IMG/VR virus record: IMGVR_UViG_3300045999_003867 | Span: 1 to 35,814 of that record | Origin: a virus | Direction: 5' to 3' (one strand) | DNA: 35,814 nucleotides | Shown here: piece by piece, positions 1 through 35,814 of the stretch | How the letters are laid out: the number at the start of each line of letters is the position of its first letter | How positions within the stretch are numbered: position 1 is the stretch's first letter | Notes under the pieces: model-generated | Told to the model about the DNA's origin: nothing | What the model saw: the letters and a program-made list of their open reading frames with translations, nothing else | Database searches by the model: none | Translations under genes and position numbers: made by a program

Positions 1-459
1 AGTAGAACTCAATTCTTTAAACATAAAGTTGGATTTGTAGAGAATGAAGTAAGTAGACGATACGTAGATGATGAGCCTACTGTTTTCTATCCTCGCTGGT
101 CAAGTCGGCCAGAAGGATCTATGAAACAAGGTGCAGGTGATTCTGTAGATGTAGATACAGGTAATAAAGCATATCTTATCTATAATCAAGCTGTAGAATC
201 ATCTTTGTTTGCTTATAAATCCTTGTTAAATGCTGGTGTTGCACCAGAACAAGCAAGGTTTGTACTTCCTTTGGGTACGTTTACAGAATGGTATTGGACA
301 GGATCCTTAGCTGCTTATGCTAGATTCTATCAACAACGATCAGACCCACATGCCCAAGCTGAAATACGGGTTTATGCAGAAGAAATTAATGCAATCATAT
401 CAGGTTTGTTTCCTGTTGCATGGAATGCCTTAATTAATAGTAATCAAGAACCCAAGTAA
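1..459 (+). CDS. thyX: ThyX flavin-dependent thymidylate synthase, 3' part (5' end outside window)
   Basis: The frame is open from base 1 to the TAA at 457-459, giving 152 codons of the C-terminal part. ThyX makes dTMP from dUMP using methylene-tetrahydrofolate and FAD/NADPH. Visible hallmarks are FFKHKVGF followed by NEVSRRYVDD near the start (the substrate and flavin binding signature, normally RHRX7S then NExSxRY) and the helical segment ARFVLPLGTFTEWYWTGS with the conserved ARxVLP core. Here the RHR triplet reads KHK and the spacing to the serine is one residue longer, as far as I recall a variant also found in other phage ThyX proteins. An internal ATG at 121 is not the start, because conserved ThyX sequence continues upstream of it. 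A hairpin and T-run follow the stop, then the RNA polymerase gene. The family call is secure; full length cannot be judged. Confidence 0.93.
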   Translation, partial: SRTQFFKHKVGFVENEVSRRYVDDEPTVFYPRWSSRPEGSMKQGAGDSVDVDTGNKAYLIYNQAVESSLFAYKSLLNAGVAPEQARFVLPLGTFTEWYWTGSLAAYARFYQQRSDPHAQAEIRVYAEEINAIISGLFPVAWNALINSNQEPK

Positions 460-466
460 CCATGTT

Positions 467-490
467 TGTAGCTATGCTACATTCTTTTTT
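467..490 (+). terminator. Weak intrinsic terminator between thyX and the RNA polymerase gene
   Basis: A 6-bp stem TGTAGC/GCTACA (467-472 with 476-481) has a 3-base loop TAT and is followed by TTCTTTTTT at 482-490. The stem is short and only half G/C, so termination would be partial. It lies between the thyX stop and the Shine-Dalgarno AAAAGGAG of the next gene. Confidence 0.45.
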
Positions 491-502
491 AAAAGGAGAC
501 TT

Positions 503-2938
503 ATGCTAGAGGCATGGAATAATTTATCAAAAGAAGCTCAACAAAAAAGATTATCAGTACAGAAACTGTATGAAGAAGAACTATTAGAGAATGGTTCTGA
601 AAAGTATTGGCGTGAATATGGTCGAGCACCAGATGAAGGTAAGCCAGAACAATTGCTACTTGAATCTGCGGTAATCCATCTTACTCCATATTACCAGAAA
701 TGGATTGATGCTTGTTCAAATAATCGTAAATCTCCAGATTGGTTAGCTCCATTGCTTTGTGTAGGGGCTGCTAAAATGGCAGACATTACAATTAGAAATG
801 TAATGAGGTTATTCCTTACAAGAAATACTTTACAAAACTTTGATGATTCAATAGGCATTCCAAGTAATGCACCTGTTGCTCAACAACTTGCAAAGTTAAT
901 TGCTGAAGATGTAATTTCAATCATTGCTTATCAACAAGCAAAGAAAAAGTTTTCAGATGATTGGCGTAAACAATCTAAGTTTATAAAGAACTGGACTGTT
1001 AAGCGATGCAAAGCATTTACTAAGAAAGTATCTGGTCTACCTAAACTTAAATCAAAAAAAAAGGAAGACCTAGGTCATAACATGCTTAGGGTTGCTCTTA
1101 CTTCTGACATCTTAGTAAGTAGAGTACATTGGAATGGTAAGAATAAGAAATCATTACTTGTGTCGTTCTCTCCTTGGATTCTCAAGGAACTAAGTAAACG
1201 ACACGAACTACTGGAACAAGGATGTTTAGTTTATCGTCCAATGATTTGTCCTCCAATTCCGCACACAACTGCAGAAGATGGTGGATTCTTATCTCCATGG
1301 ATTCGTAAGAAAATGATTAAACGATACCATCCTGTTGGTGCAGATCCCAAAGATTGGGATTCTCGTCCTTCAGAACTAGTACTTCGTGGTCTTAATGCAC
1401 TTGCTCAAACCGAATGGTCGGTTAATACAGAAGTGTACCAAGTCATGAAAACTATGTTTGAAAATGATTATCGTACTGCAAACCTTCCAGCATATACTTA
1501 TAAAGACTTTGCTTTTAGTAGGCCATATCCAGAAAATGGACCCAAAGAAGAACAAGCTAAATGGATGCAAGAGTCTAATGAAGCTTGGGGTGAATGGTAC
1601 AAAGAAGAACAAGCCAGAGCAAGAATGATTGTTCGTCTTGAATTGGCTAAGAAAATAAATCAATGGAATTTCTTCTACATGCCATATACCTTGGATTTCC
1701 GAGGTCGTGCTTATTCTGTTTGTGAATTGTTATCACCTCAAGGTATTGACTTTGATCGTGGATTAATTCAATTTGCTGTACCACGCAAACAAACTAAAGA
1801 AGGTTTGTATTGGTTATATGTACACACAGCAAACTTGTTTGATCAAGATAAGAAATCATTTGATGAACGAGTTAAATGGGTACAGAATAATATGGATATG
1901 CTATTGCGTATTGCAGAAAATCCATATGAAAATAAAGAATGGATTGACCCAAGTAAGAAGAAAAACAAATCATTCCAACGACTTGCAGCAATCTTTGAAA
2001 TTGCCCGTAAGGATGGAATGACGCAGCTTCCTATTCAAATGGATGGTGCTAATAACGGTGGTCAACATTGGTCAGCTATTATGCGTAATCGTAAGCTTGC
2101 TGTTCTTACTAATCTAATTAAGAACGATCAACCCCAAGATTTGTATCAGTATGTTGCTAATGCTGCTACTGATTATATGGTTGAGCATCCAGAAAATAGA
2201 TGGTATCCAGCATTCTTAGAGTATTGGGATAATAAACTACCTAGAAATGTAACTAAAAGATCCACAATGTGTGATGCTTATGGTCTTACTTTCTATGGTA
2301 TGCAAAAGTATGTCAAGTCAGAAGGACATGTTGATTGGGTTTCAAAAGAACAAAGAGGTGGAGCTGTAGTTGAACTAAGTAGAGCTATTCAAGCTGGACT
2401 TGGGGAAACTATGGAATCTCCGAATCGTGGTAAGGAATGGCTGCGAGAAGTTGCAGATATTCTAAACGCAATGAACAAACCTTTCGTATGGACTACGCCT
2501 TCTGGATTTGAGGTACATCATGTTTATAATCAAGTACTTGAAAGAGTCAGCTATGCTGAGCTGTTTAATCGTCAGCAACTTGTGTTCTCTACTGTTACAG
2601 AAGATCTTGATGGTAAAGCGCAGTATCTTGCAATTTCTCCAAACTACATCCATTCACTAGATGCAGCTCATATGTTCTTAAGTATCGGTGAAATGCTAGA
2701 TGAAGGTATGAGTGCATACTCTTTTGTACATGACTCATATGGTACATATGCTCCTGATATTTCACGGATGCATACAATATTGCGAGAACAGTTTATTAAA
2801 GTCCATCAGGAGAATCAACTTGAAAAACTCAAGAAAGAAATCGAAGAACGATACAACATCTATCTCCCAGAATGCCCCAAACAAGAAAACGAATTCCAAA
2901 TCGAAGAAGTCCTTAAATCAGAATACTTCTTTGCCTAA
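503..2938 (+). CDS. T7-like single-subunit DNA-dependent RNA polymerase
   Basis: This is an 811-residue RNA polymerase of the T7/mitochondrial type (T7 enzyme 883 residues). It would transcribe the middle and late phage genes from phage-specific promoters. The family blocks are in order: PYTLDFRGRAY near residue 395 (T7 MDWRGRVY); motif A MDGANNGGQHWSA with catalytic Asp514; motif B TKRSTMCDAYG with Lys585, Arg586 and Tyr593 (equivalents of T7 Lys631, Arg632, Tyr639); PNYIHSLDAAH; and motif C FVHDSYGT with catalytic Asp744. The C-terminus ends EYFFA, matching the aromatic-Ala foot (FAFA) of T7 polymerase. AAAAGGAG lies just upstream of ATG 503. The divergent N-terminal 330 residues hold the promoter-recognition parts, so promoter sequence cannot be predicted from T7. 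Motif A is ANNGGQH where T7 has SCSGIQH. Confidence 0.98.
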   Translation: MLEAWNNLSKEAQQKRLSVQKLYEEELLENGSEKYWREYGRAPDEGKPEQLLLESAVIHLTPYYQKWIDACSNNRKSPDWLAPLLCVGAAKMADITIRNVMRLFLTRNTLQNFDDSIGIPSNAPVAQQLAKLIAEDVISIIAYQQAKKKFSDDWRKQSKFIKNWTVKRCKAFTKKVSGLPKLKSKKKEDLGHNMLRVALTSDILVSRVHWNGKNKKSLLVSFSPWILKELSKRHELLEQGCLVYRPMICPPIPHTTAEDGGFLSPWIRKKMIKRYHPVGADPKDWDSRPSELVLRGLNALAQTEWSVNTEVYQVMKTMFENDYRTANLPAYTYKDFAFSRPYPENGPKEEQAKWMQESNEAWGEWYKEEQARARMIVRLELAKKINQWNFFYMPYTLDFRGRAYSVCELLSPQGIDFDRGLIQFAVPRKQTKEGLYWLYVHTANLFDQDKKSFDERVKWVQNNMDMLLRIAENPYENKEWIDPSKKKNKSFQRLAAIFEIARKDGMTQLPIQMDGANNGGQHWSAIMRNRKLAVLTNLIKNDQPQDLYQYVANAATDYMVEHPENRWYPAFLEYWDNKLPRNVTKRSTMCDAYGLTFYGMQKYVKSEGHVDWVSKEQRGGAVVELSRAIQAGLGETMESPNRGKEWLREVADILNAMNKPFVWTTPSGFEVHHVYNQVLERVSYAELFNRQQLVFSTVTEDLDGKAQYLAISPNYIHSLDAAHMFLSIGEMLDEGMSAYSFVHDSYGTYAPDISRMHTILREQFIKVHQENQLEKLKKEIEERYNIYLPECPKQENEFQIEEVLKSEYFFA

Positions 2939-2942
2939 GAAT

Positions 2943-3200
2943 GTGGTATATCCTGATAAAGTACCAAAGCTTGTTAAGGTTTTGTGGGTTGATGCAATGA
3001 CTATTGGTGGGGCTGAGTGGTTGGGTAAGGAAGAAGCAAAGACTTCAGCTAAAGAACCATTACCAATGATGTTAACTGTAGGATTTGTTTTACATAATGA
3101 TGAAGAACAGATCTCATTAACTTCAACAATTGGCCCTGGTGAGACTGCTCAGGTAAACAAAATACCTAAGCGAATGGTGATTAAGATTGAGGAAGTATAA
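2943..3200 (+). CDS. Small phage protein of unknown function (VLWVDA...TVGFVL type)
   Basis: The protein is about 85 residues if read from GTG 2943, four bases after the polymerase stop. A start at ATG 2997 would cut off the best-conserved part. The same frame runs open back into the polymerase gene, but that part looks like a shadow. The pattern VLWVDAMTIGGAEWL, then TVGFVL, then a beta-rich end resembles a small protein recurrent near the RNA polymerase gene of T7-like phages. I know no assigned function. No clear Shine-Dalgarno precedes GTG 2943, so translation may depend on coupling to the polymerase gene. Its stop overlaps the next start as TAATG. Confidence 0.65.
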   Translation: MVYPDKVPKLVKVLWVDAMTIGGAEWLGKEEAKTSAKEPLPMMLTVGFVLHNDEEQISLTSTIGPGETAQVNKIPKRMVIKIEEV

Positions 3201-3337
3201 TGGCAGAACAAAAAAACATTCGTAAAAAGGATTATAAAGAATTTAATCCTGAAAAGTATAAACGAGAACAAGAACGCAAACGACGAGAAGTACAACGTCG
3301 TAATGCTCGGAGAAATAAATATGGACAAGATTCCTGA
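3200..3337 (+). CDS. 45-residue strongly basic hypothetical protein
   Basis: ATG 3200 shares bases with the preceding TAA (TAATG), and GAGGAAG just upstream can serve as ribosome-binding site. The product begins MAEQKNIRKKDY and continues as an Arg/Lys/Glu-rich helix (KYKREQERKRREVQRRNARRNK). It looks like a small basic nucleic-acid-binding or charge-balancing peptide. No family is recognised. It overlaps the next gene by 17 bases. Confidence 0.55.
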   Translation: MAEQKNIRKKDYKEFNPEKYKREQERKRREVQRRNARRNKYGQDS

Positions 3338-3497
3338 GTTTTATAATATTTACCAACAACTACATGTTCAAGGTAAGTTTAATGTTTATGAACCCATTGA
3401 GCAAGAAGAAGGGGAACCCCTTCCACCATTAGCTGTACAATGGAAAGAAGACGCTAAGCGTAGATGGGGGAAGAATGAGAACTCTCGTAATCGGTGA
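3321..3497 (+). CDS. 58-residue hypothetical protein
   Basis: The start is placed at ATG 3321 because CGGAGAAATAAAT precedes it with GGAG at normal spacing. A longer frame begins at ATG 3303 without such a site. The product (MDKIPEFYNIYQQLHV..., then a Glu/Pro-rich middle EQEEGEPLPPLAVQW and a basic end) matches nothing I recognise. Its last 23 bases overlap the metallophosphoesterase gene, and its coding DNA GGGGGAAG supplies that gene's ribosome-binding site. Confidence 0.55.
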   Translation: MDKIPEFYNIYQQLHVQGKFNVYEPIEQEEGEPLPPLAVQWKEDAKRRWGKNENSRNR

Positions 3498-4128
3498 CTT
3501 GCATTGTCCAGCAGACCATGAAGATTATCTTCTGTTCTGTTTAGAAATGAAAAAGAAATATAAAACAAACAATACAATCTTTATTGGTGATATAATTGAT
3601 CATGAGGCTATCTCAGCACATGATAAAAATCCATCACTACCTGGTGCAGCAGATGAGTTTGAGGCTTCATTAGAAAGACTACAGAGATGGTATGCTAAGT
3701 TTAATACTGCTTCTGTTTGTATTGGTAATCACGACGCAAGAGTTGTGAAGAAAGCAGTTAAAAATGGTATTCCTGAATTTTATATTAAGGCTTATTCAGA
3801 TTTGTATCGCACTCGTAATTGGAATTGGGATTATCATTTTGAGTGCAATGGTGTTTATTATACTCATGGCGATGGCTGGGGCTCTCAGTATCCTGCTTTT
3901 AATGCTGCCAAAGCCAGACTCCAAAGTGTAGTATGTGGACACCACCATTCTATTGCTGCTATAAACTGGATTAAAGGCCCGACAACCATGTATTTTGGTA
4001 TGAATGTTGGCTGCGGCGTGGATCAGCGTCACCCAGCATTAACATATTCAAAGCCACACCTTAAGAAAGCCATCCTTAGTTGTGGAATCGTTATTGATGG
4101 TAATCAACCCTATTTGGAGATTATGTAA
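3475..4128 (+). CDS. Calcineurin-like metallophosphoesterase
   Basis: The 217-residue protein is a compact two-metal phosphoesterase. The metal-binding blocks are in canonical order: GDLH (Asp8, His10), GDIID (Asp39), GNHD (Asn85, His86), THGD (His131) and GHHH (His156, His158). The family covers phosphatases, phosphodiesterases and nucleases; phage members near the replication genes have no agreed substrate. Its place between the RNA polymerase and SSB genes suggests nucleic-acid or nucleotide turnover (inference). The start at ATG 3475 puts the GD-x-H block at residues 7-10, as expected for the fold. The stop is fused to the next start (TAATG). Confidence 0.9.
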   Translation: MRTLVIGDLHCPADHEDYLLFCLEMKKKYKTNNTIFIGDIIDHEAISAHDKNPSLPGAADEFEASLERLQRWYAKFNTASVCIGNHDARVVKKAVKNGIPEFYIKAYSDLYRTRNWNWDYHFECNGVYYTHGDGWGSQYPAFNAAKARLQSVVCGHHHSIAAINWIKGPTTMYFGMNVGCGVDQRHPALTYSKPHLKKAILSCGIVIDGNQPYLEIM

Positions 4129-4313
4129 TGAGTGAAGAAAATCAAACACCGCCACAAGCTGCGGTTCCAGTCGAAGCTGTTGTTGCATATCTTTCTGACC
4201 TTTACCGTCAGATGGATGCAATCAGTTTTAATATTCGTACAAACATTAACAACATTATGCCTAAGGTAGATGGAGAAGTAACTAATGCCAGCAGCGAAAG
4301 CGAAGTACGCTAA
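4128..4313 (+). CDS. 61-residue hypothetical protein upstream of SSB
   Basis: ATG 4128 is fused to the TAA of the phosphoesterase gene. The product has a Pro/Ala-rich start (TPPQAAVPVEA), one predicted amphipathic helix (YLSDLYRQMDAISFNIRTNINN) and an acidic Ser-rich end. It overlaps the SSB gene by 29 bases. No family is recognised. The overlap at both ends and the lack of an alternative gene here support it being real. Confidence 0.55.
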   Translation: MSEENQTPPQAAVPVEAVVAYLSDLYRQMDAISFNIRTNINNIMPKVDGEVTNASSESEVR

Positions 4314-4767
4314 ACCTTTTGTTACAGGTAACGTAACAGTCAAGTGGTCACATCTTATGACCCCAGACGATAAGTTCGGAAACCCTAATCATTCCGTAAC
4401 TGTTGAGCTTACACCTGAACTGCAAAAGCAGATTCAATCGTCTGTAAAGGAACTTGGTGGTAAGAAGATCAATGGTCTTAAGGATCAAGATGGAATTAAG
4501 ACTATCAAGTTTAAGAATGTTCTTAAGGCCAAGGAAGGTATTCGTACTTTCCCTGTAATTGGTCCAGATACCAAGCCTACAGAGACTGTACCATTTGGTT
4601 CTGATGTTGTACGAGTAAAGGTTACTCCTGCACTTATCAGTCGAGACAATTCAGTCTCTTTCTATATGGAATCTATCCAACTAATTGAACGTAATTATGT
4701 TGGCGGTAATTCAGAATTTACTGATGTAAGCAATAAGCCCATCAGTGATGATGAAATTCCATTCTAA
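4285..4767 (+). CDS. Single-stranded DNA-binding protein (T7 gp2.5 type)
   Basis: The protein is 160 residues. It would coat ssDNA during replication and recombination and recruit polymerase and primase-helicase through its acidic tail. It fits the phage gp2.5-like SSB family: a beta-rich OB-fold body beginning PFVTGNVTVKWSHLMTPDD, a central KEGIRTFPVIGPD segment, and a C-terminal acidic tail ending DDEIPF. A terminal aromatic residue after acidic residues is the functional signature of gp2.5. It sits directly before the resolvase gene, as ssb precedes endonuclease I in T7. Read from ATG 4285, inside the preceding gene, with AGATGGAGAAG upstream. Confidence 0.88.
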   Translation: MPAAKAKYAKPFVTGNVTVKWSHLMTPDDKFGNPNHSVTVELTPELQKQIQSSVKELGGKKINGLKDQDGIKTIKFKNVLKAKEGIRTFPVIGPDTKPTETVPFGSDVVRVKVTPALISRDNSVSFYMESIQLIERNYVGGNSEFTDVSNKPISDDEIPF

Positions 4768-4777
4768 TAGGTGACTC

Positions 4778-5170
4778 ATGATGGAGTATAAGTTCCCAAT
4801 CAATCCCGTTGCTGCTTCCCGTCCACGGGTCAGCAAGTTCGGTGCATATTTCACGGGACCTTATAAGAAGTTCCGCTCGGCTGCTGCTATTATAATTAAT
4901 AGAGTACTCGGGCGAAACTTTACTCCACTGAGTGGCAAACTTGCAGTAGATATTAAGTGCTATGTAACAAGACCAAAGACAACTAAACTAGAATATCCAA
5001 AAGCTGATGTAGATAATTACAGTAAGTCAATTCTAGATTCGTTAAATGGTAAGTTGTGGGATGATGACTCCCAAATCATTGCTCTGTTTATTTCAAAACA
5101 ATGGGCAGAGCCAGGTGAAGAGGGATATTTCCTAGTTGCTATAGAGGAAATTAAAGTTGAATATCACTAA
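4778..5170 (+). CDS. rusA: RusA-type Holliday junction resolvase
   Basis: The protein is 130 residues (Escherichia coli RusA about 120). RusA cuts four-way DNA junctions symmetrically. The active-site pattern is visible: KADVDNYSKSILDSL with Asp77, Asp79 and Asn80, followed by LWDDDSQI with Asp95-Asp97 (E. coli RusA Asp70, Asp72, Asp91). The N-terminal SRPRVSKFG segment is also typical. It occupies the slot where T7 carries endonuclease I, just after SSB, so it presumably resolves replication and packaging intermediates here. Two adjacent ATGs (4778, 4781) follow AGGTGACTC; either could start it. Confidence 0.9.
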   Translation: MMEYKFPINPVAASRPRVSKFGAYFTGPYKKFRSAAAIIINRVLGRNFTPLSGKLAVDIKCYVTRPKTTKLEYPKADVDNYSKSILDSLNGKLWDDDSQIIALFISKQWAEPGEEGYFLVAIEEIKVEYH

Positions 5171-5534
5171 GTATCGTGAAATCGCAAGAGAAGAGTTCTT
5201 TAATATTGAGAACTGGCGTCCTCACAACCATGTATCAATCATTATCCGTAATGATCGAATTCTTGGAATTGGAATTAATAAAAGAAAGACCCATCCTATG
5301 GCTATGAAATATGGCTATAGGAGCTGCGAACTCCACAGCGAACTCGATGCACTTTTAAAAATTCCAAAAAATGTAAGAGACAACCTTGTCTTGCTTAATT
5401 TCAGGTTTGGTCCAAAAGGGAATATGAAGCTATCCAAACCATGTAATTTGTGTCTACCTTGGTGTATTGACACATTTGAAGAAATTTATTATTCAGTCCC
5501 AGATGGACTTGTTCAGTTGGATTATAAGGTCTAA
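5157..5534 (+). CDS. dCMP/cytidine deaminase-like zinc enzyme
   Basis: The protein is 125 residues, read from TTG 5157. GAGGAAATTAAAG immediately upstream is a good ribosome-binding site and no ATG lies before the conserved core. The zinc-deaminase pattern is HSE (His60, catalytic Glu62) and PCNLC (Cys96, Cys99), within a fold that begins HVSIIIRNDRILGIGINKRKTHP. The HxE...PCxxC pairing, the length, and the company of ThyX, ribonucleotide reductase and dNMP kinase favour dCMP to dUMP conversion feeding ThyX. A tRNA- or base-deaminase role cannot be excluded from sequence alone. The start overlaps the resolvase gene by 14 bases. The stop abuts the folded RNA at 5535. Confidence 0.8.
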   Translation: MNITKYREIAREEFFNIENWRPHNHVSIIIRNDRILGIGINKRKTHPMAMKYGYRSCELHSELDALLKIPKNVRDNLVLLNFRFGPKGNMKLSKPCNLCLPWCIDTFEEIYYSVPDGLVQLDYKV

Positions 5535-5652
5535 GGTTGTTAACAGTTGTTGTTCTATATCTAGTGTGACTGGGCGGTCCTACTCCGCATACAAGGAACA
5601 GTCGTATGAACTATAGTGATATAGAATGGAGGCTCGCTACCTCCAACAACCA
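5535..5652 (+). ncRNA. Unexplained folded RNA with tRNA-like acceptor and T-arm
   Basis: The element begins at the base after the deaminase stop and ends 5 bases before tRNA-Ile. Pairings read directly: GGTTGTT (5535-5541) with AACAACC (5645-5651), 7 bp, followed by an unpaired A; next to it a T-arm-like hairpin GGAGG/CCTCC (5628-5632, 5640-5644) with a 7-base loop CTCGCTA; and a long stem TTCTATATC/GATATAGAA (5553-5561, 5618-5626). Inside are GACTG/CAGTC (5568-5572, 5599-5603), crossed by CATAC/GTATG (5588-5592, 5604-5608), a possible pseudoknot. GCGG/CCGC (5574-5577, 5585-5588) is an alternative hairpin sharing base 5588. At 118 bases it is too long for a tRNA and has no anticodon arm. The T-loop deviates from TTCRA. 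Function is unknown. Confidence 0.5.
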
Positions 5653-5657
5653 TTAAC

Positions 5658-5732
5658 GGAAGGGTGCCTGATATCGGTAAAAGGTGGTCACTTATAATGG
5701 CCCTCATGTGGGTTCGACTCCCACCCCTTCTA
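5658..5732 (+). tRNA. tRNA-Ile, anticodon UAU
   Basis: A complete cloverleaf can be drawn. The acceptor is GGAAGGG/CCCTTCT (5658-5664, 5725-5731; first pair G-U). The D-arm CCT/AGG has a loop containing GG. The anticodon stem is GGTCA/TGGCC with loop CTTATAA. The variable loop is CTCAT, the T-arm GTGGG/CCCAC with loop TTCGACT, and the discriminator A. The anticodon TAT (5693-5695) reads AUA. Bacteria usually decode AUA with a CAU tRNA modified to lysidine, so a direct UAU tRNA is unusual. CCA is not encoded. Confidence 0.9.
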
Positions 5733-5745
5733 CATAACAATAATC

Positions 5746-5771
5746 GGGCGGTGCGTAACTGCCCTGTTTTT
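5746..5771 (+). terminator. Intrinsic terminator after tRNA-Ile
   Basis: A 7-bp stem GGGCGGT/ACTGCCC (5746-5752, 5758-5764, one G-U pair) has loop GCGTA and is followed by TGTTTTT. It closes the transcript carrying the folded RNA and tRNA-Ile. The next gene has its own ribosome-binding site 16 bases downstream. Confidence 0.8.
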
Positions 5772-5787
5772 ATCGCAAAGGAACAAT

Positions 5788-6018
5788 ATGAAACGTATGT
5801 ATGTAACCCTTGGTGTAGCAAGGTATGTAATTGAAGAATGGGCTATTGATATTGATGATGACGATAATCCAGAAGATATCTTCAAGGAAATCAACCTACA
5901 CCCTAATAATTTCTTTTATGATCATGATCCAACTCTCATTTATTCAGAAGACATGAGCGACGAAATTCAAGAAGTAATTGAATGGAGAACAAATGAAGAC
6001 AATAATCGTACTACCTGA
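5788..6018 (+). CDS. 76-residue acidic hypothetical protein
   Basis: ATG 5788 follows CAAAGGAACAAT. The product is strongly acidic, with about 20 Asp/Glu against 6 Lys/Arg, including a run DIDDDDNPED. The pattern IEEWAIDID...PEDIFKEI looks related to IDELWTVEID...LEEAKQRI in the protein at 6153, so the two may be paralogues. No family is recognised. It is the first of a group of four small overlapping genes. An anti-restriction or DNA-mimic role is conceivable from the charge but nothing else supports it. Confidence 0.6.
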   Translation: MKRMYVTLGVARYVIEEWAIDIDDDDNPEDIFKEINLHPNNFFYDHDPTLIYSEDMSDEIQEVIEWRTNEDNNRTT

Positions 6019-6172
6019 CGGTACAACATGGAATACCATTGATGGTTGTAGCATTTGTATTATCAAGGATGAAGACTTTAATCGCTTATGCAATGATCAA
6101 GTAGATGCAAATGATCTAGAACCAGTTGTAGAAATTGGACTAAAGGAGTTTTATGGAACCCAATCGACTTAA
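5993..6172 (+). CDS. 59-residue hypothetical protein
   Basis: The start is ATG 5993, preceded by GGAGAACAA; a TTG at 5978 opens the same frame but lacks a site. The product MKTIIVLPDGTTWNTIDGCSICIIKDEDF... has the look of a small beta-sheet phage protein. It overlaps the preceding gene by 26 bases and the next by 20. No function is recognised. Confidence 0.55.
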   Translation: MKTIIVLPDGTTWNTIDGCSICIIKDEDFNRLCNDQVDANDLEPVVEIGLKEFYGTQST

Positions 6173-6371
6173 TGTTTCAATTAGAACAAACCAAATTATT
6201 GATGAACTTTGGACTGTAGAAATTGATCCAAGTATTACTCTAGAAGAAGCAAAACAAAGGATTACGGATGATCCTTATGCAATCTGGAGTACGGGAATGT
6301 ATGCTACTTTATGGGATTCAGAAGTAGTAGATACCGTAGGCGTAACATTAGATAGAATTGATAATATGTGA
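6153..6371 (+). CDS. 72-residue acidic hypothetical protein
   Basis: ATG 6153 follows AAAGGAGTTTT. The protein resembles the 5788 product in its WTVEIDPSITLEEAKQRITDDP segment, suggesting duplication and divergence (inference by eye). It is acidic and has no membrane segment. Function unknown. It overlaps the upstream gene by 20 bases; its stop is 8 bases before the next ATG. Confidence 0.55.
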   Translation: MEPNRLNVSIRTNQIIDELWTVEIDPSITLEEAKQRITDDPYAIWSTGMYATLWDSEVVDTVGVTLDRIDNM

Positions 6372-6378
6372 GGTCACT

Positions 6379-6660
6379 ATGGACCTAGAGGACGATACAC
6401 ACATGGAAAACAACACCGTAAAGTTACAAGAAACTGTTAATGTACCTGTTGTACTTAGTGATGAAATGCTTGATGCAATCGCCAAGCGGCTTGCTGATCG
6501 CGTTGAAGCTATGGACATTGAACAAATGATTGATGATCGAATTGATTATTACATGAGTACTTCATTTGATATTAATGATCACTCGCGTAATCTTGACCTT
6601 GATCATATTACATCTGGTATTGTTGATGATGTTATTGAACACATTAAGGATCGACTCTAA
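6379..6660 (+). CDS. 93-residue acidic helical hypothetical protein
   Basis: The start is set at ATG 6379 because GTGAGGTCACT precedes it; TTG 6358 and ATG 6403 are alternatives. The C-terminal two thirds are charged helices (LSDEMLDAIAKRLADRVEAM, IEQMIDDRIDYYM, IVDDVIEHIKDRL) separated by an Asp-rich linker. This suggests an oligomeric coiled protein. No family is recognised. Its stop TAA (6658-6660) overlaps the possible AUA start of the next gene. Confidence 0.55.
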   Translation: MDLEDDTHMENNTVKLQETVNVPVVLSDEMLDAIAKRLADRVEAMDIEQMIDDRIDYYMSTSFDINDHSRNLDLDHITSGIVDDVIEHIKDRL

Positions 6661-7115
6661 TAAAGAAGCGTGTACTGACTAAGTGGCTTAAGGCTCTCCG
6701 TTCTGGCAAGTATAAGCAAGGCCGTGGTGCCCTATGCCAGATTGACAAGAAGGGAAATAAATCATTCTGTTGCCTTGGTGTTCTTTGTGATATGTACAAT
6801 AAGGAACAAAAGCGTAATAAGAAAAAGGGACTAGCTGTACAGAAGCTAGCTAAAAATCAGTGGATGGTTGGTAATCTTTCATCTAAGCCAGCCTTTGTTT
6901 GTTCATACAACAACTGCGATGGAAGTCTTCCAACTCAAGTAATCAAGTGGGCTGGATTCCGAGACAACAATGCTGACGGAGAGTTTAGTTGTCCAACTCT
7001 TCCTGAACTAATCACACTTAATGATGGTTCAAGTAGAGAGTGGGGCGACGGTACTAAAGCCCGTAGTTTCAAGCAAATTGCTGATATTGTTGAGAAGAAC
7101 CACCATCTTCTGTAA
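6660..7115 (+). CDS. Conserved phage protein (KWLKALRSGKY...CCLGVLCD type), probable AUA start
   Basis: Reading from 6660 gives about 151 residues. The N-terminal sequence KKRVLTKWLKALRSGKYKQG followed by GALC and SFCCLGVLCDMY is the conserved core of a small protein found in many phages, function unknown. The frame is closed upstream (TAA 6645-6647). Between that stop and the conserved core there is no ATG, GTG or TTG. The only candidates are AUA at 6660, preceded by TTAAGGATCGACTC, and CTG at 6675. The first ATG (6792) would delete the whole conserved core. Either the phage uses a rare AUA start here or the true ATG has mutated. Four Cys lie within the first 45 residues. Confidence 0.65.
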   Translation: MKKRVLTKWLKALRSGKYKQGRGALCQIDKKGNKSFCCLGVLCDMYNKEQKRNKKKGLAVQKLAKNQWMVGNLSSKPAFVCSYNNCDGSLPTQVIKWAGFRDNNADGEFSCPTLPELITLNDGSSREWGDGTKARSFKQIADIVEKNHHLL

Positions 7116-7120
7116 TTAAT

Positions 7121-7211
7121 ACAAAGAGCAGCCATGTAGGGAATGGCGGATACGACAAGTTTTGCGCCTGTGATAAAACCAGGACATTGGGTGTAAATCC
7201 CAACTCTTTGT
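7121..7211 (+). ncRNA. Second folded RNA with tRNA-like outer arms
   Basis: It lies 5 bases after the preceding stop and 5 bases before tRNA-Arg. ACAAAGAG (7121-7128) pairs with CTCTTTGT (7204-7211), 8 bp. TTGGG/CCCAA (7187-7191, 7199-7203) with 7-base loop TGTAAAT stacks directly on it like a T-arm. GCCA/TGGC (7131-7134, 7144-7147), two bases after the acceptor and with GGG in its loop, looks like a D-arm. The remaining 39 bases do not form a 5-bp, 7-base-loop anticodon arm in any register I tried. They can instead pair as CCTG/CAGG (7167-7170, 7180-7183) or as GGCG/CGCC (7145-7148, 7165-7168), which competes with both other stems. It may be a decayed class II tRNA or a relative of the element at 5535. 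Confidence 0.45.
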
Positions 7212-7216
7212 TTCTT

Positions 7217-7290
7217 ATCCTCATAGCTCAACTGGATAGAGCAACAGCCTTCTAAGCTGTAGGTTGCTGGTTCAAGTCCAGCTGAGGATG
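7217..7290 (+). tRNA. tRNA-Arg, anticodon UCU
   Basis: A perfect cloverleaf: acceptor ATCCTCA/TGAGGAT, D-arm GCTC/GAGC with GG in the loop, anticodon arm ACAGC/GCTGT with loop CTTCTAA (anticodon TCT), variable AGGTT, T-arm GCTGG/CCAGC with loop TTCAAGT, discriminator G. It decodes AGA and AGG, which are frequent in the AT-rich late genes. CCA is not encoded. Confidence 0.95.
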
Positions 7291-7322
7291 TATTTTAAAA
7301 TTTCTTTTTAAGGAGAACTAAT

Positions 7323-7787
7323 ATGGACTGGACTATGTATATTGCTATTGGACTTTGTGTACTTACAATTGGATCACTAGTGATGAACTACTTTAACTAT
7401 GTAGAGATTAAGAATCTACGGGCAAAGGCATGTGATAACAGCAATAGAATTGATTATCTAGATCGTAGATGCATTCAGGATCTTAATAATACCGATGCTA
7501 GACATCGTATGGTTAGAGATCAAGTATGTGGTATTTTTGATACTCTAAAGTATAGTTATCTTAATAAAAAGGACATTGAAACAATGTGGGATATTCACAA
7601 TGCACGGGTTAATTCCTATTATGATGAAATGACTCGTCAAGGTACTGTCCTACATCGACTTGAACCTATTGCAGTTCTTGCTGATAAGTTTGACATCAAG
7701 CGTAAACTAAAGTATAATAAAGAACATGCCGATGATCTTAAGTTTGATCTTAAGGAGATTGAAAATGAACTCAAGGAACTTGCTTGA
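7323..7787 (+). CDS. Membrane-anchored coiled-coil protein, 154 residues
   Basis: ATG 7323 follows a strong AAGGAGAACTAAT site, the first gene after tRNA-Arg. Residues about 5-23 (MYIAIGLCVLTIGSLVMNY) form one hydrophobic membrane segment. The rest is charged and helical, ending in a likely coiled coil (DDLKFDLKEIENELKELA). The layout, a short N-terminus outside and a long helical domain in the cytoplasm or the reverse, is compatible with a phage membrane or superinfection protein. No family is recognised. It is too far from any lysis gene to call a spanin. Confidence 0.6.
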   Translation: MDWTMYIAIGLCVLTIGSLVMNYFNYVEIKNLRAKACDNSNRIDYLDRRCIQDLNNTDARHRMVRDQVCGIFDTLKYSYLNKKDIETMWDIHNARVNSYYDEMTRQGTVLHRLEPIAVLADKFDIKRKLKYNKEHADDLKFDLKEIENELKELA

Positions 7788-7971
7788 CATCTTGGAAAAT
7801 GCGGTTGACTGTGACCCATCAAGTTCGTACCACTCTGGGTACACAGCAAAAGAAATTCACCGTAAGTGTATTGCCCATATTAAACTACTGGATCAAACCA
7901 TTCAAACATTGCTAGCGGAGCGCGATAGCCGTGCTTATAGCTTAGGATGGGGAAAGGGTAAGGATGAATAA
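7765..7971 (+). CDS. 68-residue hypothetical protein
   Basis: The start is set at ATG 7765, preceded by AAGGAGATTGAAA, which is coding DNA of the upstream gene. The product is mostly helical (AKEIHRKCIAHIKLLDQTIQTLL) and ends LGWGKGKDE. Pattern and size are those of a small accessory phage protein. Function unknown. It overlaps both neighbours (23 and 8 bases). Confidence 0.55.
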   Translation: MNSRNLLDILENAVDCDPSSSYHSGYTAKEIHRKCIAHIKLLDQTIQTLLAERDSRAYSLGWGKGKDE

Positions 7972-8107
7972 GGAACTTACAGACAAAGAACAAATGTTGT
8001 ACAACCAAGGTTACAGACTTTGTGGTTTGTGTGGTTGTTGGGATTATCCCGTAAATCATCATGACGATTGTTCTATTTGTGCAAAGGCTCAATATGGAGA
8101 TGAATAA
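7964..8107 (+). CDS. 47-residue zinc-finger-like protein
   Basis: ATG 7964 lies inside the end of the preceding gene, after GGGTAAGG. The product contains CGLCGC, then HH, then CSIC: two CxxC knuckles about 15 residues apart with histidines between them. This fits a small treble-clef or zinc-ribbon domain. Such mini zinc fingers bind nucleic acid or proteins. No specific family is recognised. Its end overlaps the first gene of the GC-rich array by 14 bases, so it marks the left border of the accessory block. Confidence 0.6.
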   Translation: MNKELTDKEQMLYNQGYRLCGLCGCWDYPVNHHDDCSICAKAQYGDE

Positions 8108-8465
8108 TGACATCGTTGCGCGGCTGCGCGCCCTAAAAAACGCAATGGATGAATGCGGGTTTACAGGGATTTCCGCCGTGACTAATGCTGCCGCCGACGA
8201 GATCGAACGGCTGCGCCGTGACTACTCATGCATCTGCAATGAAATGCGCCGCATGATGGAGGAGCGCGACGAGGCGAGGCGGCTCCTGAAGGCTGTCGTT
8301 GACATGATGCGTGACAACATGGCTCACGATGCAACGCACCCGCATCACCTGTGCGACTTCATCCACCGCCCCGACATCGGCATGTGCAAGGTGTGTGAGG
8401 ATTGGACGGATGCAATGGTGATGTGCTACCCCGATGATTTTCAGGACGAGGAGGAAACCAAATGA
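8094..8465 (+). CDS. Array gene 1: coiled-coil protein with Cys/His C-terminal region
   Basis: The protein is 123 residues from ATG 8094 (AAAGG six bases upstream); ATG 8100 is an alternative. It has the arrangement DIVARLR...AADEIERLR...ERDEARR, a helical module frequent in phage hypothetical proteins and repeated in several genes of this array. The C-terminal part has HPHHLCDF and CKVCEDW with a further Cys, a possible metal site. Codons are strikingly G/C-ending. It terminates EEETK, with the DNA GGAGGAAACCAAATGA providing ribosome-binding site and start for the next gene. Function unknown. Confidence 0.65.
   Translation: MEMNNDIVARLRALKNAMDECGFTGISAVTNAAADEIERLRRDYSCICNEMRRMMEERDEARRLLKAVVDMMRDNMAHDATHPHHLCDFIHRPDIGMCKVCEDWTDAMVMCYPDDFQDEEETK
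8190..8210 (+). repeat. 21-base exact repeat, second copy at 10075-10095
   Basis: Both copies encode the AADEIER stretch of the helical module, in array gene 1 and array gene 8. The identity is 21 of 21 bases, followed by one mismatch and TGCG. A related 18-base exact match encoding ERDEAR lies at 8262-8279 and 9563-9580. The copies show recent duplication or recombination among the array genes. Confidence 0.85.
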
Positions 8466-8683
8466 TTGAATACAAATGGAAAGAACTAAAAGACAAGCGG
8501 CTACTGCTGACTGACAGGATCACAAGAATCAAACGCAGCGAATGGACGCTGCTTGAAATCTCTCCAAACAGCAAGGTGGGAAAGTTCCGCAACGAACTTG
8601 CCGACACCTGTTTTTGGACTGACCTTGATGATCTCGTCGTGATGGATGTGCTTCACGACATGTACAAGGAGGAAACCAAGTGA
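8462..8683 (+). CDS. Array gene 2: 73-residue hypothetical protein
   Basis: ATG 8462 is fused to the upstream TGA (ATGA), with GGAGGAAACCAA before it. The product is a small mixed alpha/beta protein (YKWKELKDKRLLLTDRITRI, then TLLEISPNSKVGKFRN). It lacks the DEIERLR module. It ends MYKEETK, using almost the same C-terminal codons as array gene 1, and these codons form the next gene's ribosome-binding site. Function unknown. Confidence 0.6.
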   Translation: MIEYKWKELKDKRLLLTDRITRIKRSEWTLLEISPNSKVGKFRNELADTCFWTDLDDLVVMDVLHDMYKEETK

Positions 8684-8919
8684 ACGAACACGATGCCATC
8701 GCAAGGATCAAGAGACTGTCTCACAGCATCAACTGTGCCGATGAGATCGCAGAAGTGATTGAGCGGCTAATCAAGGAGCGTGATGAGTTACGCTGCGAGG
8801 TTTGTGATTGGGTGGGCAACCACTTCAAGGAGCCACCGCAGGATGTAGCAAAGAGAAACGGCTGGGACTGCTTTGATACGGGTGTTTGGGACTGCTTCAA
8901 GGAGGACACCGATGTTTGA
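8680..8919 (+). CDS. Array gene 3: helical protein with doubled WDCF tail
   Basis: It is read from GTG 8680, overlapping the upstream TGA, with AAGGAGGAAACCAA upstream. The 79 residues contain IARIKRL...ADEIAEVIERLIKERDELR and then a tail NGWDCFDTGVWDCFKEDTDV in which the WDCF motif occurs twice. The duplication is exact over 11 bases, TGGGACTGCTT at 8863-8873 and 8887-8897, 24 bases apart. The second copy leads into the AAGGAGGACACCGATG junction. Function unknown. Confidence 0.62.
   Translation: MNEHDAIARIKRLSHSINCADEIAEVIERLIKERDELRCEVCDWVGNHFKEPPQDVAKRNGWDCFDTGVWDCFKEDTDV
8863..8897 (+). repeat. Tandem duplication of the WDCF-coding sequence
   Basis: TGGGACTGCTT occurs at 8863-8873 and 8887-8897 with a 24-base (8-codon) period, in frame in array gene 3. 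Only the second copy is followed by a functional-looking ribosome-binding site. Confidence 0.85.
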
Positions 8920-9118
8920 GTTCCGCCGTGGCAACTACGAACAGAAGAGCAGACAGATTCTTGAAGCCACGGAGGGCTTGAGCAGCACCAACATGGAGGG
9001 AACTCATCTGATTGAGTGCCTTCGATCACAGTTGTCGGCTGTCACCGAAGAGATGGAGCGGTTGCGTTTCGGGTGGGAGTGCTACAAGAACTACAAGGAG
9101 AACACCAATGCCCGCTGA
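8912..9118 (+). CDS. Array gene 4: 68-residue helical protein
   Basis: ATG 8912 follows AAGGAGGACACCG. The product has the EEMERLRFG remnant of the helical module and ends GWECYKNYKENTNAR, a degenerate and slightly expanded form of the GWDCFKENTND tail. The tail's DNA carries the exact AAGGAGAACACCAATG junction for the next gene. Function unknown. Confidence 0.58.
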   Translation: MFEFRRGNYEQKSRQILEATEGLSSTNMEGTHLIECLRSQLSAVTEEMERLRFGWECYKNYKENTNAR

Positions 9119-9437
9119 ATACGACACCAACCGAATGACCCCACGACAGCGCAAGGATCTCAACCGCAGCAAATTGCTTTACGATCTTGCGATTCCTTTT
9201 CTGATCGTGGGAATGGCAGCATCCCTGATTGTTGTTGGCTGTGATGACAATCGATACAGGAATCGTTATAGGCAAGAGGAAAGATCATCTTCACAATGGG
9301 ATACTCCTGTGAATGATCCCAATCAGCCAAAGCCACGGCGGTCCAACAGACCAAGGCGTGATGACAATGAATCATCTCGCATTTATAACGGATTCACCAA
9401 TAGCACTACTGGACCCTCCGGTGGATTGCTTCGATAG
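9108..9437 (+). CDS. Array gene 5: small putative lipoprotein or membrane protein
   Basis: The protein is 109 residues from ATG 9108; Met10 is an alternative start. A basic region (RQRKDLNRSK) is followed by a hydrophobic stretch LAIPFLIVGMAASLIVVGC with a lipobox-like VVGC at residues 42-45. After it comes a hydrophilic, Asn/Pro/Arg/Ser-rich, low-complexity chain. This fits a lipidated protein exported across the inner membrane, an outer spanin or superinfection-exclusion type, but no partner gene is visible. The stop is in another frame than the retained WDCF-type tail DNA (see findings), so this gene seems to have been spliced into the array. Confidence 0.55.
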   Translation: MPAEYDTNRMTPRQRKDLNRSKLLYDLAIPFLIVGMAASLIVVGCDDNRYRNRYRQEERSSSQWDTPVNDPNQPKPRRSNRPRRDDNESSRIYNGFTNSTTGPSGGLLR

Positions 9438-9448
9438 GGAGAACATCG

Positions 9449-9766
9449 ATGACTGACCCATGCGAAGGTAAGTATGACATTGTTTCCCGTCTGCGCGATC
9501 ACACCAACCGCGATGATAACGACATTGCGGAAGCCGCAGCCTACATCGAAAGGCTCCGCGCCGAGCGCGACGAGGCGAGGAGATATTCTTGCGATCTAGA
9601 AGCACGGATCATCGTGCTTGAGGAGGATCGTCGTGATACATCAAATAAATTTGGTACGAATCCCTGTTCAGAGATTATTCTGCCAGACTATCCTCTTGCA
9701 AGAGAGCCTAAAGAGATCGCAAAGCGCAAGGGATGGGATTGCTTCAAGGAGAACACCAATGACTAA
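9449..9766 (+). CDS. Array gene 6: helical module plus copied ribonucleotide reductase peptide
   Basis: ATG 9449 follows AGGGAGAACATCG. The 105 residues comprise DIVSRLR and AAYIERLRAERDEARR (residues about 11-46), then RRDTSNKFGTNPCSEIIL (residues about 61-78), then PLAREPKEIAKRKGWDCFKENTND. The middle segment is the active-site signature of class I/II ribonucleotide reductases and matches FGTNPCSEIIL of the reductase at 15946 exactly in protein. It cannot be an active enzyme at this size. The protein is best described as a chimera of array modules and a reductase fragment. Function unknown. Confidence 0.62.
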   Translation: MTDPCEGKYDIVSRLRDHTNRDDNDIAEAAAYIERLRAERDEARRYSCDLEARIIVLEEDRRDTSNKFGTNPCSEIILPDYPLAREPKEIAKRKGWDCFKENTND

Positions 9767-9995
9767 AAATAAAACCATCAAGACTGATACCGAGACAATC
9801 ACTAAGATTTCTGACTTTGTTTGGGAACTCTCTACTGAGATGGATGCCATTAAGGATCAGATGGAGGTTTTGCAACTTCGTATGCTTTCTGTTCGCAAGA
9901 TGCTACAGATAATGGAAGACCCCAAGAACGGAACCGCACAAGACCATGCCACCCGACGCGGCTGGGACTGCTTCAAGGAAAACAACAATGATTGA
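9759..9995 (+). CDS. Array gene 7: 78-residue helical protein with GWDCFKENNND tail
   Basis: ATG 9759 is embedded in the upstream tail codons, after AAGGAGAACACCA. The product is Lys/Thr-rich at its start, then a helix (ISDFVWELSTEMDAIKDQMEVL) with heptad-like spacing, and ends HATRRGWDCFKENNND. Base composition is closer to the rest of the phage than in array genes 1-5. Function unknown. Confidence 0.6.
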   Translation: MTKNKTIKTDTETITKISDFVWELSTEMDAIKDQMEVLQLRMLSVRKMLQIMEDPKNGTAQDHATRRGWDCFKENNND

Positions 9996-10443
9996 CGAGA
10001 TGCCAAAGGACATCGTAAAGGAACTTCACATCCGCGCTGCTATTGAACAGATTTCTGGAACTCTCTTTGAACAAGCCGCCGACGAGATCGAACGGTTGCG
10101 GAAAGAACTCGGTCAGGTAAGTAATGCAGACTCTTGGGTTTCAGAGACAGATGCTGCATATCTTGACAATCTGTTGAACTGGTGTGAGTTTAACGCAATG
10201 GATTGGCATCGTGCATTGCAAAGACTCGTAAACGACCGCGCTAGACTCCGAAATGCATTACGTCTTGAGCAAGAAGAGTTAGCCGCATGTTGTATTGATC
10301 GAAAAGAAACACAGCGAGAACGAGACGAGGCGAGACGAGAAGTCTGTCATCTTGTTGCTGAACTAGCTATGATTAATCATACTTCGGTTACTGTAGAATC
10401 AATTGCAGAAGAATATGGATGGGATTGTTTTAAAAATGTGTAA
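9988..10443 (+). CDS. Array gene 8: 151-residue coiled-coil protein, last of the array
   Basis: ATG 9988 follows AAGGAAAACAACA. The protein has AADEIERLRKEL near residue 30, encoded by the 21-base repeat shared with array gene 1, a middle with Trp/Asp-rich helices, RERDEARREVCHL near residue 115, and ends EYGWDCFKNV. Here the tail is followed by no gene, only a hairpin and tRNAs, and the tail DNA lacks the AAGGAG core. Tail and ribosome-binding site are therefore separable. Function unknown. Confidence 0.62.
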   Translation: MIDEMPKDIVKELHIRAAIEQISGTLFEQAADEIERLRKELGQVSNADSWVSETDAAYLDNLLNWCEFNAMDWHRALQRLVNDRARLRNALRLEQEELAACCIDRKETQRERDEARREVCHLVAELAMINHTSVTVESIAEEYGWDCFKNV

Positions 10444-10452
10444 ATAGTTAGT

Positions 10453-10474
10453 GTCCCCGTTAGGGGACCGTTTT
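10453..10474 (+). terminator. Hairpin plus T-run directly before tRNA-Leu
   Basis: GTCCCC/GGGGAC (10453-10458, 10463-10468) with loop GTTA is followed by CCGTTTT ending one base before tRNA-Leu. It reads as a short intrinsic terminator ending the small-gene array. With only four U it may terminate partially, or act as a processing boundary for the tRNA 5' end. Confidence 0.55.
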
Positions 10475-10556
10475 GGCTTCGTGGCGGAATCGGCATACGC
10501 AGCGGACTTAAAATCCGTAGCCGCAAGGCGTGGGGGTTCAAGTCCCCCCGAAGCTA
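10475..10556 (+). tRNA. tRNA-Leu, anticodon UAA
   Basis: An 82-base class II tRNA. Acceptor GGCTTCG/CGAAGCT (first pair G-U), D-arm GCG/CGC with GG in the loop, anticodon arm GCGGA/TCCGT with loop CTTAAAA (anticodon TAA), variable arm GCC-GCAA-GGC, T-arm GGGGG/CCCCC with loop TTCAAGT, discriminator A as expected for Leu. Decodes UUA/UUG. CCA is not encoded. Confidence 0.95.
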
Positions 10557-10559
10557 CTC

Positions 10560-10632
10560 GCCCTTATAGCTCAGCTGGTAGAGCAACCGACTTTTAATCG
10601 GTTGGTCGCAGGTTCGATCCCTGCTGGGGGCA
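10560..10632 (+). tRNA. tRNA-Lys, anticodon UUU
   Basis: Acceptor GCCCTTA/TGGGGGC (two G-U pairs), D-arm GCTC/GAGC, anticodon arm ACCGA/TCGGT with loop CTTTTAA (anticodon TTT), variable TGGTC, T-arm GCAGG/CCTGC with loop TTCGATC, discriminator A. It lies three bases after tRNA-Leu. Decodes AAA/AAG, abundant in the many Lys-rich phage proteins. CCA is not encoded. Confidence 0.95.
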
Positions 10633-10656
10633 TTGTTCTTTTTATATAGGAGTAAT

Positions 10657-12375
10657 ATGGAAACTGAATCAAAGGTAGTATCGCGTAAACGCTGCCCCAA
10701 GTGTGCAGCACAAGGTAATGACACATCAGGTAATAACCTAGCCGTATATGATGACGGCCACAGTTATTGCTATGCTTGTGAATATTATATCAGAGGAAAC
10801 AAGATGGAAGTACCAATCGTTGAAGACACACCAACATACACATCAGAAAAGTTCCGTACTGGTGAGATCCAGGCTCTACCACACCGACGAATTAACGAAA
10901 AAACTGTTAGACAATATGGATACCAGACAACAAGTACTGGAGCCGAGGTCGAGTCTTTCTACCGTGCGGATGGCACACTACAGGCTCAACACATCCGATA
11001 CGATGGCAAGAAGTTTGCATGGATCGGAGACACCTCAAGCCTCCAGTTCTATGGTCAACAACTCTTTCCTAGTGGTGGCAAGAGGCTTCTCATTACCGAG
11101 GGAGCTATTGACTGTCTCACTATGGCCCAACTCTTTGACAACAAATACCCAGTTGTCTCCATCCCAAATGGAGTTAACTCAGCTGTAAAGTGTGTCAAGG
11201 ATAACTATGAGTATGTATCATCATTTGAAACCATCGTACTTTGCTTCGATATGGATGATCCAGGACAAAAGGCTGCCCGTGACGTGGCAGAAGTATTGCC
11301 ACCTGGAAAGGTCAAGATCATGTCCCTGCCACGCAAGGATCCGAATGAAATGCTGGTACATGCCGAGTCTGCTCAACTACTGCAAGCATACTGGAATGCA
11401 AAGACTTTCTCACCCGATTCAATCCTACATGTCTCACAGATTGTATGTGAGAATGAAAACTCTAGTGTTCAAGTCTATGAGTATCCTTGGGACTCCTTGA
11501 CTACATTCATGATTGGTCAAGACTCTGGCAGACTTAATCTTTGGACATCAGCAACGGGTCACGGCAAGTCCACTATCATCAGAGAGCTTGTTGTTGATCA
11601 TCTCAATCATGGTCGTGCTGTCGGTGCTGTGTTCCTTGAGGAATCTCCAGAACAAACGGTAGACGATCTTATCTCACTTAGTATTGGCAAACCAGTTCGC
11701 AAGATTATGTCTCAACGTCAACTTAACGAACTACGCAAGTCTAACAACAAAACTACTGTTGACATGGTAGAAGATAATCTTACAGAAGAAGAATATGCAA
11801 AAGCTAAAGCAGAAATTTCCAGCAAGCCTCTGTATCTTTATGATCACATTGGCAACGCTAACATTTCTAATATCATTAATCGTCTTGAGTATATGGCTGT
11901 TGGTCTTGATTGTAAAGTCATCTTTCTTGACCACATTACTTTGCTTGGTAATATGCTCTTATCTAGTGGTACTGATTATGGAAACGATGAAAGACTAGTG
12001 CTTGACTCTGTTATGAAGAAACTACGCGAATTAGTAGAGCGTACAGGAGTTACACTACATGTCATTGCACATATCAAGAAGACAGATAAGAATGTTGATG
12101 AAGGTGATCGAATTAATCTCAATGACCTTCGTGGCTCAGGTTCTCTTGCTCAGATCTCTGATAATGTCTTTGCATTAGAGCGTAATGCACAACATCCAGA
12201 CCCAGCAACCGCTAATACAACCAATATCCGTGTTCTCAAGAACCGTAAGGGTGGTCGTAGAGGTATTGCTACGGCACTGTTCTACAATGACCAAACAGCC
12301 AAGCTTATGGATGTACCATTCGTAGTAACCCCTGAAGGAGAGGTTTTGTATCGTTATGATGAACTTAGTGTTTGA
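10657..12375 (+). CDS. T7 gp4-like DNA primase-helicase
   Basis: The protein is 572 residues (T7 gp4 566). It unwinds the fork 5'-3' and lays primers for lagging-strand synthesis. N-terminal zinc ribbon: Cys13, Cys16, Cys38, Cys41 (CPKC...CYAC). TOPRIM primase core: EGAID (Glu148, Asp152) and CFDMDDPGQ (Asp198, Asp200), then PRKDPNEML. RecA-like helicase: Walker A ATGHGKST (Lys304), Walker B VIFLDHITLL (Asp425), the AHIKKTDK histidine block and DLRGSGSLAQISD with an Arg-finger-like region LERNAQ. The start ATG 10657 follows TAGGAGTAAT. It overlaps the polymerase gene by 20 bases. Confidence 0.98.
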   Translation: METESKVVSRKRCPKCAAQGNDTSGNNLAVYDDGHSYCYACEYYIRGNKMEVPIVEDTPTYTSEKFRTGEIQALPHRRINEKTVRQYGYQTTSTGAEVESFYRADGTLQAQHIRYDGKKFAWIGDTSSLQFYGQQLFPSGGKRLLITEGAIDCLTMAQLFDNKYPVVSIPNGVNSAVKCVKDNYEYVSSFETIVLCFDMDDPGQKAARDVAEVLPPGKVKIMSLPRKDPNEMLVHAESAQLLQAYWNAKTFSPDSILHVSQIVCENENSSVQVYEYPWDSLTTFMIGQDSGRLNLWTSATGHGKSTIIRELVVDHLNHGRAVGAVFLEESPEQTVDDLISLSIGKPVRKIMSQRQLNELRKSNNKTTVDMVEDNLTEEEYAKAKAEISSKPLYLYDHIGNANISNIINRLEYMAVGLDCKVIFLDHITLLGNMLLSSGTDYGNDERLVLDSVMKKLRELVERTGVTLHVIAHIKKTDKNVDEGDRINLNDLRGSGSLAQISDNVFALERNAQHPDPATANTTNIRVLKNRKGGRRGIATALFYNDQTAKLMDVPFVVTPEGEVLYRYDELSV

Positions 12376-14077
12376 TATTGAAGCAAATGGCCTTAATGAA
12401 GTAATTGCTGGTAAGAAAGATACATATTTACCAGAAGCTACAAAGATTTGGTGTATGTCCGTTATGGATATTGATTCTAGGGAAATCTTTTTATTTGAAC
12501 AAGACAATATGGCTGATGGTGTAGAAATGCTAAGACAAGCAAATCTAATCATTGGTCATAATATCTTTGCATTCGATATCCCACTTATTGAACGCTTGTA
12601 TGGCCCACTCAATAAGAAACCATGGGATCAAGTAATTGATACTCTAATTCTTTCTCGACTTATCTATGGAGATAATCCACCAACTAAAGATCAATCCCAT
12701 TCACTAATGGCTTGGGGTGAGCATCTAGGTGAAGCTAAGATAGATTATCAAGGTGGATGGGATCAATATACTGCTGAAATGGGTAAATATTGTTTGCAAG
12801 ATTCTATCGTAACTGCAGAAATCTGGACACATTTTAGTAATCAAAATTACTTAAATCTTTATAATCGTGCTGCAAGAATGGAACACGTTGTTGCTGATAT
12901 GATTAAACGACAGGTTGAAGCTGGTTTTGGTTTTGATCTTAATAGAGCCGAACAACTAGAAATGGAATTGTTAATTGAAAAATCACAAATTGAAGACACC
13001 ATGCGCCGAATCTTCCCAGACAAAGTCATTGTTAGACATTCTGAGAAAACAGGCAAACGACTCAAAGATAAAGTCGAAGTATTCAATCCAGGTTCTAGAC
13101 AACAAATTGCCGAAAGACTTAAGGAAAAGTACAACTGGGAAGCACCAACCACCGATAAAGGAAACCCCAAGGTGGACCATGAAGTTCTATCTAACCTAGA
13201 ATATCCAGAAGCTAAAACACTATGTGAATACTTTGATCTCATTAAACTTATGGGTCAAGTATCTGATTGGGTTGGTCGGGCTAAGAAAAGCAGAGATAAT
13301 CGTATTCATGCCTACATAAATACACTTGGTGCTGTTACTGGTCGTATGTCTAGTAAAGAACCAAATATTCAACAAGTCCATTCAGATCCTAGAGCTCGTG
13401 CTCTGTTTATTCCACGAGAAGGATGGACCTTAGTTGGTTCAGATCTCAAAGGTTTAGAGCTAAGAATGCTTGCTCATTATCTCTATCCTTACGATAATGG
13501 AGCCTATGCTAAAGAAGTTTGTGAAGGAGATATCCATACTCACAATCAAAAGGCTATGGAATTAGATTCTAGAAACACCGCTAAGACTGCAATTTATTGT
13601 TTCTTGTACGGCGGTGGTGATGAAAAGTTTGGTAAAACTATTGGTTGTTCTGTTCATAAGGCAAAACAAACAAAGAATAAACTGCTTAGTAATATTCCTG
13701 GACTTAAGAAACTAATTGAGAATTGTAGATTCGATACCCTAGACAAGGGTTATGTTAAGCCATTCAACTGGCGTCCTGTCTTTGTTCGCAAAGAACACGC
13801 TGCATTGAATACTTTACTACAGTCTTCAGGTGCTCATATTGCTAAAGCTTGGGCTTGCGTAGCAGACCAAAGACTACGCCTTGAAATTGGTGAAGATAGA
13901 TTTAACTGGGTTGCGTCTGTTCATGACGAATTGCAAATTGAATGTCATCCAGATGTAGCTCATAAAATTGGTAAAATCCTCTGCGATTCAGCAACCACTG
14001 CAGGAGAACTCTTAAAGTGTAATTGCTTAATTGAAGCAGAATACAAAGTAGGTTCTAACTGGTCGGAGACACACTAA
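12356..14077 (+). CDS. Family A DNA polymerase with 3'-5' exonuclease (T7 gp5-like)
   Basis: The protein is 573 residues; T7 gp5 has 704. Exonuclease blocks: LVFDIEANG at the N-terminus, IIGHNIFAFDIPL, and YCLQDSIVTAE. Polymerase blocks: motif A SDLKGLELRMLAHY with Asp363, motif B AKTAIYCFLYGGGDEKFG, motif C SVHDELQIE with His523, Asp524 and Glu525. The protein ends with His, as T7 gp5 does. Most of the length difference lies between PDKVIVRHSEKTGKRL and VEVFNPGSR, where T7 has its 76-residue thioredoxin-binding insert, which seems to be absent here. Two ATGs (12356, 12359) lie inside the primase-helicase gene. Confidence 0.98.
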   Translation: MMNLVFDIEANGLNEVIAGKKDTYLPEATKIWCMSVMDIDSREIFLFEQDNMADGVEMLRQANLIIGHNIFAFDIPLIERLYGPLNKKPWDQVIDTLILSRLIYGDNPPTKDQSHSLMAWGEHLGEAKIDYQGGWDQYTAEMGKYCLQDSIVTAEIWTHFSNQNYLNLYNRAARMEHVVADMIKRQVEAGFGFDLNRAEQLEMELLIEKSQIEDTMRRIFPDKVIVRHSEKTGKRLKDKVEVFNPGSRQQIAERLKEKYNWEAPTTDKGNPKVDHEVLSNLEYPEAKTLCEYFDLIKLMGQVSDWVGRAKKSRDNRIHAYINTLGAVTGRMSSKEPNIQQVHSDPRARALFIPREGWTLVGSDLKGLELRMLAHYLYPYDNGAYAKEVCEGDIHTHNQKAMELDSRNTAKTAIYCFLYGGGDEKFGKTIGCSVHKAKQTKNKLLSNIPGLKKLIENCRFDTLDKGYVKPFNWRPVFVRKEHAALNTLLQSSGAHIAKAWACVADQRLRLEIGEDRFNWVASVHDELQIECHPDVAHKIGKILCDSATTAGELLKCNCLIEAEYKVGSNWSETH

Positions 14078-14298
14078 TGCCTAGAGACTATGAAGACGAA
14101 TATAAAAAGTTTCAATCATCTACAAAATCTAAAAAAGACCGTGCTCATCGTAACAAAGTAAGGCGTAAAGCACTTCGTGATGGTCGAGTAAAGAAAGGTG
14201 ATGGAAAAGATATTGACCACATTGATGGAAACCCACGAAACAACTCAAAGAAAAATCTTCGTGTTGTAAGTAAATCAACAAACCGAGCAAAACGATGA
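14077..14298 (+). CDS. Small HNH-type nuclease domain protein
   Basis: The protein is 73 residues; its ATG is fused to the polymerase TAA. A basic N-terminal half (KKDRAHRNKVRRKALRDG) leads into GDGKDIDHIDGNPRNN (Asp47-His48), then KKNLRVVSKSTNRAK with Asn60 and Asn69, the HNH betabeta-alpha-metal pattern without zinc knuckles. It is a recurrent stand-alone phage HNH protein. Roles proposed for relatives include DNA packaging or homing. Next to the polymerase gene it could nick DNA during replication or be a homing remnant; the sequence does not decide. Confidence 0.82.
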   Translation: MPRDYEDEYKKFQSSTKSKKDRAHRNKVRRKALRDGRVKKGDGKDIDHIDGNPRNNSKKNLRVVSKSTNRAKR

Positions 14299-14384
14299 AA
14301 GACATTTTATTGTGGATGGCACTTGGGTTTTTGTTATTTACTTTTTATCAAATGTTAAAAATAGTATGGGGCGATGATGAGTGA
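14295..14384 (+). CDS. 29-residue single-pass membrane peptide
   Basis: ATG 14295 overlaps the HNH stop (ATGA). The product MKDILLWMALGFLLFTFYQML... is one hydrophobic segment followed by KIVWGDDE. Size and form are those of tiny phage membrane peptides, some of which are holin-like or accessory. No further assignment is possible. It overlaps the next gene by 11 bases. Confidence 0.5.
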   Translation: MKDILLWMALGFLLFTFYQMLKIVWGDDE

Positions 14385-14532
14385 TCCAGTATACTTTATG
14401 CGTCAAGTAAACGAGTTTATAGCCAACAACCCAGAACATCCTATTGTAATTAAATACAATCGCGGAGATATTGGATTGGGTTATATTATTCGACATTGGC
14501 AGGAGATTCATAATGAGAATTATTCAGATTAG
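14374..14532 (+). CDS. 52-residue hypothetical protein
   Basis: Two adjacent ATGs (14374, 14377) follow ATGGGGCG. The product MSDPVYFMRQVNEFIANNPEHPIVIKYNRGDIGLGYIIR... is a plausible small folded protein. No family is recognised. It overlaps the kinase gene by 20 bases and its coding DNA GCAGGAGATTC is the kinase ribosome-binding site. Confidence 0.5.
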   Translation: MMSDPVYFMRQVNEFIANNPEHPIVIKYNRGDIGLGYIIRHWQEIHNENYSD

Positions 14533-15163
14533 TGGTAAGGGTCGGGTAGGTAAAACTACCCTAGCCCATTTAATTGCCAAGTATTCTTTAGATCTTGGTT
14601 ACAATCCTATTATTCTTCCTTTTGCTGCAGCTATTAAAAAGATGGCAGAAGAACAAGGAATTACAAAAGAATCAGATTCTTCTAAGTATCGGGAATTTTG
14701 TCAAGAACTTGGAGCATCTAAGCGAGCAGAAAACTCTGAGTATTGGATTATCAAAACCTTTGAAACATTGCAAGAGTATATGTTAAAGGAAATTGATAAC
14801 AAACAAAATGTTAGATCAGATTTTGAATATGTTATTATTCAAGATGACGTTCGTTATATGAATGAATTAGCATTTGGTCGTGACCTTGCAGCTACACAAA
14901 TCTTTGTTTCAGAAGATGATCGAAATCTTCCTGAGCACAATGCTGAGTGGCGAAACCACGAAAGCGAAGACCTTGCTAACAATTATGAAAAATCTTTTAC
15001 AAAAACTTTAGCAAACAACTATGAAGATTTATTTGACATTGTTGTATTTAATGGTGAATCAACAAAGGAACTTGAAAGTTTTGTAAAAAGTAATATTAAA
15101 GATTGGTTAGACATTGGGTACATTGAATTAGAAGAAATTGGAGACTTTGATGAAACCAACTGA
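14513..15163 (+). CDS. P-loop deoxynucleoside monophosphate kinase-like protein
   Basis: The protein is 216 residues from ATG 14513 (AGGAGATTCATA upstream); a longer frame to 14471 lacks a good start. Walker A is SGKGRVGKTT at residues 7-16. The segment VIIQDDVRYMNE is typical of phage dNMP kinases, which convert dTMP, dGMP and 5-substituted dCMP to diphosphates. The rest is helical with an acidic C-terminus. Position between polymerase and exonuclease/reductase genes fits a role in dNTP supply. Substrate range cannot be read from the sequence, and other P-loop kinases remain possible. Confidence 0.78.
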   Translation: MRIIQISGKGRVGKTTLAHLIAKYSLDLGYNPIILPFAAAIKKMAEEQGITKESDSSKYREFCQELGASKRAENSEYWIIKTFETLQEYMLKEIDNKQNVRSDFEYVIIQDDVRYMNELAFGRDLAATQIFVSEDDRNLPEHNAEWRNHESEDLANNYEKSFTKTLANNYEDLFDIVVFNGESTKELESFVKSNIKDWLDIGYIELEEIGDFDETN

Positions 15164-15953
15164 AGCAATTCTTGATGGTGACATCATTGCTTATCGTGCA
15201 GCCTTTTGGGCAGACTCTGAAGGCATCGAAGATCTTCCAAGTCGTATTAATTTAGATATTAAAAACTGGACGCCAGAAGGCGTTGATACAGTTTATATTG
15301 CTATGTCTTGTCCAAGAACACATAACTTTCGTAGGGTGTTCTGGCCTGCTTATAAACAACACCGTGATGATTTCAAATCACCTGAATCTATGGGAGTTGC
15401 TTTAGAATGTATTTACGATATACCAAATACCACAGTACGTTGTGTCAATCACCTAGAAGCCGACGATCTTATTGGAATGCTGGTGTCAGAAGGCAGAGCA
15501 ATAGGGGTAACGGTGGACAAGGATCTTCGTCAGATTCCGGGATGGCATTGGAATCCAGACAAGGAATCCGAGCCAGTCCAGGTATCTGGCGAAGAGGCCG
15601 ATAAGTATTTCTATCAACAATGGATGACTGGAGATACTACAGATAATATCTGGGGTCTTTGGAAAGTTGGACCAGCTAAAGCTAAAAAACTTCTTGATAA
15701 TACTCCAAAAGAAGAATGGGATAATATTATTATGGATATGTATCAAAACGAGGATTGGGCTAAACGTCCTGAAAACAAACGCCCATTAGAAATGTATCGT
15801 AAAGATTTTGCCCTGTCTCAAGCTAGATGTGTTCGTATCTTAAGAGCAGGAGATTACAATAAAGAAACGTCTGAAATTACCCTATGGGGTCCAAATAACC
15901 TTGCAGTTAGAAACATTTTAGACTTAGAGAAGGGAGTCATAAGAGATGAGTAA
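15150..15953 (+). CDS. 5'-3' exonuclease (T7 gp6-like, FEN/PIN fold)
   Basis: The protein is 267 residues from ATG 15150 with TTGGAG seven bases upstream. It would remove RNA primers and degrade host DNA 5'-3'. Acidic metal ligands occur in family order: ILDGDIIAY (Asp9, Asp11), LEADDLIG (Glu103, Asp105, Asp106), VDKDLRQIPG (Asp123, Asp125) and TGDTTDNI (Asp162, Asp165), followed by a helix-3-turn-helix GLWKVGPAKAKKLL. T7 gp6 is about 300 residues. It overlaps the kinase gene by 14 bases and the reductase gene by 8. Confidence 0.92.
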   Translation: MKPTEAILDGDIIAYRAAFWADSEGIEDLPSRINLDIKNWTPEGVDTVYIAMSCPRTHNFRRVFWPAYKQHRDDFKSPESMGVALECIYDIPNTTVRCVNHLEADDLIGMLVSEGRAIGVTVDKDLRQIPGWHWNPDKESEPVQVSGEEADKYFYQQWMTGDTTDNIWGLWKVGPAKAKKLLDNTPKEEWDNIIMDMYQNEDWAKRPENKRPLEMYRKDFALSQARCVRILRAGDYNKETSEITLWGPNNLAVRNILDLEKGVIRDE

Positions 15954-17862
15954 GTTATTACAAGAGTTTACCGCCATTGATAAGTATTGTCGATGGATTC
16001 CAGAAAAGAATAGAAGAGAGTCTTGGAACGAAGCTGTTAATAGATATTTTGATTATCTAACTAAACGACTAAACCTTAAAGAAATTTTACCAGATGAAGA
16101 TTGGCTAGAGTTTCATAAGGCTAAGGATATGATGAAAGATCTTCAAGTATTTGGTTCTATGCGTGCTTTAATGACCGCAGGACCAGCTCTTGATAAGGAT
16201 GATGTAGCGGCTTATAATTGCTGTTATGTTGCTATTAAAACCCCGCAAGATCTTGCAAATATTCTGTATACTTTAGCCTGTGGTACTGGTGTTGGGTTCT
16301 CTGTAGAAAAAGAGAATATTAATCAACTACCTGTTATTGCAGAAACAATTACTAAAGTAGATGAGTCAATTGTTGTAGAAGATTCCAGAGAAGGTTGGGC
16401 TGATGCCTATAAGCAATTTATTGACGAACTATTCAATGGTAAGCATTTTAACATTGATGTAAGTAAAATAAGACCAAGTGGGGCTCGACTTAAGACTTTT
16501 GGTGGACGGGCTTCTGGTCCAGAGCCATATGTAAAGTTGATTAAGTTTACTGCTAAGGTATTCCATAATGCCAAGGGTCGTAAACTTAAGTCAATTGAGG
16601 TTCACGATCTTGTCTGTCAGATTGCCGAATCAATCATTTCAGGTGGGGTTCGACGCTCTGCCTTGATTTCATTGTCAGATCTTTCAGATAATGAAATGGC
16701 TCATGCAAAGTCTGGACCTTGGTGGGAAACTAATGGTCGTAGATCACTTGCTAATAATTCAGCTGTCTATGAAACAAAGCCAGACATGGGAATGTTCCTT
16801 CATGAATGGTCATCCTTGTACAACAGTCGATCTGGTGAACGAGGTATTTGTAATCGTGAAGCTATGCGTGCTTTAGCAGAACGAGCTGGTCGAGATAAGA
16901 ACCATGCATTTGGAACTAATCCATGTTCTGAAATTATTCTTCGACCAAATCAATTCTGTAACCTCTCTACTATTGCTGTTCGTCCTGATGATCAAGGACC
17001 ACAGCTTATTGATAAGATTAGATATGCAACCATTCTTGGTACTCTTCAGTCGGCTCTTACTGATTTCAAATACTTTGAGTCTAGAGGACAAGGAGAATTT
17101 AAAAAGAATTGCGAAGAGGAGCGACTACTTGGAGTATCTATGACTGGTATCTTTGACAACAACCTAACAAATGGTGGTCATGGTCCTCAAGAACTTCAAA
17201 AGTTGCTAGAAGCTTTGCACTTTGTTGCTCATGCTACAAATAAGAAATGGGCTAAGCTTTTGAATATTGCAGAAAGTAAGTCTATTACTTGTATTAAACC
17301 TGAAGGTACAACTAGCTGCGTAGCTGGAACTGCATCTGGATTGCATCCAAGATTTAGTAAGTTCTATATTAGACGTAGCCAGATGCCTGTAACATCCCCA
17401 ATGACAAAGTTCTTAAAGGATGCTGGTGTACCTTGGCAACCATTCTTCTATAATCCAGAAAATATGGTTGTCTTTGAATTTCCTGTTAAGGCTGACTTTG
17501 GTGTAACCGAAGATCAAATTAATTCAGTTGGTCATCTTAATCTATGGTTGTCATATCAACTATGGTATTGTGACCATAAACCAAGTGTTACTGTAAACTA
17601 TACAGATAAGGATTTCTTAGCAATTGGTAGTTGGCTTTGGACTTATTGGAATTATGTATCTGGTGTGTCTTTCTTGCCAAAGGATGACAACACATATGAA
17701 CATACGCCATTTGAAGCCATTACAGAAGAAAAGTATAATGAACTAAATGCTAAGATGCCAGAAACTATTAACTGGAGTCTTCTTTCTGAATACGAAAAAG
17801 AAGATACAACTAAAACATCCCATGCAATGGTATGTACTGCTGATGGATGTGAATTAACTTAA
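15946..17862 (+). CDS. nrdJ: Adenosylcobalamin-dependent (class II) ribonucleotide reductase, monomeric type
   Basis: The protein is 638 residues (Lactobacillus enzyme 739). It converts ribonucleoside triphosphates to dNTPs using coenzyme B12, so it works with or without oxygen but needs cobalamin in the host. Active site: FGTNPCSEIIL, residues 322-332, with Asn325, thiyl Cys327 and Glu329. The redox cysteines are NCCYV (Cys92/93) and QFCNLS (Cys338). SGGVRRSALISLSD, SGERGICNREA and the phosphate-binding KPEGTTSCVAG are all present. The C-terminal relay cysteines are CTADGCELT (Cys630, Cys635). No second subunit is needed. The start ATG 15946 lies inside the exonuclease gene. Confidence 0.95.
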   Translation: MSKLLQEFTAIDKYCRWIPEKNRRESWNEAVNRYFDYLTKRLNLKEILPDEDWLEFHKAKDMMKDLQVFGSMRALMTAGPALDKDDVAAYNCCYVAIKTPQDLANILYTLACGTGVGFSVEKENINQLPVIAETITKVDESIVVEDSREGWADAYKQFIDELFNGKHFNIDVSKIRPSGARLKTFGGRASGPEPYVKLIKFTAKVFHNAKGRKLKSIEVHDLVCQIAESIISGGVRRSALISLSDLSDNEMAHAKSGPWWETNGRRSLANNSAVYETKPDMGMFLHEWSSLYNSRSGERGICNREAMRALAERAGRDKNHAFGTNPCSEIILRPNQFCNLSTIAVRPDDQGPQLIDKIRYATILGTLQSALTDFKYFESRGQGEFKKNCEEERLLGVSMTGIFDNNLTNGGHGPQELQKLLEALHFVAHATNKKWAKLLNIAESKSITCIKPEGTTSCVAGTASGLHPRFSKFYIRRSQMPVTSPMTKFLKDAGVPWQPFFYNPENMVVFEFPVKADFGVTEDQINSVGHLNLWLSYQLWYCDHKPSVTVNYTDKDFLAIGSWLWTYWNYVSGVSFLPKDDNTYEHTPFEAITEEKYNELNAKMPETINWSLLSEYEKEDTTKTSHAMVCTADGCELT

Positions 17863-17871
17863 GGAGTTATT

Positions 17872-18099
17872 ATGCCAACAATGTTTATTGAATCCGAGTA
17901 TGATATGGATCAGGCGTTAGCCGAGACAATAAAATTAGTCAAGCTAAAAGATGCCACCTTAGATATCGGCTTTAACAACATGACAATGGTGAATATCTTC
18001 CTTGATAATTTGAATTCTAGTCTTGTAGAAAACAAGGTAGATCCAAGTGACAAGAAATTCCATCTTAATATAATGGTAAAAAATAATGAACAAGCTTGA
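17872..18099 (+). CDS. 75-residue hypothetical protein
   Basis: ATG 17872 follows TAAGGAGTTATT, nine bases after the reductase stop. The product (MPTMFIESEYDMDQALAETIKLVKL..., ending FHLNIMVKNNEQA) is mixed alpha/beta and slightly acidic. No family is recognised. The stop overlaps the next start by 14 bases. Confidence 0.6.
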   Translation: MPTMFIESEYDMDQALAETIKLVKLKDATLDIGFNNMTMVNIFLDNLNSSLVENKVDPSDKKFHLNIMVKNNEQA

Positions 18100-18292
18100 A
18101 ATACTTTTAAAACAGTGGAAGGAGGGCAGGGTTCTGAATAAGGACCTTGCCCTTTGCCTTAGTTATATTAATGCTTTAAATACGGAAAAGGTAAGACATG
18201 AAACACGAGTTTCACATTCCGAAGGAACTGATACTACACCTAGAGAAAATGATTCAGCTGAACCCAAACGATCTAAAGTTAAAAGACTATGA
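18086..18292 (+). CDS. 68-residue hypothetical protein, long out-of-frame overlap with next gene
   Basis: ATG 18086 lies inside the preceding gene. The first 36 residues (LEILLKQWKEGRVLNKDLALCLSYINAL) form a credible helical domain. The last third (Ser/Thr/Glu/Lys-rich, ending SKVKRL) is read from DNA that also encodes the 18198 gene. If the overlap is real, 95 bases are translated in two frames. Confidence 0.45.
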   Translation: MNKLEILLKQWKEGRVLNKDLALCLSYINALNTEKVRHETRVSHSEGTDTTPRENDSAEPKRSKVKRL

Positions 18293-18368
18293 TCGCGGAT
18301 TTAAAGCTGGTCAACTAGAAGTAATTGCTAAATTGCGTTCAATGTATGAACTACAGGAAAGGAGGTAA
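18198..18368 (+). CDS. 56-residue helical hypothetical protein
   Basis: ATG 18198 follows AAAAGGTAAGAC, a good site. The product MKHEFHIPKELILHLEKMIQL..., ending VIAKLRSMYELQERR, is mostly helical. Its last codons (GAA AGG AGG TAA) provide the very strong ribosome-binding site AGGAGGT of the next gene. No family is recognised. Confidence 0.5.
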   Translation: MKHEFHIPKELILHLEKMIQLNPNDLKLKDYDRGFKAGQLEVIAKLRSMYELQERR

Positions 18369-18370
18369 CT

Positions 18371-18727
18371 ATGGGCGGTAGAGGTGGAGGTAGTCAACTC
18401 TCAAAACAACAAATTGATGCTCAAATGCGTCAACAAGAAGAAATGTTTAATCGTCAGATGAGTCTTCAACAACAATACCAAAGAGAAGCCGAAGAAAGGT
18501 TACGTCTTGAAAGAGATCGTGAACGTCAATTAGAATATCTTCGTAGAACTGAAGCTGCACAAGCTAAGGAACAACAAAGAATTACCGAAGAACGACAAGA
18601 AGCTGCAACATTCCGCGAAATGACTGGGCAGTTAAAAGAAGAAACTAGTGACTTTGGTGGTGGGTTTAATTTAGATATGCCTACTATTGAAAGACCTGGT
18701 TATGAACAAGAAGATAGACCACTATAA
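18371..18727 (+). CDS. 118-residue Gln/Glu/Arg-rich coiled-coil protein upstream of portal
   Basis: ATG 18371 follows GAAAGGAGGTAACT, the strongest ribosome-binding site in the window. After a Gly-rich start (MGGRGGG) residues about 10-95 form a continuous charged helix rich in Gln, Arg and Glu (QMRQQEEMFNRQMSLQQQYQ..., RLRLERDRERQLEYL). The end is acidic and Gly/Pro-containing. The strong site and position immediately before the portal gene suggest an abundant virion or head-assembly protein (inference). Proteins of this kind precede the portal gene in several T7-like phages. Confidence 0.65.
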   Translation: MGGRGGGSQLSKQQIDAQMRQQEEMFNRQMSLQQQYQREAEERLRLERDRERQLEYLRRTEAAQAKEQQRITEERQEAATFREMTGQLKEETSDFGGGFNLDMPTIERPGYEQEDRPL

Positions 18728-18736
18728 GGAGAGACA

Positions 18737-20344
18737 ATGAATCAAGAAAAGACCATTAAAGATAGATGGTTGACTCTTCATAATAAAAGAACAACCAAAT
18801 TGGATAAAGCTAGAGCTTGCTCGGCTGTAACTGTACCCACACTATTGCCATATCAATCTATGACTGGAGAAGATAATCTTTTTCAAACTTATTCTTCTGT
18901 CCAGTCCCGTGGAGTTACCTCTCTTGCTAGTAAAATTCTTAGTGTTTTAATTCCATTAAACGATACTCCATTCTTTTCTTTTGGTCTTAAGAATGGTAGA
19001 GAACCAACTCCAGATATCCAAGAGTATCTTGATAAACTGTCTTTTCAAGTCTATAGAAAACTTATTTCTAATAACCTCCGAGAAATTTCTTACTTAGCCA
19101 TTCAACATCTAATTGTTACTGGTGATGTTTTAATTATTATGGAAAATGATTTTTCTTTCCGAGTAATAAGACTAGATCAGTTTGTTGTAAGACGTGATGT
19201 AAATGGTGTTGTAAAAGAATTTATTTATTTAGAGTTTATCTCCCCAAGTAATGAGGAGCCAGCCAGTGCCTATGATTTCCTTTCGGGTGAAGAAAAACAA
19301 GCAGGATATAAAACAGTATATATTAGAGTGTTCCAAGACGAAGAAAAGAAACAATGGAAAGTTGAAAAAGAATTGGAAGGTAGCATTATTGATACTGGTT
19401 ATTATGATGTGCTCCCTTATATTATTCTTCGTTGGTCTAGCATTGCTGGTGAAGATTACGGACGTTCTCATGTCGAAGATATTTACTCAGATATTCGTAC
19501 ATTGGAATCATATAGCCGAGCACTTATTCAAGGTATGGCCGCAGGTTCAACATTCTTTATGGGTATTGATCCCGCAGGTATTACTGAAATAGATGATCTT
19601 GCTGGTGCTCAGAATGGTCAATGGGTTGCTGCTAGAAAGAATGATGTGTTTGTAATTTCACCTAGTGAAACAATGAACCCTCAATTACAATCATCTAGTG
19701 CTGCAGTAGAAGCAATGCGTAAAGAAGTAGGTCAGGGTTTCTTATTACAAACTGCAGCTATGCCTACTGGAGATCGCGTTACTGCTACAGCTGTTCGTGC
19801 TGTAGGTAATGAACTAGAAACAATCTTAGGTGGTACATTCTCAGCAATTGCTAGAGACTTTATGGTTCCTATTATTAAGAGAACCATTTACTTAATGATT
19901 CAAAATAATGAAATTGATCAACGTATGGCTGCTCAATTTGATGAAGATAATGGTATTTTAAATATTGAAATCTTGACTGGATTGCAATCACTTAGTCGAG
20001 AATCTGATATTACTAAGTTGTTACAAATGGGTGAAATGGTTCGCAATCTTCCTCCAGAAGCTACTGCTTCGTTTAAATGGGAATCTTATGCTAGAGCTTT
20101 AATCACTGCTTTAGGTTTCGATCCAGACAATTGGGTTAAATCTGAACAACAACTTAAACAAGAAAAGATGGAAATGGCTAAGATGCAACAGCAAATGGAA
20201 ATGCAAAAAATGTTTGCAGGTGCTGCTGCTAATGCTATGGGTGGTGCTGCCCAACAAGATCTTATTAATACTGGTGGAGAAAATATTCCACCCGAAATGG
20301 CTCAACAAGCAATGCAAATGCTAGGAGGAATGCCCAATGGCTAA
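18737..20344 (+). CDS. Portal (head-tail connector) protein, T7 gp8-like
   Basis: The protein is 535 residues, almost the T7 gp8 length (536). Twelve copies would form the channel for DNA packaging and ejection at the unique capsid vertex. Recognisable portal segments are the start KDRWLTLHNKRTTKLDKAR followed by YQSMTGEDNLFQ, the RSHVEDIYSDIRTLESYSRA helix region, the GDRVTATAVRAVGNELETILGG segment, and a Met/Gln-rich C-terminus (KMQQQMEMQKMF). ATG 18737 follows AAGGAGAGACA. The end overlaps the next gene by 8 bases. Confidence 0.95.
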   Translation: MNQEKTIKDRWLTLHNKRTTKLDKARACSAVTVPTLLPYQSMTGEDNLFQTYSSVQSRGVTSLASKILSVLIPLNDTPFFSFGLKNGREPTPDIQEYLDKLSFQVYRKLISNNLREISYLAIQHLIVTGDVLIIMENDFSFRVIRLDQFVVRRDVNGVVKEFIYLEFISPSNEEPASAYDFLSGEEKQAGYKTVYIRVFQDEEKKQWKVEKELEGSIIDTGYYDVLPYIILRWSSIAGEDYGRSHVEDIYSDIRTLESYSRALIQGMAAGSTFFMGIDPAGITEIDDLAGAQNGQWVAARKNDVFVISPSETMNPQLQSSSAAVEAMRKEVGQGFLLQTAAMPTGDRVTATAVRAVGNELETILGGTFSAIARDFMVPIIKRTIYLMIQNNEIDQRMAAQFDEDNGILNIEILTGLQSLSRESDITKLLQMGEMVRNLPPEATASFKWESYARALITALGFDPDNWVKSEQQLKQEKMEMAKMQQQMEMQKMFAGAAANAMGGAAQQDLINTGGENIPPEMAQQAMQMLGGMPNG

Positions 20345-20639
20345 GAAACGTCCCGATAAAAAATCAATGCCTTGTAATAAACCTAGAGCATCAACATCAG
20401 CTGGTAAAAAGAAAATGGTAAAAGCTTGTGCTAATGGGCAAGAAAAAATTATTCACTTTGGAGCAAAAGGTTATGGTCACAACTATAGTTCGGAAGCTCG
20501 TAAATCTTTCAAAGCACGGCATAACTGCGAGTCTGCAGATAATAAACTAAGTGCACGCTACTGGGCCTGTAAGAACCTATGGGCTGGGCCTGGTGGCTCT
20601 AAAGCATCTTGTCCCAAGGGTAGAAAGTGTAAAGGATGA
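20337..20639 (+). CDS. 100-residue basic Lys/Cys phage protein
   Basis: ATG 20337 lies inside the portal gene end. The product has KKRPDKKSMPCNKPR, a central FGAKGYGHNYS, then RKSFKARHNCESA and ARYWACKNLWAGPGG, ending SCPKGRKCKG. The RKSFKARHNC...ARYW core is a recurrent small phage family. It is very basic with five cysteines, which may bind zinc or DNA. Function unknown; a virion or capsid-interior role is plausible from the location. The stop is fused to the next start (ATGA). Confidence 0.75.
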   Translation: MAKKRPDKKSMPCNKPRASTSAGKKKMVKACANGQEKIIHFGAKGYGHNYSSEARKSFKARHNCESADNKLSARYWACKNLWAGPGGSKASCPKGRKCKG

Positions 20640-22822
20640 CTGATAAAAAGCAATCTGCTGTAGCACGAAGATTAGCTAATAAATATGGAACCAATGCACA
20701 AAATGTATCTACTGCTGATGACAACGCAATTAAAAATCTAATTGGTACATTAGAAGCAAAAGTTGTAAATATTGAATCAACATTACCAACTGTAACAGAA
20801 CAAGCAAGTTATTCTAATAAACAAATAAAAACTAACCTTGAACCTACAAATGTTACTGGATGGGAATATAGAATTTCAGAACTAGAAAATAATCCTCAGG
20901 GTGGTGGTGGAGGTATTGACCCAAGTGATCCTACCCAACCAGTTATTATTGTTGATAACTTTATTAATGTAAGTAATGGAGACAATGGCCAAGGTGGTAT
21001 TTTACCTTATTCTTATCCACAATTGTCTCCAACTGCGTTTAATAATTATGATTTTTTAGTTAGTGGTGCTGCTACATCAGAAGCAGATCACTTGGGTATT
21101 TTAGAATTAGAACCATTTGAAAGTATGGTATGTGGATTTGCTGCTGGTGCTGACCATGATTTACCTGTATTAAGGTTTGTTGATCTTAACTCAACCACTA
21201 TAATCATAAGAACAGCTGGTATTCAAGATACATTTTTTAGATTTGGTTTAAATAATGACGTTACTTCTAATCAACCAGTAGATGGTGTTTATTTTGAATT
21301 ACTAAGTACAGATACAAATTTCTTTGCAGTAACAAGAGATAATAACATTCAAACTAGAACCAATACTGGAGTTGCTTGGTCTGCAGATACTTGGTATACT
21401 TTAACAATTACCAAAGATGCTAATAATAATCCTAAGTTTACAATTAATACAACAGATGTAACTAATACAACCAATATTCCAACTGAATTTTTAAACCTTG
21501 GAATTTCTGTACTAAGAAGTATTACAAATAGTACAACGTATGATTTAGATTTCTTCAGTGTAAAAATTGGAGATGATCCTGTAGCACCATTACCAACAGG
21601 TGTAACTGTACAAGGTACAGCAACTGAAATTGAAGTAAGTTTTGCTAATAATACATATACTGTTGGTTTGCCTGATGATGTAACTGTAACAGGAACTTTA
21701 ACAGCTACTGATGTTCATTCAAAACTTTCTGGTCAAGTTGTAACTGATTGTAAAAACGTTGAAGGAAGCTCTTTAAGTAAAGGAACTCCAGTTTATATTT
21801 CTGGTACTGTAGGTGGTTCTGGGCAGATTGAAGTAAAGAAATCTTATAATGATGATCCTGCTACAATGCCAGCAATAGGTTTATTATTAACTGACTTAGC
21901 AAATGGTGCTTTTGGTCATGTTGTTTTGCTTGGAAGTTTAAATGGTGTTAGCACAGATATATTTAATGTTGGTGATACTTTATACGTAGATCAAGCAATT
22001 GGTGGTACTGCAATAGGTTTAACTAATATTAGACCAACTGGTGAAGGCAATTTAGTTCAAAATATTGGTAGAGTAGGTAGATCTCAAGCAAATACAGGTG
22101 AAATACTTGTTACAGGAGCAGGTAGAACTAATGCTATTCCCAATAATATTTATTTAGCAGATCTTATAGATGGAGATCCAACTGATCCAACTATTCCTAT
22201 TAACTTTTCAGAAGATTTTTTAACTACTTCAACTGAGGCAGGAGAAACAGGTACACACGGTTGGACTGTCCTTATTGGAAGTATTACAGCACAAGCTGGT
22301 AGTTCAGATAATCCTGGTGTTGTTAGATTTAGGTGTGGAGTAAATGCGAATTTAACGGCTTCTTTTTCTCCATCTGCAACAGCCACAAACAATACTCTTT
22401 TTGGATTTAGTAAGTTTAAAACGACTCAGTTTATTTTTAAAGATACTCAAACAGACACTACAACACAAAGAATTTATGGTGTATTAGATGTATTGAATTC
22501 TAATGTTCCTTTAGGAATGTACATTAGAAAACAACAAGGTACAAATCAATACGAAGCTGTAGTAAGAAATCAACTAACAGAAAATACTGCTAACCTATTT
22601 GTACAAGATACAAACTGGAAGAATGTTAAAATTATAAAAAATAGTACAACTGTTTCTTTTATCGTAAACGGAAACGCACCAGTAGATGTTAATATTCCTG
22701 GTAGTGGAAATATGCCAGGTTTATTAACAATTGGTGCTTTACTTCGACCAAACGCAAACTCTATTAATAATACAGTTGATTTAGATTTCTGGTCGTTTAA
22801 ACTAGCAGCCCCCAGTAGATAA
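20636..22822 (+). CDS. 728-residue fibre-like structural protein with two beta-sandwich domains
   Basis: ATG 20636 follows GTAAAGG. A short helical N-terminus (residues 1-95: AVARRLANKYG, a coiled segment, then Gly-rich GGGGGIDPSDP) probably attaches to the virion. Residues about 103-318 and 522-728 look like two concanavalin-type jelly-rolls; each ends with a strand pair around W(Y/K).(L/V)(T/K)I.K and LDF(F/W)S(V/F)K. Between them, residues about 330-510 contain DVHSKLSGQVV, SKGTPVYISG, GLLLTD and GDTLYVD, a repeat-rich domain common in phage tail and head fibres. It is AT-rich and Asn/Thr-rich. A head fibre or accessory receptor-binding protein is likely (inference). Confidence 0.7.
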   Translation: MTDKKQSAVARRLANKYGTNAQNVSTADDNAIKNLIGTLEAKVVNIESTLPTVTEQASYSNKQIKTNLEPTNVTGWEYRISELENNPQGGGGGIDPSDPTQPVIIVDNFINVSNGDNGQGGILPYSYPQLSPTAFNNYDFLVSGAATSEADHLGILELEPFESMVCGFAAGADHDLPVLRFVDLNSTTIIIRTAGIQDTFFRFGLNNDVTSNQPVDGVYFELLSTDTNFFAVTRDNNIQTRTNTGVAWSADTWYTLTITKDANNNPKFTINTTDVTNTTNIPTEFLNLGISVLRSITNSTTYDLDFFSVKIGDDPVAPLPTGVTVQGTATEIEVSFANNTYTVGLPDDVTVTGTLTATDVHSKLSGQVVTDCKNVEGSSLSKGTPVYISGTVGGSGQIEVKKSYNDDPATMPAIGLLLTDLANGAFGHVVLLGSLNGVSTDIFNVGDTLYVDQAIGGTAIGLTNIRPTGEGNLVQNIGRVGRSQANTGEILVTGAGRTNAIPNNIYLADLIDGDPTDPTIPINFSEDFLTTSTEAGETGTHGWTVLIGSITAQAGSSDNPGVVRFRCGVNANLTASFSPSATATNNTLFGFSKFKTTQFIFKDTQTDTTTQRIYGVLDVLNSNVPLGMYIRKQQGTNQYEAVVRNQLTENTANLFVQDTNWKNVKIIKNSTTVSFIVNGNAPVDVNIPGSGNMPGLLTIGALLRPNANSINNTVDLDFWSFKLAAPSR

Positions 22823-22831
22823 GGATTAATT

Positions 22832-23002
22832 ATGGCAAATAAAAAAAATTGGATTCAAGGTGCAATCAAACGCCCTGGAGCTCTTACCAAAAAAGCAAAA
22901 GCTGCTGGTAAGTCTATTACAGAATATTGCTCGGGCGGTAAATTATCAACAAGAACCAAACGTCAATGCAACCTTGCAAAGACCCTAAAGGGTTTCAAAT
23001 AA
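22832..23002 (+). CDS. 56-residue basic protein (WIQGAIKRPGAL type)
   Basis: ATG 22832 follows AAGGATTAATT. The product MANKKNWIQGAIKRPGALTK... continues with KAKAAGKSITEYC, and RTKRQCNLAKTLKGFK. It belongs by appearance to a recurrent family of tiny phage proteins with the W-I-Q-x-A-I-K-x-P-G-A-L start. It is basic, with two Cys. Function unknown. It is first of a run of tiny Lys-rich genes. Confidence 0.72.
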   Translation: MANKKNWIQGAIKRPGALTKKAKAAGKSITEYCSGGKLSTRTKRQCNLAKTLKGFK

Positions 23003-23019
23003 CCAAGGAGTTAGAATCT

Positions 23020-23160
23020 ATGCCCAAGGACGCTTGTTACAAGAAAGTAATGAAAGCTTATAAAGGTAAGCATAGTGCATATGCCTCGGGTTCTATGGTT
23101 AAATGCCGTAAGGTAGGAGCCAAGAACTGGGGTAATAAGACCAAGAAGGGAGGGCGTTAA
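23020..23160 (+). CDS. 46-residue basic protein (KDACYKKV...SAYASGSMVKCRKVGAKNW type)
   Basis: The start is ATG 23020, with AAGGAGTTAGAATCT upstream. The sequence has DACYKKVMKAYKG, HSAYASGSMVKCRKVGAKNW and a GNKTKKGGR end. It is a recognisable recurrent tiny phage protein with two conserved Cys. Function unknown. It lies one base before the next ATG. Confidence 0.75.
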   Translation: MPKDACYKKVMKAYKGKHSAYASGSMVKCRKVGAKNWGNKTKKGGR

Positions 23161-23161
23161 T

Positions 23162-23275
23162 ATGCCAAAAGTAGGAAAGAAAGAATTCCCATACACCGCT
23201 AAAGGTAAGGCTATGGCTAAGACCGAAGCAAAGAAGACTGGGAAGAAGATGTCAATGAAGAAGGGCTATAAGTAA
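23162..23275 (+). CDS. 37-residue Lys-rich peptide
   Basis: ATG 23162 follows GGGAGGGCGTTAAT. The product MPKVGKKEFPYTAKGKAMAK... ends GKKMSMKKGYK. The motif FPYTAKGKAMAK is shared with small phage proteins seen beside the neighbouring families. The stop is fused to the next ATG (TAATG). Function unknown. Confidence 0.65.
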   Translation: MPKVGKKEFPYTAKGKAMAKTEAKKTGKKMSMKKGYK

Positions 23276-23514
23276 TGGCTGACTTCTCCCTTGAAAAGAA
23301 ACAAGGGTTACATGGTTGGTTCAAGCGGAACAATGGTAAGGGCTGGGTAAACTGTAAGACAGGTGGACCCTGTGGTCGCAAGTCTGCCTCGTCTGGCGGC
23401 TCTTATCCCGCTTGCCGACCAACTATGGCTCAATGCACAAGCAAAGGCGTTAAATCTAAAAAATCCTCAAAACCTGTATCTTGGGAATCCAAGAAGAAAG
23501 GAAAAAAGAAATGA
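23275..23514 (+). CDS. 79-residue basic Cys protein (GWFKRN.GKGW.NCKTG.PCGRK type)
   Basis: The ATG is fused to the preceding TAA. The sequence has LHGWFKRNNGKGWVNCKTGG, PCGRKS and YPACRPTMAQCTSKG, with four Cys spaced as in a recurrent small phage family, and a Lys-rich end (SKKSSKPVSWESKKKGKKK). It may bind metal and DNA. Function unknown. It overlaps the next gene by 4 bases. Confidence 0.75.
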   Translation: MADFSLEKKQGLHGWFKRNNGKGWVNCKTGGPCGRKSASSGGSYPACRPTMAQCTSKGVKSKKSSKPVSWESKKKGKKK

Positions 23515-23576
23515 AAAAGAAAAAGTCTTCTAAGAAAAAACCCAAGATGTCATGTGGATGTGGAGGTAAGAAATGA
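23511..23576 (+). CDS. 21-residue Lys-rich CGCGGK peptide
   Basis: ATG 23511 overlaps the upstream TGA, preceded by AAAGGAAAAAAGAA. The product MKKKKSSKKKPKMSCGCGGKK is very basic with a CGCGG end. It is fused by ATGA to the next gene. It is very short, but the perfect packing on both sides and similarity in character to its neighbours support it being translated. Confidence 0.5.
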   Translation: MKKKKSSKKKPKMSCGCGGKK

Positions 23577-23893
23577 TTCCTGAAAACGGTGTTTTTGTTT
23601 TTATTAGTCATACTACTTTAAGTACAACTCCGTTTACAGTTCCAGAAAACACAACACACGTTGTAGTAAGTACTGGAGTTACTGGTACCCTTTTGCAAGA
23701 CGAATCTGGAATTCTTGGATTTAGAAAAACTAATGTTGCTGCTAATGAAGTAATAGCAATTCCTTGTGGAGAGTTCGTTAGATTATTTACTAATATTACT
23801 CCAGGTGTTTCACAATTATTTAAAACTACAGCAGTAGGTGGAATTGTTCCTAATATTGATCAGGTATCCTTTTATAAATGGGAAATACTATAA
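23573..23893 (+). CDS. 106-residue beta-rich hypothetical structural protein
   Basis: ATG 23573 overlaps the preceding TGA; GTGGAGGTAAGA is upstream. The product (GVFVFISHTTLSTTPFTVP, THVVVSTGVTGTLLQD...) is entirely beta/loop-like, Thr/Val-rich and without charge clusters. This suggests a small virion decoration protein. No family is recognised. The stop is fused to the next ATG. Confidence 0.6.
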   Translation: MIPENGVFVFISHTTLSTTPFTVPENTTHVVVSTGVTGTLLQDESGILGFRKTNVAANEVIAIPCGEFVRLFTNITPGVSQLFKTTAVGGIVPNIDQVSFYKWEIL

Positions 23894-24363
23894 TGATTTT
23901 TTATAAACTAAAACCTGAAAAAACAATTATTGGGTGGGATACTGGCAACCCAGCTAGTAGTAGTCTTGCTGGTATTTCTACAACTTTAGTAGATGAATTT
24001 GGAACCGTTTTAACATATCCTGCAGATAATCCACCCACTTATTCAGAATTTCCAGGATTAGAAACAGTAAGTTTAAAGTATGTTTCTTTTTCCTTAAATG
24101 ATTCAGGTACATCAAGACAAATAAAAACAATAAGAATTAGTTTAGGATACGGCGATGCTTTAGGTAATAGTGCTAGTGTGCCTTTTTTAATTCCTGCAAA
24201 TAAACCAATTAGAATCCATATTCCACTAACAGTTATTAATTCTGCTATAGTAAGTGGAGGAATGACTTACGAAAGTGTAACTAAAAAATTTTTAGACGCA
24301 GTAAATCCAAATCAAGGTTCATTAGCTGACGTTATGACTGTTTACTCGTATCAACAATATTAA
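23893..24363 (+). CDS. 156-residue hypothetical structural protein
   Basis: ATG 23893 is chosen because it forms the TAATG junction typical of this genome; ATG 23878 would add five residues. The sequence MIFYKLKPEKTIIGWDTGNP..., later IRISLGYGDALGNSASVPFLIPANKPIRIHIP, is beta-rich. No family is recognised. It sits between the tiny-gene cluster and the giant 1045-residue gene and shares their very AT-rich codon use. Confidence 0.6.
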   Translation: MIFYKLKPEKTIIGWDTGNPASSSLAGISTTLVDEFGTVLTYPADNPPTYSEFPGLETVSLKYVSFSLNDSGTSRQIKTIRISLGYGDALGNSASVPFLIPANKPIRIHIPLTVINSAIVSGGMTYESVTKKFLDAVNPNQGSLADVMTVYSYQQY

Positions 24364-24378
24364 TTTGGAGAATTTACA

Positions 24379-27300
24379 ATGCCAGTATCCGTTAGACCAA
24401 CAGGTGTTATATGCCCTAACTTTGTATATCAAGATAAAAGTAATACTTTTGGACGATTAAAAGAATTTTTATTTGAAACAGATACCGGTAGAACAGATGT
24501 TGTTTTTATTGCTAGTGTTGGTTCTGGAAATGAAGCAAATAAATTTGAATATGATGCAGATCCTGATTTATATCATTATACTGGTGGTTTAATTGATGGT
24601 ATTGCTAAAGCATTAATTCAAGGTAATGTAAATTGGCCTGGAAGAGCTTTATATGCTACTCCTGTTTTTAGAGGTTGGCAAACACATTTTGTACCTGGTT
24701 TAGATAGATATAATTCAAATACATGGAATAATCCAAATACTTCAGGAATAGGAAACTATTTATCTGGTTGCAGTACATTTTATAATAATATTTTTTATTA
24801 TCAAAACAACTCACTAAATAAAAAAGCAACTGGTATGGATTGTTTAGCTTTTCCTTCTCTTTCTGCTTCTAATATATCAAATTTATACTCTTTTGATTCA
24901 GCTAACGAAGAACAGAATTTTAATTCTTCGTATAAAGTTTTTTTAAATAACTGTATTAATCCATCTGTTACAAATAATACAATTAGCCGAGCATACGAAG
25001 CAGGTTTAGTTCAGTCAGCTACACCTTGTTCTTTGACTGAACAAGACATTATTGATGCTACTGATCCTACTAAAGTATTGCCACTGGGGTTTAGTTTTTC
25101 ATTTACTCCAAACCAACCAACTAGATACTATAGTAAAGACGCCTCTTGGACTGTAGAACGAGGTGCTTTGTGGTACATTGGAATTGGTTTTATAGATCCC
25201 GCAACAAATACAGTTAGTGAAATTTTTTCAAATGCTCAAACTTATGGTTATGTTCCAAATGGTGTAAATACAGGAACTACCCTTAGTACATTAATAAATT
25301 CCTATTCTAACGAACTTACTAAAACAAAAACCATTGACAATTTTAGCATTACAAATCCAATTATAGAAATTACATTTAATGATTCCCAAACAACAAACTC
25401 ATCTTTATACTGGGGTAGTTTTTCTATAAATCAACTATCCGCAGAAGCCACTAGTTATCTAAGAAATGCACTTGTAGGAAAACAAATTCTTGTTAGAAAA
25501 CTAACAACTGAGGAACTGATTTCAAAGTTTAATTTAACTATTCTTGCAAATAGAGAAGCTATTACAAACGAAACAACATGGAATAATGCAGATGGTGTTT
25601 ATTTAGATGGACAAACTGTTTTAATTAAAAAAGCTTTTCCAACTGCAAATTATCGAATTTTACCTAATGCAAACCAAATTCAATTTTTAGACATAAATTA
25701 TCTTAAGGTATTTGGACTTTGTATTCCCTCTAATCCTGCTGTTGCTACTGGGCAAGAAGGATATCCTTTTTTAGTTACCTATGGAATTAGAGCTCAACGT
25801 TCGTTTTTAAATAACTTTGAACCATATACAAGCTATAATACGTATAGATCAGCAGGTACACCTATTTTGTTTTCTGGAAATAAATTAAATGGGTTTCCAT
25901 TAACTCTAAACTGCATGGGATTTCAATCAAATTTCCTTCTTACTCAATTTGATACTGCTGCTTTACAAAATGTAAATACTATTATTGATAAAGATCGTGG
26001 TATAATTATTAAACCACAATTAGGAAAGTTTTTTGATACATTAACTGTAAATAATGGTTTATATACTCCTTTAGCTAAAACTTTAACACAAGAAGAACGT
26101 AACAATAAACTTGGTATTTTTAAATCAGCTAATTTTACATATGTTGTAAATGCTGTAACGCCAAAATCATATGTAAATGAACCAGGTATTTATGACCCAA
26201 CTGCAAACATTGTATTAACTGGTCATTATCTACCAGCTAGCAAGGTAGCTTCCCTTACTCAAATTATACCAGGTGAAAATTTTAATCTACCAAATACTCC
26301 AAACTCTAATCTATTAAGTCCAAGAGGATTTAATTACCATACAATTACTAAAGTATTTGACCTTTCTACTATTAATGCTAATCACAATATTCGTGAAATT
26401 AGATTAGGTTTTGTAGGTAAAGATACGGCCCATATAACAAAAGGAAATCTTTTTGTTAATTCTCATTATGCCATAGATCCAAATACTCAACATGGAATAG
26501 CTTTTACTGTTGTAGAAAAATCATATCTTTCTAGAACTGGAGATGATGCGTATAGAAATTCAGATGGTGATTTTCCTATTCTTCATAACTTTCAAGAAAT
26601 ATTAAAAGCAATAAAATTTAGACAATCTAATTTTAATTCTGTTAATACAAAAAATAAACTTGTAGTTTTTTACGAATTAGGAATATGGGAATTAGGTGAT
26701 TTAACTTTAGTTTATAATGGTGCTGGAGCTTATGATTATCTAACCAGTATACTTACAGATAATCCAAATACTAGAATTAGGCACCCTCATGATAGAAATT
26801 CTTTAATCGGTGCTTTAGAACAAGCAGCTATTAATGTTGGAATTAGTTATCAAGATTTTGTTGTAGTTTTTTTTACACCAACTGCACTAACTAGATCAGA
26901 TTTACCTGGATTTGGTACTGCTCATGGTACAAACTTTTCAATTAAAGCAAACGTTGATTCTTTTATTAAAAATCCAAATAATCGTACAAGTTTTATTAGA
27001 GCTGGTGAAATTTTTTATAATAATATCGTATCTGAATGTGGCTACTATAATGCTTGTTTGCCAAATCCTCTTGTTTTACAAAATAAAGTTCCTTTTGGAA
27101 ATTCGTGTTATATTAATTTAGGACAAATCTCTTCTATTGCAGGTCCATTAAATAACATGCAAAGTGGAGTTTTGTGGTATGAACGACCAGACGAAGAAAG
27201 TGTTGAATCATTTTATAATTCTTATTCTCCAGAAGCTAGCTTAACAATTGGCTCACAATTAATAGAATACATTAGACAAGAAACTGCAACTGTAAATTTT

Positions 27301-27516
27301 GCGCCATTTTGGGTTCCAGTCTTTTCTTCTATGTTAGGTTATACTACAGATCCAGTATCCGGCGCAGAGTTTGCTTTTGTAACGCCATCACTTAATACTG
27401 CCGACGATACCGCTTATATGTTAGAATATGATCAGATATTAAACAACCCAAATAATTCAGCATATACTCAAGCTTCTAATACTATTAGTTTAGTAAAACA
27501 CAAAATTCTTCAATAA
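24379..27516 (+). CDS. 1045-residue putative virion surface protein, no recognised family
   Basis: ATG 24379 follows TTTGGAGAATTTACA. This is the largest protein in the window, Asn/Ser/Thr/Tyr-rich, with long beta/loop stretches and scattered Cys. The N-terminus (VSVRPTGVICPNFVYQDKS) resembles an attachment segment. Near residues 755-840 is a more globular alpha/beta-looking part (LVVFYELGIWELGDL, then HPHDRNSLIGALEQAAINVG, then DFVVVFFTPT). I see no catalytic signature I would defend. In 26041-26160 only 31 of 120 bases are G/C, far below the replication genes. A spike or receptor-binding role is inferred from size, composition and neighbours. Confidence 0.6.
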   Translation: MPVSVRPTGVICPNFVYQDKSNTFGRLKEFLFETDTGRTDVVFIASVGSGNEANKFEYDADPDLYHYTGGLIDGIAKALIQGNVNWPGRALYATPVFRGWQTHFVPGLDRYNSNTWNNPNTSGIGNYLSGCSTFYNNIFYYQNNSLNKKATGMDCLAFPSLSASNISNLYSFDSANEEQNFNSSYKVFLNNCINPSVTNNTISRAYEAGLVQSATPCSLTEQDIIDATDPTKVLPLGFSFSFTPNQPTRYYSKDASWTVERGALWYIGIGFIDPATNTVSEIFSNAQTYGYVPNGVNTGTTLSTLINSYSNELTKTKTIDNFSITNPIIEITFNDSQTTNSSLYWGSFSINQLSAEATSYLRNALVGKQILVRKLTTEELISKFNLTILANREAITNETTWNNADGVYLDGQTVLIKKAFPTANYRILPNANQIQFLDINYLKVFGLCIPSNPAVATGQEGYPFLVTYGIRAQRSFLNNFEPYTSYNTYRSAGTPILFSGNKLNGFPLTLNCMGFQSNFLLTQFDTAALQNVNTIIDKDRGIIIKPQLGKFFDTLTVNNGLYTPLAKTLTQEERNNKLGIFKSANFTYVVNAVTPKSYVNEPGIYDPTANIVLTGHYLPASKVASLTQIIPGENFNLPNTPNSNLLSPRGFNYHTITKVFDLSTINANHNIREIRLGFVGKDTAHITKGNLFVNSHYAIDPNTQHGIAFTVVEKSYLSRTGDDAYRNSDGDFPILHNFQEILKAIKFRQSNFNSVNTKNKLVVFYELGIWELGDLTLVYNGAGAYDYLTSILTDNPNTRIRHPHDRNSLIGALEQAAINVGISYQDFVVVFFTPTALTRSDLPGFGTAHGTNFSIKANVDSFIKNPNNRTSFIRAGEIFYNNIVSECGYYNACLPNPLVLQNKVPFGNSCYINLGQISSIAGPLNNMQSGVLWYERPDEESVESFYNSYSPEASLTIGSQLIEYIRQETATVNFAPFWVPVFSSMLGYTTDPVSGAEFAFVTPSLNTADDTAYMLEYDQILNNPNNSAYTQASNTISLVKHKILQ

Positions 27517-27526
27517 GGAATCTATT

Positions 27527-28072
27527 ATGCCAGCTATTTCCAAAGAACAATTTCTTAGTCTTGCTCGTGGTGTTTTAATACAAAATCTAGGTGCAACTAG
27601 TTCACAGGTTTTTACACGAATTGATTCAACTGCCTTATTAGCTACAGGGGTAGATACTATTACTTCAGGGAGTATTGGTGCAGCAACAACAACTATTCCT
27701 TTATCCAATACTAGTAATATGCGTATTGGAGACTCGGTTGAGCGGCTATCAGGTTCAGTTACTATGTCCAATGTAAGAACAATAACCGCCATCGTTCCAA
27801 ATACCAGTATTACTGTAAGTGGTGCTAACTTAGGTGGAACATTTCCCAATACAATTACTATTGCTGTTGGTGGAATTAATCTATCTAACGGTGCTGTACC
27901 AGGATTAGGTGATCCAGACAGAGCTGCTTATCGTATTGCAACTTCAAGTGATGTTATTAGTTCTGTTTCTGTAATTGCCAATGGTGGTGATTTAAATAAA
28001 AACGGTTCTCTTTCTGATTTAGAAAAAGATTATCATACTACAGGTCAAGCATTATTTAAACTATTAAAGTGA
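27527..28072 (+). CDS. 181-residue structural protein with EF-hand-like calcium loop
   Basis: ATG 27527 follows TAAGGAATCTATT. Residues 1-25 are helical (SKEQFLSLARGVLIQNLG). Residues about 40-125 are beta-rich with IGAATTTIPLSNTSNMRIGDSV, a motif often seen in phage structural beta-domains. Residues 155-166, DLNKNGSLSDLE, match the EF-hand/dockerin loop (Asp1, Asn3, Asn5, Gly6, Leu8, Glu12). This suggests calcium binding in a virion protein. No family is recognised. Confidence 0.65.
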   Translation: MPAISKEQFLSLARGVLIQNLGATSSQVFTRIDSTALLATGVDTITSGSIGAATTTIPLSNTSNMRIGDSVERLSGSVTMSNVRTITAIVPNTSITVSGANLGGTFPNTITIAVGGINLSNGAVPGLGDPDRAAYRIATSSDVISSVSVIANGGDLNKNGSLSDLEKDYHTTGQALFKLLK

Positions 28073-28079
28073 GGTCTAT

Positions 28080-28253
28080 ATGTCACGAATGCCAATGATG
28101 GGTATGGGTATGCCAACTGGTTATGGTCCAGGTATGATGGAATCACAAATGGGCATGGGTGCCCAAATGCCAATGTCTCCAGAAGAACCAATGCCAGTAA
28201 AGAAAAAGAAACCAACAAAGAAAAAAACATCAAAAAAGGGTAAAAAGAAATAA
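28080..28253 (+). CDS. 57-residue Met/Gly-rich peptide with poly-Lys tail
   Basis: ATG 28080 follows GTGAGGTCTAT. The product has 13 Met in its first 37 residues (SRMPMMGMGMPTGYGPGMM...), then a tail KKKKPTKKKTSKKGKKK. The two-part composition suggests a flexible Met-rich segment and a DNA- or RNA-binding tail. The stop is fused to the next ATG. No homologous family is known to me; it may be a minor virion or DNA-condensing protein. Confidence 0.6.
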   Translation: MSRMPMMGMGMPTGYGPGMMESQMGMGAQMPMSPEEPMPVKKKKPTKKKTSKKGKKK

Positions 28254-28369
28254 TGTTTTTACCTAATAAAAAAACATCTAAAGATGTTAAATACATTAAA
28301 GAACGTACTGGTCCAAAGCCAGATAGTAAAAAACCAATGTCACCTAAGAAAAAAATTAAGACTCGCTAA
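28253..28369 (+). CDS. 38-residue Lys-rich peptide
   Basis: The ATG is fused to the preceding TAA. The product MFLPNKKTSKDVKYIKERTG... ends PMSPKKKIKTR. It resembles the Lys-rich tails of the tiny proteins at 23162-23576. Function unknown. It is followed by a 25-base gap to the scaffold gene. Confidence 0.55.
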   Translation: MFLPNKKTSKDVKYIKERTGPKPDSKKPMSPKKKIKTR

Positions 28370-28394
28370 GCGAACAATCTTAAAGGAGAGTTAA

Positions 28395-29321
28395 ATGTTA
28401 GATACAAACAATGCTGAACAATCTCAACCTGTCGAGACTCAGCCAACACTAGCCACACCAGTTCAGACTGAAGATCCTGTAACTGCTCATGAACGAGCCG
28501 CTTTTATGCGTTATGTACAGGATCAAGGACAAAAGATCCCAAGTAACTTCAAGTCTGCTGAAGATTGGTTTAATAGTCTTGTCGAAGCCCGTAAGGGGTA
28601 TACACAAGCAAGACAGGAAATAGCTTCGTTAAAGAAGCAATACAGTCAAAACGGGGTGAGCAATCCTAATTATGTGGCGGATTCACCTCAGGCTCCCGTG
28701 CCAGAGCCAGTAGTCGAGGATCTATCAGGGGTTCAAGAAAACCTACAGATTAGTCCAGTTACTCCTAAGCCAGTGAATTCTACCCGTGTAAGTGAGGAAG
28801 ATTGGGTTCGGTGGGGTCGAGAAATCGACTCTTCGGGTTCCGTAAGCTCAGCTACACGCAAAGAAATTCAAGAAAAGATGGGTGCTCCAGATACCATTAT
28901 TGATCAGCTTATTAAAAGCCGAAGGGCTTTAGCTAAGCAATCATGGGAAGATGCTGCTGCAGTTGTCGGAGGTAATGACAACCTTAAGCGTATGTTCAAA
29001 TGGGCTCAGGAAAACCTAACTGCAGAAGAGGTAGCAGCAACTAATCGTGCATTGCAAACCAATGCCTATAAGAATATCCTACTAGGACTTAAGGCACGAT
29101 ATGAGTCAGAACAGCCACAAGTAAAGCAGACACAGGAACCACAAGCTTTGTCTAATCGGGTTAATCCCTCACAGGTTCCACAATCCGTACAAGTGTTTAA
29201 AAACCTTGCTGAACAACAAGCTGCACTAAGAGATCCACGGTATCGCGTTGATGCCAACTACAGAAAAGCAGTAGAAGCAATGGTAATTAATTCATCTAAG
29301 TATGGTTTTAGAAATCGTTAA
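28395..29321 (+). CDS. Capsid scaffolding protein (T7 gp9-like)
   Basis: The protein is 308 residues; ATG 28395 follows TTAAAGGAGAGTTAA. It would guide procapsid assembly and be expelled. The composition is typical: Gln/Pro/Glu-rich, mainly helical, no Cys. An N-terminal acidic disordered part is followed by SAEDWFNSLVEARKGY, then long helices, and a C-terminal segment DPRYRVDANYRKAVEAM characteristic of this phage family. It lies immediately before the major capsid gene, as gp9 precedes gp10. Confidence 0.88.
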   Translation: MLDTNNAEQSQPVETQPTLATPVQTEDPVTAHERAAFMRYVQDQGQKIPSNFKSAEDWFNSLVEARKGYTQARQEIASLKKQYSQNGVSNPNYVADSPQAPVPEPVVEDLSGVQENLQISPVTPKPVNSTRVSEEDWVRWGREIDSSGSVSSATRKEIQEKMGAPDTIIDQLIKSRRALAKQSWEDAAAVVGGNDNLKRMFKWAQENLTAEEVAATNRALQTNAYKNILLGLKARYESEQPQVKQTQEPQALSNRVNPSQVPQSVQVFKNLAEQQAALRDPRYRVDANYRKAVEAMVINSSKYGFRNR

Positions 29322-29357
29322 CTCCGTATAATCCTAAAGGACACGGAACAACTAATG

Positions 29358-29416
29358 GTTTCTCCTTTGTTTAATGTTTAATAAAAATAATAGAGAGTTT
29401 CTATATAAGGAGAAAC
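29358..29416 (+). promoter_or_regulatory. Inverted repeat that can hide the capsid ribosome-binding site
   Basis: GTTTCTCCTT (29358-29367) is a perfect 10-base complement of AAGGAGAAAC (29407-29416), which contains the Shine-Dalgarno of the major capsid gene. A smaller hairpin ATAGA/TCTAT (29390-29394, 29400-29404) lies in the 39-base loop. The loop also holds TAATAAAAATAATAGAGAG, which loosely resembles the TATAG-G/A-rich start region of T7-group promoters. An RNA started near 29393 would lack the left arm of the hairpin. The pairing is certain; both regulatory readings are inference. Confidence 0.5.
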
Positions 29417-29420
29417 AAAT

Positions 29421-30788
29421 ATGCCAGAAAATACACAAAATCTATTCCCAATTGACTCGGGATATCCATCAATTAACGTAGGTAATGCGGGTGACATGAC
29501 TGGTCATGGAGGTTGGCCAAAGGGTGGTCAAGCTGCTTCAGCTACCTCCAGTCCTCTAGCCTCAGCTGCAGACAATCCTTCATACTGGCTTCCTATTTGG
29601 TCAGGTGAAGTAATTAATGCCTATGATCAATACAATATGTTTGAACCCTTGGTTACTACTGAAACCATTGAATCAGGTACTACTAAACGATTCCCAATTA
29701 CTGGTACTGTTGGTCATAAAGGTGTTTGGCAAGCTGGTGAAGAACTTATCGGTAACAGTGGTATTTCTACTCCCGGTTGGTTTGATATTTCTCTTGATCA
29801 GCGTCCAATGGCTGCTTACTTTGAACTTGACGATATTCACCTTATGCTTACTCAGTGGGATTATCGTGCTGAACTAGCTCGCCAAGCTGGTCTTCAACTT
29901 AGTTATATTCGTGACAAGCAAATTGCTTGCATGATTGCTAAAGCTGCATTTACAGCTAATCGTAATCCATTCTCATCAGATTATGCTGGTATGAATTATG
30001 GAACTAGTCCAATTCTAGCTCCAGATAATAAGTTTAATATGCTTGGTCTTCGTGGAGCAAACGCAACAGATAGAACTAATGCAGCTTTATTACTTCTTGA
30101 GTATTTAGAGCGTTACATGGTTCGTTTAAGTGAAATTGATGCCACCTTAGGTGAAGTATATTGCGCTGTTTCTCCACAGGCTTTCCATGATATCCGTGCT
30201 CTCGGTATTACTCGTGAATCAGGCGGTCTTCTTGGTGGTGCTGGTCGTCCATTCTTTGGTGGCGTAGCTGAAGCTGGTGGTCTTGGTGCTCCACTAACCC
30301 AAGGTATGTTTGGTATTACCGAAAGCCTTGAGTACATGGGTGTCAAGATTATTAAGAGCAATCACCTTGCTCAACTTGATCATGCTCTTGTTAATTCTGG
30401 TCTTACAAATGTTGCAGCTAATGGTTTAGATACTGCTACTGGTCGTTACAGCAACAACGATGAAGTAAATGTTATTGGTGATCTTGGCGATCCAAAATAC
30501 AACTTTAACTGGCACGGTTACATGGGTGCTAACAACGATGACCCAACTGACTTAGTTCAAATTACTTCCAACGGTACTGTTGCTACTAACGATACTTTAA
30601 AGCCAATTAAAGCCCTTATTTGGCAACGCTCAGCTGTATGCTCACTACGTTTACAAGGCATGAAAGTTGAAACCGTTAAAGATGTTCGTCGTGGTACCTT
30701 CTTTACCGTCAGTTCAATTATGGCTGGTGCTGGTATTCTCAGACCAGAACTATGTGGTGCAATTCAAGGTAGCTATACTGCTGCTTAA
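29421..30788 (+). CDS. Major capsid protein (T7 gp10-like, HK97 fold)
   Basis: The protein is 455 residues, longer than T7 gp10A (345). It is the gene between scaffold and tail-tube A, isolated in its own unit with a leader hairpin and terminator. Recognisable segments are the N-terminal GWPKGGQAASATSSPLAS, KRFPITGTVGHKGVWQAGEEL, the helical SYIRDKQIACMIAKAAFTA, the VSPQAFHDIRALG segment and the C-terminal MAGAGILRPELCGAI. ATG 29421 follows TAAGGAGAAACAAAT. Extra loops may explain the greater length. Confidence 0.92.
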   Translation: MPENTQNLFPIDSGYPSINVGNAGDMTGHGGWPKGGQAASATSSPLASAADNPSYWLPIWSGEVINAYDQYNMFEPLVTTETIESGTTKRFPITGTVGHKGVWQAGEELIGNSGISTPGWFDISLDQRPMAAYFELDDIHLMLTQWDYRAELARQAGLQLSYIRDKQIACMIAKAAFTANRNPFSSDYAGMNYGTSPILAPDNKFNMLGLRGANATDRTNAALLLLEYLERYMVRLSEIDATLGEVYCAVSPQAFHDIRALGITRESGGLLGGAGRPFFGGVAEAGGLGAPLTQGMFGITESLEYMGVKIIKSNHLAQLDHALVNSGLTNVAANGLDTATGRYSNNDEVNVIGDLGDPKYNFNWHGYMGANNDDPTDLVQITSNGTVATNDTLKPIKALIWQRSAVCSLRLQGMKVETVKDVRRGTFFTVSSIMAGAGILRPELCGAIQGSYTAA

Positions 30789-30824
30789 TCCTAGCGTTAG
30801 CTAATACATTTTGGTTATTTAATG

Positions 30825-30861
30825 TACCTAGGGGGTCGAAAGGCCCCCTAGGTATTTTTTT
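30825..30861 (+). terminator. Strong intrinsic terminator after the capsid gene
   Basis: A 13-bp stem, TACCTAGGGGG continuing with TC, against GG and CCCCCTAGGTA, is capped by a GAAA tetraloop (30838-30841) and followed by seven T. It is the best terminator in the window and corresponds in position to the T-phi terminator after T7 gene 10. It would reduce tail-gene expression relative to capsid. Confidence 0.95.
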
Positions 30862-30875
30862 CGCAAGGAGAGTTT

Positions 30876-31043
30876 ATGCTTAAATCATTTAATCCAATCT
30901 CACAATCATCCCGAGGTCTTGGAGACACAGTTGCAAAGGTGGCAAATAAACTTGGGTTTAAGAAAACTCCAGGTTGTGGCTGTGAAAAACGACAAGAAAT
31001 GTTAAACAAACTTGTGCCTTATAAGCAGAAAGGGGGTAAGTAA
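30876..31043 (+). CDS. 55-residue phage protein with CGCEKRQEMLNKLVPYK end
   Basis: ATG 30876 follows CAAGGAGAGTTT. The product has SRGLGDTVAKVANKLGFKK and then GCGCEKRQEMLNKLVPYK, a combination repeatedly found in small phage structural-region proteins (CGC..RQE.LN..PYK). Two Cys in GCGC may bind metal. Function unknown. The stop is fused to the tail-tube A start. Confidence 0.72.
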   Translation: MLKSFNPISQSSRGLGDTVAKVANKLGFKKTPGCGCEKRQEMLNKLVPYKQKGGK

Positions 31044-31714
31044 TGGGACTATACAGCTATGTAGATGCTATTAATCACATGCTATTGTCCTCTGGTGAAC
31101 ACATAGTAAACGATCTTAGTACAGATGCAGGTGTCGATACAAGTGTTGCTCAGTTTATACTTAATCAAACAATCAAGGCAGCTGTAATGCGGGGTATTGC
31201 TAATAACAGATTTGTAACAACGTATACTCCTTCAACTACAGCACCCAATGTGGGTAAAATTTTCTTGCCTGATACTGCTTGTTACGCTCAAGTTGTTGAA
31301 CCTCTGTTCGATCCTACGACGGGGGAGGTGATCCAAACTACTATTAAGTCCAATCCTACAAGGTTGTTCAACATCACCAAGCAGACTGATATCTTTGATA
31401 AGCCACTTAAAGTAGAAGTTATTATTACTTTGAATACTGCCCAAAACAATTACGGATGGGATGATATAGATTCGGCTTTACAAAGAGGTATAATGGAAAC
31501 CGCAGCAAGAGAGTATCAAACAATTACACAGGGTGATCTTGATGTAGATAAACGCATGGCATTAAGAGAACAGTACCATGTATCCCGTGGACGGGCATCA
31601 GATGTATTTAAGAAAAATAGATCAATTTTACTAGGTGATAACGGAACCAGAGCAGCCGTAGATCGGCGTGGTATTTTATCTAGTGATCCATACTTTACAA
31701 GAACGAGGTTCTAA
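31043..31714 (+). CDS. Tail tubular protein A (T7 gp11-like adaptor)
   Basis: The protein is 223 residues (T7 gp11 196). It forms the ring joining portal and nozzle. Typical features are the N-terminal YSYVDAINHMLLSSGEHIVNDL (helix with SSGE/IGE-type motif), the central beta part FLPDTACYAQVV, and the helix IDSALQRGIMETAAREYQT, ending in RRGILSSDPYFTRTRF. Both ends are fused to neighbours (TAATG at each side), as in the T7 11-12 pair. Confidence 0.9.
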   Translation: MGLYSYVDAINHMLLSSGEHIVNDLSTDAGVDTSVAQFILNQTIKAAVMRGIANNRFVTTYTPSTTAPNVGKIFLPDTACYAQVVEPLFDPTTGEVIQTTIKSNPTRLFNITKQTDIFDKPLKVEVIITLNTAQNNYGWDDIDSALQRGIMETAAREYQTITQGDLDVDKRMALREQYHVSRGRASDVFKKNRSILLGDNGTRAAVDRRGILSSDPYFTRTRF

Positions 31715-34449
31715 TGGCTTTTGCAAGACTTCCAATTAATACACTTAGTGGTGGCGTAGGAAGACAAGCTCCTACTAAAAGATTAACTAGTGAGGCTGAG
31801 AATATAGATAACTGCCTTGTTACTCTTGAGAAGTCTGTCGAAAAAAGACCACCACTAGTTCAAGTCTCCACCAATACAGGAAGCAGTTACCTAGATGTTG
31901 CTAATGTTGAAGTTCCTGTGGGTTTAAATTTTAACACAGACAACCTTTATTTTCACTTTCTTGATATTGATGGATACAATCGTTATTGCATTATTATTAA
32001 TAGAGCAGGATATACATTTGATCCTGTAGTTCAACAAAGTTTTACATATAACGGCCAAACAATTAATCTATCTAACTTTATTACAGTATATCGAATTGAA
32101 CCAACTCAATGGGTTAAAGAAACTGTAGATGATTCTGCTGGATATCAAAATAATACTTCTGGCTTTAATCGGGGTATTTTTGAATACTTAACTTATGCAA
32201 ATAAAAATAATACTACTAGTTATAAATTAGCTGGTCAAACCGTTGCAAATATCGCACCTTCATCTATTAAAGATACTTTTGGTTCAATTGATTTTGATGT
32301 CGGTTTAATTCTATGGAATAAACAAGTTGACTTAGATTATCTTACAGATAACAGTGGACAAGAAAATGGATTTACTCAGGCTCAGTGGTTAGGTTCATTA
32401 GATACAAATGAATACATCCACTCAGGAGATGTTATAAATTATAAGATTTCTACACCACCAAGTACTCCAGTTCCAAATTTAGAAGATAGCTTAGATCCTC
32501 AATTAATTAGCAATTATTGGATTAATGTTAGAGATGATGTAGATTTTACAGTAGATCCTGATACTCTTGAAGAAGAGGAAATTGGACAGAACTTAGAAAA
32601 CTTTGCATCTATTCCACAATATCCAGCAAGCGAAGTTTACAATGATGTACGTGATTCCAATGGATTTAAAGCATGGAGAATGTTACATCATTACTACGAT
32701 AAACCTAGATTAATTCCATTACCTCAAAATAACTTAATTGATTTTTCTAAAGACCATTACTATTTATCTTCGCCACTAACAACAGAAGAAAGAGATGGTC
32801 AAACATCTTACCTAGGTTTAGGTAAAGTTTATTTTGTAAGAAATCCTTATTTAACTTTTCCAACTGGATTTTATAGAGCAACTAGATATTCTAAAAACCC
32901 ATACTTTGAGCGTTTGCGTTCTGAAGGTCCTGGATCTGTATTTGATCATAGAAGATTTCCTGTAATTATTTATAAAGATTTTAATGATCAAGGCAAATGG
33001 AAAATTAGACACATGCCTTTGTTTCCTAGAAGAGCAGGAACAAGCTTAAGTAATCCAGGTCCTAAAGCTTTAGAAAGAAAAGAAAAAATTCAATCTATGG
33101 CAGTTTGGAAAAGTCGATTATGGGTAGCCACTGAAAATACAATCTTTGCTAGTAGAACAAATTCATTTTATAATTTTTGGGTAGATGATATTAATAATAT
33201 TACTGAAACTGATCCAATTGACATTCAAGCAAGTGTTGGTGCTTACAATAAATTAAGTTATATTGTTCCGTTCCAAAATCTTTTATTTGCTTTAAGCTCT
33301 GGTTCAGTACAGTTTGAAGTCCGTGGTGGTTCTACAGATGTTGGTATTTCTCCTTTTAACGTTGAGTTTAGACCAACATCTTTCTTTAGTACATCAAAAG
33401 TTGTAGCTCCTCTTAAAATGGGTAACAATGTATTCTTTATGAATGCAGGTAAACTATATATGTACTTAAGTGGTAGTTCCGTTAGTGATGAGTTTTCAAC
33501 TTCTATGGATATTAGTCACCACTGTCGTGACTACATTCCACAGAATATTGGAGCTACTACTGTAAGCTCTGCAGTTAATACTTTATTTGCTGTAGATGCT
33601 TCATCTCAAAACTATTTATATCAGTTTACATTTAGAACAAATGGTGATAAGATTGCACAAAATGCTTTCCATAGATGGATACTGTCTACAGATGATCGCA
33701 TTAAAGCTATGCAATGTTATGAAAAAGATATGTATATTATTAGTAGTCGTCCTACTGGGGCTTCTCCTTTAAACTTACCAAGAAAATTATGTGTTTATTT
33801 TGTATCATTAGAAACGGTTCCATATACTACTCCTATGATTGATTGGTTAGTAACCGTAACTGCAGAAGCTCAATTAGTTGGTCCTAAGACTAAGTTTATC
33901 TTACCTTACTATGACCCAGAAGTTAAATATGTAGTTTTAACAGATTCAGCTTGGGGTAGTGAAAGATATAAAGCTTTAACTATTGCAGGAGGCGATATTA
34001 GCTATAATGTAGGAACTAATAGAACAGAGGTTTTAGTTCCAGGTGATTATAGAAATAATACGGTATCTATTGGTCGTAGTTATCAAATGAACATTGAACT
34101 ATCTCAACAAGTATACCGTAGTTCACAGGATACAAATACAGTTCTTGAAGGTGTATTAAATCTAAAGAAAATAACAACAAGACATTTGTATTCAGGTTCA
34201 TATGATATTGTTGTGGAAAGAAGAGGTCGTTTAGATTCTCCTGTAACATTCTATCCTTTAGATACTAACAGTATTATTGATCAACTTGCACAATTAAAGA
34301 TTGATCGGGTAGGTGAGCACCTAGTAAAAGTTTTAAGTTATTCAGAAAACTGTAAAATTTTTATTCGTTCATCATATCCAACCCCTTGTAATATTTCAAA
34401 CATAGAAATTGTTGGTAACTTTAGATCGTTAAATACCAGCATTGAGTAA
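31714..34449 (+). CDS. Tail tubular protein B (T7 gp12-like nozzle)
   Basis: The protein is 911 residues (T7 gp12 794). It forms the hexameric tail nozzle through which DNA leaves. The start RLPINTLSGGVGRQAPTKRL followed by AENIDNCLVTLEKSVEKRPP is the family signature. MAVWKSRLWVATENTIFASR and the ASVGAYNKLSYIVPFQNLLFALSSGSVQFEV block are also typical of gp12-type nozzles. The additional length lies mainly in residues about 110-330, a candidate tip insertion. ATG 31714 is fused to the tail-tube A stop. Confidence 0.92.
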   Translation: MAFARLPINTLSGGVGRQAPTKRLTSEAENIDNCLVTLEKSVEKRPPLVQVSTNTGSSYLDVANVEVPVGLNFNTDNLYFHFLDIDGYNRYCIIINRAGYTFDPVVQQSFTYNGQTINLSNFITVYRIEPTQWVKETVDDSAGYQNNTSGFNRGIFEYLTYANKNNTTSYKLAGQTVANIAPSSIKDTFGSIDFDVGLILWNKQVDLDYLTDNSGQENGFTQAQWLGSLDTNEYIHSGDVINYKISTPPSTPVPNLEDSLDPQLISNYWINVRDDVDFTVDPDTLEEEEIGQNLENFASIPQYPASEVYNDVRDSNGFKAWRMLHHYYDKPRLIPLPQNNLIDFSKDHYYLSSPLTTEERDGQTSYLGLGKVYFVRNPYLTFPTGFYRATRYSKNPYFERLRSEGPGSVFDHRRFPVIIYKDFNDQGKWKIRHMPLFPRRAGTSLSNPGPKALERKEKIQSMAVWKSRLWVATENTIFASRTNSFYNFWVDDINNITETDPIDIQASVGAYNKLSYIVPFQNLLFALSSGSVQFEVRGGSTDVGISPFNVEFRPTSFFSTSKVVAPLKMGNNVFFMNAGKLYMYLSGSSVSDEFSTSMDISHHCRDYIPQNIGATTVSSAVNTLFAVDASSQNYLYQFTFRTNGDKIAQNAFHRWILSTDDRIKAMQCYEKDMYIISSRPTGASPLNLPRKLCVYFVSLETVPYTTPMIDWLVTVTAEAQLVGPKTKFILPYYDPEVKYVVLTDSAWGSERYKALTIAGGDISYNVGTNRTEVLVPGDYRNNTVSIGRSYQMNIELSQQVYRSSQDTNTVLEGVLNLKKITTRHLYSGSYDIVVERRGRLDSPVTFYPLDTNSIIDQLAQLKIDRVGEHLVKVLSYSENCKIFIRSSYPTPCNISNIEIVGNFRSLNTSIE

Positions 34450-34458
34450 GGAGAACCT

Positions 34459-35814
34459 ATGCCCTGTTATGATTATACTAATCCAGTCTCTTCTTTATTT
34501 ACAAATACTGAAGTAACTTTACCAGTAAATGGAACTACTTATTCATTTAATACATTATATTGGATTTGTAATTTTTCGTTAACTACACAGTTAAAGGTAT
34601 TTAAGAAAAACTCTGGAACAAATGCAACAGTTCAGTTAATTTTAAATACAGATTTTACTATTGATGAACAAAATACTACAATAACGACTTTGACTTCTTT
34701 AACTGGATATGATCAAATTGTAATTCAACGAGTTACACTTAGTGATCAAATGATTACTAGATTTACAGAAGGTGCTAAACTTACTGCTAAAGATCTTAAT
34801 GATTGTTTTCATCAGTTGTTATTTGTTACTCAAGAAAAAGATTATACTAATTCAACAATTAATATTAACTATTCTTTAGCAACATCTGTAGCAGCGTGGA
34901 ATAACGGAACTAATTATGTAGTTGGTGATATTGTTTCTTATAATAATAAAATCTATAAATGTATTTTAGCAACAAATAGCGTAGTTCCTACAAATACAAC
35001 AAACTGGACTTTAATTAATCCAACTTTAAATGGGTTCTATATTACAGGAACTAACTCAAGTATTGAGTTTGATTTTAGTAATCTTTCAGTTGGTAAAGCG
35101 TTAATTTGGAATGGTACAAAGTTTGTTGGAAGTTTATTTACAGGTGCTTTAAACTCTTTATCTGATATTGATGTTGATCCTGTTAGTAATAAAGATATTC
35201 TTGTCTATGACACAAGTAATTCTAACAAATGGACAGCAAAGTCTCCAACTGTAGATATTACAGAAGCTAATCTTAAGTTTAATGATAAAGTATTTTATCC
35301 AGGCAGCAATACTTCTTGGTTTAATCCAAGTAATGAAGCAATAAGTGTTTCTACTGGGTTAGTTGCATCTGCTTTAGCTGGGTTTAAAGATAATAGTGAT
35401 AGATGGGTTGTAACAGATGCACCTACTGTATATCATATTGTAAAAGAGATACTACCTAATCAAACCGATCCTATTACATTCTTTAATGATGTTAAAACAG
35501 ATTTAGACGCAGCTGTTCAGAATTTAACTAATCCTGTTAAACTTAAGTTATATTGGAATCTCAATATGTATAGGGAAAACAGAACAGCTAGTGGAACTCC
35601 ATTAATTTATCTAGCCAATAGTAATGTTACTTTACAGGATAATTTGGGAAATTATAAATCCATGTTTTGGAATAAACCTGAAGAACTTTATAATATAAAT
35701 GGATACAGATTTGATCCAAATTTAAATCCTTTACTAAAGCATGGCATAACTGATGGAACTAACCAATACTACACTAGTCCATATTTTGTGTATAATTCTA
35801 CAAATCCTGCTTTT
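34459..35814 (+). CDS. Tail fibre, N-terminal part (T7 gp17-like), runs off the window end
   Basis: ATG 34459 follows TAAGGAGAACCT. The frame is open for 452 codons to the end of the window. Residues 1-126 match the T7 gp17 virion-attachment domain in pattern: TDFTIDEQNTTITTL, then GYDQIVIQRVTLSDQ, then FTEGAKLTAKDLND and HQLLFVTQE. Residues about 146-186 form a compact carbohydrate-binding-module-like unit (Trp147, NYVVGDIVSYNNKIYKC, Trp183). Further repeats follow (SVGKALIWNGTKFVG, LNSLSDIDVDPVSNKDILVYD), typical of phage fibres. The receptor-binding tip is missing from the window. Confidence 0.88.
   Translation, partial: MPCYDYTNPVSSLFTNTEVTLPVNGTTYSFNTLYWICNFSLTTQLKVFKKNSGTNATVQLILNTDFTIDEQNTTITTLTSLTGYDQIVIQRVTLSDQMITRFTEGAKLTAKDLNDCFHQLLFVTQEKDYTNSTININYSLATSVAAWNNGTNYVVGDIVSYNNKIYKCILATNSVVPTNTTNWTLINPTLNGFYITGTNSSIEFDFSNLSVGKALIWNGTKFVGSLFTGALNSLSDIDVDPVSNKDILVYDTSNSNKWTAKSPTVDITEANLKFNDKVFYPGSNTSWFNPSNEAISVSTGLVASALAGFKDNSDRWVVTDAPTVYHIVKEILPNQTDPITFFNDVKTDLDAAVQNLTNPVKLKLYWNLNMYRENRTASGTPLIYLANSNVTLQDNLGNYKSMFWNKPEELYNINGYRFDPNLNPLLKHGITDGTNQYYTSPYFVYNSTNPAF

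What the first reader, a model, noticed from the sequence alone, without database searches (positions are those of the whole stretch)
5535..5652. Folded RNA with tRNA-like acceptor and T-arm and a possible pseudoknot (mini-tmRNA-like topology)
Directly after a stop codon and just before tRNA-Ile lies a 118-base element closed by a perfect 7-bp acceptor-like stem. A 5-bp T-arm-like hairpin is stacked on it, and a 9-bp long helix leads to an internal domain where two 5-bp stems cross (GACTG/CAGTC and CATAC/GTATG). The helix pairs are too extensive for chance in such a short AT-rich gap. There is no anticodon arm. tRNA-like domain, then long helix, then pseudoknot is the plan of tmRNA, but the element is much shorter and has no obvious tag frame. 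It might also be a tRNA-mimic acting on processing enzymes or synthetases.
Basis: partly seen in the sequence, partly recalled or inferred. Interest (0 to 1): 0.75.

Follow-up and report, generated by a model that had tools for sequence, protein, structure and literature searches.

The report
Phage tRNA-like RNA without anticodon
A group of aquatic phages carries, beside its real tRNA genes, a small RNA folded like a tRNA but with the code-reading arm replaced by a longer hairpin; its shape is kept by paired mutations even where its sequence has changed greatly, so it is probably a working tRNA mimic of unknown target.

Summary
The element is real. Its layout (7-bp acceptor, 5-bp T-arm, long helix abutting the T-arm) occurs once in the window and never in 20 whole-window shuffles. 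Fourteen distinct homologues of 91-94 nt fill the same slot in related phages: acceptor, 3-bp D-arm with GG loop, 8-bp helix, hairpin with invariant loop TTCGCAGA, canonical T-arm; 99.7% of cells pair and 9 of 28 pairs show double changes. The window copy is a strongly diverged member: 56% identical to L002 where flanking genes are 83-90% and three of four tRNAs 95-96%, yet no equivalent pair is broken. It is not a small tmRNA: no G3-U70 pair, no conserved tag frame, no tmRNA match beyond the T-arm; the pseudoknot is at chance level and conflicts with the conserved nested hairpin. A second tRNA-like RNA, with a GACAA pentaloop instead of an anticodon loop, precedes tRNA-Arg (7124-7208) and also covaries. 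Best reading: a non-decoding tRNA mimic cut out by tRNA-processing enzymes, probably uncharged (discriminator base varies), acting on an unknown tRNA-handling factor; a cis processing signal is the main rival. Closest precedent: phage T4 stable RNAs C and D, function unknown.

The parts
5535..5652 (+). whole tRNA-like RNA (locus 1), diverged member of the family
   Evidence: layout unique in the window; same slot and equivalent helices in 14 distinct homologues
5535..5541 (+). acceptor stem, 5' strand GGTTGTT
   Evidence: pairs with 5645-5651; family AGCTATY, changed at pairs 1, 3 and 5 on both sides
5542..5551 (+). D-arm, 3 bp AAC/GTT with 4-nt loop AGTT
   Evidence: fold; family GAC/GTC, GGC/GCC covary
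5552..5561 (+). long helix, 5' strand
   Evidence: pairs with 5618-5627; 8-bp counterpart covaries in relatives
5564..5607 (+). inner hairpin GTGTGACTG/CAGTCGTAT with a small GCGG/CCGC hairpin in its loop; in relatives a shorter hairpin with invariant loop TTCGCAGA
   Evidence: fold; family hairpin covaries
5618..5627 (+). long helix, 3' strand, abutting the T-arm
5628..5644 (+). T-arm GGAGG-CTCGCTA-CCTCC
   Evidence: family GGNGG-TTCGATT-CCNCC
5645..5651 (+). acceptor stem, 3' strand AACAACC; 5652 is the discriminator position
5658..5733 (+). tRNA-Ile(TAT), directly downstream
   Evidence: ARAGORN, Rfam 45.6 bits
5746..5774 (+). terminator-like hairpin and T tract after tRNA-Ile, also seen in relatives
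7124..7208 (+). second tRNA-like RNA (locus 2), directly before tRNA-Arg, with a GACAA pentaloop in place of an anticodon loop

Best explanation
The element is a small non-coding RNA gene with a tRNA body. It keeps acceptor stem, D-arm and T-arm but has no anticodon: a long helix capped by a hairpin stands in place of the anticodon arm, with no variable loop. It lies in the operon tail between a deaminase-like gene and tRNA-Ile. Inferred: it is cut out of that transcript by the enzymes that mature tRNAs (RNase P at 5535, 3' trimming near 5652), is not charged with an amino acid, and persists as a stable tRNA mimic that engages a host or phage factor recognising the tRNA acceptor and elbow, while the extra arm gives it its own specificity. 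Shown here: structure, conservation by compensatory change, position, fast divergence on the window branch, absence of a decoding arm. Not shown: transcription, processing, charging state, target.
For: Covariation in 14 homologues, 99.7% of cells paired, 9 of 28 pairs with double changes, all slid registers fail. Same slot in all of them, beside tRNA-Ile. Window copy: 0 of 28 equivalent pairs broken, 18 identical to L018 against about 6 expected, 16 of 18 changed letters transitions. Divergence far above that of flanking genes and tRNA-Ile, -Arg and -Leu with pairing kept, as for a structure under selection. Invariant loop TTCGCAGA on a covarying stem suggests a recognised site. Discriminator base A, T or G in the element but always A in tRNA-Ile, against charging. 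A second non-decoding tRNA-like RNA in the same genomes. T4 RNAs C and D show that phages keep such RNAs (PMC3014915, PMC9697503).
Against: No expression or processing data. The window copy has lost the D-loop GG, the canonical T-loop and the TTCGCAGA loop, so it may no longer form a tRNA elbow. The family model scores it only 20 bits, close to ordinary tRNAs at 17-19 bits. Known so far only from one group of phages; sister phages lack it at this place.
Confidence: 0.5

Rival explanations
1. A cis-acting processing signal: the tRNA shape serves only to bring RNase P and 3' enzymes to the junction between the deaminase-like mRNA and tRNA-Ile, like plant mitochondrial t-elements; the excised RNA is waste.
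For: Sits a few bases after the stop codon and 5-7 bases before a real tRNA, in an operon tail that ends in a terminator; the discriminator base is not conserved; t-elements are cleaved, CCA-tailed and not charged (PMC11658184).
Against: A processing signal would not need the extra covarying arm with an invariant loop; the adjacent tRNA-Ile already offers a processing site; sister phages have a small ORF or nothing between the same genes.
Confidence: 0.3
2. A decaying tRNA pseudogene in the window phage.
For: The loops that make the tRNA elbow have changed and the sequence has diverged fast.
Against: None of 28 equivalent pairs is broken and most changes are paired; decay would break pairs. 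The 14 relatives have intact, covarying structures.
Confidence: 0.06
3. A miniature tmRNA that rescues ribosomes.
For: The tRNA-like half has the tmRNA plan: reduced D-arm, long helix directly abutting the T-arm, no anticodon. Some phages do carry tmRNA genes (PMC9004378).
Against: No G3-U70 pair in window or family; no conserved tag frame (a 9-codon frame AYKEQSYEL in the window, a stop after three codons in several relatives, from the sequences); pseudoknot at chance level; Rfam tmRNA matches only the 17-nt T-arm of a homologue and nothing in the window copy.
Confidence: 0.03
4. A real decoding tRNA with an insertion or intron in the anticodon arm.
For: Acceptor, D-arm and T-arm are tRNA-like, and the gene stands next to tRNA genes.
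Against: The 8-bp helix is too long for an anticodon stem, no variable loop remains, and no excision that I could see restores a 5-bp stem with a 7-nt loop; ARAGORN calls no tRNA here in window or relatives.
Confidence: 0.05

Closest known systems
Phage T4 stable RNAs C and D (species 1 and 2 RNA)
   Same: Small RNAs encoded in a phage tRNA cluster, not decoding; rnaC ends in a canonical T-arm CCGGG-TTCGAAT-CCCGG and has other arms in place of the anticodon arm. Reported as transcribed, late, of unknown function (PMC3014915, PMC9697503).
   Different: No sequence relation found: the family model lists a T4 tRNA but not rnaC. Arm layout differs (two long arms in rnaC), and its acceptor has two U-U mismatches by my reading of the fold.
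tRNA-like domain of tmRNA (ssrA)
   Same: Acceptor, reduced D-arm, T-arm, and a long helix abutting the T-arm instead of an anticodon arm.
   Different: No alanine identity pair, no tag frame, no pseudoknot domains, about a quarter to a third of the length; Rfam tmRNA covers only the T-arm of a homologue.
Plant mitochondrial t-elements
   Same: tRNA-like sequences at mRNA ends, processed by tRNA enzymes, CCA-tailed and not charged (PMC11658184).
   Different: t-elements are homologous to tRNA genes; here a distinct arm with an invariant loop is kept by covariation, and the genome is a phage's.

Membership tests
tmRNA | alanine identity pair G3-U70 in the acceptor stem | tested here: not met
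   Pair 3 is U-A in the window and C-G in all 14 relatives
tmRNA | conserved tag reading frame with stop | tested here: not met
   No shared frame: 9 codons in the window, stop after three codons in several relatives, none in L002 (sequences)
tmRNA | pseudoknot domains | tested here: not met
   Crossing 5-bp stems in the window at chance level, and not the conserved pairing
tmRNA | match to Rfam RF00023 or RF04321 above the gathering score | tested here: not met
   Window: none. Homologue L012: 13.9 and 11.3 bits over the 17-nt T-arm only, gathering score 47
tmRNA | tRNA-like domain with long helix abutting the T-arm | tested here: met
canonical tRNA | anticodon arm with a 7-nt loop | tested here: not met
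   8-10 bp helix plus hairpin with an 8-nt or larger loop; no ARAGORN or Rfam tRNA call
canonical tRNA | acceptor stem, D-loop GG and T-loop TTCRANY | tested here: inconclusive
   All met in the 14 relatives; in the window the acceptor is perfect but the D-loop is AGTT and the T-loop CTCGCTA
canonical tRNA | conserved discriminator base, as expected for one charging enzyme | tested here: not met
   A, T or G among the homologues; tRNA-Ile next door always A
T4 RNA C / species 1 RNA | homology to T4 rnaC | tested here: not met
   Model R1 over the T4 tRNA region lists a T4 tRNA but not rnaC; one-directional test
T4 RNA C / species 1 RNA | stable small RNA made in infection | not testable with these tools
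   Needs RNA from infected cells
t-element (tRNA-like processing signal) | cleavage by RNase P and 3' enzymes, CCA tail without charging | not testable with these tools
   Needs RNA from infected cells or in vitro processing

The most novel reading that the evidence does not exclude
The two anticodon-less tRNA-like RNAs are phage tRNA decoys that act in trans on host tRNA-handling or tRNA-attacking factors; the rapid, pairing-preserving divergence of the window copy marks an arms race, and T4 RNAs C and D are an independent case of the same strategy.
Probability: 0.2. Interest if true: 0.85.

Novelty: new variant of a known kind. Interest (0 to 1): 0.6.

Why it matters
Phage tRNA clusters are usually read as translation aids. 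Structured, covarying RNAs with tRNA bodies and no anticodon, beside real tRNAs and not called as tRNAs by ARAGORN or Rfam, suggest a second, non-decoding use of tRNA shape by phages. They also give comparative material for T4 RNAs C and D, whose function is reported as unknown.

Tried and rejected
The 16-mer GGCGGTCCTACTCCGC found only unrelated contigs, L003-L006. blastn of the window locus in the phage collection gave nothing, and of a homologue only short chance matches. A T-arm pattern with loop CTCGCTA found 23 viral contigs, none an evident tRNA-like element by inspection of the context, so no close relative of the window variant was found. A strict family pattern had no match in genome contigs. 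Hits of TTCGCAGA plus a T-arm outside the phage group read as ordinary tRNAs or chance. I first thought that the element and the tRNA-like RNA before tRNA-Arg excluded each other between phage clades; members of the family turned out to have both, so that idea was dropped. The pseudoknot was tested and not supported. A scan of ten whole records for acceptor plus canonical T-arm found such orphans in the five nearer genomes and none convincing in the five more distant ones; reversed sequence gave none. A 9-codon frame in the window (AYKEQSYEL) was considered as a tag and rejected because it is not shared.

Full report
What is there. The window is a fragment of a podovirus-like phage with a T7-type RNA polymerase, RusA, primase-helicase, DNA polymerase A and a class II ribonucleotide reductase (IMG/VR record; the DNA polymerase is named by eye). 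Between a deaminase-like ORF (5157-5534; HSELDA and PCNLC motifs by eye, no Pfam or PHROG match) and tRNA-Ile (5658-5733) lies the 118-base element. It folds as acceptor 7 bp, D-arm 3 bp, long helix 10 bp, inner hairpin and T-arm 5 bp. The energy z-score is a modest -2.08, but a search for the layout itself finds it once in the window and not in 20 dinucleotide shuffles.

Homologues. The polymerase, RusA and a DNA pattern brought in the same locus from related phages. In 14 distinct sequences the same slot holds a 91-94 nt RNA: AGCTATY acceptor, D-arm with loop TGGY, one base, 8-bp helix, TA, hairpin with the invariant loop TTCGCAGA, a single strand that ends ATGGT in most members, T-arm GGNGG-TTCGATT-CCNCC with no variable loop, one unpaired A, and the acceptor 3' strand. 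On the stated structure 99.7% of cells pair, 9 of 28 pairs change on both sides, the covariation score exceeds all 500 shuffles, and every slid register fails. Both controls have known limits (relatedness; structure taken from the same sequences), but together they make a conserved RNA structure hard to doubt.

The window copy. Its sequence looks unrelated at first, and the model built from the others scores it at only 20 bits; it is still the best match in the window, just above ordinary tRNAs. Three facts tie it to the family: identical slot, with the same bases AAGGTCTAAG before it as in L002; same layout; and helix-by-helix equivalence. Of 28 equivalent pairs none is broken in the window. 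Against L018, 18 pairs are identical (about 6 expected for unrelated helices, P about 6e-7, one of several comparisons) and 16 of 18 changed letters are transitions; against L002, 12 pairs changed on both sides and 25 of 27 changed letters are transitions. The helices compared were placed in register by me, so these numbers are indicative. Meanwhile the element is 56% identical to L002 at aligned positions, where tRNA-Ile, -Arg and -Leu are 95-96%, tRNA-Lys 78%, and the flanking RusA and deaminase-like genes 90% and 83%; L002 and L007, whose deaminase-like genes are 77% identical, have elements 82% identical. The window branch therefore changed fast while keeping its pairing, by local evolution or by exchange with an unsampled lineage. 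It also lost the D-loop GG, the canonical T-loop and the TTCGCAGA loop, and its inner hairpin grew.

Not a tmRNA. Acceptor pair 3 is never G-U; no tag frame is shared; the pseudoknot is at chance level and uses strands of the conserved nested hairpin. Rfam gives no tmRNA match in the window copy and only the 17-nt T-arm in a homologue. Nor is it a decoding tRNA: there is no anticodon arm, and the base after the acceptor stem is A, T or G in different members, while the neighbouring tRNA-Ile always has A.

Wider picture. A second tRNA-like RNA lies before tRNA-Arg in the window (7124-7208) and in many relatives; its small arm ends in a GACAA (or GATAA) pentaloop, and 8 of the 10 pairs of its acceptor and T stems have changed on both sides. 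Sister phages without the first element have a 67-72 nt RNA at that second place with a short loop such as GACAA or GACG. A more distant genome (L028, record G011) has two other orphan tRNA-like RNAs, one with a long helix abutting the T-arm. Five more distant genomes gave no convincing case.

How it most likely works. Inference: tRNA-processing enzymes cut it from the operon tail that ends at the terminator-like hairpin after tRNA-Ile; it is not charged; and it persists as a tRNA-shaped RNA engaging a factor that recognises acceptor and elbow, with the extra arm adding specificity. A pure cis processing signal, as for plant mitochondrial t-elements (PMC11658184), is the main rival and cannot be excluded. 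The closest precedent is T4 RNAs C and D, small RNAs of unknown role from the T4 tRNA region (PMC3014915; late expression and Northern blot in PMC9697503); rnaC has a canonical T-arm and no anticodon arm in my fold. A shared mutation in the rnaD region of a T4-like phage evolved on a new host strain (PMC12685909) hints that such RNAs can matter for host adaptation.

Limits. No expression data, no cultivated relative, host unknown, and no close relative of the window variant found.

Noticed in passing
window 7124-7208 (+): Second tRNA-like RNA directly before tRNA-Arg: acceptor AAGAG/CTCTT, D-arm, small arm with a GACAA pentaloop, T-arm with loop TGTAAAT. Relatives have it recoded by double changes.
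   Followed up: partly
L023:6425-6494, L025:17010-17080, L081:6123-6191, L083:4040-4108, L088:5544-5613, L093:4040-4106: Sister phages have a 67-72 nt tRNA-like RNA directly before tRNA-Arg whose anticodon arm is a short stem with a loop such as GACAA or GACG.
   Followed up: partly
L028 record G011:C1:61331-61436 and about 61445-61545: Two adjacent orphan tRNA-like RNAs; the first has a long helix abutting a canonical T-arm, like the window element.
   Followed up: partly
L010:6600-6710, L093:3980-4035, L214:8800-8840: Sequence near tRNA-Ile or tRNA-Arg of the form GGGATTGCGTTTAATCCNTAGAAGAACGCA (variant in L214), which could form a small pseudoknot (GGATT/AATCC crossing TGCGT/ACGCA); in L010 it is followed by an ARAGORN tRNA with a 4-base anticodon call (taaa).
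   Followed up: no
L027, place before tRNA-Arg: The second tRNA-like RNA has an AAGAG 5' acceptor strand with a GCATCC 3' strand, which do not pair: a recombination joint or an assembly chimera.
   Followed up: no
L142:3386-3458: tRNA-like sequence right after RusA with a canonical T-arm and an arm TCCGC-TAT-GCGGA that cannot hold an anticodon loop.
   Followed up: no
window 10560-10632 (+): tRNA-Lys is only 78% identical to that of L002, while tRNA-Ile, -Arg and -Leu are 95-96%: possibly replaced by exchange.
   Followed up: no
window 5157-5534 (+): ORF with zinc-deaminase-like motifs (HSELDA, PCNLC) but no Pfam or PHROG match, conserved with and without the RNA element.
   Followed up: no

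Follow-up and report, generated by a model that had tools for sequence, protein, structure and literature searches.

Short coding tracts as probable exchange points in an array of small mosaic genes of a T7-like phage

The window, the whole 35,814-nt stretch of viral DNA analyzed here, is a T7-like contig that encodes a T7-like single-subunit RNA polymerase, a gp2.5-like protein, a primase/helicase, and a PolA-type polymerase. Its ORF listing contains eight small overlapping genes on the plus strand at 8094 to 10443, the starts of which were our choice from the ORF list and the sequence; gene 1 may begin at either ATG 8094 or ATG 8100. The GC content of 600-nt windows is 0.46 to 0.51 within the array and 0.29 to 0.44 in the remaining windows, except for 0.47 at 10801 to 11400. 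The genes, each an ORF, are as follows:

8094..8465, plus strand: gene 1, with an N-part, the tract A1, and a C-part that lacks a GWDCF tail and ends in ..EEETK
8462..8683, plus strand: gene 2, ending in ..YKEETK
8680..8919, plus strand: gene 3, with a GTG start, a degenerate A1 (ERDELRC), and a double tail, NGWDCFDTGVWDCFKEDTDV
8912..9118, plus strand: gene 4, with the tail GWECYKNYKENTNAR
9108..9437, plus strand: gene 5, resembling a membrane protein or lipoprotein on visual inspection
9449..9766, plus strand: gene 6, a canonical unit whose M module is long
9759..9995, plus strand: gene 7, with the tail GWDCFKENNND
9988..10443, plus strand: gene 8, a canonical unit and the last of the array, with the tail GWDCFKNV and no AAGGAG

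Two short tracts, here called anchors, recur in the array. A1 encodes ERDEARR, with DNA of about GAGCGCGACGAGGCGAGGCGG; its exact 18-mer GAGCGCGACGAGGCGAGG is found at 8262 and 9563, with a near copy at 10318. The other is a 20-nt junction common to the array's seven internal starts. An earlier reader noted the internal helical repeat and did not take it as a second exchange point. The anchors are listed below with the edges of blocks matching relatives, which are IMG/VR metagenomic contigs or MAGs (L numbers):

8262..8282, plus strand: A1 of gene 1 (GAGCGCGACGAGGCGAGGCGG), an exact 18-nt repeat of 9563; block edges 8260 and 8281
8446..8464, plus strand: junction 1/2 (ribosome-binding site and start); block edges 8449 and 8455
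8662..8682, plus strand: junction 2/3, from repeat and start comparison; block edge 8663
8776..8796, plus strand: degenerate A1 of gene 3; block edge 8787
8887..8914, plus strand: junction 3/4 (WDCF tail, AAGGAG, and start); block edges 8887 and 8904
9074..9110, plus strand: junction 4/5; block edge 9110
9432..9451, plus strand: junction 5/6, from start comparison; tail-like DNA out of frame
9563..9583, plus strand: A1 of gene 6; block edges 9559 and 9563
9734..9761, plus strand: junction 6/7; block edges 9744, 9750, and 9759
9963..9990, plus strand: junction 7/8, from start comparison; edge 9995 is 1 nt beyond tolerance
10318..10338, plus strand: A1 of gene 8; colinearity with L236 resumes at 10319 and continues for 9.3 kb

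The original prediction described eight overlapping genes joined by seven similar junctions, and this was confirmed: mean pairwise junction identity was 0.63 among the seven array starts versus 0.41 among 24 other putative starts that we picked within the window, and 0.63 was reached by 1 in 20,000 randomly drawn sets of seven. A shared ending, GWDCFKENxND, had been proposed for the three longest junctions. It is present at 9734 and 9963 (GWDCFKEN[TN]ND) but not at 8887, where the tail reads VWDCFKEDTDV and comes after a second tail, NGWDCFDTG. Gene 5 ends in its own frame with SGGLLR and a stop rather than with a tail, and the tail-like DNA lies in another frame (PPVDCFDRENIDD, then a stop). 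Gene 8 keeps GWDCFK with other codons and has no start directly 3', tRNA genes coming next.

The IMG/VR relatives commonly share one layout: a variable N-part, A1, a variable M module of 16 to 63 amino acids, and GWDCF plus AAGGAG. We cataloged at least 219 units in at least 163 loci. A later catalog of at least 240 units, 224 of them distinct, takes in loci found by the exact 18-mer and underlies the GC, AAGGAG, primase, colinearity, swap-class, sample, dN/dS, and synonymous-identity analyses. Entry demands A1 and GWDCF in one ORF, so genes lacking one motif are missed, and two of the eight window genes are included.

Does the tail serve the protein, the DNA, or both? In the later catalog (224 distinct units), AAGGAG is carried by 123 of the 198 tails that are followed by a start versus 5 of the 26 that are not; four of those five (L040, L050, L089, and L093) are a single lineage. 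Loci that did not come from the GWDCF scan gave 19/69 versus 0/10, which is not significant (P 0.107). The distance from AAGGAG to the start is 5, 7, or 8 nt in 111 of the 123 coupled tails that carry it. Across the whole set, tail AAGGAG is associated with the start codon of the next gene, which supports the proposal that AAG GAG serves both as codons and as ribosome-binding site; the KE of the tail acts mostly in the latter role. With a Shine-Dalgarno sequence inside the upstream coding sequence at a workable spacing, translation of the downstream gene is a candidate for coupling to the upstream one. The likeness to translational coupling lies in AAGGAG within the upstream gene and before the next start, whereas coupling in general involves no exchange of the coupled genes.

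The further claim that the tail is mainly a DNA module was not borne out. GWDCF is also borne by extended tails (35 of 204 units) and by tails with no following start (26 of 224), counts that establish existence rather than a rate of motif loss because the catalog demands GWDCF. Synonymous sites, predicted to be conserved beyond expectation, showed only a small excess in GWDCF (identity 0.902 observed versus 0.853 expected). To judge from these sequences, conservation of GWDCF looks mainly protein level. A tail conserved purely as DNA was rejected, since GWDCF is also found in other codons and with no start after it.

A1 behaves otherwise at the DNA level. The commonest A1 21-mer occurs in 39 of 170 units versus 0.0002 expected. 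Its arginine codons are position specific, mostly CGC in the first place and AGG or CGG in the second, as counted over 204 distinct units before the exact-A1 scan; the exact-18-mer loci of the later catalog raise A1 identity in the synonymous-identity and dN/dS analysis. We conclude from codon usage that A1 synonymous sites are conserved and, because the conservation is position specific, that selection on the protein does not explain it. Conservation at the DNA level is strongest in the ERDEARR tract, where many block edges also lie.

Block edges were enriched at A1 and the junction. Within the window, 14 of 20 distinct edges fall in anchors whose hand-set limits span 15.1% of the array, a count equaled by 12 of 10,000 circular shifts. 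Among colinear contigs, 46 of 104 distinct edges lie at anchors, compared with a shifted-control mean of 0.113 and maximum of 0.202 over 500 rounds; the other 58 lie off anchors as defined. This count allowed a single gap for each contig pair, treated edges no more than about 8 nt apart as one, and left out L255 as well as L234, L237, and L239 (the same contigs as L064, L182, and L094). The matches of the window show where blocks begin and end. Gene 1 from A1 on (8262 to 8455) matches L041 at 99.5% identity and both L230 and L322 at 91.8%, and the gene 2 body matches L339 (8449 to 8652, 90%) and L021 (8468 to 8654, 93%). Gene 3 from junction to A1 (8663 to 8787) is 97% identical to L286, and its 8772 to 8904 matches L261 at 98.5%, the left limit of that match being the end of the L261 contig. 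Gene 4 matches L027 from junction to junction (8887 to 9110, 86.6%). Gene 6, the M module of which holds a ribonucleotide-reductase-like peptide, is 93 to 97% identical to L253, L286, and L023 over 9563 to 9751 (edges 9548 to 9563 and 9751 to 9759), and around gene 7 the identity is 100% to L023 (9719 to 9998) and L029 (9744 to 9996).

Differences in gene content have similar limits. L029 is without 881 nt present in L023, and the missing stretch spans the interval between two 23-nt junction repeats of L023 that are identical at 22 of 23 nt; the matching flanks are short, at 327 nt (99.7%) and 253 nt (100%). Together with L240/L260, L253/L249, and the window/L236 pair, where the difference extends from a gene stop to A1, this pair supports the predicted gain or loss of whole cassettes with breakpoints at the junction. 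In L008/L036, M differs inside 5.5 kb at 92% identity, the sole same-different-same pair in the class table under its thresholds. The proposed cassette shuffling is largely borne out, but the unit is often half a gene, with edges at ERDEARR. Shuffling of whole genes alone was rejected, given how often exchange at A1 falls within a gene.

N and M reassort and are nearly unlinked in the cataloged sequences. Only 15 of 89 pairs that share M also share N, and 14 of 75 that share N also share M, versus 4145 of 4656 pairs for a primase control of the same geometry. Moreover, 28 of 31 multimember M clusters occur with more than one N cluster. M matches between contigs (n = 80) end on the left at A1 or the preceding 45 nt in 64 cases, farther in 10, and at a contig edge in 6; on the right they end at GWDCFK or the cap/junction in 59, beyond it in 10, and at a contig edge in 11. 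Conserved tracts attract alignment ends to themselves, and selection for intact modules could yield the same edges without recombination occurring there. Values of dN/dS were 0.16 for M and 0.32 for N (same-locus pairs were excluded here and from the M-match ends); positive selection on M was sought and not found, and by these ratios M is under purifying selection and its change is not accelerated. Many units appear adapted to their carrier phages because unit GC tracks flank GC (r 0.70). Primase relatives having 2.3 kb or more upstream number 32, L253 and L255 among them carrying the same array; 21 have no cataloged unit within 4 kb, although four of the 21 (L232, L247, L248, and L254) encode a protein with a WDC[FY] tail in that distance.

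We found no published description of this small-gene family, and searches of Pfam, PHROGs, NCBIfam, and PDB matched no named family. The window proteins had no Pfam match at its cutoff and a best PHROGs E of 0.0037, gene 5 matching no family in either. Among 87 aligned members (85 units drawn from 114 candidates, together with two window proteins), each of two unnamed PHROGs was matched by one member (best E 0.0001), as was each of three NCBIfam models (best E 0.0036); the best PDB match was a Prp19 chain (E 0.0009). A fold search returned no solved structure at E < 0.001, its four best viral models being uncharacterized uncultured-Caudovirales proteins (E 0.14 to 0.88). Gene 1 and one canonical unit had no match in cultured phages. 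Gene 6 matched 109 records, of which the 20 listed are annotated ribonucleotide reductases. A host origin was rejected: of 27 bacterial-genome-contig matches, an upstream ERDEARR-type motif was present in L126, L132, and L135, which are MAGs.

The array resembles several known systems in part. In T4-type phages, short repeats called PeSLs, composite promoter-terminator (stem-loop) motifs, are held to mediate modular gene shuffling (Arbiol 2010; Comeau 2014), as recounted in PMC4503421. Short repeated sequences and gene shuffling among related phages are common to both, but the phage here is T7-like, the anchors are coding and show no promoter or terminator enrichment, exchange is also intragenic, and an early promoter plus stem-loop at each junction was not found. 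The array has four sigma-70-like promoter sites (the one type sought) versus 3.0 expected, three terminator-like sites versus 2.4 expected, and five weak inverted repeats, none of the first two at a junction and none of the last across one; cassettes built on sigma-70 promoters or stem-loops were rejected accordingly. Another comparison is with boundary sequences, short conserved DNA at phage module borders with module edges enriched there, as here. In the part of PMC3029335 on mycobacteriophage Island3, gp67 and gp68 have their last 18 residues in common, along with about 50 bp of DNA, and the Island3/Brujita event is called the first such described in mycobacteriophages. Homologous recombination at short common sequences near gene edges, probable in the present array, links the cases, and the Island3 tails resemble these; the present case differs from that account in that the same two tracts recur in many contigs, one of them midgene. 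Polymorphic toxins (PMC3482391) and other systems that swap C-terminal modules are similar in joining a constant part to an interchangeable C-terminal one, but here N is as variable a part as M, and only short tracts stay constant. Pfam, PHROGs, and NCBIfam matches of the window proteins and the 87 aligned members included no toxin families.

How might such mosaics arise? We think it probable that short coding anchors recombine and thereby shuffle a phage-wide pool of helical accessory proteins. The array's genes would belong to a family, spread across phages, of small and mostly helical accessory genes that are commonly kept in coupled arrays. Each gene would be a mosaic of a variable N and a variable M held by two conserved tracts: A1, and A2 with the junction (A..RGWDCF followed by AAGGAG and the overlapping start codon of the following gene). 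A1 and the junction may offer short homologies for phage recombination, such that one crossover per tract would swap a half-gene or gene in frame with the translation start intact. The gene 8 model (C-terminal 69 amino acids, pLDDT 96) suggests a helical hairpin in which A1 and GWDCF would make up the conserved base and M the tip, so that a single M could pair with many different N-parts. The encoded products are likely to be dispensable host-interaction factors of the early or middle phase. Candidate recombination factors are encoded in the window, and RecT adjoins a unit in one relative:

4285..4767, plus strand: T7 gp2.5-like single-stranded-DNA-binding/annealing protein (phrog_112, E 4.6e-8; no Pfam match at E 0.01)
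4778..5170, plus strand: RusA-type resolvase (Pfam RusA, E 2.5e-20)
15138..15953, plus strand: 5'-3' exonuclease (phrog_107, E 2.1e-39)

Alternatively, random illegitimate recombination could give the same mosaics if A1 and GWDCF were purely protein structural and only module-boundary recombinants stayed functional. Such an origin agrees with variable GWDCF synonymous sites, with GWDCF tails that precede no start, with a modeled compact fold whose ends are conserved, with purifying selection on both M and N, and with the edges off anchors. We consider it unlikely nonetheless, given the position-specific conservation of A1 synonymous sites, an L023/L029 difference that is exactly the stretch between near-identical repeats, and the persistence of out-of-frame tail-like DNA at gene 5. 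Much less likely is that the mosaics are assembly chimeras, reads of different phages joined at short repeats. The relatives do stem from metagenome assemblies, and several contigs end within the array region (L094/L239, L111, L243, L261, L263, and L264). Assemblers, however, mostly break and seldom join at such repeats, swaps within hundreds to thousands of colinear bases need two close false joins, and the modules are under purifying selection. Moreover, in a sample test of 64 loci, six of nine M families (each of three or more members in two or more N contexts) repeat an N-M combination in at least two separate metagenomes; three do not.

Slightly more improbable again are ordinary translationally coupled early genes, duplicated from one ancestor and diverged around a common ribosome-binding site. 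A similar site, TAAGGAGAAC, precedes 7323, and coupling of neighboring genes is a known general mechanism in the account of PMC12548453, but divergence from a single ancestor cannot produce M modules 80 to 100% identical on unrelated N-parts, and colinear relatives differ in gene content with edges enriched at anchors. We give least credence to an integrase-, transposase-, or reverse-transcriptase-based element that moves cassettes site specifically. The sharp 21-nt limits of A1 and its conservation across phages of different GC would suit it, but A1 and the junction are dissimilar, the inverted repeats are weak and span no junction, and no integrase, transposase, or reverse transcriptase is among the neighbor families listed (25 of 38 Pfam and 25 of 90 PHROG), a list that thus also holds no reverse transcriptase of a diversity-generating retroelement. 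That search covered 87 proteins, from 110 listed of 314 neighbor ORFs after 23 were excluded by hand as apparent antisense to units or repeated primase; the families listed include two of HNH endonucleases, with two proteins each.

Recombination at coding anchors remains our preferred reading, and a stronger form of it can be entertained tentatively, although we would sooner doubt than accept it: A1 and the tail-junction might be kept as true exchange sites, a decentralized, coding-compatible cassette platform among different phages. On that reading, A1 synonymous sites would be selected for access to a pool of half-genes and would stay alike because the lineages that keep them draw on the common pool. 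Most phage mosaic borders lack common sequence, and the means by which modules move has long been an open question, in the treatment given by PMC3029335. The borders here are short, recurrent, recognizable, within coding sequence, and recodable without protein change, and therefore the question of homology versus selection becomes directly testable. Ultimately, the arrays are a widespread phage accessory gene family that has no name in Pfam, PHROGs, NCBIfam, or PDB.

In the 35.8-kb window, the eight small overlapping genes (genes 1 to 8, 8094-10443) lie between a tRNA-Arg and a tRNA-Leu gene, a little upstream of the primase gene. The tRNA genes are placed in the window as follows.

5658-5733: tRNA-Ile, in the window
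7216-7291: tRNA-Arg, upstream of the array
10475-10557: tRNA-Leu, directly after the array
10560-10632: tRNA-Lys, directly after the array, behind tRNA-Leu

Over 600-nt windows, the array has a GC content of 0.46-0.51, compared with 0.29-0.44 in the remaining sequence except for 0.47 at 10801-11400. The junctions, each consisting of the next gene's ribosome-binding site and start, had been called near-identical, and indeed the seven array junctions had a mean identity of 0.63, against 0.41 for 24 other starts of the same phage. The junction value was matched by 1 of 20,000 random start sets. We note that tRNA-Leu and tRNA-Lys are nearly identical in many relatives despite differing gene content upstream.

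Each unit consists of a variable N-part, an anchor (A1, ERDEARR), a variable module M, and a GWDCF tail with AAGGAG leading to the next start. A degenerate GWDCFK[ED] pattern matched viral contigs in at least 119 stretches, and among the matches listed, 109 of 131 had an A1-type motif no more than 85 residues upstream in the same frame. An ERDEARRE pattern also matched at least 119 stretches, and some of the 84 hits at newly added loci were in unrelated proteins. The catalogue of open reading frames containing both motifs comprises 219 units at 163 loci, each running from A1 through an M of 16-63 amino acids to GWDCF, with 3-8 residues between GWDCF and the stop in 179 of the 219. Two units from the window and 85 of 114 candidate relatives were aligned (87 in all), giving the consensus L..ERDEARRE.C..(M)..A..RGWDCFKE, in which the E, R, D and R of A1 and the W and C of the tail were invariant. 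A structure model of the C-terminal 69 amino acids of gene 8 has one long and one short helix and then the tail (pLDDT 96, pTM 0.72). On our reading, the tail would fold back onto the A1 helix. The protein family and structure libraries searched returned no family name. Loci L126 and L135, from metagenome-assembled genomes, have reading frames with two fused units, in which an internal GWDCFKE or GWDCFKD precedes a second ERDEAR motif.

We conclude that N reassorts with M. In 89 unit pairs the M DNA was at least 80% identical, and 15 of these pairs had N at least 70% identical. Reciprocally, N was at least 80% identical in 75 pairs, and M reached 80% in 14 of them. The primase control, with same-size windows in 71 genes, gave 4145/4656. 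Moreover, 28 of 31 multi-member M clusters occurred with two or more N clusters, and the converse was true for 28 of 29 N clusters with several members. As a check on assembly artefacts, recurrence was tested at 64 loci with a sample assigned, using nine M families, each with several N contexts. Six of them had an N-M combination that recurred in at least two metagenomes; the other three had none. Among module pairs at least 80% identical, dN/dS was 0.16 for M (111 pairs) and 0.32 for N (82 pairs).

The edges of shared blocks were compared with the anchors, that is, A1 and the tail/junction tracts. Matches between contigs that share M numbered 80. Their left ends lay in the A1 core (43), in the preceding 45 nt (21), further away (10) or at a contig edge (6), and their right ends in GWDCFK (18), in the cap/junction (41), beyond it (10) or at a contig edge (11). 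In the window array, 14 of 20 distinct internal block edges lay inside anchors, which make up 15.1% of the array, and this count was equalled or bettered by 12 of 10,000 circular shifts. One block (8262-8455) starts from A1 and is 99.5% identical to L041, and another (8260-8904, 95.7% to L023) runs from the A1 of gene 1 to the AAGGAG that closes gene 3. The match to L027 extends from junction to junction (8887-9110) and that to L253 from A1 to AAGGAG (9563-9751).

Colinear relatives were examined in 65 pairs of contigs that match at 80% identity for 250 nt or more on each side of a cassette-sized gap. Both edges were at anchors in 17 pairs and at least one in 45, and 46 of 104 distinct edges lay within 6 nt of an anchor. 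When edges were moved 40-250 nt as a control, the fraction at anchors averaged 0.113 and peaked at 0.202 over 500 rounds. The original prediction that whole cassettes are gained and lost at junctions is supported by L029: its left flank is that of one L023 junction and its right flank that of a junction further on, with the joint inside a repeat (22/23 nt identical, copies 881 nt apart, matching flanks short at 327 and 253 nt). The other 58 of the 104 edges are off anchors, and A1 edges are mid-gene. Over a 5.5-kb stretch of 92% identity, L008 and L036 carry different M modules, and each M recurs in another background (L076, L119). A 408-nt segment of L236 corresponds to 2347 nt in the window, and the matching blocks stop at 7971, the stop of an upstream reading frame, and restart at 10319 in the A1 of gene 8. 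Upstream sequence of 2.3 kb or more was available for 32 primase relatives, of which 21 had no catalogued unit within 4 kb, six had one, four had two and one had five; four of the 21 carried a WDC[FY]-tailed gene and no catalogued A1. Two WDCF tails follow one another at the end of gene 3, separated by 24 nt (8860-8904), and gene 5 has tail-like DNA that is out of frame. Both agree with junction exchange.

The anchors differ in how they are coded. In the 204 units collected with no use of an exact A1 search, the 21-mer GAGCGCGACGAGGCGAGGCGG accounted for 39 of 170 ERDEARR tracts, where codon usage of the same genes predicted 0.0002. The Arg codon differs by place (CGC 75% at the first, AGG 57% at the second, CGG 50% at the third), and thus general codon preference is no explanation. 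The Glu right after A1 was GAG/GAA 53/47, close to the 50/50 background. The tail does not seem to be kept mainly as a shared DNA module: the codon bias of GWDCF was mild (identity 0.902 observed versus 0.853 expected), although the favoured codon reached 72% for D, 85% for C and 83% for F (background 52, 58 and 52%). The tail K was AAG in 97% (background 71%) and the E was GAG in 94% (background 50%). Dual use of AAG GAG as codons and ribosome-binding site was supported overall, AAGGAG being present in 123 of 198 tails when a start followed and in 5 of 26 when none did (Fisher 4e-5), but the difference was not significant in the less biased 79 units outside GWDCF-scan loci (19/69 versus 0/10, P 0.107). 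KE was present in 120 of 169 terminal tails versus 9 of 35 extended ones. From these biases and distributions, we interpret GWDCF as a motif of the protein, and KE largely as ribosome-binding site.

Recombination probably occurs at the tracts and does not merely survive there. On the simplest reading, short coding tracts would recombine, by homology or annealing, during co-infection. The window encodes a T7-like single-subunit RNA polymerase, a gp2.5-like annealing protein, RusA, a primase/helicase, a PolA-type polymerase and a 5'-3' exonuclease; of these, the annealing protein, RusA and the exonuclease are candidates for carrying out exchange. Primase/helicases and DNA methyltransferases were commonest among 87 neighbouring proteins in relatives, with one RecT and one T7-type SSB. 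Integrases, transposases and reverse transcriptases were absent from the 25 families listed of 38 in Pfam and the 25 listed of 90 in PHROGs. The 21 units in contigs poor in GC (flank GC 0.25-0.38) had a mean GC of 0.50, as expected if genes come from a common pool, but the effect is partial because unit GC tracks flank GC (r 0.70, 180 units). The M of gene 6 contains a ribonucleotide reductase-like fragment, FGTNPCSEIIL (9649-9681), and also occurs in L023, L253/L255, L286, L094/L239, L263 and L264. Over 33 nt the fragment matches the reductase gene of the phage itself (15946-17862) at 85% identity, and over 32 nt it matches part of L238 at 94%. Modules may thus take up parts of unrelated genes.

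The idea that phage modules are exchanged at conserved boundary sequences is old. The Island3/Brujita mycobacteriophage case, with a shared 18-residue tail, is close to the array here (PMC3029335), and the PeSL motifs of T4-type phages are analogous but lie outside coding sequence (PMC4503421). A term search of PMC3945230, on relaxed recombination, gave no match, and the literature searched, mostly non-subscription papers, did not mention the strings GWDCF or ERDEARR. Nor did that literature yield a prior description of the family or of mid-gene coding anchors. We therefore regard the array as a variant of boundary-sequence exchange, in which, as far as that literature shows, this family and its mid-gene coding anchors are new.

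The exact A1 18-mer matched at least 119 stretches, and 86 of its 166 occurrences in fetched loci run into WDCF in the same reading frame. The other 80 lie in ERDEAR-frame reading frames of at least 70 codons, many of them other coil-like proteins. The 18-mer also precedes other recurrent C-terminal modules without GWDCF (L318, L321, L330, L340, L320, L354, L335 and L351), such as ELAQQMSESNQVL.., QQLRIAVGLLS.. and EQNAKLRDIAERAI.., several of which end in KE.AK. The exchange pool may be larger than the GWDCF family. Finally, the position near replication and methyltransferase genes leads us to guess that the unit proteins might have an early host-interaction role.
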